Shown here: in pieces, positions 1-64,000 of the stretch
Layout of the letters: each line of letters begins with the position of its first letter
How positions within the stretch are numbered: the first letter of the stretch is position 1
Assembly: GCF_003987315.1 (NCBI RefSeq)
Contig: NZ_PIPI01000007.1
Span: 1-64,000 of the forward strand
Length of the DNA: 64,000 nt
Direction of reading: 5' to 3'
Source of the DNA: Aliidiomarina haloalkalitolerans
GTDB lineage: Bacteria; Pseudomonadota; Gammaproteobacteria; Enterobacterales; Alteromonadaceae
Position numbers and translations under genes: made by a program
The notes under the pieces: generated by a model
Database searches by the model: none
Told to the model about the DNA's origin: nothing
Seen by the model: the letters and a program-made list of their open reading frames with translations, nothing else

Positions 1-3
1 TTC

Positions 4-120
4 GTCTGGCGGCCATAGCGACGTGGAACCACCTGAATCCATTCCGAACTCAGAAGTGAAACATGTCAGCGCCGATGGTAGTGTGGGGCCTCCCCATGTG
101 AGAGTAGGACACCGCCAGGC
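4..120 (+). rRNA. rrf: 5S ribosomal RNA
   Basis: The sequence closely follows the gammaproteobacterial 5S rRNA, including the conserved stretches CCGAACTCAGAAGTGAAAC and GCCGATGGTAGTGTGGGG. The ends pair as the terminal stem: GTCTGGCGG at 4-12 with CCGCCAGGC at 112-120, with one G-T wobble. It is the end of an rRNA operon whose 23S gene must lie just outside the window. A rho-independent terminator follows 15 bases later. The exact mature ends are inferred from the stem. Confidence 0.97.
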
Positions 121-134
121 ACCTAATTAGTCAG

Positions 135-163
135 AAAGGCCACCCGTATGGGTGGCCTTTTTG
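135..163 (+). terminator. rRNA operon terminator 1
   Basis: A perfect stem AAAGGCCACCC / GGGTGGCCTTT closed by a GTAT loop is followed by a T run. It sits just after 5S rRNA and fits a rho-independent terminator of the rrn operon. Confidence 0.9.
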
Positions 164-280
164 CATATGGACGATGAAAAAGGTGGCCTACTCTCGAGTA
201 GGGCGAAGCAGGGAATTCGAAAGCACAACAGTTTGTGCTTTCGCCTGCTGAGCGGGACGAGCTCTGCGAGTCCCTGGCAA

Positions 281-297
281 ACCGCCAGGCACCTAAT
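281..297 (+). repeat. Second copy of the 5S rRNA 3' end (17 nt)
   Basis: The 17 bases ACCGCCAGGCACCTAAT occur at 111-127 (the end of 5S and its trailer) and again at 281-297, exactly 170 bp apart. A terminator follows each copy at a similar distance. The preceding bases CCTGGC (273-278) can pair with GCCAGG here, like the terminal stem of a 5S. It may be the relic of a second 5S copy whose middle was deleted; that is inference. Confidence 0.75.
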
Positions 298-301
298 ACG
301 G

Positions 302-335
302 AAAAGCCCTTCGCTATTATGCGAAGGGCTTTTTT
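302..335 (+). terminator. rRNA operon terminator 2
   Basis: The stem AAAAGCCCTTCGC / GCGAAGGGCTTTT with a TATTAT loop and a run of six T is a strong rho-independent terminator. It follows the duplicated 5S tail, so the rRNA operon has two terminators in series. Confidence 0.9.
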
Positions 336-407
336 CGTTTCGGCTCGCGTAAAAATGGAATTATGCGGGTGTATAACAAACAAACAACAATACTTTTTGA
401 AAAAAGC

Positions 408-416
408 TGTTATACT
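408..416 (+). promoter_or_regulatory. Extended -10 promoter candidate for the helicase gene
   Basis: TGTTATACT matches the extended -10 form (TGn followed by TATACT) and is followed by a GC-rich discriminator. No good -35 lies at 17 bp. If used, transcription starts near 423 and leaves a leader of about 360 nt before the helicase start codon. Confidence 0.45.
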
Positions 417-422
417 CCGCGC

Positions 423-784
423 CTGTTTAGTGAAAGCTAAGCAAAAAGATTGACAGTGGTCCCCTATCTTGCAGGCTTTAAATGCCTGACAACGCTAAAA
501 ACGATATAGCGAAACGCTATGTCCGTTCACTTGAGAACAGGGTCTAAGGGGCAGTTGTCGGTTGTGTTTTCTACCAAAGAAAACGCCAATGCCCAGCCTT
601 GGTCTACCATCGCTAACGAGCAATGAGAGTCATCAAACACTGAAAAGGTGTTTGTGTGCAATTGTATATTGCTGAATTGATCTGTCGTGACGAGTTCACG
701 AGAGTTGAGTGCGAGCTGTTTACCGAGTCTGATTATTTTATATGTTTCCGCCAATATCGGTGGAGCTTAGATAGTGGGACAAAT
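423..784 (+). promoter_or_regulatory. Long structured 5' leader of the cold-shock helicase gene
   Basis: No gene is evident in this stretch. It holds several short perfect hairpins: CAGGC/GCCTG (472-488), ATAGCG/CGCTAT (506-520), CAAACAC/GTGTTTG (634-654) and CGTGA/TCACG (686-700). An upstream in-frame ATG at 656 would add 43 residues unlike the family, so the leader is probably untranslated. Long structured leaders are known for E. coli csdA and other cold-shock mRNAs, where they govern stability and translation at low temperature. Such control here is inference. Confidence 0.5.
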
Positions 785-2518
785 ATGTCTGAATTTAATA
801 CTTTTTCGGCTTTAGAATTACCTGAATCAATTTTACGTGGAATCCAAGAACTTGGGTTCGACACCCCTACTCCTATCCAGCAGCAGGCGATTCCTGCGTT
901 GTTGGAAAAACAAAACGTACTTGGCGAAGCCCAAACTGGTACCGGCAAAACTGCTGCGTTCGGTTTACCTGCTTTAGCAAATATCGATACACGCGTGCGT
1001 GGAGCTCAACTATTAGTAGTAGCGCCAACTCGAGAGTTAGCGATTCAGGTTGCTGAATCGATTGAAGCTATGGGTAAGTACATGAAAGGCCTAACTGTTG
1101 CGACCGTTTACGGCGGCTCAGCTTATGGCCCGCAAATTAAACTACTCCGCGGCGGCGCACAAGTTGTGGTTGGTACTCCAGGTCGTTTAATGGACCACGT
1201 CCGTAAAGGTACGTTGGATCTTGGCAGCCTGAAGATGGCCGTACTTGATGAAGCTGACGAAATGCTGAACATGGGCTTCATCGATGATATCGAGTGGATC
1301 ATGGAACAGGTTCCAGCGAGCGCACAACGTGCTTTATTCTCAGCAACCATGCCACCGCAAATTAAGAAAATCGCACAGAAATTCTTAGCAGACTCAGTGC
1401 ATGTGAAAATTGAATCGACCCAGCAAACCAAAGCAAATATTGCTCAGAAAGCTTGGAAAGTTCAAGGAATGACGAAGGACGCGGGTTTAGTCCGTCTCCT
1501 CGAAACTTGTGACTATCAGCTCGCATTAGTGTTCGTACGTACGCGGAACGACACCTTGACGGTATCAGCGTTCTTACGGGAGCAAGGCTTCAAAGCAGCT
1601 GGTTTAAATGGTGACATGAGCCAAGACCAACGTGAAGCGACGGTTAGCCAGCTGAAAGCAGGTCAAATTCGCATTCTTGTGGCGACAGACGTTGTTGCTC
1701 GTGGTTTGGACGTCCCAGGTGTTTCACACGTATTTAACTATGACTTACCACAAGACGCTGAGTCTTATGTCCACCGTATCGGCCGTACTGGTCGTGCTGG
1801 TCGCTCAGGCGAAGCAATCTTGTTTGCCCGCCCGCGTGAAATGCACTTGTTGAAACGTTACGAGCGTGCAACTAACGGTACCATCGAGATGGTTCAAGTC
1901 CCGCAAGGTCGTGAGTTAACGAAGTTCCGTATTCAGCAAGCACAAACAAAGCTAGTTGAAGTTGCAGAGAAATGTGACATGGATTCAATGAAGTCTTTGG
2001 TCAAACAAATGACCGAGTCGACGGAAATGAGCGTTGAAGATTTAGCGGCAGCATTGTTGCATGAATTCCAACTTTCTCGTCCGTTGATCGTGAAAGAAGA
2101 ACCAAAGCCGAAGTTTGACCGCGAAGAGCGCCAAAGCCGTGACCGTAATGACCGTGGTGAGCGTCGTGGCCGTGATGCACGTGATAGCCGCAGCCGCGGT
2201 GATCGCCCTGAGCGTAGCCGCGCTGACAAGCCGCGTGGTGAGAAAAAAGCACGCCGTGCTAGTAACATCGAGTTTGACACATACCGTCTTGCGGTAGGTA
2301 CCGAACACGGTGCGCGTCCAGGCGACGTGGTTGGTGCAATTGCCAATGAAGCTGATTTAGACTCGCGTTACATTGGTGAGATCCAATTATTTGCGACTCA
2401 CACAACCGTTCAGTTGCCAAAAGGCATGCCTGCGGCTGTGCTGCAAAAGTTAAAAAAAGCGCGAATTCGTCAACAACCTATGGCGATCAGCCCAGTTCAT
2501 GGTAAGCTTTCTTCCTAA
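785..2518 (+). CDS. csdA: ATP-dependent DEAD-box RNA helicase, CsdA/DeaD type
   Basis: This enzyme unwinds RNA duplexes in ribosome assembly and mRNA decay, mostly in the cold. The product is 577 aa from the ATG at 785, where the family's N-terminus begins (MSEFNTF and the Q motif). Motifs run in order: AQTGTGKT at 49-56, PTREL, GTPGR, DEAD at 155-158, SAT at 186-188, then the helicase C core with ARGLD and HRIGRTGRAGR. After it comes a highly charged Arg/Asp/Glu linker (about 445-495) and a C-terminal DbpA-like RNA-binding domain, as in CsdA rather than RhlE or SrmB. Codon use is strongly biased (CGT for Arg), suggesting high expression. sodC follows 15 bp downstream with no terminator between, so the two are probably cotranscribed. 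Confidence 0.95.
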   Translation: MSEFNTFSALELPESILRGIQELGFDTPTPIQQQAIPALLEKQNVLGEAQTGTGKTAAFGLPALANIDTRVRGAQLLVVAPTRELAIQVAESIEAMGKYMKGLTVATVYGGSAYGPQIKLLRGGAQVVVGTPGRLMDHVRKGTLDLGSLKMAVLDEADEMLNMGFIDDIEWIMEQVPASAQRALFSATMPPQIKKIAQKFLADSVHVKIESTQQTKANIAQKAWKVQGMTKDAGLVRLLETCDYQLALVFVRTRNDTLTVSAFLREQGFKAAGLNGDMSQDQREATVSQLKAGQIRILVATDVVARGLDVPGVSHVFNYDLPQDAESYVHRIGRTGRAGRSGEAILFARPREMHLLKRYERATNGTIEMVQVPQGRELTKFRIQQAQTKLVEVAEKCDMDSMKSLVKQMTESTEMSVEDLAAALLHEFQLSRPLIVKEEPKPKFDREERQSRDRNDRGERRGRDARDSRSRGDRPERSRADKPRGEKKARRASNIEFDTYRLAVGTEHGARPGDVVGAIANEADLDSRYIGEIQLFATHTTVQLPKGMPAAVLQKLKKARIRQQPMAISPVHGKLSS

Positions 2519-2533
2519 CATAGGAGGAAGGGC

Positions 2534-3169
2534 ATGAATTATAAAACACTTATAACTGCCGCTTCTGCGGCAGTTTTTTTAGCTGCATGTGGTGGTGATA
2601 CTGGTACGCACGGCGAACATAGTGCTGCCGCCGAAGGTTATGCTGAGCGAGAAGATCATGCAGTGCATGAACATCATGCGAGCTATGAACGGCCAGATAC
2701 ATCGGGCGCGTTTGCAGCCATGTTGCATGGCACCGAAGGTAATGACAACATCCATGGTTACGTGATGTTTCAGCCGACCGACGAAGGCGTTTTCGTGTTA
2801 GCGCATGTTGAAGGCTTGTCTGCCAATGGTGTGCATGGCTTCCATGTGCATGAATTTGGTGACTGCTCTGCACCAGACGCAACCTCAGCCGGAGGTCACT
2901 TTAATCCACACGGCGCTGACCATGGTGGACCTGAAAGTGATGAACGCCATGTTGGTGACCTTGGTAATCTTCAAGCCGATGAAACAGGTATGGCTCATTT
3001 AGAATGGGTTGACCATAAACTCGAGCTGTCAGGCCCGAACAGTATTGTCGGTAAAGCGGTTATTGTGCATGCACAGCCAGATGATTTAACTTCGCAACCA
3101 GTTGGCAATGCCGGCGCCCGTATTGCATGTGGCGTGATCGTTGACGAAGACGGTGAGCATCAGCATTAA
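2534..3169 (+). CDS. sodC: Cu/Zn superoxide dismutase, lipoprotein with His-rich N-terminus
   Basis: It converts superoxide to oxygen and hydrogen peroxide in the envelope. The product is 211 aa with a lipoprotein signal (LAAC, lipidated Cys19). A 30-residue His/Glu-rich spacer (residues 24-53, including HAVHEHH) precedes the catalytic domain. Metal ligands are visible: GFHVHEFGDC (H104, H106), GGHFNPHGADHG (H122 and following), H139 in HVGDLGN, and VIVHAQPDD (H179). Cys111 and Cys199 should form the conserved disulfide. A strong AGGAGG ribosome site precedes the ATG. The His-rich tail probably helps capture copper or zinc, as proposed for similar extensions in other bacterial SodC proteins; this is inference. 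Confidence 0.95.
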   Translation: MNYKTLITAASAAVFLAACGGDTGTHGEHSAAAEGYAEREDHAVHEHHASYERPDTSGAFAAMLHGTEGNDNIHGYVMFQPTDEGVFVLAHVEGLSANGVHGFHVHEFGDCSAPDATSAGGHFNPHGADHGGPESDERHVGDLGNLQADETGMAHLEWVDHKLELSGPNSIVGKAVIVHAQPDDLTSQPVGNAGARIACGVIVDEDGEHQH

Positions 3170-3191
3170 TTGTGTTTGACTGTGACGCTAT

Positions 3192-3222
3192 AAAAACACC
3201 AGCTCTAGGCTGGTGTTTTTTT
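3192..3222 (+). terminator. Terminator after sodC
   Basis: The stem AAAAACACCAGC / GCTGGTGTTTTT is followed by further T residues and ends the csdA-sodC unit. Confidence 0.88.
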
Positions 3223-3266
3223 ATGTGCGACTCCCCTTCGGGAAAACCCTGCAACCCTTAACGGGC

Positions 3267-6200
3267 TTAACGCTCAATGGTATAGAAAATATCGGCGCCG
3301 CTATGCTCACCGTCCGAGCGTGATTCAAAGTTGAGATTATCGCGCAAACGGTAACGAATAAAGAAGGTATTGACTGGCTCGACGAGGCCGATGCCATAGC
3401 GTATATACAGTCGCGATGATAGATGTTTACCGATGTACAAAGCGGCGTTTTCCATATTTTCGCCGGTTGAGTCGAGCATGATCTCGTCGACACCAATGGC
3501 TTGACCAAGTTGCTCGCCGATAAAGTTACCACCGCGCATCCCTAAGGCAAGTGCAGCTTGTGCGTATAGGCTTTGTTCCCCAGAGCCCTCGCCAGGTGCC
3601 CGGCCGAGAATTAAATAAGACAAAATCATACTGTCTTGCATGGCTGGGTTTGAGAAGAAGTTTACATTTGGCTCGCGCAACGAGCCACCAATGCGCGCAC
3701 CGACAGTCACATTTTCGGTGTCGATGGCACGAGTGACACGCAAGTCTAACCCTGGATTATCTACTGCTCCGCCAGTGAAAATTAAATTGCCGCGCTCAAT
3801 ATCTAACGGTTGACCGAAAATCTCATAGCGACCCGTGGCGACATTGATATTCCCGACGGCAGAGGTGGGTTGATTTGGTGCTTCAATAATTCGTAATCGA
3901 CCGGTTAACTGACCTGCAAATCCGAAGGCCTCGACGCGGACGTCATTACCGAGTGTCACTTGGACATTGGCGTCTATCGGTAAGATGTCATCATCGAGAC
4001 GAAACACCGTTTCTTCATTGGCAATGATAACGGTATCTCGCGATGCCGTATCGATCGTTTCGAAGTCGGGTGGCGAAATCAGCGCTGAAGGTATGGTTAC
4101 ATCGCCGCGCACGACAATCGAATCTGGGCTGTAATTCAGTTCAAGATTTGGCGTAATGACAACGCGAATATCGCGAGTTTGGATTGCTAAAAACTGCTCA
4201 CCACGGACCTCTAAACGACCAACTTGGTCGAGTAAATAATAGGAACCAGTCACTTCCACATGACCGTCGCCCGAGCGAGCATTCGCAGTCAGTGAGAATG
4301 GCTCGTTCAAGTCGCCAGGTGCAACAATATTGACGTTGAGATTATTCACGGCTACCCCAGCAGCAGGGATTTCTCCGGCCGCATCTGCAAGACTTAGCTC
4401 ACCTTGCAGCACCGGTTGTTGCAGGCTTCCGCCTATGAGCAGATCACCAGTAAGTTGACCTTCGACGCCTTGTAACTGAGGAAGCATTAAAGAAACAAAG
4501 CCGAGATCAGGTAAAGCAATATTCAGCTGACCTTCGAGACGACTTTGTTGCAGGAAATCATGGACAACAATCTCACCACTGACTTCACCTTCGGGGTTAC
4601 GAGTGCGCAAATTCACTTGGCTCTGAATAAACCGCTCATCGCCACGAATTTGGAGTATTTCGCCTGCAGCTAGTGCCACTTCAATATCTTGCTGGGGTAC
4701 CCGGACGACTGAATCTGAGAGCGTTACCGAGCCTTCAATGTCGACCTGATCCGGTTGTAAAAGGAGAGCAAGAAATGCACTGACTTCCCCTTCTAGCTCA
4801 ACAATGTCCGGCAAGAAGGCTTGAATCAACTCGAGCTGCAATTGTTCGGCATTCAGGTTCATCTGCCCTAGTTGACGGTTTAAATCCCAGTCAGCACCGA
4901 TACAAACGCCTGCAGCCCGTTCGCTGTGATTAATGCAAATCTCAGCTAAATCAATTCGATCACTGCCAAAGCGTCCGCGGCCAGGGCGGTCAAGACGATA
5001 GCGCCCAAACTCGTCATGATTGATTTGAATATCATTGATACTGCCGCGCCATACCTGATCGAGCCACTCCCCACTAGCGACAAAGACCAGTTCCGTCTCT
5101 GGAACCTGCAATTGAACGTCGACTTGATGCGGTTGACCTGAGCCTTGCGTTAATTCAACCGCAAGCTGCTCGACTAGTGTTTGCTGATGTTGGGTCAGGC
5201 CGGCAAGCTTGATTTGGCCGGTTGGCAGCGTTTCAAAATCCCACTGGAGAGCTAGATCAGAGACAGCCAATTCATTAATTGCCCATTCCTCCCATTCTAG
5301 GTTTTCGCCATGAAGCGTCGCTTGGACGACCCCAGTGGATAAATTGATTTCGCTATTAAGCCGTACAGTAGATTCACCCCATTGTAGTGCAATATCACTA
5401 AGATCGACTTGCGAACCGCGCAGACGAATATCGCCAGCGCCTTGTAAACGTTTGTCGAGTAGGTCGGCGCTTAATGTTGCAATATCAATGTGCAGGTCAG
5501 GCTCTTCACCCCAAGTTCCTTCGCTGACCAACTCGATAGAGGCAAAACCCGGAAACTCGGGAAGATAAAAGCCGACGTCAACCGGATCAACGATGAGGGA
5601 GAGATTCCAAGATGGGATGTCACGCCAGTCTGCATTGCCTGCTACCGTGAAACGAAACTCCTCTTGTTGTGCATGAAACCGGAGGATATCCGCATGTTCA
5701 TTGCTACCACGGAAATTGATTTGGACGTCAGCGTTAATATAGTCCTGATACTGCAGCGGCCCGCCCATATCCAAACTGATAGCTATTGGATCGTCGCTGG
5801 TCGCGCCTGGGGTTAACTCAGCTTCACCTTGCCAGTCGAGCAGTAAACCAAGTTGTTCTGCACGAATGAACAAGGTATCTAAACTTGCACTGAGGTCGCG
5901 ATACTGAGCTTGGCTGTTAATAACAACTTCGCCAAACTCTTGATGTTGTGCTTGAACACTGAACTCGCCAGCAATATGACTAAGCGATCCCTCACCCTGA
6001 AGTTCCAATCTGGCCCAATCGAGCTCCGGTATAATCGCACCTGCCTGACTTTGCATGGCACGGATTTCACCTTGCCAAGTGAGGTCAGCGGTCAAGGGCT
6101 GACGCACTTCGAGGTTCAATTCTGAAGTCACGAACCCACTAATCAGTTGTTGTAATTGCACAACCTCTCGTGAGCCGGAAAGTTGTCCAGTAACTGTGGT

Positions 6201-6884
6201 GTAGCCGTAATTTGGTAACTCAAAACGTACCAAGTTATCGAGGCGAAACGGATAGTCTCCTTGAGGTGTGATTTGCCCATGTAATTGCACGTGTAAATCT
6301 GGCAATGTCACGCTCGCACTATGAATGTGCAGTGCATCGCCGCGTGTACGCGCGCGCAACTGAGCTCGAGTTACCTCGATACGATTGTCACCTGTAAGCA
6401 CGGTAAAGTTATCAATGCGAGATTGGTCAACGCGTACTTGGAGAGGGAAGATGATCTCCGGTAGCTCAATCGGGAATAGTTCGGATTCACTAACGACGTC
6501 TTCCTCGCTACTCGGCAACTGTAGCACTGCGTTGGTTAAGTCGATATTGCGGATATGTAGCTGCTTATCAAGTAGCTCCCAAGGCCGCCAGCGCAAATTA
6601 AAGCGTTCAAACGAAAGTGTCACCGGATCAGCATTTTCGAGCTCCAGCGTTAGCTCTGCGTCATATATCGTGAAATCACGTAACAGCACACCTTCAACGC
6701 GTTGGTAGTTTAACTCACCCGGTACAAAGGAACTCCCAACCGCGAAAGTGATACGAGTTCCGGTTTGTGAGGTTAATAACACGGTTAACACAGTTGCAAT
6801 GACTAAAACGAGGGCAAACAGCGCATAAACAGTGCGCAGTAGCCAACGTCTTATCCTTTGCAGGTTTTGTGTCAACGCGCTCAT
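3267..6884 (-). CDS. tamB: Translocation and assembly module subunit TamB
   Basis: TamB is a large inner-membrane-anchored periplasmic protein that works with TamA in outer-membrane homeostasis (protein insertion and phospholipid transport). The product is 1205 aa from an ATG that overlaps the tamA stop by one base (TAATG). It has an N-terminal membrane anchor (about residues 15-40) followed by a very long beta-rich AsmA/VdcA-like repeat region. The C-terminal DUF490 domain carries the typical pattern LDLRVTRAI...VGARIGGSLREPNV, followed by MILSYLILGRAPGE and the beta end FYTIER. It is the last gene of the cyaY-hem-tam run. Translational coupling to tamA fits the known TamA-TamB complex. The longer open frame starting at 6986 only reads into tamA. 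Confidence 0.93.
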   Translation of the reverse strand: MSALTQNLQRIRRWLLRTVYALFALVLVIATVLTVLLTSQTGTRITFAVGSSFVPGELNYQRVEGVLLRDFTIYDAELTLELENADPVTLSFERFNLRWRPWELLDKQLHIRNIDLTNAVLQLPSSEEDVVSESELFPIELPEIIFPLQVRVDQSRIDNFTVLTGDNRIEVTRAQLRARTRGDALHIHSASVTLPDLHVQLHGQITPQGDYPFRLDNLVRFELPNYGYTTVTGQLSGSREVVQLQQLISGFVTSELNLEVRQPLTADLTWQGEIRAMQSQAGAIIPELDWARLELQGEGSLSHIAGEFSVQAQHQEFGEVVINSQAQYRDLSASLDTLFIRAEQLGLLLDWQGEAELTPGATSDDPIAISLDMGGPLQYQDYINADVQINFRGSNEHADILRFHAQQEEFRFTVAGNADWRDIPSWNLSLIVDPVDVGFYLPEFPGFASIELVSEGTWGEEPDLHIDIATLSADLLDKRLQGAGDIRLRGSQVDLSDIALQWGESTVRLNSEINLSTGVVQATLHGENLEWEEWAINELAVSDLALQWDFETLPTGQIKLAGLTQHQQTLVEQLAVELTQGSGQPHQVDVQLQVPETELVFVASGEWLDQVWRGSINDIQINHDEFGRYRLDRPGRGRFGSDRIDLAEICINHSERAAGVCIGADWDLNRQLGQMNLNAEQLQLELIQAFLPDIVELEGEVSAFLALLLQPDQVDIEGSVTLSDSVVRVPQQDIEVALAAGEILQIRGDERFIQSQVNLRTRNPEGEVSGEIVVHDFLQQSRLEGQLNIALPDLGFVSLMLPQLQGVEGQLTGDLLIGGSLQQPVLQGELSLADAAGEIPAAGVAVNNLNVNIVAPGDLNEPFSLTANARSGDGHVEVTGSYYLLDQVGRLEVRGEQFLAIQTRDIRVVITPNLELNYSPDSIVVRGDVTIPSALISPPDFETIDTASRDTVIIANEETVFRLDDDILPIDANVQVTLGNDVRVEAFGFAGQLTGRLRIIEAPNQPTSAVGNINVATGRYEIFGQPLDIERGNLIFTGGAVDNPGLDLRVTRAIDTENVTVGARIGGSLREPNVNFFSNPAMQDSMILSYLILGRAPGEGSGEQSLYAQAALALGMRGGNFIGEQLGQAIGVDEIMLDSTGENMENAALYIGKHLSSRLYIRYGIGLVEPVNTFFIRYRLRDNLNFESRSDGEHSGADIFYTIER

Positions 6885-8680
6885 TATAAGTCCGGTCCTA
6901 TGGTTAAATGCAGTCGAATGCGATCCCCAGGGTATGAAAACCCATGGGCTAAATCGACACGAATGGGGCCAATGGGGCTTTGCCAACGATAGCCAATGCC
7001 GGCGCCGGTGCGCATTGGTTCAGTAATATCATTGAAGGCATTACCGCTGTCTAAAAAGACAGCCCAGCGCATATTGGGGCGAAATTCATAATCAAACTCA
7101 ACACTACCGACGAGAAGGTGACGAGCGCCAAGTACTTCACCAAGCTCGTTGCGCGGACCGATCGACCGATAGCCGTAACCACGAATACTCGTGTCACCAC
7201 CGGCATAGAAACGGAGCGAGGTGGGCACCTTACTGAAGTCCTCGGAAGCCGAGATGCCGAGATCTCCTCGGGTTAAAAAGCGAACTCGGTCGGAGAGCCG
7301 GATGACGGTTTTGGCCGCCAAGTGAGCCTGACTAAAGTCGGTATCTGAGAGCAAACTTTCGGCAGCACCGCGCAAAGTTAAACTGAGACGAAAGCCGTCA
7401 GAGACGTTGAGGCGATTCTCAGCATGAACTCGGCTCCACTGAACACTCGGCAAGAGGAACTCGCTATTGCGTCGCTCACCATCAATGCGGTCACGCTCAT
7501 CAAGCCAGTCGAGCGCGACAATCCGTTGCGTGCGGGTCAATTGCTTTTGCCAACTAACACCAAGGGTTAGTCGTTCAGAACGCGTATTACTCGTATTCTC
7601 GTCAACCCATGCACCGCGGATAGCATATTGATCGGTTTGTGGACGTTGGCCAGGAATAATGTAACTTGCCCCAACATTCGTTTTAATTTCAGAAAGCTGC
7701 ACTAAACCTTGATAACGATGACCACGTGTATTTACCCAACGACGGTTTTGTTCAAAACTAATCCGTGGACCGGTATCGGTACCGTAACCAAAACCGGTTT
7801 GATAAAAGGTTCTTTGGTTGGGTTCATACTCAACAACTACTGGCACTTGAAAGTCTTCGTCGGCTTCCCCCCAAAGCGGCTGTACTTCGACACGACTAAA
7901 GTAGTCGCTGTCCGACATGCCGAGTTGCAGCATGAGCAGCTCATTACTCGTGATTAAATCGCCACTTTCAAAGCCGATAAAGCGGCGCATGACATCTTCG
8001 TCGAGATGTCCCTCACTAATGCGCACTTCGCCAAAGCGATAGCGCGGACCGGAGTCAAAAATAAGATGAATATCGGCTTGGTAACGGTCAAGGTCGATCC
8101 GCAATTCTTGTTCCACAAAACGGGCTTGATAATAACCACGCTCGGCTGCTAGGTTGCGAATGCGTGACTTGCTTGCCTCATATTCACTGTGGCGTAAACG
8201 CGCGCCTGAGCGCAAAGCTAATGACTGACGCAATTGCGTAAACTGCGGGTCGTTCGCCGCATCACCCCGAAACTCAATGTTGACTTGGCCAATTGGAATC
8301 GGTTGTCCGGGTTGAATGCGGTAATGCGCATGCCAATCACCATCCCGTTGCTCGAGGCTGCTGTCGACCTCAATTCGGTAATAACCATAAGGCGTAAGAG
8401 CACGAAATATATCGCGTTCGGCGCGATTGTGGAGAAAGCGCACACGGCTAGCACCAGGCGCATTTTGACGATGATACGCATGAATACCAAGTAAGTTGCG
8501 GACATTGGTGGCTTCTCGGCCGTTCACACCCTCGATGGTCACGAACAGTTGTGGAGGAGTTTCGGCAATGGCAGGAGACGCAGTGAAGAAAGCTAGTAGC
8601 CACGAGGCGATGATTAGTCCAGTGAATGAACTAATGTTTACGAGCCGATACGGCATATTGCGTCTCGTAAAATACCTCAT
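6884..8680 (-). CDS. tamA: Outer-membrane assembly protein TamA (Omp85 family)
   Basis: TamA is the Omp85-family outer-membrane barrel of the TAM complex. The product is 598 aa with a signal sequence ending around residue 40 (SPAIA-ET). POTRA-like domains fill about residues 40-265. The C-terminal 16-strand barrel includes the substrate-loop motif IRGYGYRSIGP (about 495-505) and the Omp85 ending GIGYRWQSPIGPIRVDLA. A good ribosome site (AGAGGA, 5 bases before the ATG) supports this start. The hemY stop lies only 8 bases upstream, so TamA is made from the haem biosynthesis transcript unless an internal promoter exists. Confidence 0.93.
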   Translation of the reverse strand: MRYFTRRNMPYRLVNISSFTGLIIASWLLAFFTASPAIAETPPQLFVTIEGVNGREATNVRNLLGIHAYHRQNAPGASRVRFLHNRAERDIFRALTPYGYYRIEVDSSLEQRDGDWHAHYRIQPGQPIPIGQVNIEFRGDAANDPQFTQLRQSLALRSGARLRHSEYEASKSRIRNLAAERGYYQARFVEQELRIDLDRYQADIHLIFDSGPRYRFGEVRISEGHLDEDVMRRFIGFESGDLITSNELLMLQLGMSDSDYFSRVEVQPLWGEADEDFQVPVVVEYEPNQRTFYQTGFGYGTDTGPRISFEQNRRWVNTRGHRYQGLVQLSEIKTNVGASYIIPGQRPQTDQYAIRGAWVDENTSNTRSERLTLGVSWQKQLTRTQRIVALDWLDERDRIDGERRNSEFLLPSVQWSRVHAENRLNVSDGFRLSLTLRGAAESLLSDTDFSQAHLAAKTVIRLSDRVRFLTRGDLGISASEDFSKVPTSLRFYAGGDTSIRGYGYRSIGPRNELGEVLGARHLLVGSVEFDYEFRPNMRWAVFLDSGNAFNDITEPMRTGAGIGYRWQSPIGPIRVDLAHGFSYPGDRIRLHLTIGPDL

Positions 8681-8688
8681 GGTTCCTC

Positions 8689-9849
8689 TTATTTCATCTG
8701 CGCTGCTCGACGGTAGGCAGTTAATGCCGCGTCGGTTTGGCCGCTTGCACTTAAAGCATCACCAAGTGTGCGATAAGCAATGCGCTCACCTTTCAAGCGT
8801 ATTGCTTGCTGAGCCGCTCGCTCTGCTAATGAATAATCGCCCTCTTGAATGGCTAGGATAGCCAACAACAAGACCCAATTTGGGTGCTCGGGGTGGGCTT
8901 TAATTTGTTTTTCGGTCTCTTCACGGAGCGGAGCCACTTCCCGCCAATCGTTGGCATTGTATAGCAGCAAGTCACTCGCGGTGAGCACATTATGCTGAAT
9001 ACCACGTGCGGCCACTTTTGCGGCAGCGGCACCATAGCCTGATTTCATTAATACATCGAGATACGCTAAACGGACTGGAGTCGATCGACGCAGTTTCTTT
9101 GGCAGCTCTTGCCAACGGGTTTTTAAAGTTGCAGATTCAGCGCCGGCACTGGTGAAATAGGCCCGATAGCAAGCGCGGATATATTCTGCTAACAATGCGC
9201 GTGGCAATGCTTGGCGATTCTCGAGATCCGCAAGTAAACCACGTAAAGTTTGTAGATGACCGTGCTGATACAAGCTGATCGCAGCCGTTCGCAACACCGC
9301 CCTATTTTTGGGTTCGCGCGCTAACAGATCTTTTGCTAACGCGAGCGCTTTGGTTGGATCTTTGGTGTTATCGAGCAAGGCCAGTTGCACGGCTAAATCT
9401 TTGCTGTCACCAAGTTGCGCAAGTTCTAACAAACGTTGTTGCTCCGCTTGGTTATGCACTGCTTGCCAAGCGGTTGCAGCTAATAGGTAGGCGTCTTGCG
9501 GTTGCGGTAAGGCTGGCGCTGCCGCCTCAGCAAGTTTAGCTGCCGTCTCATAATCTTTCAGCAACCAAGCGTGAAGTGCTTGATTGAACTGCTTTTGAGC
9601 TTTACGTTGCTTGCGACCGCGAAACCAGCGCGCGCCCGTTCGCTTGCCTTTAAAGACACTGCGAAAGAGAATCTCAAGTAACCACAGCACAAGCAAACCG
9701 GCGACTAACAGCAGAGCCGCAACGACCAAGCTCATTTCAATAGTATGCGTTGGCGTCATTAAAACGAGGATACCTTGACCACTCGCCCAGGACGGCCCAA
9801 GAATCAGGCCGAGCGCAAAGATAAGTAGGAGAATAATTATTTTAGTCAC
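8689..9849 (-). CDS. hemY: Haem biosynthesis-associated membrane TPR protein HemY
   Basis: This is the gammaproteobacterial HemY (unrelated to protoporphyrinogen oxidase of Gram-positives). It is an inner-membrane protein with TPR repeats thought to organise haem-pathway enzymes. The product is 386 aa with two N-terminal membrane helices (about residues 2-22 and 38-62), a basic stretch, then alpha-helical TPR-like repeats to the end (for example residues 320-386, with two clear repeats). It starts 4 bases after hemDX and ends 8 bases before tamA. Its exact biochemical role is unsettled in the literature. Confidence 0.9.
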   Translation of the reverse strand: MTKIIILLLIFALGLILGPSWASGQGILVLMTPTHTIEMSLVVAALLLVAGLLVLWLLEILFRSVFKGKRTGARWFRGRKQRKAQKQFNQALHAWLLKDYETAAKLAEAAAPALPQPQDAYLLAATAWQAVHNQAEQQRLLELAQLGDSKDLAVQLALLDNTKDPTKALALAKDLLAREPKNRAVLRTAAISLYQHGHLQTLRGLLADLENRQALPRALLAEYIRACYRAYFTSAGAESATLKTRWQELPKKLRRSTPVRLAYLDVLMKSGYGAAAAKVAARGIQHNVLTASDLLLYNANDWREVAPLREETEKQIKAHPEHPNWVLLLAILAIQEGDYSLAERAAQQAIRLKGERIAYRTLGDALSASGQTDAALTAYRRAAQMK

Positions 9850-9853
9850 GGAG

Positions 9854-11797
9854 TTATTGTCCTCCGTTCGCTGAACGCTGCTCGCGCATCTCGTTCACCA
9901 AGTCGCGAAGCATGGCATGCGATAACAGCCGATTTGGATAGTCAGGCTCAATCGATAATTCTAACAGTGCAACTATTTCCGCGCGGAACTGCACCACGCT
10001 GCTTTGTTCGGTGGCAAAGTATTGGTCAATGTAATGCAAAACTTCCGTCAAGGTCGCCTGATAGTACTCTTGATGGTGATTTAAAGCGGCTTGCTGAGCT
10101 ATCTGTAACTGCAGCTCAATGCGGCCAAACAACAAAGCACGCTGATCACTGTCAAGATGCATCGGCAGCCCATCGTGGCGGCGAACTTTAATCAAATCGC
10201 TGCTAAATGAGTCCCAAGCAGAGGCGATGTTTTGGCGCCAATTACTTAATTCGCTGCGATCGTCGCTTTGTTTCTCGGCTTCTGGCTGCAATGACGTGAC
10301 TAACGGTAATTCACGAACTGCGGTTTGCAAACGCAAAAGCTGCATCACAATGGCCTGAGTATTCACTTCTGGTAATTCATTCAAGAGTTCTTGGTCATTG
10401 CGCAGTTGGCGAATGACTAATTGATAGGTTTCTGGGTTTGACTCGGTCAACACAGACTCAGCCTGAGCTAGCAAAGCGATAGCCGTATTACGCTGATAGT
10501 CGAAGTTTAAACGTTGAATGGCTAAGTTGACTAACTCGTAAGCTTCTAAAACTGGGCCCTGTGCGCCGTGCCGTAATTCTGAGGCGCGCAATTGTTCGTG
10601 CATACGCGTGAGCTGCCGTGCCATTTGGCTTTGCCCTTCTTGCACTGTCGCAAGGGCATCTTCGTGACGCGCCGCTAGGCGTTCTAAAGAGCGCTCTCGT
10701 GCTGCTCGCTCGCTATCAAGGCGGTCATTCACTAACTCACGAATCCGCTCGACTTCGGCTTCAATCATTGCCGGATCTTGTGCCGGTGTTGACGACGTCG
10801 CAACCTCAGCACTGGTTAAGCGTTGGTTTACTGCATCGATATCTGCCTGCGTGGCGGCATTGAACGAGCGCTGTTGTTGCCACACCCACCAACCACCAGC
10901 GGCTAGAACGGCAAGCGAAACCACAATCAGAACTAAGAATACCCGGGTAAAAATGTTACTCGACTGGCTCTTGCGGGGTGATTCTGTTGTCGCGGGCGTT
11001 GTTTCTTTTTCAGTGTTCATAGCGGTTTTGACCTTCGGTTCAATAGATGGCAGCGTCAATAGGGTTTTTACAAGGGCTGAAGGTAGCGCGGAGCGAGCTT
11101 CATGAATTTGCGCTGCGGCAACCTTAAATTCGCTAATCTGTTCAGCAATCCGCCCCGTTGGCACAATCCAATGGCAATTGCGCGCCCATTCCTGACCCGC
11201 TGTGCTCAATGCTTGAAAGAATAGTTTGGCTTGCTCTGCACTGGAAACCATAATCACAGTCACATGCTGGTGCCAGTCTTGTTCGGCTGTTGTGACTTCG
11301 TCGGTGGTGGGTAGACGCCGATAACAGGCACATATTTTAACTTCTGCGCCACGTGAGCGTAACGCTTCTGGCAGCAGGTCGCGGCCATTTTCGCCGGTAA
11401 TAAGTAGCCATTTTTGGCCTTCAAGCTGTTCGAGCTCTGCGAATTCAAGTAAAGCTTCGGAGTTGTGTTCACCTGCAGGCCAACTGATGGGTTGTTGTGC
11501 TAAGGGGCTCAATGCTTCTGCTGTACCCGGACCCACGGTGAAGTAGGCACGCGCCTGCGGCCAGTTAAGCTGGGGATCTTGTAACTGGGAATGGAACTCG
11601 CGTGCGGCATTCGGACTAATGACAATAACACCGTCCCAATGCTCGGCAACTAGCGCTGTGAGTTCATCCTTAGCGATAGTAACGGGCTCAATCGCGACAA
11701 CCGCATGTCGGTATACCGGATAGCCATGGTCGCGCAGCTCCAGCTCGAGAGGATCTGCGTGTTGATCGGGACGAACTAATAACACTCCAGGACGCAT
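9854..11797 (-). CDS. hemD: HemD-HemX fusion: uroporphyrinogen-III synthase with HemX membrane domain
   Basis: One reading frame joins two proteins that are separate in E. coli. Residues 1 to about 245 are HemD (VLLVRPDQ, VISPNAAREF, FTVGPGTAEAL, LLITGENGRDLL, VMVSSAEQAKLF-like segments), which cyclises hydroxymethylbilane to uroporphyrinogen III. After a linker near residue 265 comes a HemX-like part: one transmembrane helix (about 285-308), a coiled coil rich in Glu/Arg, and a helical domain. An internal Met in the linker (MNTEKETTP, near base 11020) would match a separate HemX start, with only a weak GAAGG upstream. I chose the ATG at 11797, 6 bases after ACGGAG; a GTG at 11818 is also in frame. 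hemC ends 56 bases upstream. Confidence 0.9.
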   Translation of the reverse strand: MRPGVLLVRPDQHADPLELELRDHGYPVYRHAVVAIEPVTIAKDELTALVAEHWDGVIVISPNAAREFHSQLQDPQLNWPQARAYFTVGPGTAEALSPLAQQPISWPAGEHNSEALLEFAELEQLEGQKWLLITGENGRDLLPEALRSRGAEVKICACYRRLPTTDEVTTAEQDWHQHVTVIMVSSAEQAKLFFQALSTAGQEWARNCHWIVPTGRIAEQISEFKVAAAQIHEARSALPSALVKTLLTLPSIEPKVKTAMNTEKETTPATTESPRKSQSSNIFTRVFLVLIVVSLAVLAAGGWWVWQQQRSFNAATQADIDAVNQRLTSAEVATSSTPAQDPAMIEAEVERIRELVNDRLDSERAARERSLERLAARHEDALATVQEGQSQMARQLTRMHEQLRASELRHGAQGPVLEAYELVNLAIQRLNFDYQRNTAIALLAQAESVLTESNPETYQLVIRQLRNDQELLNELPEVNTQAIVMQLLRLQTAVRELPLVTSLQPEAEKQSDDRSELSNWRQNIASAWDSFSSDLIKVRRHDGLPMHLDSDQRALLFGRIELQLQIAQQAALNHHQEYYQATLTEVLHYIDQYFATEQSSVVQFRAEIVALLELSIEPDYPNRLLSHAMLRDLVNEMREQRSANGGQ

Positions 11798-11853
11798 GCG
11801 AATCTCCGTTGCACTCACTTTATTGCCTAGTCTAGCATGCCCCTTAAGGCATG

Positions 11854-12792
11854 TTATTCAGCGTCTGCGTACACTTTCGCTAAAATTTCACCGGCCCCAG
11901 CGGCAAGTAATTGTTCAGCTAAGTTAATACCAAGCGTTTCCGCTGCACTTGCAGGGCCGCTGACTTCGTCGCGAAGAACGCGAGCACCGTCAGGGTCACC
12001 AACGAGTCCGCGCAAGTAGACTTGGCCGTCTTTCAATTCCGCATAAGCACCAATTGGCACTTGGCAACCACCCTGTAAGCGGCGATTCATCGCGCGCTCA
12101 GCGTTCACGCAGGTGCGTGTCGCTGGATCCTCAAGAGGCTGCAAAAGCTGTTTGACGCGCGCATCATCACTGCGGCACTCAATGCCGAGTGCGCCCTGAC
12201 CATTCGCTGGTAGTGATTCTTCAGGGCTTAGTAAATAGCGAATACGGTCTGCTAACTCTAAACGCTTCAAGCCCGATGCTGCAAGGATGATTGCACCGAA
12301 CTCACCTTCGTCTAATTTTCGCAAACGAGTTTGTACGTTACCGCGTAAGTCTTTGATAACTAACTGCGGAAATTGTTCCGCAATTTGGCAGCGACGGCGC
12401 AAGCTGCAGGTTCCAACGATACTCCCTGCAGGCATGTCGGCCAGTGTCGCATAGTCGTTCGACACAAAGGCGTCACGAGGGTCTTCCCGCTCACAAATAA
12501 CGGCTAGCTCGAGGCCTTCAGGAAATTCGACCGGCACGTCTTTCATTGAGTGCACAGCGATATCTGCATGTCCCTCAAGCATGGCAACTTCAAGCTCTTT
12601 GACAAATAAGCCTTTACCACCAATTTTTGCCAAAGGCGTGTCGAGAATCACGTCGCCGCGGGTGCTCATTGGCAGCAGTTTGACCTGCAGACCTGGGTGC
12701 AGCGACTCTAAACGCGCTTTAATATGCTCAGCTTGCCATAAGGCAAGGGCACTTTTACGAGTGGCAATGGTGAGGGTATTCGCTTGGCTCAT
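11854..12792 (-). CDS. hemC: Porphobilinogen deaminase (hydroxymethylbilane synthase)
   Basis: HemC polymerises four porphobilinogen units into hydroxymethylbilane, the substrate of HemD encoded next. The product is 312 aa from the ATG at 12792 ([20 protein letters not shown]), which matches the family N-terminus. Diagnostic segments include [60 protein letters not shown], and EGGCQVPIG-like [13 protein letters not shown], which holds the Cys for the dipyrromethane cofactor. A weaker in-frame ATG lies at 12810. In E. coli cyaA is divergent from hemC; here cyaY lies directly upstream on the same strand. Confidence 0.95.
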
Positions 12793-12877
12793 TACTAGTT
12801 TACCTTTCATCCTGAGGTTGTGCGTGAACGCGATACTGAGATCGCAGCGCCCGTGAAGCACGGTTGCTGCAACACGA

Positions 12878-13201
12878 TTAAGGAGGCGTCAACTTAACAG
12901 CTGTTCCGGCTTGCTTTGTGGCTGCATCGGAGAGCAATGCCCAAAGCTCACTGCCAAAACGATTATCGATCCACTGACCGTCTCGGTACTCAAAGTGGTG
13001 ACCGTTTTCACGGGTCGCAACCCAAATTTGGTGTAACGGCTCTTGCTTGTTAATGATGATGACCGTCTGATTAGGAAAAATCAGTTCCAGAATTCCGCTG
13101 GCAGATTCAAAATCAATGTCAACGTGTTCAAGTGCCTCAACAGCTTCTTCAATGTGAAGTAAGACGTCATCGGCGAGTTGGTGGTATTCATGGTCTTGCA
13201 T
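12878..13201 (-). CDS. cyaY: Frataxin-like iron-binding protein CyaY
   Basis: CyaY binds iron and modulates Fe-S cluster assembly on IscS/IscU. The product is 107 aa, the usual length, with the acidic first helix ([16 protein letters not shown]), the beta sheet with [16 protein letters not shown], and the ending of the frataxin fold. It is divergent from lptM, as in E. coli, and is the first gene of a same-strand run leading into hemC after an 85-base gap. No terminator is visible in that gap, so cotranscription with the haem genes is possible. Confidence 0.93.
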
Positions 13202-13279
13202 GCACGACTCCTAACGGGTGACAAATTGGCACGTGAATGCGATTATAAGGAACTTTCAAGCTCAAGTGTAACGTGACTT

Positions 13280-13444
13280 ATGAGAAAACGCACGAGAACC
13301 CCAAAATGGGCAGTGGTTTTAGTAATGCTTTACGGTATTTTTCTAGTGGGTTGTGGCCAAAAAGGTCCATTACACCTGCCGGAACCTGCTGAAAAAAACG
13401 CACCAGCTGAATCCAATTTGTCAGTGTATCGTACTGATAGTTAA
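13280..13444 (+). CDS. lptM: Small lipoprotein LptM (YifL)
   Basis: A 54-codon gene. A Lys/Arg-rich start and a hydrophobic stretch lead to the lipobox LVGC (Cys25), followed by the family signature GQKGPLHLPEP. LptM, formerly YifL, is an outer-membrane lipoprotein that binds LptD and helps its maturation in lipopolysaccharide transport. The position between cyaY (divergent) and lysA/dapF is the conserved gammaproteobacterial place. There is no strong ribosome site. Family assignment is confident from motif, size and neighbours. Confidence 0.92.
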   Translation: MRKRTRTPKWAVVLVMLYGIFLVGCGQKGPLHLPEPAEKNAPAESNLSVYRTDS

Positions 13445-13516
13445 GTAAAAGAACGTTTACGTTCGCAGTCATATTGAAGATGACTTGTTGAACAAGTCAG
13501 GCAGAATAGGTAATCC

Positions 13517-14767
13517 ATGTCAGAGTTTCAGGAAAAAAATGGCGTACTCCATGTGGAAGATATTTCTTTAGAGAAAATCGCTGAGACATATCAAACCCCA
13601 TGCTACGTTTATTCAAAGCATGCAATTATTCGCAATTGGCAAGCGTTCCAGCATGCACTGCCAGCGCCTCATCGCGCCTTTTATGCAGTGAAAGCCAACA
13701 GTAATTTGGCAATCTTGCAGGTTCTTGCCGAACAAGGCGCGGGCTTTGATGTTGTCTCTGGCGGTGAAATTGCGCGTGTCCTGCGAGCAGGCGGCAAAGC
13801 GCAAGACATCGTTTTCTCTGGTGTGGCTAAATCGGATGCAGAAATTCGTTATGCGCTTGACGTCGGTATTGGTCAATTTAATGTCGAGTCAGCAGCTGAA
13901 CTCGAGCGCATTAGCGCAATTGCTGCCGAGCTAAAAAAGACCGCACGCATTTCCCTGCGGGTTAATCCCGATGTGGACGCAAAAACCCACCCGTACATTG
14001 CAACCGGCCTAGAAGATAATAAATTCGGTATCCCAATGGCCGAGGCCATCGGCACGTATCAACGTGCAGCAGAATTGCCAGCGCTCGAAGTGGTAGGTGC
14101 AGATTGCCATATTGGCTCACAACTTACCGAAACGCAGCCGTTTCTCGACGCCCTGGAGCGGATGTTGCGGCTGGTCGATGAGCTTGCCGAACACGGCATT
14201 CCCTTGCGTCATATTGATATGGGGGGCGGTTTAGGTGTGACCTATCAAGATGAGCAGCCACCGGCGGTGGCTGACTACATTGCGGCGCTGTTAGCTCGCT
14301 TACAAGATTACCCACACCTCTCTTTGTATCTTGAGCCAGGGCGAGCCATTGTTGCGAATGCGGGGGTACTCCTCACGCGTGTTGAGTATTTAAAGTCGAA
14401 TGGTTTTAAACATTTCATCATGGTCGACGCTGGCATGAATGATTTATTGCGACCATCCTTGTATCAAGCACATCATGATATTGTGAATGTCCGAGCTTCG
14501 GACGCTCCTGTCATTACCGGTGACGTCGTCGGCCCGGTTTGTGAAACCGGCGATTTTCTTGGTCAACAACGAAGCCTCGCGGTTGCCGCAGGAGATTTAC
14601 TTGCAGTGAAGAGCGCGGGCGCTTATGGTTTTGCTATGAGCTCTAATTACAATTCGCGGCCACGACCTCCGGAAGTACTGATTGCAGGTGATCAAAGCTA
14701 CTTAATCCGTGCGCGCGAAACCATGGACGATGTTTGGCGCGGCGAAACGCTAGTGCCGAAAGGATAA
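13517..14767 (+). CDS. lysA: Diaminopimelate decarboxylase
   Basis: LysA is a PLP enzyme that decarboxylates meso-diaminopimelate to L-lysine. The product is 416 aa, typical for the family. It has the fold-III PLP lysine in [10 protein letters not shown] (K59), SGGEI, HIGSQ, DMGGGLG, EPGRAIV, the second active-site segment [10 protein letters not shown], and [13 protein letters not shown]. It is 72 bases after lptM and only 2 bases before dapF, so the last two steps around diaminopimelate are made together. Confidence 0.96.
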
Positions 14768-14769
14768 CT

Positions 14770-15597
14770 ATGCTGATTCAGTTTTCGAAAATGCACGGTC
14801 TAGGCAATGATTTTGTCGTCATTGATAACGTGACGCAAAACGTGTTTTTAAGTCGTGAGCAAATTAGTCAACTTGCTGACCGACACCGTGGCATTGGTTT
14901 TGACCAATTACTGATGGTCGAGCCACCGTATGACCCCGATGTTGACTTCCACTATCGCATTTTTAATGCAGACGGGAGTGAAGTGGAACAGTGCGGCAAC
15001 GGTGCGCGTTGCTTCGGGCGCTTTGTGCGTATGAAGGGGCTAACGAATAAAAGTGTGATTCGCGTCAGCACCAAGAAAGGCACTATCCAAATTCGCTTAG
15101 AAGGCGAGAACTTGGTGAATGTCGACATGGGCAAGCCACAGCTAGAACCAAGTAAAATCCCATTTCGTGCGAACAAACAGGAAGTGACTTACATTATGCG
15201 CGCGAATGATCAGACGTTCTTGGTCGGGGCCGTCAGCATGGGGAATCCTCATTGCGTGATGTTAGTGGATGATGTTGCAACAGCGCCGGTTGCCGAAGTG
15301 GGTAAGCTCTTAACCAGTTTCGAACGGTTTCCCGAAGGTGCCAACATTGGTTTTCTGCAGATCATTAACGCTAATGAAGCGAAGCTGCGCGTTTTTGAAC
15401 GCGGTGTTGGGGAAACCCAAGCGTGTGGTACAGGCGCATGTGCCGCTGCAGTTTGGGGCATTATTCAAGATAAATTGGCCTCTCCGGCCAAAATTGAATT
15501 GCCAGGAGGTACCCTGGAAATCACCTGGCAACCCGGTGAAACGCTATGGATGCGCGGTCCGGCAACGCACGTTTACGATGGACAATTGATGTTATGA
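14770..15597 (+). CDS. dapF: Diaminopimelate epimerase
   Basis: DapF is a cofactor-free two-cysteine racemase that converts LL- to meso-diaminopimelate for lysine and peptidoglycan. The product is 275 aa from the ATG at 14770 ([16 protein letters not shown]). Both catalytic cysteines are seen, in EQCGNGARC and [10 protein letters not shown]. The open frame extends upstream into lysA, but the family start and the 2-base spacing to the lysA stop favour this ATG. The stop overlaps the next gene as ATGA. Confidence 0.96.
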
Positions 15598-16304
15598 ACA
15601 AAGAAAAACAAATCGCTCAGGAGCTCGACATAAGTGCAATTGATGCGGAGTTGGTGGCTGATTATCTGCGCGCCAACCCAGACTTTTTCGCGCACTACCC
15701 GAACGTGTTGCAGCGCCTAAACTTAAAACATCAACAAGACGGCTCGGTGTCGTTAATTGAGCGGCAGCAGCGGGTTTTGCGCGAAAAAATAACCGCCTTA
15801 GAAGACGAGATTACGGCGTTAATGAGCCAAGCCCAGCGTAACGAAAAAATCTTTCGTGGCTACAGCGAGCTCTACTGTCAGCTATTTAAGTGTGAGTCGC
15901 TCGCAGAAGTTGAAGCTTGTTTGCAAGCGACCTTTCGTGAGCAACTTGGCTTGCCCGAACTGGCATTGAAGTTCTTCGATAGCCCGGTCGCTTTGCCAGA
16001 GCAGTTTACTTTTAGTGCTGACACCCACAAGCAATTACTATCGCGGCGCTTTGAAAGTGACCGTGTCTACCTCGGCCGCTTAACCGCGGAAGAATTAAAG
16101 TTATTGTTCCGTGACGAAGACCAAATCAAGTCCGCAGCTCTTGTGTTGCTTGGTGAGTGCGGTGAGCTTGGGATGTTGGCTATTGGTAGCCGTGACCCAT
16201 TGCACTTTGATCCAACCATGGATTTCCTCCTGATTACCCAATTACAGCATTTACTGGGGGTATTGCTACCCCGTTTGTTACATGAGTCAAGAGAGCAAGA
16301 ATGA
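15594..16304 (+). CDS. DUF484 family protein (YigA type)
   Basis: This is a 236-aa cytoplasmic protein of the DUF484 family, always found between dapF and xerC in related bacteria; its function is not established. It begins with a helical segment containing [17 protein letters not shown], continues through a coiled coil (about residues 60-95), and ends with a GAF-like domain (about 100-230, including [14 protein letters not shown]). The ATG overlaps the dapF stop, and its own stop overlaps the xerC start by four bases, so it is translationally coupled on both sides. Confidence 0.9.
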
Positions 16305-17200
16305 GCGCGCAATTGGGGCAAGAGGTCGAAAAATTTCTTACCCACTTACGCGATGTTCGAGGTTACGCGGCACTCAGCTTGTCGAGTTATGAGCGCCAAT
16401 TAACGCTCATTTGCCGTCAACTCGAAGAAGCCGGAATCAAGACTTGGGCGCAGCTCACGGTCGCCGCTGTTGAAAACTTACTTTTACACTGGCGTCGAGC
16501 AGGTGCTGGCGCCTCGTCAGTTAATCAGCGGTTAGCGGCCCTCCGTAGTTTCTGTGACTTTTTAGTCCAGCAAGGCCAGTTACAGGCGAACCCAGCCAAG
16601 GTTGTGAAAGCACCAAAAGCTGCAAAACGACTGCCGAAGAACCTTGATATCGATGCCGTCATTCAATTATTAGAGATCGACCCAACTGACGAACTCGCTA
16701 TACGTGACCGCGCCATGTTTGAATTGCTCTATAGCAGTGGTTTGCGGTTAGCGGAATTAGTGTCCTTGAATGTGGCGGATATTCAGCCTGATCGCGAGCT
16801 TCGGGTAACCGGTAAAGGCAGTAAAACCCGTATCGTACCGTATGGCAAAGAAGCCGCGCAGTGGCTTGAGCGTTGGTTGCAAGTACGGCAAACGTGGGCG
16901 GGGGCAGCTCAGAGTGCATTATTTCTGAGTAAGCAGCAGCGCCGTTTGAGTGACCGTTCGGTGCAGCAGCGCTTAAAAAAATGGGGTATTCAGCAAGGTT
17001 TATTTGAGAATATTCATCCCCACAAGTTGCGTCACAGCTTTGCCACCCATATGTTAGAAACAAGCCAAGACTTGCGTGCCGTGCAAGAAATGCTAGGGCA
17101 TGCAAATTTAAGCACCACGCAAATTTACACCCATTTAGATTTTCAGCGTTTAGCCGCTGTTTATGACTCAGCGCATCCGCGCGCCAAGCGCAAATCTTAA
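16301..17200 (+). CDS. xerC: Tyrosine recombinase XerC
   Basis: XerC works with XerD at dif to resolve chromosome dimers at FtsK. The product is 299 aa with an N-terminal SAM-like core-binding domain (about 5-95) and a C-terminal catalytic domain. The catalytic residues are visible: Arg in SSGLRLAELVSL, Lys in GKGSKTR, HKLRHSFATH, LGHANLSTTQIYTH with the nucleophile Tyr. The conserved dapF-DUF484-xerC-yigB-uvrD order identifies it as XerC rather than XerD or a mobile integrase. Confidence 0.96.
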   Translation: MSAQLGQEVEKFLTHLRDVRGYAALSLSSYERQLTLICRQLEEAGIKTWAQLTVAAVENLLLHWRRAGAGASSVNQRLAALRSFCDFLVQQGQLQANPAKVVKAPKAAKRLPKNLDIDAVIQLLEIDPTDELAIRDRAMFELLYSSGLRLAELVSLNVADIQPDRELRVTGKGSKTRIVPYGKEAAQWLERWLQVRQTWAGAAQSALFLSKQQRRLSDRSVQQRLKKWGIQQGLFENIHPHKLRHSFATHMLETSQDLRAVQEMLGHANLSTTQIYTHLDFQRLAAVYDSAHPRAKRKS

Positions 17201-17231
17201 TTTAATTTATTTAAATAACTGAAAGGTCGTT

Positions 17232-17948
17232 ATGTGGCAGTTTTATCGTCGGTTACAGCCGTTCTCTGTAATTAGTTTTGATTTAGACGACACACTTTAC
17301 AATAACAAACCCATTATGACGCATGCCGAGCAGCATATCGCCGAGTACATCGGCCAACGCGTGCCGGCGGTCAGCCATATGAACGCAGCGGATTGGCGAC
17401 AATTGCGTGAACAAGTGGCGGGTCGTAATCGTGAGTTGGCCAGTGACATGACGGCCCTGCGCGAAGCTGCCGTCATTGATGGTCTGCGGCAATTCGGAAC
17501 TGAGCCCACACAAGCTTTGGTTGACGACATCATGGAAGAATTTCTCAATGTGCGTAACCAAGTCACGATCGATGAGCACGTGCACCAATTGCTCGCACGA
17601 TTAGCAACCCAGTATGCACTCGTTGCGGTTAGTAATGGCAATGCGGATATTCAGCGCATTGGTTTAGGCCAATACTTTCAAGCGGCTTGGCGCCCAGGCC
17701 AAGGGTTGCGCGGGAAACCGTTTACGGACATGTTTGCGGCGGTTCACGATCGCTTTAGTTTGCAGCGCCCGTCGCAAATTTTGCACATTGGCGACCACCC
17801 GGTCAGTGATGTTGAAGGTGCACTCGGCTTTGGTGCGCAAGTCGTTTGGTACAGTCCAACGGACGCTGCAGCAGACACAAAACAAACCACCCGACTGCCA
17901 ACGGCGCGAATTGAAGATCTGCAAGCACTGGCAGACTTATTGCGCTAA
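17232..17948 (+). CDS. yigB: HAD-family phosphatase, YigB type
   Basis: This is a 238-aa HAD hydrolase. In E. coli, YigB dephosphorylates 5-amino-6-ribitylamino-uracil phosphate (riboflavin pathway) and FMN. Motif I SFDLDDTLYNN is at about 17-27, motif II is VAVSNGN, the Lys of motif III is near GLRGKPFTDM, and motif IV is HIGDHPVSDVEGA. An AAAGG ribosome site lies 6 bases before the ATG. The position between xerC and uvrD is conserved. Confidence 0.9.
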   Translation: MWQFYRRLQPFSVISFDLDDTLYNNKPIMTHAEQHIAEYIGQRVPAVSHMNAADWRQLREQVAGRNRELASDMTALREAAVIDGLRQFGTEPTQALVDDIMEEFLNVRNQVTIDEHVHQLLARLATQYALVAVSNGNADIQRIGLGQYFQAAWRPGQGLRGKPFTDMFAAVHDRFSLQRPSQILHIGDHPVSDVEGALGFGAQVVWYSPTDAAADTKQTTRLPTARIEDLQALADLLR

Positions 17949-17994
17949 TCAAATGCTAAACATGTGTTGACCGCGTAAGAACAGCGCGCTGAAA

Positions 17995-18023
17995 TTGATT
18001 ACTGGTTTTTTGTACAGTATCAT
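17995..18023 (+). promoter_or_regulatory. uvrD promoter with LexA (SOS) box in its spacer
   Basis: TTGATT (17995-18000) and TATCAT (18018-18023) are separated by 17 bp. The spacer holds CTGG-TTTTTTGT-ACAG (18002-18017), flanked as TACTGG...ACAGTA. This differs from the LexA consensus CTGT-N8-ACAG by one core base. The operator lies exactly between the -35 and -10, where LexA would block RNA polymerase. uvrD of E. coli is a known SOS gene. Confidence 0.8.
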
Positions 18024-18063
18024 GATGCGTTAAACGCAATCCTTTTTGACTCCGGAGAACTGA

Positions 18064-20238
18064 ATGGACGTTTCTTACCTACTCGATGGCCTCAACGATC
18101 GCCAGCGTGATGCGGTGAGTGCTGGTGAGCAAGACATGTTAGTGCTCGCTGGGGCTGGTAGTGGGAAAACCCGGGTCTTAGTGCACCGAATTGCTTGGCT
18201 AATTCAAGTTATGAACGCCTCTCCGCTATCGATATTAGCGGTGACGTTTACTAACAAGGCCGCTGCAGAAATGCGTGGTCGGGTCGAAAAGTTACTTGGT
18301 CGCGATGTCCGCCACATGTGGATCGGCACGTTTCACGGTCTTGCTCATCGCTTACTGCGCGCTCATTACCAAGATGCAGGGTTACCGCAGAATTTCCAGA
18401 TTATCGATAGCGATGATCAGCAACGGTTACTGAAACGCACGATCAAGGCGCTGAATTTAGACGACAAGCAATGGCCTGCAAAGCAAGCTGCATGGTATAT
18501 CAATGCCAAGAAAGACGATGGCTTGCGGCCTCAGCACATTGATACCTACGACCCAACCGAAAAAACCCAGCTGCAAATTTATACCGCCTATCAAGAGGCT
18601 TGTGATCGCTCTGGACTCGTTGATTTTGCTGAGTTACTGCTGCGCGCCCACGAACTACTGCGTGATAATCGCCATGTTCGCGAACATTACCAACGCCGCT
18701 TCCGACATATCTTGGTCGACGAGTTTCAAGACACCAACCAAATTCAGTATGCCTGGGTGCGATTACTGGCGGGTCAGCAAAATAATGTGACGATTGTCGG
18801 CGATGACGATCAGTCGATTTACGGTTGGCGCGGCGCCCAAGTTGAAAACTTGCAGCATTTTTTGCGCGACTTTCCACAAGCGCAAACCATTCGCCTTGAG
18901 CAAAATTATCGTTCCACGGCGACTATCCTGAAAGCGGCGAACCAGGTGATTGCCAATAACAGTGACCGTCTTGGTAAAGATCTCTGGACTGAGGGCAATG
19001 ACGGTGAGCAAATTTCTTTGTACGCGGCGTTCAATGAGCAAGACGAGGCGCGCTATATCGTCAGTCAAATTGTGCGCTGGCGTGATCAAGGTGGTGCATT
19101 GAGTGATGTCGCTATTCTATATCGCAACAACGCGCAGTCGCGAGTGCTGGAAGAAGGCCTACTTTACGCCAGCATTCCGTATCGGATTTATGGTGGTTTA
19201 CGCTTCTTTGATCGGCAAGAAGTCAAAGACGCCGTGGCTTACTTGCGCTTGCTGAGTAATCGCCGCGACGACGCAGCCTTTGAACGGGTGGTGAACACGC
19301 CAAGCCGTGGCATTGGTGAGCGCTCATTGGGGCTTATTCGCGACTATGCACGCAGTCAGCAGTTACCCATGTGGTTTGCAGCGCAGGCAATGGTGAACGA
19401 TGCCATTCTGAGTGGTCGGGCAAAGAGCGCTGTTGCCGGTTTTCTCGATTTAATTAATCAGCTCGACCAAGACTGTTTTGAGTTGCCGCTCGGCAAACAA
19501 ACTCACAAAGTACTGCAAGGTAGTGGCTTGTTAGCCATGTACGAAGCTGAAAAAAGCGACAAAGCGGAAACACGTGTAGAAAACTTGAAAGAACTAGTCA
19601 GTGCCACGGAAACCTTTTCCCCGACCGGCGACGAGGACTTATCGCCGTTAGCTGAGTTTCTTGCGCATGCGGCTTTAGAGTCGGGCGAGGAGCAAGCGGA
19701 CGCTCATCAAGACGCCGTGCAGTTAATGACGTTACATAGTGCGAAAGGGCTCGAGTTCCCTTTGGTGTTTATGACGGGCATGGAAGAAGGGACGTTCCCA
19801 TCGCAAATGTCAGTGGGAGAGCCTGGTCGTCTCGAGGAAGAGCGCCGACTGTGCTACGTGGGCATGACCCGAGCGATGGAAAAGCTCATTTTAACCTATG
19901 CGGAAAGCCGGCGACTTTATGGCCAAGAAAACTTTCATCGGCCGAGTCGGTTTATTGCCGAGCTGCCCCCAGAAAGCATTCAAGAAGTGCGTGTTCAAAC
20001 TCGGGTGCAACAGCCGCAAGCAACGCGTAGTCGGTTCCATACTGGCGCCTCGCACGAGTCCTTCGTACAAACAGGCTACCAGTTGGGTCAGCGGGTATTG
20101 CACCAAACCTTTGGTGAGGGCACCGTATTAAACTACGAGGGCACGGGTGCCCAAAGTCGCATTCAAGTGAACTTTGATGACGTTGGCAGCAAGTGGTTGA
20201 TGGTTGCGTACGCCAAGCTCACGCCGCTCAATGGTTAA
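18064..20238 (+). CDS. uvrD: DNA helicase II UvrD
   Basis: UvrD is a 3'-5' superfamily 1A helicase for nucleotide excision repair and mismatch repair. The product is 724 aa. The Walker A motif GAGSGKT is at 30-36, followed by FTNKAAAEMRGR, GTFHGLAHRLLR, DEFQDTN near 219, GDDDQSIYGWRGA, QNYRST, TLHSAKGLEF and a motif VI around LCYVGMTRA. The C-terminal Tudor-like domain is at about 668-724. A CGGAG ribosome site precedes the ATG. It is under a LexA-box promoter of its own. The stop overlaps that of convergent rarD. Confidence 0.97.
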   Translation: MDVSYLLDGLNDRQRDAVSAGEQDMLVLAGAGSGKTRVLVHRIAWLIQVMNASPLSILAVTFTNKAAAEMRGRVEKLLGRDVRHMWIGTFHGLAHRLLRAHYQDAGLPQNFQIIDSDDQQRLLKRTIKALNLDDKQWPAKQAAWYINAKKDDGLRPQHIDTYDPTEKTQLQIYTAYQEACDRSGLVDFAELLLRAHELLRDNRHVREHYQRRFRHILVDEFQDTNQIQYAWVRLLAGQQNNVTIVGDDDQSIYGWRGAQVENLQHFLRDFPQAQTIRLEQNYRSTATILKAANQVIANNSDRLGKDLWTEGNDGEQISLYAAFNEQDEARYIVSQIVRWRDQGGALSDVAILYRNNAQSRVLEEGLLYASIPYRIYGGLRFFDRQEVKDAVAYLRLLSNRRDDAAFERVVNTPSRGIGERSLGLIRDYARSQQLPMWFAAQAMVNDAILSGRAKSAVAGFLDLINQLDQDCFELPLGKQTHKVLQGSGLLAMYEAEKSDKAETRVENLKELVSATETFSPTGDEDLSPLAEFLAHAALESGEEQADAHQDAVQLMTLHSAKGLEFPLVFMTGMEEGTFPSQMSVGEPGRLEEERRLCYVGMTRAMEKLILTYAESRRLYGQENFHRPSRFIAELPPESIQEVRVQTRVQQPQATRSRFHTGASHESFVQTGYQLGQRVLHQTFGEGTVLNYEGTGAQSRIQVNFDDVGSKWLMVAYAKLTPLNG

Positions 20239-21194
20239 TGGCTACTTGTTTTTTCAGCGCTGGCAATAACACGTGCCGCTTGTCTGACTTGGCGGTGCGT
20301 GCGCATAGCGTCATAGCTATACAGCGCTAGCGCCGTCCAAATCATCACGAAGGTAATGAGCTTGTCGGCGGAGAGCGGTTCGCCGTACAAGAATACCGCC
20401 AAGATAAACATTAAACTTGGCGCAATGTACTGGAAAAAGCCTAACGTCGAGTAACGAATCCGCTTTGCTGCACCGGTAAAAAATAACAAGGGTACCGTGG
20501 TTATAATCCCAGCAAAGACAAGCAAGCTATTCAGTTGCCAGGTGTTGGCAAGTAGGTTGCTGGCGTCACTATTGGCGAAACCAATAAAATAAACCAGCAT
20601 GAGTGGTAACAGTAAAACCACTTCAAGAAACAGCCCCGTCAGCGAGTCAAACGGTAGCTTTTTACGAATTGCGCCATAAGTCGCAAACGAGCTCGCAAGC
20701 ACTAAGGCTATCCAAGGTACCGACCCAAAAGTAATGATTTGTACCGCAACCCCAGTAATCGCTAATCCAATCGCATACAGTTGCAACCGGCGGAGACGTT
20801 CGGCAAAGAACAGTACGCCAATGGCGACATTGAGTAACGGATTAATGTAATAGCCCAAACTGGCGTCAAGAATATGATCATTCGCCACAGCCCAAATAAA
20901 CAGCAGCCAATTTAAGCCGATTAGCACAGCTGCAAGGGCCAGAAGAAGTAATTGTTTCGGTGACCGCAAGGCAACCATGACTTGGCGAATTTTGCCACTT
21001 GCAAACAACAACACCAGCAGAAAAAAGAATGCCCAGAGAATCCGGTGAGTGAGAATTTCAAGTGCCGGCACGAAAGCCACCGCTTTGAAGTATATGGGAG
21101 CGAAACCCCAAATGCCGTAAGCGGCAAGAGCAAAAAGAACACCTTGGCGGGTTTGCGTGTCAGCTGTGGTCAAGGCTTGCCTCTTCAAAGTCAA
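20235..21194 (-). CDS. rarD: RarD-type EamA-family transporter
   Basis: This is a 319-aa integral membrane protein of the drug/metabolite transporter superfamily with about ten predicted helices. The N-terminal part QGVLFALAAYGIWGFAPIYFK is the RarD signature. E. coli RarD is linked to chloramphenicol sensitivity, but its substrate is not known. It is convergent with uvrD (stop codons overlap), and its start lies 8 bases after the stop of the upstream thioesterase gene on the same strand. Confidence 0.88.
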   Translation of the reverse strand: MTLKRQALTTADTQTRQGVLFALAAYGIWGFAPIYFKAVAFVPALEILTHRILWAFFFLLVLLFASGKIRQVMVALRSPKQLLLLALAAVLIGLNWLLFIWAVANDHILDASLGYYINPLLNVAIGVLFFAERLRRLQLYAIGLAITGVAVQIITFGSVPWIALVLASSFATYGAIRKKLPFDSLTGLFLEVVLLLPLMLVYFIGFANSDASNLLANTWQLNSLLVFAGIITTVPLLFFTGAAKRIRYSTLGFFQYIAPSLMFILAVFLYGEPLSADKLITFVMIWTALALYSYDAMRTHRQVRQAARVIASAEKTSSH

Positions 21195-21202
21195 ATGTAA
21201 AA

Positions 21203-21661
21203 TTAACCGACGATATAAGTGCCCGTGCCAAAAGCAATGAGCATGCCGTCTTCGTTGTGCATTTCCATGCGTGCAACGGCCACTTTGTTACCCGAGCGAA
21301 TAATGGTTGCAGTGGCAATAAACTCTTGGCCGCGGCCTGGGCGCACATAGTCGACCCGCAAATCAATTGTGCCGCAGCGTGAAATACGCTCGACGACTTT
21401 CTCTAAGGACGCATCGTCGCTGAGTTTGTCGATGACACTTGCCATAATCACGACACCACCAGCAGTGTCGAGAGCAGTTGCCGTCACGCCACCATGGAGA
21501 ATTTGCATGGGCGAGTTACCAATTAGTGATTCTTTCCAGTGAAAGCGCACTTCCGATTGCTGACTATTAAATTGCGTTACCTCGATGCCAAGATCTTTTT
21601 GAAAAGGGATCTTTTCATTCATAAAGGCTGAAATTTGCTCAATTATCGCTGATCGGGTCAT
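21203..21661 (-). CDS. yigI: Hotdog-fold thioesterase, YigI type
   Basis: This is a 152-aa hotdog-fold protein from the ATG at 21661 (MTRSAIIEQISAFMNEKIPF). It shows the acyl-CoA thioesterase signature LHGGVTATALDTAGGVVIM (about 79-97) and a C-terminal strand VARMEMHNEDG. E. coli YigI lies in the same rarD-recQ neighbourhood and acts as a medium/long-chain acyl-CoA thioesterase. The longer open frame starting at 21805 reads through the divergent recQ start and is not credible. The preferred substrate here is unknown. Confidence 0.85.
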   Translation of the reverse strand: MTRSAIIEQISAFMNEKIPFQKDLGIEVTQFNSQQSEVRFHWKESLIGNSPMQILHGGVTATALDTAGGVVIMASVIDKLSDDASLEKVVERISRCGTIDLRVDYVRPGRGQEFIATATIIRSGNKVAVARMEMHNEDGMLIAFGTGTYIVG

Positions 21662-21738
21662 AACTGCATGGTCATCTGTGGTCGGGACACATACAATAGA
21701 GAGCAACCCACTGACAGTCAACGTCGTAAAGGAAAATC

Positions 21739-23583
21739 GTGAGTCAAATTGGTACGCAAGCAGAATTAGTCCGTGCGGATCAGCCCGCAAACATTGCTGC
21801 AGCACGAACGTTGCTGGCTGATATCTTCGGTTATAGCGACTTCCGATTTGGCCAAGAAGCGATCATTTCCAGCGTGCTTGAAGGGCGTGATACGTTAGCT
21901 CTGCTACCGACCGGAGCAGGCAAGTCATTATGCTACCAGCTTCCCGCATTGCTACTTCCAGGTTTGACCATTGTTATTTCGCCGTTGGTGTCACTAATGG
22001 ACGACCAAGTTGCCGCTTTACGTGAAGTCGGGTTGCCAGCCGCGGCAATTCATAGTGGCCTGAGTTCACCTGAAGTTGCCGAGACCTTTCATCAGCTGAA
22101 TTGCGACCAAATTAAGGTTTTGTACTTAGCACCCGAGCGTTTATTACAAAATAGCTTTTTGCAGCGTTTGCAGTCGTTGAACGTTAGCATTATTGCTGTT
22201 GATGAGGCGCACTGTATCTCCCAATGGGGTCACGACTTTCGGCCTGAGTATGGGCAACTGGGGCAAATTCGCGAACGACTGCCAAATACGCCGGTTTTAG
22301 CTCTAACTGCGACAGCCGATGCAGTGACTCGCCATGACATTATCGAGCGTTTGCAGTTGCGCGACCCGGAGCTGATTCAAGGCTCGTTTGATCGGCCAAA
22401 TATTCGTTACTTGGTACAAGAGAAATACAAACCTCGAGTACAGGTTCTGCAATATGTGAAGCGCCAACGTGGCGCGTCTGGAATTATCTATTGTGGCAGC
22501 CGCAAGCGTACTGAAGAGCTCGCCGAAGCACTCATGCGCGATGGTATTCGCGCCGCACCCTACCATGCTGGTTTGCCCCATGAAACACGAGCGCAAACCT
22601 TACGTGGCTTCATTCGTGATGACATCGATGTAGTGGTAGCGACCGTGGCGTTTGGGATGGGTATTAATAAACCCAACGTTCGTTTTGTCATTCATTACGA
22701 TATCCCCCGCAGTGTGGAAGCGTACTACCAAGAAACCGGCCGTGCTGGTCGTGATGGTGCGCCCGCCGAAGCCTTGCTGCTTTTTGATCCAAGCGATGCT
22801 GCCTGGATTTGGAAAATTCTTGATGAACAAGATGACACGCCACAATTGCGGGTGGAAAAGCAAAAGTTCTCAGCGATGAATTCGTTCGCAGAAGCGCAAA
22901 CCTGCCGCCGAGTCGTGCTGCTCAATTACTTCAATGAATACCGCGAGAAGAACTGCGGTAACTGTGATGTCTGTATCCAACCTCCGCGTCAGTACGACGG
23001 CACGATAGACGCGCAAAAAGCGCTCAGTTGTGTGTATCGCACCGGTCAGCAATTTGGCATCAATCACGTGGTGGAAGTATTACGTGGCGCCCAAACGCAA
23101 AAACTAAAGCAGCTTGGTCATGATCAGCTTTCGACGTTTGGTATCGGACAGGATCATTCGGCAGAATATTGGGTTTCGATTCTGCGCCAACTGATTCACC
23201 GAGGCTTGCTCGTGCAAGATATTCGTCGCCATAGTGCCCTGGTACTCACCGAAGAGGCGCGCCCTATTTTACGTGGCGACATTGCGCTGACACTCGCGGT
23301 TCCGCGGGTCGGTACAACCGTGCAAATGGAAAGCGTGGTTGAACGCGGACAGCATGATAAAGCGCTATTTCGTCGTCTGAAGCGCTTGCGTAAAGCCATT
23401 GCAGAGCAGGAAGAAAAACCACCTTATGTCGTTTTTAGCGATATGACGTTACAAGAAATGTCATTGTTGTTGCCGACAACCCGAGCCGAAATGCTGAATA
23501 TCTCTGGCGTGGGTCATGTGAAGCTTGAACGTTATGCCGACGCTTTTATTGTTGAGATAAAAGATTATTTATCGACCAATTAA
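21739..23583 (+). CDS. recQ: ATP-dependent DNA helicase RecQ
   Basis: RecQ is a 3'-5' DNA helicase for recombination and repair of stalled forks. The product is 614 aa from a GTG start preceded by AAGGA at 6 bases. Walker [16 protein letters not shown] is near 56-69, DEAH is in [15 protein letters not shown], motif VI is [10 protein letters not shown]. The zinc-binding site has cysteines in [10 protein letters not shown] and NCGNCDVC. A winged-helix domain and a C-terminal HRDC domain (about 530-610) complete the standard full-length form. Confidence 0.97.
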
Positions 23584-23611
23584 TGATAGACAGTGTAACA
23601 ACATTGAAAAG

Positions 23612-23629
23612 TTGTAAATAATTTGTCAT
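23612..23629 (+). promoter_or_regulatory. Pho-box-like repeat 3 (overlaps -35)
   Basis: TTGTAAA-TAAT-TTGTCAT consists of two heptamers with an 11-bp repeat, resembling the PhoB half site CTGTCAT. The second heptamer overlaps the -35 of the promoter at 23623-23650. It is the weakest of the three boxes. Confidence 0.5.
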
Positions 23630-23650
23630 CTAGCGTGATTAAACTATAAT
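23623..23650 (+). promoter_or_regulatory. Promoter candidate for the Oar-like receptor
   Basis: TTGTCA (23623-23628) and a perfect TATAAT (23645-23650) are 16 bp apart, giving a near-consensus sigma70 promoter about 200 bp before the receptor start. Whether this or a site near the downstream Pho-box-like repeats is the regulated start cannot be decided from sequence. Confidence 0.55.
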
Positions 23651-23720
23651 CAAAACTGTTATATTCGAATTACAAAAAGACAACAAAAAAGAGGCAAATT
23701 TGTGCAAAAAAGCAATGAAA

Positions 23721-23738
23721 CTGTCACTAATTTGTCAT
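23721..23738 (+). promoter_or_regulatory. Pho box 1 (PhoB site candidate)
   Basis: CTGTCAC-TAAT-TTGTCAT fits the Pho box layout: two CTGTCAT-like heptamers separated by an AT-rich tetramer, repeat length 11 bp. Only the first base of the second heptamer and the last base of the first differ from CTGTCAT. Confidence 0.65.
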
Positions 23739-23763
23739 AGAATACGCGCGTTTCGTTTTGGCG

Positions 23764-23781
23764 TTGTCATCGATTTGTCAC
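23764..23781 (+). promoter_or_regulatory. Pho box 2 (PhoB site candidate)
   Basis: TTGTCAT-CGAT-TTGTCAC again gives two CTGTCAT-like heptamers with 11-bp repeat length. It starts 43 bp after Pho box 1, about four helical turns, so both boxes face the same side of the DNA. Confidence 0.6.
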
Positions 23782-23854
23782 AAATCGTTGGTAACGTAAC
23801 GCGTCCAAAGCTTTTTAGAAAACTCTCACACACTAACTATGCAGGAAAATTGGC

Positions 23855-26800
23855 ATGACTAAGACGACGAAACTGACCCGCATCGCTGCGGCAGTAGCGC
23901 TTACGTTGGGTATGTCTGGTGTAGCAATGGCGGAAACAGCTTCCTCTATGCGCGGCCAGATCGTTGGACCACAAGGTGAAGTGGTTGCAAATACTCGCGT
24001 AATCATCCAGCACGTTCCATCAGGCACCGTAACGACAGTAAACACCAACAACCAAGGTATCTTTACCGCTTCTGGTTTGCGTGTTGGCGGTCCTTACATC
24101 GTAATCATCGATTCAGAAGTATACGAAGGTAAAACCCTGGAAGACATCTTCCTGCAGTTGGGTGACCAGTATCGCTTAAGCGCTCAGTTAGACGAGCGTC
24201 GTGAGCAGTACGAGCGTATTACTGTAACTGGTCGTGCAATTAACACGACATCGTTACAAGCAGGTTCTTCAAGCACCTGGGGCGCACAAGAAATTCAAAA
24301 CATGCCAGCGTTTGACCGCGACCTGAAAGACGTCGTTCGTCAAAACCCATTGGCAACTGATTTAGGTGACGATAACCGTTCATTAACTGTTGGTGGTAAC
24401 AACCCACGTTACAACAGCATCACGGTTGACGGTATCGGCCAAAACGATGACTTTGGTTTGAACTCAGGTGGTTATCCAACGAACCGTTCACCAATTTCAA
24501 TCGACGCAATTGAGCAGGTCTCAATTCAGTCAGTACCTTTCAACGCTCGTTACAGTGGCTTCGCTGGCGCGCGTATCAACGCAGTAACGCGTTCAGGTAC
24601 CAACGAATTCCGTGGCTCAGTGTTCTATGAGTTCGCCAATGACTCAATGGCCGGCAATCCAAAAGCTAGCCGTTATCAGAAAGGCGCTAATCGCCCGAAC
24701 CTAGACTACAAAGAAGTGACCTACGGTTTCAGCTTAGGTGGTCCAATCATTCAAGACCGTTTGTTCTTCTTCGTTAACTACGAAAACTATGAAGAACCAA
24801 CGTCAATCGGCCAAGGCCCTGCAGGCTCAAGCGCTGTTGAAACCAAGAACATCGACCCAAGCGTGATTACTCGCGTACAGAATATCGCACGCGACGTGTA
24901 TGGCGTTGACGCGGGTGACTGGAATGTTCAACCAGAGCAAAAAGACGAGAAAGTCCTCGTTAAATTGGACTGGAATATCAACAACGACCACCGTGCTTCA
25001 TTCACGTATCAGCGTGCTGAAGATGCGGCAGCAAACAACACCTTAACCGGTGGTTTGACTAACTTAAACTTGAACTCACATTGGTATGCTCGTACTCAGA
25101 AAATGGATAACTTTGCATTACAAGTTTATTCAAACTGGACGAACAACTTCAGCACTGAGTTCAAAGCATCTGTGAAAGATGTATCGACAGGTCAAGACCC
25201 AATGCTCGGCCGTAACTTCGGTCAAGTTCAAGTTCGTTTTACTGCGGACGAGAACCCTGCGGGTAATGCTGGTCAAATCAACATCGGTCCAGACCGTTCA
25301 CGTCATGCGAACAGCTTAGAAACCACCACAACTGAACTTCAGTTGCACGGTGAGTATCTGTGGGGCGCGCACCAAACGCAATTTGGTATCGAGCACCAAA
25401 CCATCGACGTATTCAACGAATTCGTTCAGGATTCTTTGGGTAGCTTCGTATTTTTAAGCCTTGCAGACTTTGAAAACCGTTTTGCGGATCAAATTTCTTA
25501 CCAGAACGCCTTCACCAACAATGTTGCTGACGGTGCTGCAAACTTCAAATACGGTAGCACGTCTCTCTACATCCAAGACACTTGGGATGTGAACTGGGAC
25601 CTGACCTTAAGCTTCGGTTTACGTTACGAGCGCTTCAATTCTGATGATCGCCCAGCGTTTAACCAAAACTTCTTCGACCGTTATGGCTTCGAAAACACCA
25701 ACAACATGGACGGTTTAGACCTATTGTTGCCACGTTTCAGCTTTAACTATGAGTGGACTGACAACATCACTGTTCGTGGTGGCGCTGGTATGTTCTCTGG
25801 TGGTCGTCCAAACGTGTGGATTTCAAACGCTTACTCAAACGACGGTGTAACTATTGTTGCTGCGCCTACGTTACGTAACGTTGAAAATGCTGACATTACC
25901 AACGTTCCGCAGCAAATGCGTGATGCGTTACAAGCAGGTGACGGTAACACCACGCCTATCGATCCTAACTTCAAAATGCCATATGACACGCGTTACAGCT
26001 TAGCGATTGATTATAGCGACCTTGACTTAGGCTTCTTAGGTGAAGGCTGGTTTGCTTCAGCAGAAGTTATCTATACCAACAAAGACCGCGAAGTAGCATG
26101 GACTAACTTAGCGAAAGCGCCTTTGTTAGACGATAACGGTAACCAAGTTACTTCAGCGGGCGGTCGTCCATTGTATGTGAGCTGGGACCCATTAGCTGGC
26201 CCACGTCCTACAACTATCGGTGGCTTTAACACCAACCGTATGGATGTGTTGTTAACTAACGTTTCTGGCGGCCGTTCAATCGTGTCAACCTTAAGCTTAG
26301 GTAACAGCTGGGATAACGGTTTGAGCTTCCGTACAAGCTATACGAACCAAGACGTGAGAGACATCACTTCTGGTGGTTCGTCTACAGCTCACTCAAACTA
26401 CAACTTCCAAACTGCTATCGACAAGAACAACCCAACAGTTGGTCGTGCGTCATATGAAATCGAACACCGTTTCATGGCGTCATTGAACTACAACACTGAG
26501 TTGTTCGCGGGCTATCGTACCAACATTGGCTTGTTCTGGGATCGTACTTCAGGTCGTCCGTACAGCTATGCGTTGGATGCGTTTAACTTCCGTGGCTTCG
26601 GTGACGGTTCATCACAAGGTCTGTGGTCTTCAACTAACTACTTACCGTACATTCCTTCAGGTCCTAACGATCCAAACGTTCGTTACACTGGTGGCTTAAC
26701 GTACGAAGAGTTTGCTGGTTACTTAGAAGCTGCTAACTTGACTCAGTTCGCTGGTGGCTATGCTGTACGTAACGAAGGAAACCGTGGTCCTTGGAACACC

Positions 26801-27097
26801 AACCTTGACTTACGTATCGAGCAAGAAATCCCAGGCTTCATGAAAGGTCACAAAGGTGCGATTTACTTAGATATCCGCAACTTCTTGGCTCTGATTGACA
26901 ACACGAACCAACGCCACACTGTTAGCTTCTCTGACACCGGTGTTCGTTTAGCGTCAATCGGCATCGACCCAGAAACTGGACAGTACATCTACGGCCGTCC
27001 TTTCGGTGGCTTCGATGGCACTGGCGCTACTGCAACTCGTTTCAACGCGCGTGCGTCAACTTGGTCAGCGAAAATCGGTATCCGTTACCGTTTCTAA
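23855..27097 (+). CDS. Oar-like TonB-dependent outer-membrane receptor
   Basis: This is a 1080-aa outer-membrane transporter with a signal peptide cleaved after AMA (residue 26), a carboxypeptidase-regulatory-like beta domain (about 30-105), a TonB plug (about 115-235, with VGGNNPRYNSITVDG) and a large barrel ending in the aromatic WSAKIGIRYRF. That is the Oar type first described in Myxococcus and common in marine Alteromonadales. The substrate is not known from sequence. Codon use is highly biased (CGT, GGT, AAC, TTC), predicting very high expression. Three Pho-box-like repeats lie upstream, suggesting induction by phosphate limitation; transport of a phosphorylated compound, or secretion as proposed for Oar, would fit. 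A strong terminator follows. Confidence 0.92.
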   Translation: MTKTTKLTRIAAAVALTLGMSGVAMAETASSMRGQIVGPQGEVVANTRVIIQHVPSGTVTTVNTNNQGIFTASGLRVGGPYIVIIDSEVYEGKTLEDIFLQLGDQYRLSAQLDERREQYERITVTGRAINTTSLQAGSSSTWGAQEIQNMPAFDRDLKDVVRQNPLATDLGDDNRSLTVGGNNPRYNSITVDGIGQNDDFGLNSGGYPTNRSPISIDAIEQVSIQSVPFNARYSGFAGARINAVTRSGTNEFRGSVFYEFANDSMAGNPKASRYQKGANRPNLDYKEVTYGFSLGGPIIQDRLFFFVNYENYEEPTSIGQGPAGSSAVETKNIDPSVITRVQNIARDVYGVDAGDWNVQPEQKDEKVLVKLDWNINNDHRASFTYQRAEDAAANNTLTGGLTNLNLNSHWYARTQKMDNFALQVYSNWTNNFSTEFKASVKDVSTGQDPMLGRNFGQVQVRFTADENPAGNAGQINIGPDRSRHANSLETTTTELQLHGEYLWGAHQTQFGIEHQTIDVFNEFVQDSLGSFVFLSLADFENRFADQISYQNAFTNNVADGAANFKYGSTSLYIQDTWDVNWDLTLSFGLRYERFNSDDRPAFNQNFFDRYGFENTNNMDGLDLLLPRFSFNYEWTDNITVRGGAGMFSGGRPNVWISNAYSNDGVTIVAAPTLRNVENADITNVPQQMRDALQAGDGNTTPIDPNFKMPYDTRYSLAIDYSDLDLGFLGEGWFASAEVIYTNKDREVAWTNLAKAPLLDDNGNQVTSAGGRPLYVSWDPLAGPRPTTIGGFNTNRMDVLLTNVSGGRSIVSTLSLGNSWDNGLSFRTSYTNQDVRDITSGGSSTAHSNYNFQTAIDKNNPTVGRASYEIEHRFMASLNYNTELFAGYRTNIGLFWDRTSGRPYSYALDAFNFRGFGDGSSQGLWSSTNYLPYIPSGPNDPNVRYTGGLTYEEFAGYLEAANLTQFAGGYAVRNEGNRGPWNTNLDLRIEQEIPGFMKGHKGAIYLDIRNFLALIDNTNQRHTVSFSDTGVRLASIGIDPETGQYIYGRPFGGFDGTGATATRFNARASTWSAKIGIRYRF

Positions 27098-27126
27098 TCG
27101 CTTAACCAGTTAAGCAAGAGAACGAC

Positions 27127-27160
27127 AATCGGCCACTACTAGTTAGTGGCCGATTTTTTT
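27127..27160 (+). terminator. Terminator after the Oar-like receptor
   Basis: The stem AATCGGCCACT / AGTGGCCGATT with a short loop is followed by seven T residues. Confidence 0.9.
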
Positions 27161-27294
27161 GTTTTTAGAACGCCAATTAGCCAAAAGTCTAATCTGCTGC
27201 GTACTCAAACAATGCTATGTTAAAGAACGAACAAATTGATTAATGTGAGCAACGTCGGCAAGGAACGCGGGATCAACAACAAGAGAACTAACGC

Positions 27295-28968
27295 ATGAAT
27301 GCAATCTTTGTCTTAATTGCGGGTATTGGCGCAATGGCCTTGGGTTATTTTGTTTACTCAAAGTTTATTGCGGAAAAAATCTATCGTTTAGACCCAAATT
27401 TTCGAACACCAGCGCATGAATTTGAAGATGGCGTCGATTTTGTTCCAACTAATAAATACGTATTGTGGGGGCACCATTTCACCTCAGTTGCGGGTGCTGC
27501 GCCAATCATTGGCCCTGCCATCGCCGTAATATGGGGTTGGGTGCCAGCGTTTTTATGGGTGATTTTTGGCACGATTTTCTTTGCCGGTGTGCATGACGCT
27601 GGTGCGATATGGGCAAGTAACCGCAATAAAGCGAAGTCGATAGGGGCACTCACCGGCGATATCGTCGGTAAACGCGCTCGTAGCTTGTTTATGATCGTCA
27701 TTTTCTTAGTTCTATTGATGGTCAATGCCGTGTTCGCTGTTGTCATCGCTGGGTTGCTTGTTGATTTTAACAGTGCGGTGATACCGGTTTGGGGCGCCAT
27801 TCTTGTCGCTTTAATCATCGGTCAGCTTATTTACCGTAAATTAGTCGGCCTGTTGGCAGTCTCTATTATTGGTGTGATTGCCCTTTACAGTCTCATCGGC
27901 CTTGGCCCAATATTCCCTCTGGCCCTACCGGAAACCTTTTTGGGACTTTCTGACCGAGCCCAATGGATTGTGATTCTTTTCGGCTATGCGGCAATTGCAT
28001 CGTTGTTACCTGTGTGGGTGCTTTTGCAGCCACGTGACTACATCAACGGTATCCAGCTCTTCATTGGTTTGATTCTGCTATACGCGGCCGTGCTGATTGC
28101 TGGCCCAGAAATGATCGCACCAGCTTTTAACACCGACGTACCTGAGGGCACGCCGTCCATGATACCGCTGTTGTTCGTGACCATCGCATGCGGCGCTATT
28201 TCAGGTTTCCATGGTTTAGTTGCCGGTGGCACGACCTCAAAGCAGCTCGACAAGGAAACCGACGCACGCTTTGTGGGTTACTTTGGTGCAATCGGTGAAG
28301 GTTCGTTATCGCTTGCGGCAATTATTGCGGCTGCAGCCGGTTTCGCGACATTAGCGGACTGGCAAGCCGTCTACCATTCATTTGGTCAAGGCGGCGTGAA
28401 TGCCTTTGTGGCCGGTGGTGCGAATATTCTAAGTAATGGTATTGGCCTCAACGTCGACCTAGCACAGACCTTGCTGACCGTTATGGCGGTGTTATTTGCC
28501 GGCACCACCATGGATACCGGTCTGCGCTTACAGCGTTATATCTTCCAAGAATGGGGGCAAATTTATAACCTCAAATGGATGCAAAAAGCCGCGCCAGCAA
28601 CATTGCTTGCAGTCGGTGCCTGTTTGTTACTTGCATTTGGTGCCGGCGGGGCCGATGGCTCTGGTGGGCTAATTATCTGGCCATTGTTTGGTACTACGAA
28701 CCAACTCTTAGCAGGCCTTACCCTGTTGGTGATTACCGTCATGTTAGTGCGCTTAGGTCGGCCAATGTATGTCACTTTAATTCCGTTATTGTTCTTATTA
28801 ACCATGACGGTCGCTGCTCTGATCATGCAATTAAAAACGTTCTATGCGCAAGAGAACTGGTTCTTGTTCGGATTAGACATTGTCGTTTTGATTGCAGCTA
28901 TTCTGATCGCACTGGAGTGTGCGTCGGTTCTCAATCATTTACGTAAGGGTGATGAGAAACTTGAGTAA
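27295..28968 (+). CDS. cstA: CstA-family carbon starvation / pyruvate transporter (short form)
   Basis: This is a polytopic inner-membrane protein of 557 aa, shorter than the 700-aa E. coli CstA and BtsT, which import pyruvate and peptides. Family segments are clear: NKYVLWGHHFTSVAGAAPI, GPAIAVIWGWVPAFLWV, HDAGAIWASNR, CGAISGFHGLVAGGTTSKQL and LFGTTNQLLAGLTL. Its stop lies inside the next gene, which overlaps by 17 bases. It is the first gene of a cluster with a Cys-Cys-tailed small protein and an ArsA-like ATPase. Upstream there is only a half CRP-like site. Substrate is inferred from family. Confidence 0.93.
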   Translation: MNAIFVLIAGIGAMALGYFVYSKFIAEKIYRLDPNFRTPAHEFEDGVDFVPTNKYVLWGHHFTSVAGAAPIIGPAIAVIWGWVPAFLWVIFGTIFFAGVHDAGAIWASNRNKAKSIGALTGDIVGKRARSLFMIVIFLVLLMVNAVFAVVIAGLLVDFNSAVIPVWGAILVALIIGQLIYRKLVGLLAVSIIGVIALYSLIGLGPIFPLALPETFLGLSDRAQWIVILFGYAAIASLLPVWVLLQPRDYINGIQLFIGLILLYAAVLIAGPEMIAPAFNTDVPEGTPSMIPLLFVTIACGAISGFHGLVAGGTTSKQLDKETDARFVGYFGAIGEGSLSLAAIIAAAAGFATLADWQAVYHSFGQGGVNAFVAGGANILSNGIGLNVDLAQTLLTVMAVLFAGTTMDTGLRLQRYIFQEWGQIYNLKWMQKAAPATLLAVGACLLLAFGAGGADGSGGLIIWPLFGTTNQLLAGLTLLVITVMLVRLGRPMYVTLIPLLFLLTMTVAALIMQLKTFYAQENWFLFGLDIVVLIAAILIALECASVLNHLRKGDEKLE

Positions 28969-29254
28969 CAGTAAGCTTGAGCAGAAACTTGGCAAGATAA
29001 AGGCGCTTTGGCGCAAGGCAAATGCCTTCGCCGAAGAGGCCTACAATGCGCCATACAGGTCGGCGATTGCGCGCGCGAAGCGCGAACAAGACGACCTGTT
29101 TATGCTTATGGTTTACTCGGAACTCATGGGAATTCCGAATCCAGTGAGTTTTTACACGCTTGAGTTGCAGCCGCTGATGCTCGAACGCTTCCACGAATGG
29201 CATATTCGTATGGGCATGGAGCACTCGCCACTTGATAATATCCGCTGTTGTTAA
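28952..29254 (+). CDS. Small cytoplasmic protein with C-terminal Cys-Cys (cory-CC-star type)
   Basis: This is a 100-aa soluble, helical and charged protein that ends DNIRCC followed directly by the stop. I recognise it, from memory, as the kind of family called cory-CC-star because of the terminal Cys-Cys-stop. The start chosen is the ATG at 28952, inside the end of cstA; a TTG/GTG further upstream is possible. E. coli CstA and BtsT are each followed by a small protein (YbdD, YjiX) that, as I recall, also ends in RCC. This gene takes the same place but is otherwise unlike them. It is followed by an ArsA-like ATPase after 30 bases. Function unknown. Confidence 0.82.
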   Translation: MRNLSNSKLEQKLGKIKALWRKANAFAEEAYNAPYRSAIARAKREQDDLFMLMVYSELMGIPNPVSFYTLELQPLMLERFHEWHIRMGMEHSPLDNIRCC

Positions 29255-29284
29255 CCTTGGCAGCGGACGAAGAGAGGAGGTGCA

Positions 29285-30301
29285 ATGACTTGGCAGGCGT
29301 TTGACCAACCACAGCAGCAACAGCTGTTCGATAAACGGCTGTTGTTGGTCGGTGGCAAAGGTGGCGTCGGTAAAACGACCATATCTTCCGCACTTGCGTT
29401 ACAAGCCGCAGCGCAAGGGAAGAAAGTTTTACTGATCTCGACCGACCCCGCGCATAACCTAGCCGATGTGTTTGACTGCAAGGTTGGTTCAAAGGCGCGG
29501 CGGATAAAAGATAATTTAGATGCTTTGGAAATTGACCCAGATGCTGAAGCGCAAGCTCACTTAGAGCGAATAATTGCCCAAATGAAACAGTTTGTGCAGC
29601 CATCGCTCTATGCAGAAGCGGAGCGCCAATTGCGCTTGTCAGCGAATTCGCCTGGCGCCCAAGAAGCAGCCTTACTCGAGCGCATTTGTCGCGAGATCGA
29701 GCACGGTTCTGCCCATTATGACCTACTTATTTTTGATACTGCACCCACCGGACATACCTTACGTTTGCTAACCTTACCCGAGGCCATGGCGGCATGGACG
29801 CAAGGCATGCTCAAGCATGACCAAAAGTCGTCTGCGCTGAGCGGCGTACTTGCACATTTGAGTCCGAAGAGTGGGCGAGACATCGATAACCCGCTTGCGG
29901 AACCCGAGCGGCTTGCAAGTGCGGAAATGAGTCCTCGTAGTCGAGGAATTACCGAGACATTGCTGAACCGGCAACGCTTGTTCCAGCGCACCCGACGAAT
30001 TCTCCTCGATGCAACGCAAACAGGGATTCTCTATGTACTGATTCCGGAAAAACTGCCTATTCTAGAGACGCAGCGGGCGGTCGCCACCTTGCAAGATGAG
30101 CACTTACCGGTTGCCGCATTGTTTGTAAACCGTGTCTTACCAGCGACGGCGGACGGCGAATTTCTTGCCGCTCGCAGGGCTCAGGAGCAAATGCGACTGG
30201 GCGAGATAGCCTCGGTGTTTAAAAAGTTGCCGCTGTATCAAGTTCCGCTTCAGGCCACCGATATCCAAGGTATTGAACAGCTCACGACCGTGTTTGCCTA
30301 A
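29285..30301 (+). CDS. ArsA/Get3-family ATPase
   Basis: This is a 338-aa single-domain P-loop ATPase of the ArsA/GET3 group. The deviant Walker A is GGKGGVGKTT at 23-32, switch I is STDPAHNLADVFD near 56-68, and the switch II/A-loop region is DTAPTGHTLRLLTLP near 155-170. It carries one domain, not the tandem pair of plasmid ArsA, and no arsB, arsC or arsR is nearby, so arsenite export is unlikely. Get3 relatives chaperone membrane proteins in eukaryotes. A ribosome site (GAGGAGG) precedes the ATG. As the third gene after cstA and the Cys-Cys protein, it may serve assembly or energising of that transporter; this is inference. Confidence 0.9.
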   Translation: MTWQAFDQPQQQQLFDKRLLLVGGKGGVGKTTISSALALQAAAQGKKVLLISTDPAHNLADVFDCKVGSKARRIKDNLDALEIDPDAEAQAHLERIIAQMKQFVQPSLYAEAERQLRLSANSPGAQEAALLERICREIEHGSAHYDLLIFDTAPTGHTLRLLTLPEAMAAWTQGMLKHDQKSSALSGVLAHLSPKSGRDIDNPLAEPERLASAEMSPRSRGITETLLNRQRLFQRTRRILLDATQTGILYVLIPEKLPILETQRAVATLQDEHLPVAALFVNRVLPATADGEFLAARRAQEQMRLGEIASVFKKLPLYQVPLQATDIQGIEQLTTVFA

Positions 30302-30374
30302 TTGAAATGACAGCTAGCGCAAACGCCTAACACCCGCAACTGACACCGACAATGTACCCCTACAATTAACGCCG

Positions 30375-30414
30375 ACAAAAAAGCCCGTGTCATCAGTAAC
30401 TGAGTAACACGGGC
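30375..30414 (-). terminator. Terminator after the S41 protease gene
   Basis: Read on the minus strand, the stem AGCCCGTGT / ACACGGGCT with a 16-base loop is followed by six T residues. It lies after the stop of the minus-strand protease gene. It lacks a T run in the plus direction. Confidence 0.82.
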
Positions 30415-30432
30415 TGGGTATTGGCTTATGTA

Positions 30433-33400
30433 TTATTTAATATCGTCGCCAGCAAAAGCGTCCATTGGTTTTGCATCGAGCTGCGGATACGGGTTTTCCC
30501 GTAATAACTCGCGCAACACTTCAATGCCACGTTCCAACTGAGCGTCTCGACCATTGAAGGTCGCAAACGGCAGGTTATCAACGACGATGTCAGGGTTAAC
30601 ACCTGAACCCTCGAGGATCCAACGACCGTCCATTGCGTGTTGTGGTGTTTCGGCGACGCGAGCAACACCGCGATCCGCAAGCGTATTTCGACCAGATAAC
30701 CAAACCCCTGCACCCGCTGTTTGTTTACCAACCAACGGACCGAGATTAAGCGCCTTCACGCCAGCCGAGAACGTTTCGCCATCTGAATAGGTTAATTGGT
30801 CGGTTAATACCACCAATTGCCCCATAAAGGCTTGTTGCATATTGGTATAGCCGGCGCCTTTACGCGGCTGCCAGAAGCTCCACGCACGGCGTAATAGCTT
30901 CTCGATAATCCAACTATCGATATTACCACCGCGATTACGGCGGACGTCAATAATCAGACCTTCTTTTTCAAAGTTGGCATAAAACTCGCGGGCAAAGCTA
31001 GCGATGTCGCCGGCACCCATGGCGTACAGATGTAAGTAACCAAACTTACCATCACTTGCTGAAGTTACGGCGTCACGATTATTCTGCACCCACGTCTCAT
31101 AACGTAAACGGTGATCACGACCTGAGCTCACCGGATTCACGACCGTTTGCAGCGACTCGCCGGCCCGATCAAGGGTCAGCAATACTTGCCGACCCGCTTG
31201 ACCACGCAACGCAGTATGTAGGTCACCAGGATGCTGAATAGCGCGGCCATTCACATGCGTAATCACGTCACCACTGCGGGCGTTAACACCGGCAGCAGCA
31301 AGCGGTGCCGCTTGGTCTGGCAACTCGGGGTCGACTCGATAGATGGTATCAATGCGCACGCCATTACTAGCAATGCTATATTGAGCACCTAAAGAAGCGC
31401 TGCTTGCCCGTTCACGCGGCGCTGAATATTCGCCGCCACGCACTTGCGAGTGGAGGACATTGAGTTCGCTCAGTAGCTGCGAAAAGACATCGTCGAGTTC
31501 ATGGCGATCGGTGAGTCGATCGAGTAACGGCTCATAACGAGCGCGCATTTCTTCCCAGTCGACGCCACGCATATTGCGGTCAAACAGGAAGTCGCGATGC
31601 ATGAGCCAAGCGTCTCGGTACATTTGACGCCATTCTTGCTGTGGCGAAAAGGCCAGCTTCCAATCACCCGCATTCACGCGAGCCGTATTCAAACTACCAG
31701 GCAAGCGAGCCCCAGCGTCAACAATAAACATATTGGTGGCTGCGCCCTGCTGAATGAGTAAGCGCTTACCATCATTAGAAAGCTGATAACGATTGATATT
31801 GGTTCCGAACGATTCACGCTTTGGATCAGTATTAGTAAACTCGATGGTAAATAGTTCCGCTGGGTTACCCCAGCCTGCTTCGCGTGCTTGTACGTATAAG
31901 CGGTTACTATTCGCGGTCAGGTTATAGTAATTATCAGCGGCAACCGGAACTTGCCATAAACGCTCAGGCGCACCTTGAATATCATACGCTTGTTCTTTTG
32001 CTTGTTCATTGTCGCAGTGGCTGACTTCTTGTGGCGGCGCAAACGGGAAACAAGCAGAAGCTTTCAACGATACCGCATAAATTTGCGTTCTTTTATTGAA
32101 GAACGCGCCCATATTACGGTCGCCCCAAGGTGAACTTGGTGTTGCTTGATAGTTACGATCGGATAAGAAATACAGCCAGTTGCCGTCATGGCTGAACGTT
32201 GGCGAGCCCGACTCGTATTTATCAGTGGTGACCACTTGATGGGTGTCATCGGCTAACGAGTAAACCCAAACTTGGGTACGTGGCGCAAATTGGTCGTTAC
32301 GGGCGAAGGCAAGTAACTCGCTATCTTGAGACCAAACTAAGCTACTTAAACCGAAGTGACCGGCTGCACCGTCTTTAATTTTGCGGTTTTCGCCACTGGC
32401 TATATTGAGCAACCACAGGTTGCCGTGCTTGTCGTCGTGGGCAATGTAGTTACCATCGGGCGAAAGAACTAGGTTCCAACGGAAGGTAACGCCGTCGTGG
32501 GTTAAGCGTTCGGCACCTTCTTTGCCATTTGCCGGGAAGCGCCAGATTTCATTTTCACCACTGTGGTCATTAAACGCGTAAACCCATTCACCGTCGTGGC
32601 TAAGAACTGCGTTGCGCGAACGACTTTCGGCTGGCGTCGCCACTTCTGCTAGGCGGCGTGCGCCTAGAGCCGCCACCGCGATTTGACTGCGCGCGGTAAT
32701 TGCAACTTGATCGCTGCCACCTAAACTGACATCGGTCATATAGGCCAACGGGTTTTCCAGCCAACGCTCTTGGCGTTGGGTGAAGTCAGAGCTTAGTGTC
32801 AGTTCTAATTGACGACTCGTTTGCTGACGTAAGTCGTGAATATAAAGGTCGGCACCGCGCTGGTAAACTAAGCGGCCGTCGTGCAAGCTGGCAGACCAAA
32901 CTTGCCAGTCATCGTAAAACGTGTGTTGTGTGAAATCGCTACCATTGGTGGTCATCGACCAGATATTTGGGGTGCCGTCTTCGTCACTGATGAAATAGAC
33001 GCGGCCATTCCAATACATAGGACGCTTTACCGAACCAGCGTGGTCAGCCGTCAAATGCACGGCTTCTTGATTGCGGCTGCGGTCAAATCGCCAGATTTCA
33101 CCTTTCGCACCACCGCGATAAACGCGAGCGTTGTCGCCAGTCGCTTGTAACCCAAAGCGCGAAAAGAACACCTGATTACCGTCGCTGCTGGTCGTGCCCT
33201 CAATGGCGTCAATCAGCGGTAACGTGGTCGTTGCCAAGGTCGCTGGGTTGACACTGCGCAAGACCCATTGGTTGGCTGGGCCGACGATATTATCAGTACT
33301 AAATAAAACTTCACCATCGGGTGTCCACGAATGCACCCGCACACGACTATTTTCGAAGCTCACGCGCTTTGGTACGCCACCACGAATCGGCATGACGTAG

Positions 33401-33681
33401 ACTTCTGGGTCACCTTCATAGTTGGCGACAAACGCAACCCATTCACCGTCTGCGGAAATGGTCGCATTGAGCTCTTCGGCTGCATGCGAGGTTAAACGTT
33501 GAGTTTCCGAACTATGAAGATTACCGCGCCATAGGTCGCCTTCAGCGGTAAAGATGACTTGGTCTTGATGAATCGCTGGCGCGCGGTAATAGCCGGGCTC
33601 TCCAGCGCTTACAGAGATGGTTGAACTCGCCACTAAAGCAAGCACAACGGCGCTTAAACGCGCAGACGGAATGATAGTCAT
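30433..33681 (-). CDS. Secreted tricorn-type S41 protease with beta-propeller
   Basis: This is a 1082-aa protein with a signal peptide (cleavage near residue 26, SVSA-GE). It has two beta-propeller/TolB-like repeat regions (about 30-330 and 340-640, with repeated SxDGxWVAF-type units), a tricorn C1 helical region near 690-745, a PDZ domain (about 765-850) and an S41 catalytic core. The nucleophile Ser is in TYSDGETFSAG (S966), Glu in ILEGSGVNPD (E1024) and His at 744 in LHSQVRGGEY; these line up with Ser965, Glu1023 and His746 of archaeal tricorn as I recall them. Tricorn usually has Ser before the His; here it is Leu. Unlike cytosolic tricorn, it is exported, so it probably degrades peptides in the periplasm or outside. 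Confidence 0.92.
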   Translation of the reverse strand: MTIIPSARLSAVVLALVASSTISVSAGEPGYYRAPAIHQDQVIFTAEGDLWRGNLHSSETQRLTSHAAEELNATISADGEWVAFVANYEGDPEVYVMPIRGGVPKRVSFENSRVRVHSWTPDGEVLFSTDNIVGPANQWVLRSVNPATLATTTLPLIDAIEGTTSSDGNQVFFSRFGLQATGDNARVYRGGAKGEIWRFDRSRNQEAVHLTADHAGSVKRPMYWNGRVYFISDEDGTPNIWSMTTNGSDFTQHTFYDDWQVWSASLHDGRLVYQRGADLYIHDLRQQTSRQLELTLSSDFTQRQERWLENPLAYMTDVSLGGSDQVAITARSQIAVAALGARRLAEVATPAESRSRNAVLSHDGEWVYAFNDHSGENEIWRFPANGKEGAERLTHDGVTFRWNLVLSPDGNYIAHDDKHGNLWLLNIASGENRKIKDGAAGHFGLSSLVWSQDSELLAFARNDQFAPRTQVWVYSLADDTHQVVTTDKYESGSPTFSHDGNWLYFLSDRNYQATPSSPWGDRNMGAFFNKRTQIYAVSLKASACFPFAPPQEVSHCDNEQAKEQAYDIQGAPERLWQVPVAADNYYNLTANSNRLYVQAREAGWGNPAELFTIEFTNTDPKRESFGTNINRYQLSNDGKRLLIQQGAATNMFIVDAGARLPGSLNTARVNAGDWKLAFSPQQEWRQMYRDAWLMHRDFLFDRNMRGVDWEEMRARYEPLLDRLTDRHELDDVFSQLLSELNVLHSQVRGGEYSAPRERASSASLGAQYSIASNGVRIDTIYRVDPELPDQAAPLAAAGVNARSGDVITHVNGRAIQHPGDLHTALRGQAGRQVLLTLDRAGESLQTVVNPVSSGRDHRLRYETWVQNNRDAVTSASDGKFGYLHLYAMGAGDIASFAREFYANFEKEGLIIDVRRNRGGNIDSWIIEKLLRRAWSFWQPRKGAGYTNMQQAFMGQLVVLTDQLTYSDGETFSAGVKALNLGPLVGKQTAGAGVWLSGRNTLADRGVARVAETPQHAMDGRWILEGSGVNPDIVVDNLPFATFNGRDAQLERGIEVLRELLRENPYPQLDAKPMDAFAGDDIK

Positions 33682-33735
33682 GAATTAATACTCTTACTTT
33701 GCAGGGAAAGGCCTTCGTGACCCCCGAGGTTTTAA

Positions 33736-34344
33736 TTATTTTTGCTCTGGTGCGCTTTTACTGCTGCCCAGACCACCGCTCAGAACCAGTTGCAATGCTT
33801 CGGCAGGCTTCATGTCGACATTACGTGTACATGATTTCGGTACAATAATTGTATAGCCACCAATGTTGTACGCCATAGGCAGAAAAACAGCGAGTTGTTC
33901 TTCATCCATTAACGAAGACATGCGATCATCTTTTATACCGCCTTTTTTGGTGACAATGCCAATCAGTTCAACGTCTGATTGTGGGAGTTTAACGAGAACG
34001 ACCGACTCGTCGGCAAAGTTTTTCCCCGACATGACTTCCATTAGCTCTTGTAGAATTCCATAAACCTGACTAGCGCCGGGGATTTTTAGCAAAATCTTAC
34101 CGGGCAATTCCCATAGCCAAGAAAATGATCGCCAACGTGCGCTAAAGCCAATCACAATACAGATAATGAGAAAGCCAATAATCGCCATGCCGGGAATGTA
34201 AAAGTCCCTGTGGAGAACCATTTCCAGCAGCGGAGCCATGCGAGTTTCAACCGTGACGAGCAACCAACGCAGCAGCTCAATGGTAATCACAATGGGTAAA
34301 ATAATCCCGAGCCCTTTGACGAGGCTGCGAACCACAACTCTCAT
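33736..34344 (-). CDS. DUF502 membrane protein
   Basis: This is a 202-aa inner-membrane protein with two helices (about residues 8-30 and 50-68) and a soluble domain. The segments GILLPIVITIELL-like start, IPGASQVYGILQELMEV and VFLPMAYNIGGYTIIVPK match the DUF502 family, which has no established function. The middle region reads as a beta-rich cytoplasmic domain. It follows the MAPEG gene by 26 bases and probably shares its transcript. Confidence 0.85.
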   Translation of the reverse strand: MRVVVRSLVKGLGIILPIVITIELLRWLLVTVETRMAPLLEMVLHRDFYIPGMAIIGFLIICIVIGFSARWRSFSWLWELPGKILLKIPGASQVYGILQELMEVMSGKNFADESVVLVKLPQSDVELIGIVTKKGGIKDDRMSSLMDEEQLAVFLPMAYNIGGYTIIVPKSCTRNVDMKPAEALQLVLSGGLGSSKSAPEQK

Positions 34345-34370
34345 AATACGGTCCTTTTCTTACGAATCAC

Positions 34371-34799
34371 TTAGTTAAAGAGGGCAACAAAGCCGAGAAT
34401 GAGGATGCCGACATTGGCAAACCAACTGAGCATAAAGAAATAACTTCGTGGGCTTGGATTCTTCTCAGTGGCGATTTGGTAATACAGCACCATATGTATA
34501 ATTCGAGCAAGCACCATAACTGCCATCAAAATAGCAAGCCAGCCCGGGTCTGCACCGACTAACACGGCAAACAAACAGCCACCGATCATAGTGCCAGCGT
34601 TTTCCAAGGTATTCTGGTGGGTACGCCAAGCGCGAAAAACGAAACTACGGTGACCGGCATCGCGCGGCGGTAGACCGGGAATAGAACCAGGTTGTGACGC
34701 TTTGGTGTAACTCGCAATCAGCCATTGCAGCATAATCATGGCTAGGAGTATTCCGAGCCAAACGAAAGTCGTGTGATACGCAGTTAATTCAGGGAGCAT
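34371..34799 (-). CDS. MAPEG-family membrane protein
   Basis: This is a 142-aa protein with four membrane helices. RTHQNTLENAG (residues 59-69) resembles the glutathione-contact motif of the MAPEG family (microsomal glutathione transferase and leukotriene synthase relatives). Bacterial members are often annotated only by family. The start ATG at 34799 is preceded by GGAGGGTAC-like purines. A glutathione-dependent activity is possible but not shown. Confidence 0.85.
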   Translation of the reverse strand: MLPELTAYHTTFVWLGILLAMIMLQWLIASYTKASQPGSIPGLPPRDAGHRSFVFRAWRTHQNTLENAGTMIGGCLFAVLVGADPGWLAILMAVMVLARIIHMVLYYQIATEKNPSPRSYFFMLSWFANVGILILGFVALFN

Positions 34800-34882
34800 G
34801 AGTACCCTCCTTTAATTTTAATGATCGAAGTACTCCATACAAGATAGCTGAAAACCCACGCGCAAGGTATTTATTTGGTTTT

Positions 34883-35566
34883 TCAGGGCTTTTGTAGAAC
34901 CACAACATCGCGCTCCACGGCAATTACCGCAAGACCGAAGTGCTCTGCGACCCATGCAAATGACGCTTCCCGAAAAAAGGTGATATGAGTTGGGTCGAGG
35001 GTATAGCCCCAGCGCGAAAACGCAGCTAAATCCAGCGGCCGCTGGGTCATAATGACGAAGATTCCGCCCGATTTAAGCAGCGGAATCAGTTGGGCGAAAG
35101 CCTCGAATGGTGCTGCTAAATGCTCAAAAACTTCGGTACTTATAATGAAATCGTAGGGCTGAGTTAACAGCGCACGGTCATCAAAGTAATACAGATCATA
35201 ATTGGCACAACGCAGACCTGCTTCAGCGAGTAGCAAAGAAACAGTCGGACCGGGGCCGCAACCAAAATCGAGGCCTTGGATAACTTGCGGATCAGGATGA
35301 CCGGCAAAATGCTGCACGATCGGAGTGACGGCGCGGCTTAAAAAACGGCGATAGCCGAGATCATTGGGGTCATTCTCATGTAAATCGTAGAGGGCTTTCT
35401 CAGCGGCAGAAGAAATATGAAATGCTTCCGGGACAAAAACTAGAGCGCAGTTGCCGCACTGCCAATACTCCCGACCCGCAACGGGACGGCGCTGATCTTG
35501 GTGCCAAAACGTGGTTCTCAAGCTAGCACATAATGGGCAATGGGTTGAGGCAGTGTGATTAATCAT
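34883..35566 (-). CDS. Class I SAM-dependent methyltransferase with N-terminal zinc ribbon
   Basis: This is a 227-aa protein from the ATG at 35566 (MINHTASTHCPLC). An N-terminal four-cysteine zinc ribbon (CPLC ... CGNC, residues 10-42) is followed by a Rossmann methyltransferase domain with motif I LDFGCGPGPTVSLL (about 98-111) and the acidic loop VFEHLAAP. This zinc-ribbon plus methyltransferase layout occurs in families acting on sugars or small molecules; the substrate is not known. Neither this ATG nor the upstream one at 35644 has a good ribosome site; the shorter form matches the family better. It is divergent from the kinase gene, with starts about 100 bp apart. Confidence 0.82.
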   Translation of the reverse strand: MINHTASTHCPLCASLRTTFWHQDQRRPVAGREYWQCGNCALVFVPEAFHISSAAEKALYDLHENDPNDLGYRRFLSRAVTPIVQHFAGHPDPQVIQGLDFGCGPGPTVSLLLAEAGLRCANYDLYYFDDRALLTQPYDFIISTEVFEHLAAPFEAFAQLIPLLKSGGIFVIMTQRPLDLAAFSRWGYTLDPTHITFFREASFAWVAEHFGLAVIAVERDVVVLQKP

Positions 35567-35667
35567 GGCGTATAAATCGAAAGAACAGGTGCAACCGTTC
35601 AGATTTTCTCCTATCGTAGACGTTAACGCCTTTCCATTGGTCATAATAACGAAAAGAATAAACGCCT

Positions 35668-38600
35668 ATGTTACCGGTTTCAGTGGTTCTTATCACGGCC
35701 ATTTTATATTTGTTGATCGTCTTCTCAATCGCTGCACGCGGGGAAAAACGCGCTCATGGTGATCGTCCTCAGCCATGGCGTTATACCCTTGCTTTAGGTG
35801 TGCACTGCACCACTTGGGCATTCTATGGCACGGTCACGCAAACGGTGCACTATGGTTGGTGGTTTGCGCCGACTTATTTAGGCGGTATTTTATTCTTTCT
35901 CTTTGCGCATCGTTTAATGTTGCACATTCTGACCGTGGTCAAACAACAGAACTTTACGTCGATTGCCGACCTTATCGGTGCTCGCTACGGCAAATCCCAA
36001 TTTGTTTCAGCGTTTGTGGCGCTGATCGCGTTAGTTGCGCTGGTGCCTTACATTGCCTTGCAACTACGGGCGATTACCGCAAGTTTTGCGGCCATCACTG
36101 GCGTTGACGCTGAGCAAGCGCCTTGGTTTGTTGATGTCAGTGCGGGGGTGGCCCTCGTCATGATGGTTTTCGCTATTCTGTTTGGCGCGCGCAAACTGAG
36201 CCTCTCAGAAAAACACCCAGGCTTAATGGACGCGGTTGCTTTTGAATCGGTTGTTAAGCTCGTGGCGTTCATGTTGATCGGCCTATTCTGTGTTTACCAA
36301 CTGTTCGATGGTTTTGCCGACGTCTTAATCGCAGCGGCAGCAAATACAGTCACGCAAGAGATTCTCGGGGGTAAACCGCAAGGTCTCTACATCTATCTGA
36401 CGCATATGTTGCTTGGGGCCTTGGCCATGCTGGTGTTGCCGCGGCAATTTCAGGTCAACTTCATCGAAAATAATCATGCGGATGAATTGAAAACCGCACG
36501 TTGGGGTTTCCCGCTGTACTTATTTGCGATTAACTTCTTTATTTTGCCGATTGCCTTGGTTGGCGGTTTGCTCGTGCCAGAACAGCGCTTTGACGACATG
36601 TTCGTGCTTGCGATTCCAGTGCTCACCGAACGCCCAGACATTAGCTTAATCGCATTTGTTGGTGGCTTAGCGGCGGCTACAAGCATGGTCATGATGGCGA
36701 CACTGGCGTTGAGCATTATGATGTCGAATGATGTGTTTACACCGCTGTGGTTGCGGTTCAATAAGCTGCGAGTGCAGGAATTGAAGCTGTCTGCCGACGG
36801 CGTGCTCAATATTCGTCGTTTAACCATCATCTTGATTATTGTCCTAGCTTATTTGTATCACGAAGCGACGGAGAGCGGCGTCCCGCTGGTCAGTAATGGT
36901 TTGATCGCCATGGCCTTGCTGGCGCAGCTCGGGCCGGCACTCATTGGTGGTATGGTGTGGCAAAAAGGTAGTCGCGCCGGCGGCATCGCTGCCTTAAGCG
37001 CGGGTACTTTACTATGGACGATACTGCTGCTCATTCCGTCGTTGCGACCAAGTACTTCGCTCACCGATATCGCCATAAGTCACAGTGTGTTGATTTCTTT
37101 AGGGGTAAACTTGCTGTTGTACATTGTCGTGTCGCGCCTGTGGCCGGACTCAGCTCCAGTTCAACGGCAAGCTGGACGCTTTGTGAACCCCGATCAACAG
37201 GATATTGCTGGTGCACAAGCGAGGCATGTGACTTGGGGGCGTTTACGTTCAGTCTTAGCGCGTTTCATTGATGATCGTGAAGTACGCCGCTTGGATGATC
37301 GGTTAGGCATGACGATAGCGGTCGCACCCGCCGACAGTTGGGTTCCGGCGGCCGTTTTACAACGAATCGAGCGTGAACTTGCAGGTGCAGTCGGCAGTGC
37401 GGCTAGTCATTTAATTCTCCACAGTTTGGCACGAAAATCACCGGTCAGTGTGGATACCGTGGCTGATTGGGCCTCTGAAGCAACCAAGTTGTATCGTTTT
37501 AACCGCGAACTCTTACAAGCAAGTGTGGAAAACATCCCGCAAGGGATCAGCGTGATTGATAAAGACCTCCGCTTGGTGGCGTGGAACCGCCGTTATTTAG
37601 AGATTTTTGAGTACCCGGACGGATTTATTCACGCGGGTATGCCGGTGGTTGAGCTTCTGCGTTTTAATGCCGAGCGCGGGCTGTTCGGTCAGCCAGACAC
37701 CGATATTCAACGTGAAATTAATAAGCGTTTAAGTTATTTGCGTCAGGGCAGTAGTTATCGCTATCAGCGCAAGCAACACGATGGTCAAATAATTGAGTTG
37801 CAAGGTAGCCCAATGCCAGATGGCGGCTTCGTTACCACCTACACGGACATTACCGAGCTAGTCACTGCTCAGGACGAACTGCAACGGATTAACCAAGAGC
37901 TTGAACAGCGGGTGGCGGAACGAACTCGCGAGCTGACCGATACCAACCAACAATTACAGCAAGCGAAACGGGCCGAGGAAGAGGCGCACCAAAGTAAATC
38001 GCGTTTCTTTGCCGCTGCTGGGCATGACTTAATGCAGCCGTTCAACGCGGCTTCTTTGTTTTGTGAAATGCTGCAACAGCGCCTCGCCCAAGCAAATTTA
38101 CCAGACGATCATGAACTTGCACGACAAATTCAGCAGTCGCTGAATCATGCCGAGACCTTGTTGACCATGCTCTTAGAGATGACCAAGCTTGATTCAGGAA
38201 CCTTAAAGCCTGAGTTTAGCGTGGTCCCTCTCAACGATATTTTGCGACCATTACAAGAGTCGTTTAAGGTTATGGCGCACGAACAGGGACTTGAGTTCCG
38301 CGTGCGGCCATCGCGCGCTTTAATTCGTACAGATAAGCGCCTGTTGATTCGGGTTATTCAGAATTTGCTCGCAAATGCCATTCGCTATACGGAAAAAGGC
38401 CGCGTCTTATGCGGGGTGCGTCGACGCTCGGCACGTCTGATTGAGTTACAAATTTGGGACACTGGCATTGGTATCCCCGCCGACAAACAAACCGAAATTT
38501 TTAAAGAGTTTCATCAATTACACCAACAGTCTGAGCACCCCGGGTTAGGACTCGGTTTGGCGATAGTCGAGCGAATGTGCCGTCTGCTTGCGATTCCTGT

Positions 38601-39087
38601 GACAGTGCGTTCCGAAGAAGGTCGAGGCACCTGCTTTAGCCTGCAATTGCCGGTGAGTGGTTGGCAACAGGGCCAGCAGACCGCCGAAGCTTCGAGTGAA
38701 TTACTGAATAATCAACGAATATTGGCAGGAAAGCGGGTTCTAGTGCTTGATAATGAAGCCTCACTGCGCGAGGCAATTGGGAAGCTGTTGCAACAATGGG
38801 GCGCAGATGTGGTCTTATGCCATAGTCCTGCAGACGCATTAAGTGTGACCGACAAGGCGGACTTGCTTGTGGTCGACTATCATTTAGATAATCAAGAGAC
38901 CGGCATTGCAGCGATTGTTGCATTGCGTGAACATTGGCAAAAGCACATTCCAGCAATTCTCATTACGGCTGATCCAGATGAGGGAATTCGCGAAGAAGTC
39001 GTGCAAGTTGGAGCAATGTTTTTACCGAAGCCGCTCAAGCAAGCGCCGTTACTGCGGATTCTCAAGCGGTTGTGGCCGCAAATGTAA
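35668..39087 (+). CDS. Hybrid sensor kinase with sodium-solute-symporter domain, CrbS type
   Basis: This is a 1139-aa membrane sensor. Residues 1 to about 490 form a 12-13 helix SSS-like transporter domain. A STAC-like linker follows (about 560-615), then PAS (about 620-730), a coiled coil, HisKA with phosphoacceptor His786 in AAGHDLMQPF, HATPase (LLANAIRYT, DTGIGIP, GLGLGLAI) and a C-terminal receiver with Asp1070 in LVVDYHLD. This is the layout of CrbS of Vibrio and Shewanella, which with CrbR controls acetate use, and of CbrA relatives. A LuxR-type response regulator gene lies two genes downstream on the other strand, its likely partner. The signal sensed or transported is unknown. Confidence 0.93.
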   Translation: MLPVSVVLITAILYLLIVFSIAARGEKRAHGDRPQPWRYTLALGVHCTTWAFYGTVTQTVHYGWWFAPTYLGGILFFLFAHRLMLHILTVVKQQNFTSIADLIGARYGKSQFVSAFVALIALVALVPYIALQLRAITASFAAITGVDAEQAPWFVDVSAGVALVMMVFAILFGARKLSLSEKHPGLMDAVAFESVVKLVAFMLIGLFCVYQLFDGFADVLIAAAANTVTQEILGGKPQGLYIYLTHMLLGALAMLVLPRQFQVNFIENNHADELKTARWGFPLYLFAINFFILPIALVGGLLVPEQRFDDMFVLAIPVLTERPDISLIAFVGGLAAATSMVMMATLALSIMMSNDVFTPLWLRFNKLRVQELKLSADGVLNIRRLTIILIIVLAYLYHEATESGVPLVSNGLIAMALLAQLGPALIGGMVWQKGSRAGGIAALSAGTLLWTILLLIPSLRPSTSLTDIAISHSVLISLGVNLLLYIVVSRLWPDSAPVQRQAGRFVNPDQQDIAGAQARHVTWGRLRSVLARFIDDREVRRLDDRLGMTIAVAPADSWVPAAVLQRIERELAGAVGSAASHLILHSLARKSPVSVDTVADWASEATKLYRFNRELLQASVENIPQGISVIDKDLRLVAWNRRYLEIFEYPDGFIHAGMPVVELLRFNAERGLFGQPDTDIQREINKRLSYLRQGSSYRYQRKQHDGQIIELQGSPMPDGGFVTTYTDITELVTAQDELQRINQELEQRVAERTRELTDTNQQLQQAKRAEEEAHQSKSRFFAAAGHDLMQPFNAASLFCEMLQQRLAQANLPDDHELARQIQQSLNHAETLLTMLLEMTKLDSGTLKPEFSVVPLNDILRPLQESFKVMAHEQGLEFRVRPSRALIRTDKRLLIRVIQNLLANAIRYTEKGRVLCGVRRRSARLIELQIWDTGIGIPADKQTEIFKEFHQLHQQSEHPGLGLGLAIVERMCRLLAIPVTVRSEEGRGTCFSLQLPVSGWQQGQQTAEASSELLNNQRILAGKRVLVLDNEASLREAIGKLLQQWGADVVLCHSPADALSVTDKADLLVVDYHLDNQETGIAAIVALREHWQKHIPAILITADPDEGIREEVVQVGAMFLPKPLKQAPLLRILKRLWPQM

Positions 39088-39112
39088 TGAACACATGAAG
39101 GAGTAGGGAAGT

Positions 39113-40069
39113 ATGCGCAAATGGATGGTTGTTTTCAGCATATTCACATTTTTCACCGCGATAACAAGTGCGGCGGATGACGACTCAGTTAAAGAAGTAG
39201 GTGATCAAACAGAAAATCGTTGGCATGAGTTACATTGGCTTGCGGAGGTCCGTCAGGATCACCCGCTCGTCGGTCAGTTATGGCGGGTGGACGATGAAAC
39301 CTTTGTGACCTGGCAAGACTTTCGCCAAACCTTGCCTCGCTCAGGGTGGTTGTTATTGGGCGAACAGCATGACCACCCTGACCATCATCAACTGCAACGC
39401 TGGTTCATTGAACGTATTGCAAGTGGTGACAACCTCGGTAATGTAGCGATGGAGATGATTGCCACCGACCAGCAAGAAGCGATTGATCAATGGCAAGGCG
39501 ATCCTGCAGATGTGCGACCGGCTGATCTGAATTGGCCAGAACGCGGTTGGCCGTGGGTGAATTATTATCAACAGGTGACAGCTGCGTTAAATTTTGGCGA
39601 CCGTTTGCTAGCAGGTGACTTGTCGATCACCGAAAAACAAGCTGTACGAGAAGAAAGTGAGACGATTGAGCGACTGTCGGAGAGTCATTCGGCATTTCTC
39701 GCTGACTTAGTGGTAACGAGCCACTGCAATTTATTCCCAGCCGACCGAGCCGATCCCATGGTTGCCATGCAAATTGCCCGTGACCAGTTTATGGCCAGAC
39801 AACTTGAACGTCACAGCGTGGCTCAGAAGGTCAGTGTTTTCATTGCTGGGGCTGGTCATGTTCGAGCGGATTATGGTGTGCCAGTGTGGCTACCTGAAGA
39901 CTTACCCTTTACCACAATTATTTTTGTTGCCGTGGGTGTCGCCGAGAATCCGGCGGAATATCTAGCTGATCGCTACAATGGTAAAGCACCGGCGGATTAT
40001 ATTTTATTTGTTCCGGCGCTTCCGGAGCGTGATTACTGTGCGGAGTTGCGACAGCAAATACAGCGTTAA
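39113..40069 (+). CDS. ChaN-like haem-binding family protein
   Basis: This is a 318-aa exported protein with a signal peptide (FFTAITSA-AD) but no lipobox cysteine, unlike many ChaN lipoproteins. The ChaN fold is marked by LLLGEQHDHPDHHQLQ (about 81-96), VAMEMI and IAGAGHVRADYGVP near the C-terminus. ChaN of Campylobacter binds two haems; related proteins take part in iron handling. A ribosome site (AAGGAG) lies 8 bases before the ATG, 25 bases after the kinase stop, so it may be cotranscribed with the kinase. Its role beside a two-component system is not clear. Confidence 0.85.
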   Translation: MRKWMVVFSIFTFFTAITSAADDDSVKEVGDQTENRWHELHWLAEVRQDHPLVGQLWRVDDETFVTWQDFRQTLPRSGWLLLGEQHDHPDHHQLQRWFIERIASGDNLGNVAMEMIATDQQEAIDQWQGDPADVRPADLNWPERGWPWVNYYQQVTAALNFGDRLLAGDLSITEKQAVREESETIERLSESHSAFLADLVVTSHCNLFPADRADPMVAMQIARDQFMARQLERHSVAQKVSVFIAGAGHVRADYGVPVWLPEDLPFTTIIFVAVGVAENPAEYLADRYNGKAPADYILFVPALPERDYCAELRQQIQR

Positions 40070-40092
40070 AGACTTATTTGTCGTTTTTGACT

Positions 40093-40758
40093 TTAGACTT
40101 CTTCGTCGGCTTTCAGCATGTCGTGAAAGATAACGCCGGCTTGCGTGCGGTTGATCACACCCAGCTTACGTAAAATGGCAGAAACGTGTTGTTTAATCGT
40201 GGTTTCTTGCACATCCAATTCATAAGCAATTTGCTTATTGAGCAAGCCGTCGGCAATACAGGTCAAAACCTTAAACTGCTGTGGTGTTAGCTGCTCGAGT
40301 TTTGCCGCAAAATCTTGGTTTTCTGCACTAACTGGGCGCTTGAGTTCATCGCGCAGATGCTCAGGTAGCCAACTATCACCACCGAGAACGGTTTCTACCG
40401 CTTGGATTAACATCGGCAGTGGTGCAGATTTCGGTACATAGGCACTGGCACCAAAGGCCATGGCTCGACGGATCACGTCGATGCTTTCATTGGCAGAAAC
40501 AATGAGAACAAGAACATCAGGGAATTGATTGCGAATGGCGGTGAGTCCGGTCAATCCGCGATTACCTGGCATGTTGAGGTCGAGGAATAACAGTTCGAGT
40601 TGCCTTTCCTGTTCCAGCATGGTTTGCAACTCAGTAAAGTTCTCTGCTTCGAGCACATCTGTTCCTAGCGTATTGGCTAACGCTTGCTGCAATGCGGCGC
40701 GGAATAAAGGGTGGTCATCTGCAATAATGGCTCTGGCCATAGACGTCGACTTTTTCAT
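40093..40758 (-). CDS. LuxR/NarL-type response regulator, CrbR-like
   Basis: This is a 221-aa regulator with a receiver domain (IIADDHPLF near the N-terminus, phosphoacceptor Asp in LLFLDLNMPGNRGLTG, Lys in YVPKSAPL) and a C-terminal LuxR helix-turn-helix (LTPQQFKVLTCIADGLLNKQIAYEL). The start used is the ATG at 40758; another ATG lies six codons in. It probably receives phosphate from the CrbS-like kinase nearby. Likely targets are the divergent receptor and permease operons next to it, which share a palindromic promoter site; this is inference. Confidence 0.9.
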   Translation of the reverse strand: MKKSTSMARAIIADDHPLFRAALQQALANTLGTDVLEAENFTELQTMLEQERQLELLFLDLNMPGNRGLTGLTAIRNQFPDVLVLIVSANESIDVIRRAMAFGASAYVPKSAPLPMLIQAVETVLGGDSWLPEHLRDELKRPVSAENQDFAAKLEQLTPQQFKVLTCIADGLLNKQIAYELDVQETTIKQHVSAILRKLGVINRTQAGVIFHDMLKADEEV

Positions 40759-40835
40759 AGGAACTGAACCCGTGTTGTACCGCAAGTGGCGGTGAACTGC
40801 AAATATCACAGTGACATAACGCCTTGAGCCTTCAA

Positions 40836-40873
40836 GAAAAAAAACCACCGCTATGCGTGTACATAACGGTGGT
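40836..40873 (-). terminator. Terminator after the second TonB receptor
   Basis: On the minus strand, ACCACCG / CGGTGGT with a 16-base loop is followed by eight T residues, 29 bases after the receptor stop. Confidence 0.85.
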
Positions 40874-40902
40874 AATCAGTCCAGAGAAACTACCCTATGG
40901 AA

Positions 40903-43158
40903 TTAGAACCGATAGCCAACCGTAAAAGACACTTGGCGCGGATTACCGTAGTAACCAACGATGGTATCTTCACCACCTAAGCCAGCTCCGATAATGTTGC
41001 CTTGGGCATCACGTGGCGCTGCAAAGTTGTAGCCTGCTAAACGGTATTCTTTGTCAAATAGGTTTTTAACGTGCAGACCCGCATGCCACTGACCTTGGTT
41101 GTGGTACCACATTAAGCTGGTATTGGCGATGCTATATGCGCCCATATCGAGCATTGAAGGTACTTCGAAGATCTGAGTCTCGCTGCGGTAGGCAACGTTT
41201 CCAGACCAAACCAGTTCGCCATTAAAGACATTGCCGAAGTCTTGACGGAAGCCAATGTTCGCACTCCACTTCGGTGTATTCGCAAATGACCAAATACCAG
41301 AGACGTCTTCAACTTGTTGAGTATTCGGGTTAAAGAACTCAACCTTGTCAAAGCTTGCGTCGACGTAACCAAGCGTAAAGTTCATCGAGAAGGTGTCAGT
41401 TAAACGTGCAATTGACTCAATTTCGAAGCCTTGTACGGTTGCATCAGCAGCGTTCAATACTTGAGATGCTACGCCTGCTGCTACAGCTCGCTGAACAGTA
41501 ACCTGCATGTCTTGATAGTCAGAGTAGAACACTGCTGCATTTAAACGAACGGAACCGTTCATTAATTCGCTTTTTATCCCAAACTCGAAAGTGTCTACAA
41601 TTTCAGGATCGTACGGATTACGCGCGTCAGGGTTTAACGAGACATCGGCACGCATATCGACACCGCCTGATTTAAAGCCGTTGCTGTAGCTGGCGTAATA
41701 CATCAGGTCACGGTTCGCTTGGTAAGAAACGCTCACATGCGGTGAGAAACGGCTCCAATCTGCAGAGGTTTCGAAGTCAGAGTTCACCACTAGCGGCGCA
41801 CCCACGTCTTGGCCTGGATACTTCATACCCAAGTAGGTGAAGCGCTGCACATTCGCGTCTTTTTCGTCTTTGGTATAGCGGCCACCTAAGGTCAATGACC
41901 ATTGATCGTCAAAGCGATATGTCCCTTGGCCAAATACCGCTTGACTCTTGGTATCCACACACCCGCCATTTTCTACGGTGACACCGAGAAGTCCAAGAAC
42001 AGTGCCAAACACACCACATGCTTCACCGTCGTAATAATAGTAACCACCAACGAAACGCAGGTTGTCGCTATGGTAGTTAAACTGGAACTCTTGCGTGAAC
42101 TGTTCATCTTCATAAATCGCAGGCACTAAAAGCGTCGGCTGCGGTGTGGAGTCGAAGTCGATATTGGTGTCGGTGAAACCTTCGCGTTTTGCCGTGACTG
42201 ATTTGAATGACCAGTTTTCGTCAATTTCCCAATCGACCGTTAACGACATACCTTCGGTTTTCACGAAATTATCAACCGGCATTGCCGTGTCTGAGTCATA
42301 CACACTGTCGTATGGCATTTGGCCGGTGACTTGGCTCTGGGTAAGGCGGTAACCACCTTTACTATTCGAGTCGTCTTCAGTACGGTCAGCAGCAAAGCGA
42401 ACGCGAACCGTGTCTGACGGTAACCACATGGCACTAATACGTGCAGTTTGCAGTTCTTTATTGTAGTTATCGTCACCGGTATTGCGGTATTCACCGAATC
42501 CATCGCGATTTAATGTCGCGAATGCAGCGCCCACATAGAAGGTATCGCTGAGTGCGGTTTGCCCTGACAAATGCAGGTCGCGCTGGTTATAGCTTCCCAC
42601 CGTACCGCGAATACTAAATTCGTTATCACCGGTGAGCTGGCGCGTGACGTACTTCATCGCACCACCGATGGTGTTTTTGCCATAAAGCGTACCCTGTGGT
42701 CCACGTAATACTTCCACGCGCTCAACATCGAAGACTTCTAACACTGCACCTTGTGGGCGGGCAATGTAAACGTCATCGATGTAGATACCAACACCAGGCT
42801 CAAAGCCCCAAAGCGGATCTTGTTGACCGATACCGCGAATATAGGCGGTGAGTGTCGAGTTGGTGCCGCGGCTCACTTGCATAGTGGTATTCGGCATGCG
42901 TTGTTGAAGTTCAGTAATATCAGTCAACCCAACCCGTTCCATGTCCTGATCGCTAAATGAGCTAACTGACACCGGAACTTCTTGTAGGTTTTCAACGGTA
43001 CGGCGGGCGGTTACTTGAATGCGCTCTAATCGGCGTAACTCTTCATCTTCACTCGCATTATCTTGCGCCATGGCGGGCATGGCCATGCCAAACAAAGCGC
43101 TGGTTACGGCAACAGCGCAAAGGTGGCGACGAAACTGCTGTGGTTTGTTGTTGTTCAT
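40903..43158 (-). CDS. TonB-dependent receptor
   Basis: This is a 751-aa outer-membrane receptor with a signal peptide (AMPAMA-QD, residue 31). The plug domain carries IQVTARRTVENLQEVPVSVS and RVEVLRGPQGTLYGKNTIGGAM, and the barrel ends GYYGNPRQVSFTVGYRF. The sequence resembles the large marine group of TonB receptors for organic compounds rather than a siderophore receptor, but the ligand cannot be read. The ATG at 43158 has GGGGGAG 6 bases upstream, so the in-frame TTG at 43173 is not used. It is divergent from the GntP permease. Confidence 0.92.
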   Translation of the reverse strand: MNNNKPQQFRRHLCAVAVTSALFGMAMPAMAQDNASEDEELRRLERIQVTARRTVENLQEVPVSVSSFSDQDMERVGLTDITELQQRMPNTTMQVSRGTNSTLTAYIRGIGQQDPLWGFEPGVGIYIDDVYIARPQGAVLEVFDVERVEVLRGPQGTLYGKNTIGGAMKYVTRQLTGDNEFSIRGTVGSYNQRDLHLSGQTALSDTFYVGAAFATLNRDGFGEYRNTGDDNYNKELQTARISAMWLPSDTVRVRFAADRTEDDSNSKGGYRLTQSQVTGQMPYDSVYDSDTAMPVDNFVKTEGMSLTVDWEIDENWSFKSVTAKREGFTDTNIDFDSTPQPTLLVPAIYEDEQFTQEFQFNYHSDNLRFVGGYYYYDGEACGVFGTVLGLLGVTVENGGCVDTKSQAVFGQGTYRFDDQWSLTLGGRYTKDEKDANVQRFTYLGMKYPGQDVGAPLVVNSDFETSADWSRFSPHVSVSYQANRDLMYYASYSNGFKSGGVDMRADVSLNPDARNPYDPEIVDTFEFGIKSELMNGSVRLNAAVFYSDYQDMQVTVQRAVAAGVASQVLNAADATVQGFEIESIARLTDTFSMNFTLGYVDASFDKVEFFNPNTQQVEDVSGIWSFANTPKWSANIGFRQDFGNVFNGELVWSGNVAYRSETQIFEVPSMLDMGAYSIANTSLMWYHNQGQWHAGLHVKNLFDKEYRLAGYNFAAPRDAQGNIIGAGLGGEDTIVGYYGNPRQVSFTVGYRF

Positions 43159-43250
43159 TTTGTGCTCCCCCAAGGGTCATCCTGTTTACAGGTGTTATTT
43201 TTTTGTTTCAGGCAGAACATTAGCGTAATTTGACCAATTTGTGACCTGTA

Positions 43251-43264
43251 CCATAGTACTATGG
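43251..43264. promoter_or_regulatory. Perfect 14-bp palindrome in divergent promoter region
   Basis: CCATAGTACTATGG is a perfect palindrome, extended by partly matching arms (TACC before, GGTA after). It lies between the receptor gene (minus) and the permease gene (plus), 76 bp before the latter's start. It is placed and shaped like an operator for a dimeric regulator. The nearby LuxR-type response regulator is the obvious candidate; that link is inference. Confidence 0.6.
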
Positions 43265-43339
43265 GTAGATGAGGTAACTTGAACGACAATACGTGACAAC
43301 AGATTATTAACAAATAATAAAAACCATAGAGGTTGATCT

Positions 43340-44635
43340 ATGTTGAGCATGATTGGATTGGTGGGGGGACTGACGCTACTGATTGTTTTAACCCTCAGAG
43401 GTTGGAACTTGTTTATCAGTGCGCCGCTTTGCGCGTTAGTCGTTGCATTATGCAGCGGCATACCAGTGTTTCAGGGTGACATTAACTTTGTTGAAAACTA
43501 CATGGCCGGCTTTTCAGGCTTTGTCGCTTCTTGGTTCTTCATGTTTTTGCTGGGGTCAATTTTCGGCAAGTTCATGGAAGACACGGGCGCCGCGGATAGC
43601 GTTGCTGAGTGGATTATTACTCGTCTGGGTAAAAAACAAGCGGTACTGGCCGTTGTTTTAGCTTGTGCCATTTTGACCTATGGTGGTGTCAGTGTCTTTG
43701 TTGTTGCCTTCTCTGTTTACCCGATGGCGCTGAGCTTGTTTAAAGACGCAAACTTACCCCGACGTTTTATTCCTGCCGCTTTAGCGTTTGGTTCCGTCAC
43801 CTTCACCATGACCTCGGCCGGCTCACCAGAAATTCAGAATTGGATTCCAATTCAATATCTCGGCACCAGTCCATATGCCGCTTGGGAAGTGAGTTTAGTG
43901 GTGGCGGTATTCATGGCGATTTTCGGATATTGGTGGCTCATGAAGATCATCAATAAAGCGGTAGACCGCGGTGAGCATTTTGTTGAGCGCGTAGGCGATC
44001 CCGTGCTACTCGACCGCCGGCGTCCGCACCCGATTACCGGTTTAATTCCACTGGTTGTGGTATTGGCGTTGTCGTTTATTTTCCACAAAGAATACGCGCA
44101 AATGGCGCTGATCATTGCCTTGGCCGGCGGTGTCATCGCCCTCATGGTGATTAATTGGAAATACTTTCACGACATGCAAAATGCCCTGCAAGGGGCAACC
44201 ACTGGCGCCCTAGTTGCCATCGGTAACACCGCGGCTGTGGTTGGTTTTGGCGCGGTAGCCCGCGTTACCCCCGCATTTGAAACAGCGGTCGTGGCCATGA
44301 CGTCACTGCCCGGCAATGAGCTAGTTGGTGCCGCGGTGGCAGTCAGCGTCATCGCTGGCTTAACGGGATCCGCATCCGGCGGTCAGGTGATTGCGCTACC
44401 AGAAGTGGGGCCACATTATTTGGCCGCCGGTGTTAGCCCAGACCAACTTCACCGGGTTGTTTCAATTTCCTCTGGTGCACTCGACTCACTGCCACACAAC
44501 GGCTACGTCGTGACCACCATTCGCGGTATTTGTAATGAAACACACAAAGACGCTTATTGGGCTGTGGGCGCGGTAACCGTCGTGGTACCCATGGTCGGCT
44601 TGTCGCTGGCAATTGCATTATTTAATTTCTTTTAA
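43340..44635 (+). CDS. GntP-family organic acid permease
   Basis: This is a 431-aa integral membrane protein with about 12 helices. It shares the GntP/citrate-transporter pattern: FGKFMEDTGAADSVAEWI near residue 72, YGGVSVFVVAF, SAGSPEIQNWIP, and the C-terminal GGQVIALPEVGPHYL and DSLPHNGYVVTT. GntP relatives carry gluconate, citrate or hydroxy acids with protons; 3-hydroxybutyrate-type substrates are known. It is followed after 27 bases by an acyl-CoA synthetase, so a carboxylic acid is a likely substrate. Confidence 0.88.
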   Translation: MLSMIGLVGGLTLLIVLTLRGWNLFISAPLCALVVALCSGIPVFQGDINFVENYMAGFSGFVASWFFMFLLGSIFGKFMEDTGAADSVAEWIITRLGKKQAVLAVVLACAILTYGGVSVFVVAFSVYPMALSLFKDANLPRRFIPAALAFGSVTFTMTSAGSPEIQNWIPIQYLGTSPYAAWEVSLVVAVFMAIFGYWWLMKIINKAVDRGEHFVERVGDPVLLDRRRPHPITGLIPLVVVLALSFIFHKEYAQMALIIALAGGVIALMVINWKYFHDMQNALQGATTGALVAIGNTAAVVGFGAVARVTPAFETAVVAMTSLPGNELVGAAVAVSVIAGLTGSASGGQVIALPEVGPHYLAAGVSPDQLHRVVSISSGALDSLPHNGYVVTTIRGICNETHKDAYWAVGAVTVVVPMVGLSLAIALFNFF

Positions 44636-44662
44636 GTTCGAGCAGTAGAAAGAGGTAAGCCC

Positions 44663-46345
44663 ATGCAGAGTGTAGTTGAGGACAAATCACCTACCGATTC
44701 TCAAGGTCAATTCGCCGGTAATATGATGACGACTCAGATGCTCGTGATCGATTTACTCGATTTTGGTCGCAAAACGTTTCCACAACAGGAAATTGTCAGT
44801 CGGCGACTTGAGGGCGACATTCATCGCTATACCTATGCCGACTGCTGGTGTCGCACAGGTCAGCTTGCGCATGCGCTGACGGAGTTGGGCGTGCAAGCCG
44901 GTGATTGCGTTGCGACATTAGCGTGGAATACGTACCGCCACATGGAGTTATATTATGCCGTGTCTGGCATCGGCGCGGTGCTGCATACGGTGAACCCACG
45001 CCTATTCAGCGAGCAAATTGAGTACATTATTAACCATGCGGAAGACCGTTATGTCTTCGTCGACCTCGGTTTTGTGGACATTCTCGAAGCGATTCAAGAT
45101 CAACTCCCGACGGTGCGTGGTTACGTGATTCTGACTGACTCAGCGACGATGCCGAAAACATCGTTAGCCAACGCGCTCTGCTATGAAGAGCTTTTGCAGC
45201 AACAACCAGACACATTCACTTGGCCGCGCTTTGATGAGAACAGCGCGGCGTCATTGTGTTATACCTCAGGAACCACAGGTCACCCGAAAGGCGTCTTGTA
45301 CTCGCACCGTGCTCTTGTACTTCATGCCCAAGCAACGGTGTCCCGTGCTTTGTTAGACCTACAGAGCGATACGGTGCTACTGCCGATGGTCGCTATGTAC
45401 CATGCGAGCGCATGGGGCGCACCCTATGCGGCGCCACTGGCTGGCAGTAAGCTGGTTTTGCCGGGCAAAGGCATGGACGGTGCCAGTATGTGGGAGCTAA
45501 TAAAGTCTGAACAAGTTAATGTCGGACTCGGCGTACCGACGATATGGTTAACCTTGCACAATTATCTAACTGAACAAGAAATAACGGTCACGCCACTCGA
45601 ACGTGTATGTGTCGGCGGCGCTGCGTCACCTATTGGCATGGTTCGAACGTATGCCGAACGCTACAACGTTTATTGGCAACCAATTTGGGGTATGACCGAA
45701 ACAGCACCGCTGGCGACTTCATTGCCACCAACTTCGGCATTACTCGCCTTGCCCAAGGAACAGCGCTATGAATTACAAACCACTGCTGGCCGCGCTGCGT
45801 TTGGGGTGGAGATGGACATCTTTGACGCTGACGACCAGCCCGTCGCACACGATGGCACAAGCTCGGGTGAATTGCGCGTACGTGGGCCTTGGATTTGCAG
45901 CCAGTACTATAAGAACGATGATCTGAGTAGTTTCCCGAATGGGTGGTTAGCTACAGGTGACATTGCGGTGATTGACCCGCAAGGATACATGCGCGTGGTT
46001 GACCGGAAGAAAGACGTTATTAAAAGTGGCGGCGAGTGGATCAGTTCATTAGAAATCGAAAACATTGTCAGTTTGCACGAAGCTGTGAATGAATGCGCTG
46101 TGGTGGGTGTGAAACATCCCAAATGGGATGAACGGCCATTATTACTAGTGGTCTTAAACAAAGGCATGCAGGCGGACCAAGCGACCATACTCGAATACTT
46201 GCACGGTAAAATTGCTAAGTGGTGGTTACCGGACGCGGTCGAGTTTGTTGCTGAATTGCCGAAGACAGGCACGGGTAAAGTGCGTAAAAATGACTTACGC
46301 GACCAATACTTTCATTATTTAAGTACACAAGGAAAAACCTCATGA
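44663..46345 (+). CDS. Acyl-CoA synthetase (AMP-forming, AlkK-like)
   Basis: This is a 560-aa adenylate-forming ligase. The AMP motif CYTSGTTGHPKGV is at about 199-211, WGMTETAP near 338, GWLATGDIA, and the C-terminal hinge DRKKDVIKSGGEWIS with the catalytic-lysine motif TGTGKVRKNDLR. It looks like medium-chain AlkK-type ligases, not acetyl-CoA synthetase. It activates a carboxylic acid to its CoA ester. It lies between a GntP permease and a secreted hydrolase; the start of the latter overlaps its stop by four bases. The acid substrate is unknown. Confidence 0.92.
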   Translation: MQSVVEDKSPTDSQGQFAGNMMTTQMLVIDLLDFGRKTFPQQEIVSRRLEGDIHRYTYADCWCRTGQLAHALTELGVQAGDCVATLAWNTYRHMELYYAVSGIGAVLHTVNPRLFSEQIEYIINHAEDRYVFVDLGFVDILEAIQDQLPTVRGYVILTDSATMPKTSLANALCYEELLQQQPDTFTWPRFDENSAASLCYTSGTTGHPKGVLYSHRALVLHAQATVSRALLDLQSDTVLLPMVAMYHASAWGAPYAAPLAGSKLVLPGKGMDGASMWELIKSEQVNVGLGVPTIWLTLHNYLTEQEITVTPLERVCVGGAASPIGMVRTYAERYNVYWQPIWGMTETAPLATSLPPTSALLALPKEQRYELQTTAGRAAFGVEMDIFDADDQPVAHDGTSSGELRVRGPWICSQYYKNDDLSSFPNGWLATGDIAVIDPQGYMRVVDRKKDVIKSGGEWISSLEIENIVSLHEAVNECAVVGVKHPKWDERPLLLVVLNKGMQADQATILEYLHGKIAKWWLPDAVEFVAELPKTGTGKVRKNDLRDQYFHYLSTQGKTS

Positions 46346-47517
46346 AGAAGATTTGGCTATTTAGTTTCGCTTTGTTCTTGAGTGTTCATACATCATTGGC
46401 TGCAGAACTCCCGCTGGTTGAGAAGCAAGTATTTACGACCACTGACTTTGTGACATTCGGTGGCGAAACCATTGCCGAAGTGCAAGTTGGCTGGGAGGCT
46501 TATGGACAACTCAATGAACAGAAAGACAACGTGATTTTGGTCACCCATTTCTTTTCTGGTAATAGTCATGCGGCCGGTAAATACAGCGCAGATGACCCCC
46601 AAGCTGGCTATTGGGATGCATTAATTGGGCCGGGTAAAACCATCGATACGAATAAATTTTATGTGATCAGTGTGGACACGTTAGTCAACCAAGAGCCTCA
46701 TAACCCGAATGTGACAACAACCGGACCAGCAAGTATTAACCCGGCCACTGGCAAACCTTATGGATTAGACTTCCCGGTCGTGACCATTCGTGATTTCGTC
46801 AACGTGCAAAAGCTTGTGCTCGAGTCGCTAGGTATTGAGCGGCTGCATGCGGTAATTGGTGCTTCAATGGGTTCATTGCAGGCGCTGGAGTGGGCAGTCA
46901 CTTATCCTGACCAAGTCGAGCGACTGATTCATGTGATTGGCATGGCCGAGGCCGACCCGTGGACGATTGCCAACTTGCAGCAGTGGGCGCAACCTATTTT
47001 ACTCGATCAAAACTGGAACGGTGGTGATTATTACGGCGGAGAAGCTCCGCAACAGGGATTGCAAACGACATTAGGCATGATCACATTAGGTTCATTGCAC
47101 CCGCGTATTGTAAATCAGCTTTATGCGGCCACATCGGCTCGTGAGTCAGCCCCGTTACAAGATATTCGTAATAATTTCTCAATTGTCGAACAGTTACGTG
47201 GGTTAGCAGCGATGCGCGCGCAGTACGCCGATGCGAACCATGTTTTATATTTAATTCGCGCAAATCAGCTCTTTCTTGCAGGCATGGGTGAAACGCTGGA
47301 CGAGGGGTTGGCTCGGGTCGAAGCGAAAACCCTCGTGCTCCCAGCCGCAAATGACTTGCTATTACAGCCCTATTTAAGTGAACGTCTGTATCAATTATTA
47401 CAAGAGCACGAAAAAGATGTCACATTTTTACCGCTTGAAGGCGACTGGGGGCATTTGGATGGTGTTTATGGTGTCATGCAACATCATGAAATAATTAAAG
47501 AATTCCTTAATGAATAG
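46342..47517 (+). CDS. Secreted MetX-like alpha/beta hydrolase
   Basis: This is a 391-aa protein with a signal peptide (LSVHTSLA-AE, cleavage near residue 20). It belongs to the homoserine O-acetyltransferase (MetX) group of alpha/beta hydrolases: nucleophile elbow GASMGS (Ser175), an Asp in LPAANDLLLQP and the His in GDWGHLDG. MetX itself is cytoplasmic; the signal peptide makes methionine synthesis unlikely. It probably hydrolyses an ester in the periplasm. It is coupled to the CoA ligase gene (4-base ATGA overlap), so its product acid may be imported and activated. Confidence 0.88.
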   Translation: MKKIWLFSFALFLSVHTSLAAELPLVEKQVFTTTDFVTFGGETIAEVQVGWEAYGQLNEQKDNVILVTHFFSGNSHAAGKYSADDPQAGYWDALIGPGKTIDTNKFYVISVDTLVNQEPHNPNVTTTGPASINPATGKPYGLDFPVVTIRDFVNVQKLVLESLGIERLHAVIGASMGSLQALEWAVTYPDQVERLIHVIGMAEADPWTIANLQQWAQPILLDQNWNGGDYYGGEAPQQGLQTTLGMITLGSLHPRIVNQLYAATSARESAPLQDIRNNFSIVEQLRGLAAMRAQYADANHVLYLIRANQLFLAGMGETLDEGLARVEAKTLVLPAANDLLLQPYLSERLYQLLQEHEKDVTFLPLEGDWGHLDGVYGVMQHHEIIKEFLNE

Positions 47518-47757
47518 AAACCAATATTAGATGTTGCTGACGTTAACATTTTGTAACAATTTGAGGGTTTGCCACTACATAAGCCTATGATACATTTCAT
47601 ATCACAAGGTTAGTTATGAAAGTGTGATTTAGTTCGTTTCAAATGGAACGAGACGGACAAACGGATAAAAGCACTTGAGCAGGGACCGATTTAAACTGCT
47701 TGCAGCGAAGATACGGTATGCTCAAAGTCGAAAGTTTCAAGTACTTATAATGGACCC

Positions 47758-47865
47758 TTAAGTCACTTTCGAACAATTGGAATTAGGACAACTCTCACGA
47801 GTCAGCAAATGGAACTTGTAGGCCTCAAGGAAGAGGTCGCCCCAACCCCGTTTAGGGGTTTTTTT
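47758..47865 (+). ncRNA. Candidate small RNA with rho-independent terminator
   Basis: A TATAAT at 47746-47751 predicts a start near 47758; the -35 is weak. The transcript would be about 108 nt. It has a hairpin GGCCTC/GAGGTC (47821-47838, one G-U pair) and ends in a terminator, AACCCC/GGGGTT with a GTTTA loop and seven T residues. No open frame with a ribosome site is seen inside. It matches no RNA family I know. The next gene is 300 bp away, so it is not an obvious leader. Confidence 0.4.
47844..47865 (+). terminator. Terminator of the candidate small RNA
   Basis: AACCCC / GGGGTT with a five-base loop, followed by a T run to 47865. No upstream protein gene ends nearer than 330 bp, which argues that it ends a separate short transcript. 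Confidence 0.7.
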
Positions 47866-48168
47866 GTGTCCATAAAACCCTTCCAGCCTGTGAATTCACC
47901 TCAATTAGTAAGGGTAAACCCCCTGTGTTTTTACTTTTCTTATCAAAATCAGTATATCAAACGTCATAGATGATGCGAAAAGCATTTCAATTTTCAAGCA
48001 GTTACAGGGCTATGATCTTTGACAGATATAGTTGTTTTTTTAAACAGTTTCTATAGTTAACTGCCCGGAATATGACGCACATTTTGTTCATGGAATCAGA
48101 GCGAAATGGAATCAATTCGGTGATCAAAGGTTGCACTAATTGATTAATAATAGGAAGAAGGCATTTTT

Positions 48169-49086
48169 ATGAAACTATTAACCCCCCTCTGTTCATCAGT
48201 CATGCTTGCTGCACTGATGTTCATTGCAAATCCAGCTGCAGCAGAAGAACAATGTCAAACACTTTGGGCGGGTCAGCACAATGATGCTGGCGAAGTCTGT
48301 GTGTCTAACGACAACGATGAAATCACAATCACAGTCACAGGCCATAATGGTTGGGATATTTATGATACGCAATTGGCACTTGGATTGAGTAAGTCGGATA
48401 TTCCGACGAATCGTCCAGGTAACCCGATTATTGGTCACTTCCCGTATACCGGCGTGCCAGAGAACAATACGTACACCTATACGTTCCCGCTGTCTGACTT
48501 TGGTGCGACATGCGATTCACTATTCTACATTGCATTGCATGCAAACACTTCAGGTGGCGAAACCGCGTGGGCTGATGGTAATCGTTTCGTTCAGCGCGGT
48601 AATTGGGCGACTTATTTCACCTATCAAGCCTCTTGCGATACACCGCCGCCACCACCTCCAGGTGACATGACTTGTGAAACCGCTTATGCGTTCGGCAATG
48701 TTGAGTTAAATACGCTTGGTCAAGCAAATCGTTGGGGTTGGGCAATCGAAGGTATTGCCGCAGGAACTTATAACCAATCAGCTACCATTTGGGCAGGTGC
48801 TGGTCAGAATGACACTTCTAAAGGCGTCGATGTTGGCTTCATCAACTATAGCTTTAGCACTTCTGGCCTACTGACAGTCGATGTCTATGCTCATGCAGGC
48901 ATGTACTTCACTGAGGCGCACTTATTTGCCGGTACTGGCTACCCTAGCAATGTTGCTGCTAATGGAAGCTTTACATTCCAGTGGGAAAATACCCAGGGTG
49001 CAAACACCATCTTCTTCGAAGAAGAAGTTGACGGTGACCCAATCAACATGATTCTTCATCTTGTTGCTTGCCATCCGGAAGATTGA
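48169..49086 (+). CDS. Secreted protein of unknown function, two related halves joined by a proline linker
   Basis: I do not recognise this 305-aa protein. It has a signal peptide (NPAAA-EE, cleavage near 25) and five to six cysteines suited to disulfides. The halves are joined by a PPPPPPG linker (about 162-168). Both halves share two short patterns in opposite order: an ETAWADGNRF / RGNWATYFTY element versus ETAYAFGN / NRWGWAI, and a DIYDTQLALG segment versus FTEAHLFAG. It is rich in Asn, Thr, Gly and aromatic residues, like carbohydrate-binding or adhesive beta-sandwiches. No membrane anchor or sorting tag is seen at the C-terminus. A 300-bp upstream stretch lacks other genes. Confidence 0.8.
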   Translation: MKLLTPLCSSVMLAALMFIANPAAAEEQCQTLWAGQHNDAGEVCVSNDNDEITITVTGHNGWDIYDTQLALGLSKSDIPTNRPGNPIIGHFPYTGVPENNTYTYTFPLSDFGATCDSLFYIALHANTSGGETAWADGNRFVQRGNWATYFTYQASCDTPPPPPPGDMTCETAYAFGNVELNTLGQANRWGWAIEGIAAGTYNQSATIWAGAGQNDTSKGVDVGFINYSFSTSGLLTVDVYAHAGMYFTEAHLFAGTGYPSNVAANGSFTFQWENTQGANTIFFEEEVDGDPINMILHLVACHPED

Positions 49087-49123
49087 TAGACATTGTGCTC
49101 AAGTCATCCGACAGCTAAAACAC

Positions 49124-49152
49124 AAGGCGCTACTCCGGTAGCGCCTTTTTTT
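49124..49152 (+). terminator. Terminator after the secreted two-part protein
   Basis: AAGGCGCTA / TAGCGCCTT with a CTCCGG loop and a seven-T run. Confidence 0.88.
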
Positions 49153-49166
49153 ATCCGTAGCATCCA

Positions 49167-50393
49167 TTAAACCGACTGACCTGCTACCCAGCCAGAACTC
49201 CAGGCCCATTGAAAGTTATAGCCACCGAGCCAACCGGTAACGTCGAGGACTTCACCGACAAAGAACAAACCAGGCTGTAACTTACTCTCCATGGTTTTTG
49301 AACTGATTTCATCGACATTCACGCCGCCTAACGTCACTTCTGCAGTGCGATAGCCTTCGGTGCCATTTGGCAGCAGTGGCCATTCATTGAGGCTGTGCGC
49401 AATGGCTTGCATGGTGGAATTGCTCAAATCGGCCAGGCGTTGGTCGGGCCAACCCGCGTAACGAGCTAATACCTGCACTAAGCGTTTGGGCAATAATTGA
49501 CTGAGGGCATTGCTCAGCAGCACCCGGGGCTGCGATTGTTTCGCTTCCTGCAACCAGCTGTATAGATCTTGGTCTGGAAGGAGGTTAATGGAGACTCTTT
49601 CACCCGGCAGCCAATACGATGAGATTTGTAAAATCGCTGGACCGCTCACACCGCGGTGAGTAAACAAAAGTGCCTCGCGAAATGAAGTACGGTCATTACT
49701 GGCAACAACATCAGTAGCTACGCCAGACAGCTCCGCTAGTTGTTCTTTGTCGCGCTCGTGCAAGGTAAATGGTACTAAGCCCGCACGGACAGGGATAATG
49801 CTATGCCCGAATTGTTCTGCCAGCTTATAACCGAATGGGGTTGCGCCCAGTTTTGGCATCGACAAACCACCGCAGGCAACAATCAGTTTGTTAGCTTGGA
49901 AGTCACCTTGACTTGTCGCGAGTTGATAGCCTTCGTTTTGGTTACTGACGCCGAAAATTTCCGTGCGCAATTGGACTTTCACACCAGCTTGGCGGCATTC
50001 GCTGAGCAACATATTGACGATGTCTTTGGCAGAGTGGTCGCAAAACAACTGGCCGAGGGTTTTTTCATGCCAAGGAATCTGATGTTTATCAACAAGCGCA
50101 ATAAAGTCCCATTGAGTGTAGCGTTTCAAGGCTGACTTGCAGAAATGAGGGTTTTGCGACAAATAATTCTCAGGACTGGCATACAGGTTAGTGAAATTGC
50201 AGCGACCACCGCCACTGATGAGAATCTTCTTGCCCGCCTGTTTGGCATGGTCGAGTAATAGTACCGAGCGACCCCGGTTGGCGGCGGTTATGGCGGTCAT
50301 AAGGCCGGCCGCACCAGCGCCAATGACAATGACATCATAGACCGCTGCTGTGTTTGTTGCCGTGCTTTTTCCGGTGCTGTGTTCTGCGCTCAC
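49167..50393 (-). CDS. yhiN: YhiN-family NAD(P)/FAD-dependent oxidoreductase
   Basis: This is a 408-aa flavoprotein of the HI0933/YhiN family, function not established. The FAD-binding motif is VIGAGAAGLMTAITAANRG (about residues 22-40), followed by KKILISGGGRCNFTN, a central helical domain, and the closing motif GEVLDVTGWLGGYNFQWAWSSG. I chose the GTG at 50393: AAGGA lies 9 bases upstream, while the open frame from 50480 runs through the terminator of the previous gene. Confidence 0.88.
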   Translation of the reverse strand: MSAEHSTGKSTATNTAAVYDVIVIGAGAAGLMTAITAANRGRSVLLLDHAKQAGKKILISGGGRCNFTNLYASPENYLSQNPHFCKSALKRYTQWDFIALVDKHQIPWHEKTLGQLFCDHSAKDIVNMLLSECRQAGVKVQLRTEIFGVSNQNEGYQLATSQGDFQANKLIVACGGLSMPKLGATPFGYKLAEQFGHSIIPVRAGLVPFTLHERDKEQLAELSGVATDVVASNDRTSFREALLFTHRGVSGPAILQISSYWLPGERVSINLLPDQDLYSWLQEAKQSQPRVLLSNALSQLLPKRLVQVLARYAGWPDQRLADLSNSTMQAIAHSLNEWPLLPNGTEGYRTAEVTLGGVNVDEISSKTMESKLQPGLFFVGEVLDVTGWLGGYNFQWAWSSGWVAGQSV

Positions 50394-50438
50394 CCAATCA
50401 TTTCCTTTCGACTCAATTTTTATTAATAGCAACTTCTC

Positions 50439-50469
50439 AAAAAAAAGGCCCCACCAAATTGGCAGGGCC
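50439..50469 (-). terminator. Terminator after the YfcC-type carrier gene
   Basis: On the minus strand, GGCCCTGCC / GGTGGGGCC (two G-T wobbles) with an AATTT loop is followed by eight T residues. It lies between the carrier stop and the yhiN start. Confidence 0.88.
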
Positions 50470-50489
50470 CATTTTAGCATAACTTCGAC

Positions 50490-51935
50490 TTAGCCGATGT
50501 GTGCCTGCAATGAACTTTCGAGTACCATCGCAGTGACTTCCGGTTGGTAATCAGCACCATAACCGAAGATAACCGCGAGTACGAGCACCACAGTACAAGC
50601 GAGCATGAGTTTAATCAGCAACGGCATACAGAAGCGGAACCAACGGTCGTAAGGTACACCGGCAATCCCGATGATCCCCATGAGTACGGCATTGGTTGGT
50701 ACGATCATGTTCGAGAAACCGTCACCGAACTGGTAAGCCAAAACTGCAACTTGGCGCGGTACGCCAACCAGATCGCTCAGCGGTGCCATGAGTGGCATGG
50801 TGACAAATGCCTGACCCGAACCCGATGGCACAAACAAGTTAAGAATGGTCTGAATAATCAGCATACCGACCGCCGATAGTGCGGCTGGAACGTGTGACAG
50901 CGGCATCGACAGGCCATTGACGATACTGTGCAGCACCTGTCCGTCTTCAAGAATTAGCGCAATACCACGAGCAATACCAATTAAAACGGCGGTGGTAGTC
51001 AGGTCTTTGACACCTTCAATGAAGCTATCGGCCGCTTCGTCGAACTTGAGGCGACCGAGCACGGTAATCAGCAAGCCCCAACCAACAAAACAGGCGCCTA
51101 GTTCATAGAGATACCAACCGTATTGCGAAATGCCGTAGATGGCGATGGCAATGGTGACCAAGAAGGTGCCAAGAATTAGGCGATGGCGACCGTTAAGTTG
51201 TGGGTAAGCTGCTTGCTCCTGACCGTTAAGTGGGCAAGGTAAGTCGGCAACCAACGATTGTGACGGGTCGGCTTTGACTTTTTTGGCGTAACTCCACACG
51301 TGGTGGAAGGCAATTAACACGAACGGCAGAATAATTGCCAGGCGTAGCCACAAGCCTGAGTATGGTGGTACCTCGGCAATGCCTTGTGCGATAAGAACGG
51401 TGAATGGGTTAAACGCCGACACCCCATAACCGACACCATAGCCAGCCACCGTCATCCCCACCGCGGTCATGCTGTCGAGCTTCATGGCTTTACACAAGGC
51501 CACAAGAATCAAGACAAAGGGAATGTACTCACCGGCCGTACCTATAGCGCCGGATGCGAGGGAGAAGAAGAATATAACCATGAAAATTAATTTTTCAGGG
51601 CGATCTCGGTGCTTCTCAAGTAAGCGACCAATTAAGGCGTCGACTGTACCTGTGCGGCGCGCAATTGCCAGTACACCACCGACAATAAAGACAAAGAAGA
51701 TAATGTCTTGAGCGGCAGCGAATGCCCGCGGAACCGCTGTCAGTAATTGCCATGGCGTGAGTAACTCGCGTTCTTCAACAAGTTCATAAGTACCAGGAAC
51801 GACGACGCTACGACCGCTCTCGGTTAATTCAGTTTGGAAAAACCCTTGGGGTACTATCCAAGTCGCAATCATCGCGACGATCATCATGCCGAAAAGCAAC
51901 GTGAGCGTATGCGGGACTTTAAATGCTTTCTTCAT
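50490..51935 (-). CDS. YfcC-family (DcuC-like) carrier
   Basis: This is a 481-aa inner-membrane carrier of the YfcC/AitC4 group, with about 12 helices. Recognisable parts: VPHTLTLLFGMMIVAMIATWIVPQG at the start, ASGAIGTAGEYIPF, GYGVGYGVSAFNPFTVLIAQ, FVPSGSGQAFVTMPLMAPL and FGDGFSNMIVPTNAVLMG. Family members are linked to uptake of basic amino acids, peptides or C4-dicarboxylates, so the substrate is open. It has its own terminator and is divergent from the DUF1439 gene. Confidence 0.88.
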   Translation of the reverse strand: MKKAFKVPHTLTLLFGMMIVAMIATWIVPQGFFQTELTESGRSVVVPGTYELVEERELLTPWQLLTAVPRAFAAAQDIIFFVFIVGGVLAIARRTGTVDALIGRLLEKHRDRPEKLIFMVIFFFSLASGAIGTAGEYIPFVLILVALCKAMKLDSMTAVGMTVAGYGVGYGVSAFNPFTVLIAQGIAEVPPYSGLWLRLAIILPFVLIAFHHVWSYAKKVKADPSQSLVADLPCPLNGQEQAAYPQLNGRHRLILGTFLVTIAIAIYGISQYGWYLYELGACFVGWGLLITVLGRLKFDEAADSFIEGVKDLTTTAVLIGIARGIALILEDGQVLHSIVNGLSMPLSHVPAALSAVGMLIIQTILNLFVPSGSGQAFVTMPLMAPLSDLVGVPRQVAVLAYQFGDGFSNMIVPTNAVLMGIIGIAGVPYDRWFRFCMPLLIKLMLACTVVLVLAVIFGYGADYQPEVTAMVLESSLQAHIG

Positions 51936-52100
51936 AGAAAGACCTTCGTTGTTGTTATCAGTGTTAAAATCCGCCCAAGTTTACCTGAGCAAGCGCAGAC
52001 AAACAAACCACCCAACCGTGTGGAATCGGTTTCTTATCGCATGCTTTTGCCGTAAACTTTTCTTCTAATCGAATACCGAATCATATAGGAGATTTCGGCA

Positions 52101-52667
52101 ATGCGGTATGTTCAGTGGATGTTTTTTGCACTTGTGTTGGTGTTAACCACCGGGTGTTCACAGATGACACAGCTTGCAAGCTATCGAGTGAATGAAGCCG
52201 ACCTTGAGCAATTACTGCTGCGCCAGTCGGAGAACTTGACGGACCGAGTGACGATTATGGGCATGCGGGTCCCCCTAAAAGTCGAGCAATTGCAGGCGAA
52301 AATTGGCCCAGATGGCAGTGACCTCGTTGAATTGACGACGGCCTTAAAATTGGAACTCTCATTGCTTGGGTTTGAATACCCCATTGCTATGCAGATGACA
52401 GTGTCTGGCGCACCGATCTACGACGGTACCGAAAAAGCAATTTTTGTTCGGAGGCTAGAAATTAAAGACTCGTCGATTGATGCCGGTGGCTATCGCGGTA
52501 GTTTAAATGCGCTTGATCAGCAGGTCTTAGATTTGTTAGATGACTTTTTGGCGGAACAACCGGTGTATCGATTGAACCCAGACGAACCGATTCAGCGTGC
52601 ACTAATGCAAATTCCGGTAAACATGACCGTACAAGAAGGCTTTATTCGTTTGAGTCCTGGTCGTTAA
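52101..52667 (+). CDS. DUF1439 lipoprotein (YceB-like)
   Basis: This is a 188-aa lipoprotein with the lipobox LTTGC (Cys19) and a beta-rich periplasmic domain of the DUF1439 family (E. coli YceB), with the typical RVTIMGMRVPLKVEQLQAKIGP, EIKDSSIDAG and a C-terminal helix ALDQQVLDLLDDFLAEQPVYRL. Function unknown; lipid binding has been suggested for this TULIP-like fold. A TAGGAGA ribosome site is 8 bases before the ATG. Confidence 0.88.
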   Translation: MRYVQWMFFALVLVLTTGCSQMTQLASYRVNEADLEQLLLRQSENLTDRVTIMGMRVPLKVEQLQAKIGPDGSDLVELTTALKLELSLLGFEYPIAMQMTVSGAPIYDGTEKAIFVRRLEIKDSSIDAGGYRGSLNALDQQVLDLLDDFLAEQPVYRLNPDEPIQRALMQIPVNMTVQEGFIRLSPGR

Positions 52668-52694
52668 CTGCTGGTTGGCTTTCCCTGGTTGGCT

Positions 52695-53489
52695 TTACCT
52701 GTTTGACTTTACATACGGCGCTTTAACATAGACATCAAAACGATGTTTCTTGCTGGCGATTTGCGTACTTGGGGTCTGCCCAGCAAGAAATGGCGCTTTG
52801 GCAGGACGCTTAACGACGACGCGATGTTTGGCCAGTGCCAAAGCCGCGGGCAACAAGCCATCGGCATCTAAATCTGCACCGGCAAGGTGCTGCAGAATTT
52901 GCATGTCTTTTTTGACGGCTGCAGACTTTTCCCGTTCTGGGAACATCGGGTCTAAATACACAGCATCAATGCCTAAGTCCTGCAAATCGGCAGGCATTTC
53001 ACTATATTCGAGTAACGAGCCACGAGGCAGCACATGCGCATTCAGCGCCCACTGCACTTTTTCTTGTGCTTGCTGGTATTGCTGTAAATGCAAAACGGCT
53101 TGGTCGAGCAATGCGTGAATAGCTGGATGACGCTCGAGGAGCCACACTTCACAGCCAGCATGGGCAAGCATTAAACCGTCACGACCAAGCCCCGCCGTGG
53201 CGTCAAGAATGCGCGGGCGAATACCTTTAGCAACGCCAAGTGCGCGCACCACAGCTTCTTGTTTGCCGCCACCAAGCTGTTGTCGCCAAGCTTGTCGACC
53301 ACGGCTATAGTCGAGAACTAAAGGTTGGTAGTCGGGACGTGCGGACCAACGTAATTGCAGGCCGTCACGTGTAAGCTCCAGAATGAAGTCATGATCGGTT
53401 GCCGTGGGACTTAGCTGATAATCAGCCGCAAGCTTTGCTGCAGCGGCTTGCAGCTCAGGTTCTGCAGCAACAAGGGCAACCGTGTTCAC
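52695..53489 (-). CDS. rsmJ: 16S rRNA (guanine1516-N2)-methyltransferase RsmJ
   Basis: RsmJ methylates G1516 in 16S rRNA. The product is 264 aa. It shows the SAM motif LDATAGLGRDGLMLAHAG (about 93-110), the ERHP segment, DAVYLDPMFPERE with the Asn/Asp-Pro-Met-Phe catalytic motif, and VVKRPAKAPFLAG near the C-terminus. Its GTG start overlaps the stop of elaA by four bases (GTGA), so it is translationally coupled to it. Confidence 0.95.
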   Translation of the reverse strand: MNTVALVAAEPELQAAAAKLAADYQLSPTATDHDFILELTRDGLQLRWSARPDYQPLVLDYSRGRQAWRQQLGGGKQEAVVRALGVAKGIRPRILDATAGLGRDGLMLAHAGCEVWLLERHPAIHALLDQAVLHLQQYQQAQEKVQWALNAHVLPRGSLLEYSEMPADLQDLGIDAVYLDPMFPEREKSAAVKKDMQILQHLAGADLDADGLLPAALALAKHRVVVKRPAKAPFLAGQTPSTQIASKKHRFDVYVKAPYVKSNR

Positions 53490-53926
53490 CGGCGATATTC
53501 CATCAATTTATGTGGGATACCGTCTTCTAAGTATTCATCGCCAATCGCAACAAAACCTAAAGAACCGTAAAATTCGAGCAGATAGGTTTGCGCATTCAGT
53601 TCGATGGGTTGCTCAGGTGCGCGCGCTAAAATTTCTGTCATGGCGCGTTCCATCAATAGGCGACCATAGTTTTTGCCACGCCCGCGCTGATGCACAACAA
53701 CGCGACCAATTTCAGACGTTTCGTTCCCCGGACAATGCAAACGGGTATAGGCGACTAAACCTTCGTCGTCATAGCCGCATAAATGCAACCAATTCGCGTC
53801 AGTGCCATCAATATCATGGTAGGGACAGTTCTGTTCGACAATAAATATGTCTTGGCGCAAGCGCAAAATGTCGTGCAATTGACGAGTGTTGAGTTCGTCA
53901 AAAGTCGAAACGCGAAAACGTAACAT
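53486..53926 (-). CDS. elaA: GNAT-family N-acetyltransferase, ElaA type
   Basis: This is a 146-aa GNAT protein of the ElaA group. It starts RVSTFDELNTRQLHDILRLRQDIFIVEQNCPY, has the acetyl-CoA loop VVHQRGRGKNYGRLLME (about 77-93) and ends with NAQTYLLEFYGSLGFVAIGDEYLEDGIPH. The acceptor is not known. It sits 3 bases after dam and overlaps rsmJ, so it is in the aroK-aroB-dam operon. Confidence 0.88.
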   Translation of the reverse strand: MLRFRVSTFDELNTRQLHDILRLRQDIFIVEQNCPYHDIDGTDANWLHLCGYDDEGLVAYTRLHCPGNETSEIGRVVVHQRGRGKNYGRLLMERAMTEILARAPEQPIELNAQTYLLEFYGSLGFVAIGDEYLEDGIPHKLMEYRR

Positions 53927-53929
53927 AAA

Positions 53930-54757
53930 CTACCTCCGTGGTAATGGCACAAAATACGCGAGTAACTCACCTACTTTATTACGAGTGGCACCATTTTGGC
54001 TAATAAAGCGATGCACTTGCAGCATGGTTAATTCCGCATGCTCGTAAAATATACGAGCAGTTTCTGTATCGTGATTACTAATGAGTACGGGAATACCGCG
54101 CTTGCGTGCGGCATGGGTGGCTTTTTGCGCCAATAAAAGTTGCTCATCGAGCCCAAAACCATTGCCAGCATAACTAGTAAAATTTGCCGTTGGGCTCAGT
54201 GGCAAATACGGCGGATCACAGTAGATGACGTGACCTTGCCGCGCCCGTCGGAAGCTGTTCTGAAACGGCTCGCAGGTAAACGTCGCTTTGCGTGATTTCT
54301 CGGCGAAAAACTCTAGTTCAGCTTCAGGAAAATAAGGCGCGCGATAGCGACCAAACGGCACGTTGAACGCACCTTTACTGTTATAGCGACATAATCCATT
54401 GTAGCCATGGCGGTTTAAATAGAGAAACAAGAGCGACCGCAAGTAAGGGTCTGTACTCTGATTAAACTGTTCACGAATACTGTAATACGCACTTTCTTGA
54501 TTATTCGCAGCGACAAAAAACCGCCGCGCATCCTCGATATAAGTTTTCGGCCGGCGCTTTAAGATTTTATAAAGGTTAATTAAGTCTGGGTTAATATCGT
54601 TCAGCAGGTACTGGTCGTAATCCGTATTTAAGAAAACTGAACCGGCACCAACAAACGGCTCAATGAGTTTGTCACCGGGAGGAAGCAAGCGCCGAATTGG
54701 CTCAACTAAGGTGTATTTTCCGCCAGCCCATTTGAGGAATGCGCGCTGCTTTTTCAT
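53930..54757 (-). CDS. dam: DNA adenine methylase (GATC-specific)
   Basis: Dam methylates adenine in GATC for mismatch repair and replication control. The product is 275 aa. It starts FLKWAGGKYTLVEPI, has the SAM motif EPFVGAGSVF at 34-43 and the catalytic DPPYLPLS near 180, with NRHGYNGLCRYNSKGAFNVPFG between. It begins 3 bases after aroB. In E. coli damX lies between aroB and dam; it is absent here. It ends 3 bases before elaA. Confidence 0.95.
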   Translation of the reverse strand: MKKQRAFLKWAGGKYTLVEPIRRLLPPGDKLIEPFVGAGSVFLNTDYDQYLLNDINPDLINLYKILKRRPKTYIEDARRFFVAANNQESAYYSIREQFNQSTDPYLRSLLFLYLNRHGYNGLCRYNSKGAFNVPFGRYRAPYFPEAELEFFAEKSRKATFTCEPFQNSFRRARQGHVIYCDPPYLPLSPTANFTSYAGNGFGLDEQLLLAQKATHAARKRGIPVLISNHDTETARIFYEHAELTMLQVHRFISQNGATRNKVGELLAYFVPLPRR

Positions 54758-54760
54758 AAA

Positions 54761-55861
54761 TTATAAAATCGCCACTAGTTGCTGCTGAGTGATGTCGTCA
54801 ACGATAACTGCTGCGCCAATCGCGGTGGGTAGAATAAAGCGAATCTTGCCAGCTTTGACCTTTTTATCACGTGACATTAGCGCAATCCAATCGTCTGCGG
54901 TCATACTTGCCGGTGGCGTGAGCGGTAAGCCGCTTTTTTGCAATAGCTTTTCAATCCGTTGGCAATCGGTTACTGCTAGATGACCTGTTTGTGCGGCGAG
55001 ACGACTCGCCATAAGCATCCCAGCTGCTACAGCTTCACCGTGCAACCAGCTTTGATACTTGGTATATGATTCGATCGCATGGCCGAACGTATGGCCAAGG
55101 TTCAACAGCGCCCGCACGCCTTGCTCGGTTTCATCGGCAGCGACGACGTCGGCTTTTATTTCACAACTACGACGAATGGCGTAAATTAACGCCGCAGAAT
55201 CACGAGCTAAGATTGCGTCGAGGTTGCTCTCGAGCCAATCGAAAAACTCGCCGTCGGCCATAATGCCGTACTTAATCACTTCGGCTAAACCAGCAAGGAA
55301 CTCGCGGTCGGGTAAGGTAGCTAGTGTTGCAATATCGATGAGTACCGCACTTGGTTGGTGAAATGCACCGACCAAATTTTTCCCACCCGGATGATTAATC
55401 GCTGTTTTGCCGCCAACAGAAGAGTCAACTTGTGCTAATAAGGTGGTCGGCACTTGCACAAACGGCACGCCACGCTGCCATGTTGCGGCGACAAAGCCTG
55501 CTAAGTCGCCAACCACGCCGCCACCAAGCGCCACGATAATGCAATCGCGGCTCACCTGTTGGCTAGTTAGGTGATCAACAATGGCGCTGAACGAAGCGAG
55601 CGACTTGAATTGCTCGCCATCATCCATGAGCGCGACATCGGCAGCCTGGTGATTAAAACCGGCGGCGACAATGCTTGCTTGAGCGGTGGCCAAATAGTGC
55701 TGGGCAACAGTGGGGTTACTAATGATGAAGACGCGGCGATTGGTGTTTGCGAACGTCTCAGCAAGGAGCGCACCAAGTTGGTGCAATGTCTTAGCGCCAA
55801 TTGCGATGGGGTAACGGCGAGAGCCGAGTTCAACAAAAATGCGTTGCTCGCCGTGCGACAT
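54761..55861 (-). CDS. aroB: 3-dehydroquinate synthase
   Basis: AroB makes 3-dehydroquinate, the second step of the shikimate pathway. The product is 366 aa. NAD-binding GGGVVGDLAGFVAATW is followed by QVPTTLLAQVDSSVGGKTAIN, the metal ligand AEVIKYG, and LNLGHTFGHAIE with the two His ligands. It begins 2 bases after aroK and ends 3 bases before dam. Confidence 0.96.
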   Translation of the reverse strand: MSHGEQRIFVELGSRRYPIAIGAKTLHQLGALLAETFANTNRRVFIISNPTVAQHYLATAQASIVAAGFNHQAADVALMDDGEQFKSLASFSAIVDHLTSQQVSRDCIIVALGGGVVGDLAGFVAATWQRGVPFVQVPTTLLAQVDSSVGGKTAINHPGGKNLVGAFHQPSAVLIDIATLATLPDREFLAGLAEVIKYGIMADGEFFDWLESNLDAILARDSAALIYAIRRSCEIKADVVAADETEQGVRALLNLGHTFGHAIESYTKYQSWLHGEAVAAGMLMASRLAAQTGHLAVTDCQRIEKLLQKSGLPLTPPASMTADDWIALMSRDKKVKAGKIRFILPTAIGAAVIVDDITQQQLVAIL

Positions 55862-55863
55862 GA

Positions 55864-56382
55864 TTATTCCCCTAACTGTTCAATAATTTGATTCGCTACT
55901 AATTTTGCACTTTGTTCGTCGGTTTCGATAGTGATATCGGCAATTTCTTCGTAGAGAGGATCACGAATTTCAGCCAATGCTTCAAGAACTTCTCTTGGGT
56001 TGTCGGCGTCCGCAATGAGTGGACGACGCTTGTCGCGCTGGGTACGGGCAACTTGCTTATCGATCGTTGTCTTCAGGTAAACGACGACGCCGCGTGCCGA
56101 CAAACGCATACGATTCTCTTTACTTAAAATCGAGCCGCCGCCGGTGGCTAAGACAATTCCAGTATTTTCGGTTAATTCACCAATCACTTTTTCTTCGCGA
56201 TCACGAAATCCTTCTTCCCCTTCTAGCTCAAACACCCAGCTAATATCGGCGCCAGTGCGACGTTCAATTTCACTGTCCGAGTCAAAAAACTCTAGGTGGA
56301 GGGATTTGGCGAGTTGTCGCCCGATGGTGCTTTTGCCGGCCCCCATGGGACCAATTAGGAATATGTTACGCTTCTCAGCCAT
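55864..56382 (-). CDS. aroK: Shikimate kinase I
   Basis: AroK phosphorylates shikimate at the 3-hydroxyl. The product is 172 aa. It has the Walker [12 protein letters not shown] at 11-21, the DSD motif [36 protein letters not shown] and the LID region [11 protein letters not shown]. It is the first gene of an operon aroK-aroB-dam-elaA-rsmJ. A weak terminator and 134 bases separate it from the upstream pil-like genes. Confidence 0.96.
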
Positions 56383-56457
56383 AGCTTATGTACGTCACTT
56401 CTTAGAATACTTTAAGTTAAATTCGTTCGTTGAGTGTAGATCCACCCCTGTGCCCCG

Positions 56458-56489
56458 AAAAAAAGACAGGCGATTATCGCAATTTGTCT
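56458..56489 (-). terminator. Terminator candidate between pil-like genes and aroK
   Basis: On the minus strand AGACA-AATT-GCGA-TAA-TCGC-C-TGTCT forms a bulged stem followed by seven T residues in all. It would end the pil-like transcript and leave aroK to a promoter of its own. Confidence 0.55.
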
Positions 56490-56516
56490 GACGTATGGCA
56501 ACCAATCGGACAGCGG

Positions 56517-57134
56517 TCAGCTCGGCGGTAGCCAAATAATCCGCTGTTTTGGTGGCTGTCGCTGTGAATCCTCGGTTTGCGGATGGCATTCACTGTTGAA
56601 AAGAATTGGATTACCTTGGTCAGGAGTTGGCCCTGATGAGGCTTGTTTACGATGTTCGGGTAAATGCTCAAATTGAGCGGCAATACTTGCGATTGCTTCT
56701 GCTTGTTGCAGCTCATCGCGTTGAAGTATGAGAGCCTCTGGATTAGGACGAAGCTGCATGGTGAGCTGCAAGCGACTTGCGCCTTGCGGTAAAACTTCTG
56801 CTTGATGAGGCTTCCAGTCCGTTTCACCCAGCATGGTGAGCCAAATGATAAAAGCCGCAAAGGAACCACTGAGCTGAATGTCGACTTCATCGCTTCGGGC
56901 TTGGAATGAGTCAATTCGCAGTTGCGGACGCTCCTCGAGCAGAATCGTGGGTAATGACCGCGCGGGTAATCGCACGCTGATGCTATCGAAAGGGTTGGCT
57001 GGATACAGCACAACAACCGTTGCCGCTGGCTTGAACCAGTAAAACAGTACCAGCACGAGAACCGCGGCGATGGACAACCAGAGCAACCGTGTACGGCGTT
57101 GGGCATACATAAAGTGCTGCAGAAGATTAGTCAT
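56517..57134 (-). CDS. PilO/HofO-like membrane protein
   Basis: This is a 205-aa protein with one N-terminal membrane helix (about 17-38) and a periplasmic ferredoxin-like domain, similar in layout to PilO and HofO of the type IV pilus inner-membrane complex, though sequence likeness is faint. The Met start lies inside the end of the preceding gene (8-base overlap). The last 45 residues (from EHRKQASSG, ending RIIWLPPS) are Pro/Gln-rich and could be a short PilP-like tail. PilP and PilQ genes do not follow; aroK does. Confidence 0.65.
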   Translation of the reverse strand: MTNLLQHFMYAQRRTRLLWLSIAAVLVLVLFYWFKPAATVVVLYPANPFDSISVRLPARSLPTILLEERPQLRIDSFQARSDEVDIQLSGSFAAFIIWLTMLGETDWKPHQAEVLPQGASRLQLTMQLRPNPEALILQRDELQQAEAIASIAAQFEHLPEHRKQASSGPTPDQGNPILFNSECHPQTEDSQRQPPKQRIIWLPPS

Positions 57135-57597
57135 GACCGCCCCTCCGCTGGAACTCTAACTGGGTTAGCGGCAATAACTCAGCACTGTGTTGGAACTTGG
57201 TGTGTGTGACTTGCCACGGCGCTAACAGTCGCGACTCTAGTTTTGTGTGTGCCTCGGCTAGGGAGAGGTGCAGGTCTAACGTCGCCTTGTTGTTTTCCAA
57301 ATTGAAAGAAACCAGAGATGCTGGTGCTGTCGAGAGAATTTCGAGGTGCTGTAACCAATGAATGAGGTCGTTATGATCGACTTCTGACGGTTGGTGCGAA
57401 GTCGTTTGCAGCTGATTCACGGACAGTGTCGGGGTGCGTCGGGATTCCTCAGAAGCGTTAAGAAATAGATTGAGACAAAAGGTGCACGCAATTGTAGCGA
57501 CAGCAAAAACAAGAGTATCTGCAAGTGCTTGTCGGCGCTTCAACGCCATACGCTCATTAAAGCTAGAGGTTAGGTTTGGCAGATTGTATCGACGCAT
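57127..57597 (-). CDS. PilN/HofN-like membrane protein
   Basis: This is a 156-aa protein from the ATG at 57597, which overlaps the upstream stop by one base (TGATG). It has the PilN-like start with a basic segment (NLPNLTSSFNERMALKRRQ), then one membrane helix (about 32-50) and a periplasmic domain. It lacks the usual INLLPWR, and shows only RRYNLPNL. It is called by order, size and topology rather than strong sequence match. Confidence 0.65.
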   Translation of the reverse strand: MRRYNLPNLTSSFNERMALKRRQALADTLVFAVATIACTFCLNLFLNASEESRRTPTLSVNQLQTTSHQPSEVDHNDLIHWLQHLEILSTAPASLVSFNLENNKATLDLHLSLAEAHTKLESRLLAPWQVTHTKFQHSAELLPLTQLEFQRRGGHD

Positions 57598-58274
57598 CAG
57601 CAATGCTCCAAGCCTTGTAATGCTATCCATATCGCCGTGAGGAGTGGCTTTGCTAATTCTGTCCGGGCAGCGACCCAATCGCTAAGTTGCTCTGGCGCGA
57701 GCGGCATCAGCTCAATATTGATCGCGTCTTGCAGCGCTCGGTCTTTGGCAACAAATTGACATGCGCTTAAGAAAGCTAACCGCGGCAATTGCGGTAATGT
57801 TGCCGCTAAGCGCGAATAAAAAACGTCGGAATCGTTTTGCTGCAGAACATAAACGTCACTGCTTGCGGCTGTGCCAGCAACGGTCCACTGGCAGTGCTGG
57901 ACACCGCGCTGAGCTAGTTTCATGCTCACCAGTTGAGCTAGATCCGCGTCATTCGCATCGGCAGGTAATCCAAGCGGGAAACTAGCGTAGGGCAGCAATG
58001 CCGATAAAGGCGCTGAGCCAACTAGTTTTTTTAACGTCGAAGCGGAACTATCACGCTCCTCTGGGCTCTGAGAAGAGTGTGAGAGCTGCTCCCAAGTCGC
58101 CCCTGTAAACTGCCAAACTGACAGAACATGCCAGAGGTCACCATGGTCGTGCAGGGCGACGAGGGTCGCATCAGGTTGTGCCGATGGCTCATGGTGAGCA
58201 ACATAACCCAAAACTAGCTTTGGTTGCTGCACATGCCGACGAAACGGCAATAATTTTGTTGTTTTTTTGTGCAT
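57597..58274 (-). CDS. PilM/HofM-like protein, shortened
   Basis: This is a 225-aa soluble protein in the place of pilM, immediately upstream of a PilN-like gene and divergent from mrcA. PilM is normally about 350 aa with an actin-like ATPase fold; this is far shorter and shows no clear nucleotide-binding motif. It is most like HofM in layout. The assignment rests mainly on position. It might be a decayed or remodelled pilus/DNA uptake component. Confidence 0.6.
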   Translation of the reverse strand: MHKKTTKLLPFRRHVQQPKLVLGYVAHHEPSAQPDATLVALHDHGDLWHVLSVWQFTGATWEQLSHSSQSPEERDSSASTLKKLVGSAPLSALLPYASFPLGLPADANDADLAQLVSMKLAQRGVQHCQWTVAGTAASSDVYVLQQNDSDVFYSRLAATLPQLPRLAFLSACQFVAKDRALQDAINIELMPLAPEQLSDWVAARTELAKPLLTAIWIALQGLEHC

Positions 58275-58355
58275 ATTTGGAGCATTTCCCTATGTCATTT
58301 CGTTAAGATCGCATGAAGATTTCTCGCAGCGGTTAAATTTAGCGCATAATGTCTT

Positions 58356-58361
58356 TATAAT
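58356..58361 (+). promoter_or_regulatory. -10 element candidate for mrcA
   Basis: TATAAT lies 32 bp before the mrcA GTG. The -35 at 17 bp is TTAAAT, a poor match, so this is a modest candidate. The pilM-like gene starts on the other strand about 80 bp away. Confidence 0.4.
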
Positions 58362-58393
58362 CCGATGTCCTTTAGTAAGTGATTGGCTAATTT

Positions 58394-60964
58394 GTGATTC
58401 GATTTCTGAAGTACCTCATTTTGACTCTGGTCGTATTAACCGTGCTCGGCGTTGGTGCTGTGGCAGGGCTTTATTGGTATGTAAAAGATGAACTACCGAG
58501 TGTTGAGACCTTACGCGATGTGCGCTTCCAAACGCCCATGCAGGTGTATAGTGCTGACGGCCGGCTTATTTCGCAGTTCGGCGAGCAGCGACGGATTCCA
58601 TTAACTCTGGATGAAATTCCGCAACAAATGATCGACGCCATATTGGCCACCGAAGATTCACGTTTTTACAGTCACCGCGGCATCGACCCTATCGGCGTAA
58701 TGCGAGCATTTCGGGTGCTTGTCACGACCGGTGAAATCCGTGAAGGTGCAAGTACCATTACCATGCAGCTGGCGCGGAACTTCTTTTTGACCCGCGAACG
58801 CGCGTGGATGCGGAAAATTAAAGAAGCATTTATTGCCCTACACATTGAACAATTGTTGACCAAAGATGAGATTCTCGAGCTGTACTTGAATAAGCTCGAA
58901 CTCGGTCACCGGGCATTCGGTGTTGGTGCTGCTGCGCAAGTCTATTACGGTCGTGATATTCACGAACTGACCCTGGCCGAAATCGCGACCCTTGCCGGTA
59001 TGCCGCAAGGCCCATCAATCCTTAATCCCATTAGTAATCCGCAAGCGTCGGTGCAACGGCGACGAATTGTATTGTTGCGCATGCTCGATGAAGGCTATAT
59101 CAATCGTGCTGAGTATGATGCCGCATTTAATGCGCCAGTGACAGCTCGCTACCACACCGCTGAAATTGAAGTCAGCGCACCCTATTTAGCGGAAATGGTG
59201 CGATTGAGCATGATTGAGCGCTTCGGTGTCGACGAAGCCTATAATGGTGGCTATCGGGTTTTCACCACAGTAAATTCGGAGCAACAGCTTGCCGCACAGC
59301 GGGCCTTGCGTGAAAACTTGCATGCCTATGACGAGCGTCATGGTTACCGTGGTCCCGAGCGTCGCTTGTGGGGCATGGACTTACAACGCCTTTCAACGAT
59401 TGAAACCTTTGGCGCGCAGCATCCAGCGGATGAAGAAACTCTCGAAATTATTCGTCGTCATCGCGGGCAAGCCTGGCCACAAGCAGAAATTGTCGCCTAC
59501 TTAAACCGTCAACCGCGTATCGCCCAATTGCAGCCCGCTGTGGTGTTGGCCGTGCATGAGCAATCGGTCGATGTTATCACTCGAGTTGGTGAAACCATCA
59601 CGTTACCTTGGGATCAGCTCGATTGGGCGCGTGCCTATGTGGATGCCGAACGCCAAGGCCGAGCACCGCAAACGGCGGGAGAAATCTTGCGAGTTGGCGA
59701 TCACATCTTGCTGCGTCCTTATGATGACGCCTGGCGTTTAGCGCAGATTCCAGGTCCAGGTTCTGCCATTGTCGCGCTGCGCCCTCAAGATGGTGCTGTT
59801 GAAGCGGTTGTGGGTGGTTACAGTTTTAACTTGAATCAGTTCAACCGCGCGACACAAGCGAAACGGCAAGTGGGTTCGACCATTAAACCGTTTATATACG
59901 CCCACGCACTAGAACGGAACTTTACCCTTGCGACTTTGGTGAATGACGCCCCGATTACCCAGTGGAACCCCGGTTCTGGCTCAGCTTGGCGGCCGCGTAA
60001 CTCACCGGAAGTCTATGACGGCCCAATTCGATTACGGGAAGGCCTAGCGCGCTCGAAAAACGTTGTATCCGTGCGCCTTATTCGAGAACTGGGCGTGAAT
60101 GAAACAGCGGACTACTTGGCGAATTTTGGCTTTATGAATGACGAAATTCCCCGTAATGAATCTTTATCACTTGGTTCTGCATCGTTTACGCCAATGGAAA
60201 TGGCACGCGCTTTCGCCGTATTTGCGAATGGTGGCCACTTAGTTGACCCATACTTTATTGAACGAATTGAGGACTCCGATGGCAATATCGTCTTTCAAGC
60301 AGAGCCGCGTTATGCCTGTGTGGAGTGCGAGTTAGAAGCCTTCCGCAAGGAGCACGGCGAGGACGCAGTGCCAGACCGAGCATTCCGGCCGGCACCACAA
60401 GTGATTTCTGAACAGGTCGCATACCTAGTCACGGAGGCGCTGAACTCGGCCGTTTGGGGCGGTGGCAGCTGGGCACATAATACCGGCTGGAACGGCACTG
60501 GTTGGCGCGCCCAAAGTTTGCGAAACCGTAACCTGGCGGGTAAAACCGGTACCACCAATGACGTCCGTGATGCGTGGTTTGCCGGTTACACTTCCGGTAT
60601 TTCTGCGGTGACCTGGGTTGGTTTTGACAATCTGGAATTTGCCCTCGGCCGCTCAACATTGAATGCCAACTTAGGGCGTCAACGGCAGCCAATTGTTGGC
60701 TCTGAAGCGGGCGGAACCACCGCATTGCCGGGCTGGATATTGTTTATGGAAACGGCGTTACAGCACGTGGAAAGTAATCCATTTGAATTGCCAAGCAACA
60801 TGGTTTCGGTTCGTATTGACCAACCGACTGGTCGCTTAACCAACCGAACCGATCACACCAGTATGTTTGAGTATTTTATCCGCGGTACAGAACCGACGGA
60901 ATTTGCTGAACAAAATGGCCGTGGTCGCCAAGTCTTTGAAGACGAAGAAGGGCTATTCCGCTAG
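58394..60964 (+). CDS. mrcA: Penicillin-binding protein 1A (bifunctional)
   Basis: PBP1A polymerises and cross-links peptidoglycan. The product is 856 aa from a GTG. An N-terminal membrane anchor (about 5-30) is followed by a GT51 glycosyltransferase domain (EDSRFYSHRGIDPIGV with the catalytic Glu, ARNFFLTRER, AFGVGAAAQVYYG), an OB-like domain (about 330-460), and a transpeptidase domain with SxxK in GSTIKPF, SKN in ARSKNVVS, and KTG in GKTGTTND. It is divergent from the pilM-like gene, as in other gammaproteobacteria. Confidence 0.95.
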   Translation: MIRFLKYLILTLVVLTVLGVGAVAGLYWYVKDELPSVETLRDVRFQTPMQVYSADGRLISQFGEQRRIPLTLDEIPQQMIDAILATEDSRFYSHRGIDPIGVMRAFRVLVTTGEIREGASTITMQLARNFFLTRERAWMRKIKEAFIALHIEQLLTKDEILELYLNKLELGHRAFGVGAAAQVYYGRDIHELTLAEIATLAGMPQGPSILNPISNPQASVQRRRIVLLRMLDEGYINRAEYDAAFNAPVTARYHTAEIEVSAPYLAEMVRLSMIERFGVDEAYNGGYRVFTTVNSEQQLAAQRALRENLHAYDERHGYRGPERRLWGMDLQRLSTIETFGAQHPADEETLEIIRRHRGQAWPQAEIVAYLNRQPRIAQLQPAVVLAVHEQSVDVITRVGETITLPWDQLDWARAYVDAERQGRAPQTAGEILRVGDHILLRPYDDAWRLAQIPGPGSAIVALRPQDGAVEAVVGGYSFNLNQFNRATQAKRQVGSTIKPFIYAHALERNFTLATLVNDAPITQWNPGSGSAWRPRNSPEVYDGPIRLREGLARSKNVVSVRLIRELGVNETADYLANFGFMNDEIPRNESLSLGSASFTPMEMARAFAVFANGGHLVDPYFIERIEDSDGNIVFQAEPRYACVECELEAFRKEHGEDAVPDRAFRPAPQVISEQVAYLVTEALNSAVWGGGSWAHNTGWNGTGWRAQSLRNRNLAGKTGTTNDVRDAWFAGYTSGISAVTWVGFDNLEFALGRSTLNANLGRQRQPIVGSEAGGTTALPGWILFMETALQHVESNPFELPSNMVSVRIDQPTGRLTNRTDHTSMFEYFIRGTEPTEFAEQNGRGRQVFEDEEGLFR

Positions 60965-61003
60965 CTCTTCTGGTTTTTCTTGTCTGCTCTTGCGCGCGCA
61001 ATT

Positions 61004-63451
61004 TTAAATTTCTGGTTGCACCGCCAAGCGCGAGAGCAGCTGATGCAAGTCTGATTGAACACCGCCAGCAGTGACTTTCCGGCCAGCCCCTGGGCCACTA
61101 ATGACCAATGGCATGTCCTTGTACCAATCACTGTAAATCACGAAAATATTCTCGCCAGGAATTAGGTTGGTGAGCATGTCCTCGACAGAAATATATTCAA
61201 TGCCAACGCGCGCATGACTGCGGCCTTCTTCGACTGAGAAACTCGCCATCAGTCGCGGCACTTTGCGCTCTTGCTGGGCTTCCACCCAGAGCTTTTGCAT
61301 GGGCGCATCAAGTTCGTTCAATCGTTGCAGAAACTCGTCGAGCGGCACGTCGCGCAGATGCTCTGGGACTAATCCGTGAATCTCGACGTCATCCCAGTCG
61401 AGGGTTGCACCGATATCGCGAGCAACAATTAAGAGCTTGCGTACAATGTCATGACAGGATAAATCTTCACGCGGATCTGGCTCAGTAAAGCCTTCGGTTT
61501 TCGCTTGACGCACTAAGTCGCTGAACTTAACAACACCGTCAAAGTTCTCAAACAGCCAACTCATGGTGCCAGAAAATATGCCGGAAATACTGCGAATGCG
61601 ATCGCCCGAACGCATTAAATCATTAATCGCGTAGTTCAGCGGCAGGCCGGCACCAACCGTGGTGTTGTACAACCACTCGCGCTTGTACTCGTGCTGAATC
61701 GTGCGGATTTCCCGATACAAGGCCTCTTCTGCAGAGCCAGCGCGTTTGTTTGCGCTGATAATATGCATGCCATTGGCAAAGAAGCTTGGATATAAGCGGG
61801 CGATGGATGCCGAATCGGTTAAGTCGAGCAAAATAAACTCGTCAACGGGAGCATTTGGTAGCTCCCGAAGCAGCTCAGTCAGCACATACGGCCGCGCTAA
61901 GCGTTCAAAGTTGTCTTGCCAGTCTTGTAAATCGACACCGCTGTAATCAAGCCACAGGCGCGATGAGTTGGCAATGCCGAGAATCCGCACATCCACGTTT
62001 TCGGTCAGACGTTCGCGTTGTTGCCGGAAGAGCTCAAGCCATTCGCTGCCAATATTGCCGCGACCAAGCACCAGAATGCCGACGCTGCGACGGAAATTAA
62101 ATAATTGACTGTGGAGCCGGTTTAATAAGCCATTGTCGAGTCGCTGACCGAGAATCGCAATCGCAGAGGTTTTCTGGTTCGACACCAAAAACTTCCGCAA
62201 ACTTTGTTCACCGGCCTCGCGGCGCAACACAGCAAACTGCTTACTTTCCTGAATACGTGCGCCGACCAAGGCAACCATGCTGTAACCACTGACCTCATGC
62301 ACAACATGCTCAGCGTCTTGCGTTGCTAACCAGCCGCGAACGAAGTCTAAGTGGTTTTGGTGGAAGGCATAAAACTTCTCGCCACTTTCTTCTTCAATCC
62401 AACTCACTAAAGGTTCAAGTTGCGTGCCCTCGAAACGATTAATCACGTCGTGATGTTGTAAACCGATACTGAAGAGCACCACATCGGACAGTGAGGTTAA
62501 TACTTTGCCTTGGGCTTCGGTATAGTCGTACTGGCCAATTCGTGTTTGTTGGTTCTCGACCTTTAAGCTCGAGCGCACGCTAATGATCATGCGCTGTCGA
62601 TTCACCGGTTGGAACGTACGCGGGTGCAGGACTGGACTGCCGAGACGGGCGAGTTCCTCTGCTTCACTCCAATCCAACGTTGGCAAACTCACGACACGCT
62701 CAACTTTGCGCGGGTCAGCCGAGTAAACGCCGGCAACATCTTTCCAAATAGTAACTTGGCGACTGTCAATTAAGCTACCAATTAGGGTTGCCGAGTAATC
62801 AGAACCGTTACGGCCGAGTAATAGCGTCCGACCGGTGTCATTTTCAGCACAAATAAACCCGGTGACGATAAAACGAGTGCCGGGGAACGGGCCTAAACGA
62901 GTCAGTAACCGCTCGCGCGATGCCGCAACGGCAATCACGGGTTCAGCGGCATCGTCAGCACTTAAGAAGGTACGAGCGTCGATATAATCAGCGCGTGTGC
63001 CTTGTTTCTGCAACAAGGCTGCGAGTAGGCGTGCAGACCATAGTTCGCCGTAGGAGCAAAGTTCTGCGCGTTCGATATGTTCCTGGTCAATGAGCCAACG
63101 CTGCCAGCGCTCAAAATCGGCTTCTGATTGTGCGAGAACTTGCTCAAGTAAGCGGCCCGATAATAATTCTTCGATTAATCCCTGTTGATAACGTTTCAGC
63201 GACGCAAATAAGGTGGCAGCATACTCGGGCTGATTCGCTTTGGCGTCGGCGATGGCAATGATGCGATTGGTGGTGTCACCGGCAGCAGAAACCACGACTA
63301 AATCACTCACTCCAGCATGCTCTGTCACAATCCGCGCAACGCGGCGATAACAATAAGGGTCGGCTAAGCTACTACCACCGAACTTATGGACGTGAATTTC
63401 GTCGGCTATCGCTTGGATGCGCTCGGGAGATGGGAGTGGATTTTTGCTCAT
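61004..63451 (-). CDS. metL: Bifunctional aspartokinase II / homoserine dehydrogenase II
   Basis: MetL catalyses the first and third steps from aspartate to homoserine, feeding methionine. The product is 815 aa. Residues 1 to about 450 are the kinase (VHKFGGSSLADPYCYRR, LLGRNGSDYSAT, VYSADPRKV); the rest is the dehydrogenase (VLGRGNIGSEWLELF NAD site, ISANKRAG, YNTTVGAGLP, GIFSGTMSWLF, EPDPREDLS). The kinase start and the lack of a regulatory ACT pattern fit MetL better than ThrA. It is divergent from metJ with met boxes between, so MetJ repression is likely. Confidence 0.94.
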   Translation of the reverse strand: MSKNPLPSPERIQAIADEIHVHKFGGSSLADPYCYRRVARIVTEHAGVSDLVVVSAAGDTTNRIIAIADAKANQPEYAATLFASLKRYQQGLIEELLSGRLLEQVLAQSEADFERWQRWLIDQEHIERAELCSYGELWSARLLAALLQKQGTRADYIDARTFLSADDAAEPVIAVAASRERLLTRLGPFPGTRFIVTGFICAENDTGRTLLLGRNGSDYSATLIGSLIDSRQVTIWKDVAGVYSADPRKVERVVSLPTLDWSEAEELARLGSPVLHPRTFQPVNRQRMIISVRSSLKVENQQTRIGQYDYTEAQGKVLTSLSDVVLFSIGLQHHDVINRFEGTQLEPLVSWIEEESGEKFYAFHQNHLDFVRGWLATQDAEHVVHEVSGYSMVALVGARIQESKQFAVLRREAGEQSLRKFLVSNQKTSAIAILGQRLDNGLLNRLHSQLFNFRRSVGILVLGRGNIGSEWLELFRQQRERLTENVDVRILGIANSSRLWLDYSGVDLQDWQDNFERLARPYVLTELLRELPNAPVDEFILLDLTDSASIARLYPSFFANGMHIISANKRAGSAEEALYREIRTIQHEYKREWLYNTTVGAGLPLNYAINDLMRSGDRIRSISGIFSGTMSWLFENFDGVVKFSDLVRQAKTEGFTEPDPREDLSCHDIVRKLLIVARDIGATLDWDDVEIHGLVPEHLRDVPLDEFLQRLNELDAPMQKLWVEAQQERKVPRLMASFSVEEGRSHARVGIEYISVEDMLTNLIPGENIFVIYSDWYKDMPLVISGPGAGRKVTAGGVQSDLHQLLSRLAVQPEI

Positions 63452-63519
63452 GCTGACTGCCTGCTAGCCTCGACTGTAAAAATGAATAGGAAACATCATA
63501 ACGAAACTTTTTTATAAAT

Positions 63520-63543
63520 AGAAGTTTAGATGGCTAAATAGAT
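63520..63543. promoter_or_regulatory. Tandem met boxes (MetJ operator)
   Basis: Three 8-bp units in tandem: AGAAGTTT (63520-63527), AGATGGCT (63528-63535) and AAATAGAT (63536-63543), compared with the consensus AGACGTCT. The first two match at six of eight positions, the third at only three. MetJ dimers bind such repeats cooperatively. The operator lies between divergent metL and metJ, as in E. coli. Confidence 0.7.
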
Positions 63544-63626
63544 CGAAAAAGGGCATAATCAATAACTGAAACATATAATAACCGAATTTTTCGGATGCAG
63601 CGTTGGATTTAACGGAGGTTTTCATT

Positions 63627-63968
63627 ATGGATTGGGATGGGAAATATATTTACCCCTATGCCGAGCATGGCAAAAAAAGTACACAAGTGAAGAAGATCAC
63701 CGTGTCAATTCCAGTCAATGTTTTAAAAGTACTCACAGACGAGCGTACTCGTCGGCAAGTACTCAATTTGCGTCATGCGACCAATAGTGAGCTCTTGTGT
63801 GAAGCTTTTTTACATGCTTTCACGGGCCAACCATTACCGAATGACGATGACCTTCGCAAAGAAAATCCCCATAAAATCCCCGCAGCAGTGCGAGCATATT
63901 TAGACGAGCAGGGTATTGAATATAATGAAGACGAGCTGCTTGCCGACCCAGATGCATTTGAGCGTTAA
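63627..63968 (+). CDS. metJ: Methionine repressor MetJ
   Basis: MetJ is a ribbon-helix-helix repressor that uses S-adenosylmethionine as co-repressor. The product is 113 aa from the ATG at 63627, 8 bases after [18 protein letters not shown] (about 22-34) forms the DNA-contacting strand; [29 protein letters not shown] follows. Sequence is very close to E. coli MetJ except in the C-terminal 25 residues. A TTG eight codons upstream is in frame but is not needed. Confidence 0.96.
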
Positions 63969-63980
63969 AGGTTTTATCTC

Positions 63981-64000
63981 ATGCAGGTAAGTGAGTCCTG
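63981..64000 (+). CDS. Possible start of a further gene, cut by the window end
   Basis: An ATG at 63981 is preceded by AAAGG at 9 bases and opens a frame MQVSES to the edge. Only six codons are seen, so nothing can be said of its product. It may be cotranscribed with metJ. Confidence 0.3.

Follow-up and report, generated by a model that had tools for sequence, protein, structure and literature searches.

The window, a stretch of 64,000 nucleotides of contig NZ_PIPI01000007.1 of Aliidiomarina haloalkalitolerans, carries a short transporter gene of the carbon-starvation type (cstA), a gene for a small protein with a Cys-Cys end and a gene for a Get3/ArsA-type ATPase, all on the forward strand (Table 1). 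The gene sizes, the 17-base overlap of cstA with the small gene (28952-28968) and the Arg-Cys-Cys-stop end, as given in a preliminary description of this DNA, were confirmed from the open reading frames and the DNA. The small gene was read from the ATG at 28952 to the stop at 29254, while a GTG further upstream would give a protein of 111 aa. A gap of 30 bases separates the small gene from the ATPase gene.

Table 1. Features of the cstA locus, with positions in the window.
Feature	Positions	Strand	Basis
cstA, short carbon-starvation-type transporter, 557 aa	27295..28968	+	PF02554, 2.5e-135
Small protein cstX / cory-CC-star of 100 aa with an Arg-Cys-Cys-stop end	28952..29254	+	NCBIfam NF041419
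Get3/ArsA-type ATPase, single-domain, 338 aa	29285..30301	+	TIGR00345, PF02374, predicted fold
Codons for Cys99 and Cys100 at the end of the small protein	29246..29251	+	Sequence; invariant among rows examined

CstA scored 452.8 bits against PF02554 (cut-off 27). It is the only CstA of the genome, where it was matched as two pieces of one gene, and it carries, in the form ACGAISGFH, the ACGA-x-SGFH motif that also occurs in E. coli CstA and BtsT and that holds a Cys at residue 299. A sequence search (E up to 0.01) retrieved no related solved structure. The small protein scored 134.4 bits against NCBIfam NF041419, "cory-CC-star" (cut-off 80), and is a plain member of this family, from which no difference was found. 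It fell below every cut-off of Pfam (best E of 0.083), and no solved structure was related to it by sequence (E up to 10). The ATPase scored 275.5 bits against TIGR00345 (cut-off 135) and 3e-78 against PF02374, and its predicted fold is that of Get3, in keeping with its match to the GET3_arsA_TRC40 HMM. Against TIGR04291, the two-domain ArsA of the arsenite pump, it reached 168.4 bits, below the cut-off of 650.

Neighbors named by HMM were RecQ, a TonB-dependent receptor, a Tricorn-like S41 peptidase and a hybrid histidine kinase. In agreement with the preliminary description, no arsenic gene was recognised among the open frames examined from 11.8 to 39.1 kb of the window (at least 150 aa up to 21.7 kb and at least 80 aa beyond 22 kb), where frames with no HMM name were judged by eye.

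Conservation of the three-gene unit

The ATPase gene came after the small gene on the same strand at all of 98 loci, a redundant and mostly gammaproteobacterial collection drawn from locus sets that overlap in genomes. At 97 of these loci cstA was upstream of the small gene; the exception was a contig that starts just before the small gene. The linkage, which the preliminary description had proposed to count across genomes, is thus kept outside this genome. One scan found at least 574 relatives of the small protein, and the top 80 of them were studied further. When neighbors were clustered across 80 loci, CstA was present at 77 and the ATPase at 76, and no other neighbor was found at more than 26 of the 80. 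In some lineages peptidases occur near the unit, apparently through local synteny.

Within the genus, the small protein was found in 13 of 17 genomes and CstA in the same 13. Both were absent from the same four genomes, which also had no ATPase of this class (best matches of 20 to 28 bits). In Gemmatimonadota, the small protein was present in 30 of 150 genomes. Nine of the 30 loci showed the order cstA–CC gene–ATPase gene, and 18 showed CC gene–ATPase gene, with cstA downstream in 17 of them; this order was verified on longer DNA in two loci. At two more loci the ATPase was not adjacent but was encoded on another contig of the same genome (48% identity), and in genome G563 the small protein is encoded at the end of a contig and an ATPase of this class was not found. 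In this divergent group the gene order is altered and the set is kept together. Six plasmid records from Alphaproteobacteria and Bacillota also matched, and all three that were opened contained cstA, a CC gene and an ArsA-family gene. A plasmid search that started from a Gemmatimonadota small protein gave these six records again and none from archaea. The three genes are therefore a real conserved unit.

At 31 of 79 loci, an out-of-frame ATG overlapped the final codons of the small gene, which would fit translational coupling. Simple co-transcription of physically uncoupled genes under one condition, for instance carbon starvation, is quite improbable, since the unit is kept in Pseudomonadota, Gemmatimonadota and Bacillota, with the order changed in one of them; the co-absence within the genus and the overlapping ATG also argue against such an explanation.

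The unit corresponds to the CstA–CstX–ArsA operons described by Castillo and Saier (2010; PMC2963123), which have the same three genes of the same sizes, contain no ars genes and occur in the same lineage. Likewise, the locus reported here has cstA, a partner of 100 aa beside it (about 90-100 aa in the module) and a single-domain ArsA homolog of 338 aa (about 330 aa in the module), with no ars gene recognised nearby. In that paper, ArsA clusters 14-18 cover these operons, cluster 18 lists Idiomarina loihiensis and I. baltica, matching trees of CstA, CstX and ArsA were presented, and CstX was proposed to link the ATPase to CstA (PMC2963123). In I. baltica OS145 (L123), the strain of the 2010 table, and in another strain of I. 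loihiensis (L104), we found the CC-tailed protein between cstA and the ATPase gene. From this gene position in Idiomarina, we infer that the CstX of 2010 is the cory-CC-star family. RefSeq-derived annotation uses the name cory-CC-star beside "ArsA family ATPase", and the name was not found in the open-licence literature searched. The archaeal CstX of cluster 14 was described as a single-TMS protein (PMC2963123), whereas none of 100 CC proteins reached a 19-residue hydropathy of 1.6. A match to NF041419 in the archaeon Haloferax volcanii fell short of the family's cut-off. The consulted passages of the 2010 paper make no mention of the Cys-Cys tail (PMC2963123). The three-gene module is thus not new but known since 2010 and widespread. 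The conserved unit within the "candidate transporter module" of the preliminary description stands, and such a module had been published before (PMC2963123). In the open-licence literature searched, no experimental test of the coupling of ATPase and transporter proposed in 2010 was found.

The Cys-Cys tail and its possible partners

The Cys-Cys tail was present in 132 of 132 rows, in which the window is counted twice, and in all 100 distinct cores left after merging rows with identical 70-residue ends. Loss of the tail in most homologs next to cstA had been named beforehand as evidence against the proposal; none of the 100 lacks it. Of 1265 called genes of at least 90 aa across 80 related loci, 72 ended in Cys-Cys, all of them members of this family (70 assigned by a scripted motif and two by eye from their tails); none of the other 1193 genes had such an end. 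The terminal Cys-Cys occurs more than by chance.

The RCC end given for E. coli YbdD in the preliminary description was verified in the sequence. YbdD/YjiX (PF04328; DUF466, Sel_put) is, like CstX, a small partner of CstA ending in [RK]CC, but it pairs with a long CstA of about 700 aa, unlike the short CstA here. The tail was [RK]CC in 25 of 27 members of the YbdD family and RCPC in the other two. CstA was in the flank of 25 of these 27 loci, and no ArsA-type ATPase was found within the flanks of the 27. PF04328 was absent from the genome analysed here and from all of 49 searched genomes holding the CC protein; the two families have so far accompanied CstA in different genomes. PF04328 was not among the matches of the small protein up to E 1. 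In hhalign, the small protein and YbdD were aligned with a probability of 2.2% when a 13-row profile was used and of 5.9%, over five tail columns, with a 100-row profile. As both profiles align the tail at best, demonstrable homology to YbdD was rejected, though very distant common descent may exist. The earlier suggestion that the tail is shared by unrelated or very distant CstA partners is supported, with a common [RK]CC end and no detectable homology. In E. coli, pyruvate uptake needs YbdD with CstA and was 13% in a cstA mutant and 20% in a ybdD mutant (PMC5847655). In some Epsilonproteobacteria, members of the YbdD family have a terminal selenocysteine, from which redox activity was inferred by the authors (PMC4607533).

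CstAs of 62-63% identity stand alone in six genomes (G030, G033, G070, G324, G336 and G422), and neither the small protein nor the ATPase was found anywhere in these six. CstX and the ATPase are therefore dispensable for at least some CstAs of this clade. The tree grouped the stand-alone CstAs in a single clade next to the CC-linked ones; the base is unresolved and carries a long-branch warning, so loss of the partners and their ancestral absence are indistinguishable. Beside the stand-alone CstA at L175, a 47-aa frame ending in CIC was judged a chance frame because the genome holds no relative of the small protein.

The cysteines of CstA were counted after dropping rows of up to 500 aa from the CC loci, which left 75 CC-linked rows. 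Cys299, common to E. coli CstA and BtsT, was present in 115 of 115 CstAs, with a CC partner or none. It is the only cysteine occurring in all CstA classes and hence the sole candidate thiol partner common to all CstAs. Because it occurs regardless of the CC partner, it does not track the tail, and it was rejected as a tail-specific partner since stand-alone CstAs have it too. Cys443 was limited to CstAs of 62-100% identity, being present in 75 of 75 CC-linked and six of six stand-alone CstAs and in none of 34 others. Like Cys299, it therefore shows no link with the presence of the tail. CC-linked and stand-alone CstAs were separated by 38 of 302 conserved positions, which were scattered along the protein and formed no clear patch by eye.

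The ATPase and the proposed function of the unit

The ATPase shares its fold, Walker A and switch motifs with Get3/TRC40 and plasmid ArsA. After identical ends were merged (129 rows to 121), the Walker A and STDPAH motifs were kept in 120 of 121 ATPases. Get3 has a dimer-bridging CxxC, whereas CxxC was found in none of the 121. No cysteine column exceeded 20% in 98 aligned ATPases, and 66 of 120 had no cysteine from the P-loop onward (L118, whose longer piece has no P-loop, was left out of this count). In the preliminary description, the ATPase was suggested to bind the tail via metal or thiolate chemistry, which could be compared with ArsD, which hands As(III) to ArsA; the tail is invariant and the ATPase is of the ArsA family. 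Since the ATPases have no conserved cysteine, 66 of 120 are free of cysteine in this region and none has CxxC, however, such a link between tail and ATPase is most unlikely. The two may bind through other ligands.

Could the ATPase power transport directly, as ArsA does for ArsB, and turn CstA into a primary pump? This proposal of 2010 draws on the same three-part arrangement, in which a transporter and a small partner go with an ArsA-type ATPase, and on a published coevolution argument (PMC2963123). However, the ArsA of the arsenite pump has three essential cysteines, and the 2010 paper itself states that these are not conserved in single-domain homologs, whose mechanism must differ (PMC2963123). 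The ATPase here is single-domain, unlike the arsenite-pump ArsA, and has no such conserved cysteines. Moreover, no such ATPase gene lies beside E. coli cstA, and none was found in the six genomes where CstA stands alone. We consider direct powering of transport unlikely.

The structural comparisons bear on a role in biogenesis, in which a Get3-like ATPase would insert, assemble or quality-control CstA, with or without the small protein, and would not act during transport. In Foldseek, the ATPase model ranked Get3/TRC40 chains best, with archaeal 3zq6 and 3ug6 first and a two-domain ArsA only at rank 50, and 3zq6 also gave the best single stretch in phmmer (176.6 bits; whole-sequence E 5.6e-52). 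Between the LPExM motif and strand 357-363, the model contains a mostly helical segment, which we take to be the insert region of Get3. By whole-sequence E, on the other hand, ARSA1, a two-domain ATPase (5zme), came first in phmmer with 6.4e-57 from three stretches, and further two-domain ArsA chains were close behind (1.3e-48 to 1.1e-45). The CxxC of Get3 is missing, CstA is a many-helix protein and not a tail-anchored client, related CstAs occur without any such ATPase, and the need for an own insertase in just one CstA clade would be left unexplained. A role in biogenesis alone is thus possible but rather doubtful.

Structures were predicted for a chain of all three proteins (102 rows) and for a chain of the small protein and the ATPase (124 rows). 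The ATPase part was predicted confidently and the small protein part was not: the pLDDT blocks of the small protein were 29-51 in the three-gene chain, and in the two-gene chain they were 65-85 over the first 30 residues and 37-60 afterwards. No interface is claimed for this reason. With the three-gene model, the 50 best Foldseek rows were all ATPases.

We put at about even the chance that the three genes encode one transport unit in which CstX is an adaptor and the ATPase acts on CstA through CstX. Judging from E. coli CstA, the transporter would be an importer, probably of pyruvate or of some comparable small carboxylate or peptide. CstX may be a soluble accessory subunit on the cytoplasmic side of CstA, with a role like that of YbdD for E. 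coli CstA. In the least certain step, the ATPase, with its Get3 fold and intact nucleotide motifs, would most likely form a homodimer, dock via CstX and spend ATP on gating, activating or energising CstA. The terminal Cys-Cys would act alone or on CstA, either as a vicinal dithiol/disulfide or as a metal-binding tip, and probably not via a thiol bond to the ATPase.

Two CstA partners with no detectable homology share a Cys-Cys end, one of them has selenocysteine variants, and the cysteine-free ATPases narrow the possible place of the tail chemistry. We tentatively suggest that CstA recruited small cytoplasmic subunits ending in [RK]-Cys-Cys at least twice from unrelated proteins, that the tip is a general working part of CstA transport, and that in one branch the small subunit also recruits a Get3-type ATPase for control by ATP. 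The Cys-Sec end of some YbdD relatives would belong to the same picture of the tail. If this is true, the tip could be a redox switch, a metal-binding tip, or a thiol that handles the keto-acid substrate.

Gene arrangement and linkage of the module

Genes in and beside the CstA module of the window
Feature	Position	Strand	Remarks
TonB-dependent receptor with carboxypeptidase-regulatory-like domain	23855-27097	+	flanks the module
cstA, 557 aa	27295-28968	+	open reading frame; strong Pfam match
small protein, 100 aa, C-terminal RCC	28952-29254	+	open reading frame; NCBIfam NF041419 'cory-CC-star'
single-domain ArsA/Get3-type ATPase, 338 aa	29285-30301	+	open reading frame; strong Pfam match
Tricorn-like S41 peptidase	30433-33681	-	flanks the module

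The open reading frames and HMM matches agreed with the layout in the preliminary description, namely a short cstA, a 17-base overlap with the next gene, an RCC tail and a single-domain ATPase. The small protein scored 134.4 bits against NF041419 (cut-off 80) and matched no Pfam family at cut-off. The genome encodes a single CstA, and its one full-length ArsA-family match is this ATPase; a second place gave only a 35-position match of 28.6 bits. No YbdD-family protein (PF04328) was found in a search of the same genome. The surrounding genes looked like ordinary chromosomal genes, judged partly by HMM and partly by eye.

Castillo and Saier (2010) reported 26 CstA-ArsA gene associations, 24 of them with a small protein, CstX, and listed Idiomarina ATPases in cluster 18; their trees largely matched, and they proposed CstX as the link between CstA and the ATPase (PMC2963123). 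The module of the window is this CstA-CstX-ArsA module, and the transporter module suggested in the preliminary description is nearly that proposal as worded there.

For comparison, 98 loci were assembled. Whole-genome searches, which matched 20 distinct genomes, supplied 18 (two genomes yielded none), and the 80 top-ranking of at least 574 loci came from a scan of named genomes. Some genomes occur in both subsets, the window itself counts as one of the loci, and Gammaproteobacteria predominate. The ATPase gene lay downstream of the small gene on the same strand in 98/98 loci and cstA lay upstream in 97/98, some loci being cut by contig ends; the contig of the sole exception, L098, begins just ahead of the small gene. 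The three-gene set is conserved beyond the genome in which it was noticed. Among the best 80 named loci, of at least 574, CstA was a neighbour in 77 and the ATPase in 76, and the next commonest cluster reached 26, so that only CstA and the ATPase were widely shared. Within the genus of the window, 13 of 17 genomes contained the small protein and the same 13 contained CstA; the other four had neither, and no ATPase of this class.

Several loci varied in detail. Two Natronospirillum loci carried a second cstA after the ATPase (cstA-CC-ATPase-cstA), and in Pseudidiomarina salinarum (L086) cstA was broken into two open frames (357 and 225 aa), which points to a frameshift, a pseudogene or an assembly error. 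An out-of-frame ATG overlay the last codons of the small gene in 31/79 loci, and some ATPase genes, among them those of L005 and L064, start within its tail codons in a different frame. An M28 peptidase, named from one representative, was found about 7 kb away in 26/80 related loci. The peptidases near the module might hint at a peptide substrate, but they look like local synteny.

The Cys-Cys tail and the YbdD family

All 132 small-protein rows (the window counted twice), corresponding to 100 distinct proteins as judged by the last 70 residues, ended in Cys-Cys, and the loss of the tail beside cstA that the preliminary description had considered was found in none. Arg or Lys preceded the pair in 96/100, a further Cys occurred within the last 70 residues in only 6/100, and none of the 100 reached a hydropathy of 1.6, which gives the protein a soluble look. 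Among other called genes of at least 90 aa in the 80 top-ranking loci (of at least 574), 0/1193 had a CC ending. We read the name cory-CC-star as a hint that NCBI curators were aware of the tail.

The YbdD family (DUF466), the small partner of the long E. coli-type CstA, has a similar end, with [RK]CC in 25/27 and RCPC in 2/27. Like the small protein it accompanies CstA, which was in the flank of 25/27 loci; unlike the small protein, it had the ATPase within the flank in 0/27. The CC end of this family is already published; in Helicobacter hepaticus, H. cinaedi and Campylobacter lari the protein has selenocysteine at its terminus, which the authors read as pointing to redox activity (PMC4607533). 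Full pyruvate uptake in E. coli needs YbdD alongside CstA (PMC5847655). The shared tail proposed earlier was borne out. Profile comparison detected no homology between the two families (probability 2.2%), and a second YbdD comparison gave 5.9% over five columns, which are the tail itself. PF04328 was found in 0/49 genomes with the CC protein and 0/6 with a stand-alone short CstA, against a background of 26/150 genomes in the phylum sample. The two families occupy different genomes in our sample, which is only suggestive because the genomes are related.

CstA without partners and divergent loci

In six genomes a CstA with 62-63% identity stood alone, neither partner being next to it, and genome-wide searches of these six found neither the small protein nor this ATPase class. 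In the tree, whose base was unresolved and which carried a long-branch warning, these six formed one clade beside the CC-linked CstAs. Among genomes whose CstA reached 60% identity or more, the small protein occurred in 15/17 of the relatives sample and 6/10 of the phylum sample, the samples having two genomes in common. The small protein occurred in 7/398 genomes, and those with the CstA class of about 44% identity were not among the seven; this class had a CC-tailed or ArsA neighbour in 0/19 loci as far as the flanks extend. cstA stood beside every CC gene examined except in L098, at a contig end, and L223, at the limit of its flank. Dependence is one-way, because CC genes have cstA beside them while CstA also occurs without a CC gene. 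Cys299 of CstA was present in 115/115 proteins of every class. A third CstA class (L158 and L161-L170; about 490-590 aa, 29-37% identity) showed no CC-tailed frame just downstream, and the GTTxK portion of the motif was altered in 10 of its 11 members.

In 150 genomes from the phylum of a Gemmatimonadota locus, the small protein was found in 30. Nine loci had the order cstA-CC-ATPase and 18 had CC-ATPase; 17 of the latter had cstA after the ATPase, and one showed none as far as its flank reached. The order was checked on longer DNA for two loci. In L229 and L230, the gene after cstA-CC was an unrelated one, judged by eye to be symporter-like, and an ATPase of 48% identity sat on another contig. 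One further locus is cut off by the end of its contig, and a search of that genome for an ATPase of this class found none. Six plasmid records from Pseudochrobactrum, Paracoccus and Cytobacillus matched, with the set present in 3/3 opened. On the Cytobacillus spongiae plasmid (L132), the order is cstA, a hypothetical gene, the CC gene and the ATPase; this module adjoins the sulfur genes TusA, DsrE and TauE.

The ATPase and the possible role of the tail

The closest solved chains to the predicted ATPase fold were archaeal Get3/TRC40. By sequence, archaeal Get3 (3zq6) gave the best single stretch (176.6 bits), and the two-domain ATPase ARSA1 (5zme) had the lowest whole-sequence E-value, with two-domain ArsA chains close behind. 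Walker A and STDPAH were intact in 120/121 distinct ATPases. The exception, the ATPase of Idiomarina sp. ATCH4 (L118, near 10267-11312), is split into open frames of 63 and 297 aa, as a frameshift, a pseudogene or an assembly error would explain.

Binding of the tail to the ATPase through metal or thiolate chemistry had also been suggested. No Cys column exceeded 20% of 98 sequences, 66/120 ATPases lacked Cys from the P-loop on, and CxxC was found in none of 121. Since these cysteines are unconserved and often absent, a thiol or thiolate-metal bridge through them is unlikely as a general mechanism, judging from sequence. That single-domain homologues do not conserve the ArsA cysteines had been noted in 2010 (PMC2963123). 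In the literature searched, we found no mention that CstX ends invariantly in CC, that this end matches the tails of YbdD, that CstX and YbdD occur in different genomes, or that about half of these ATPases are Cys-free.

The gene linkage, the invariant tail, the soluble-looking small protein and the intact ATPase are established. By analogy with YbdD, which may act likewise, the small protein would be a cytoplasmic subunit of CstA; the ATPase may act through it to gate, energise or assemble the transporter, and the tail would act on itself or on CstA. In two AlphaFold2 runs the model of the ATPase was good and that of the small protein poor, so no interface is claimed. The conserved CstA-CstX-ArsA module is real and was previously predicted, and the comparison of the CstX and YbdD tails is the part that deserves a bench test.
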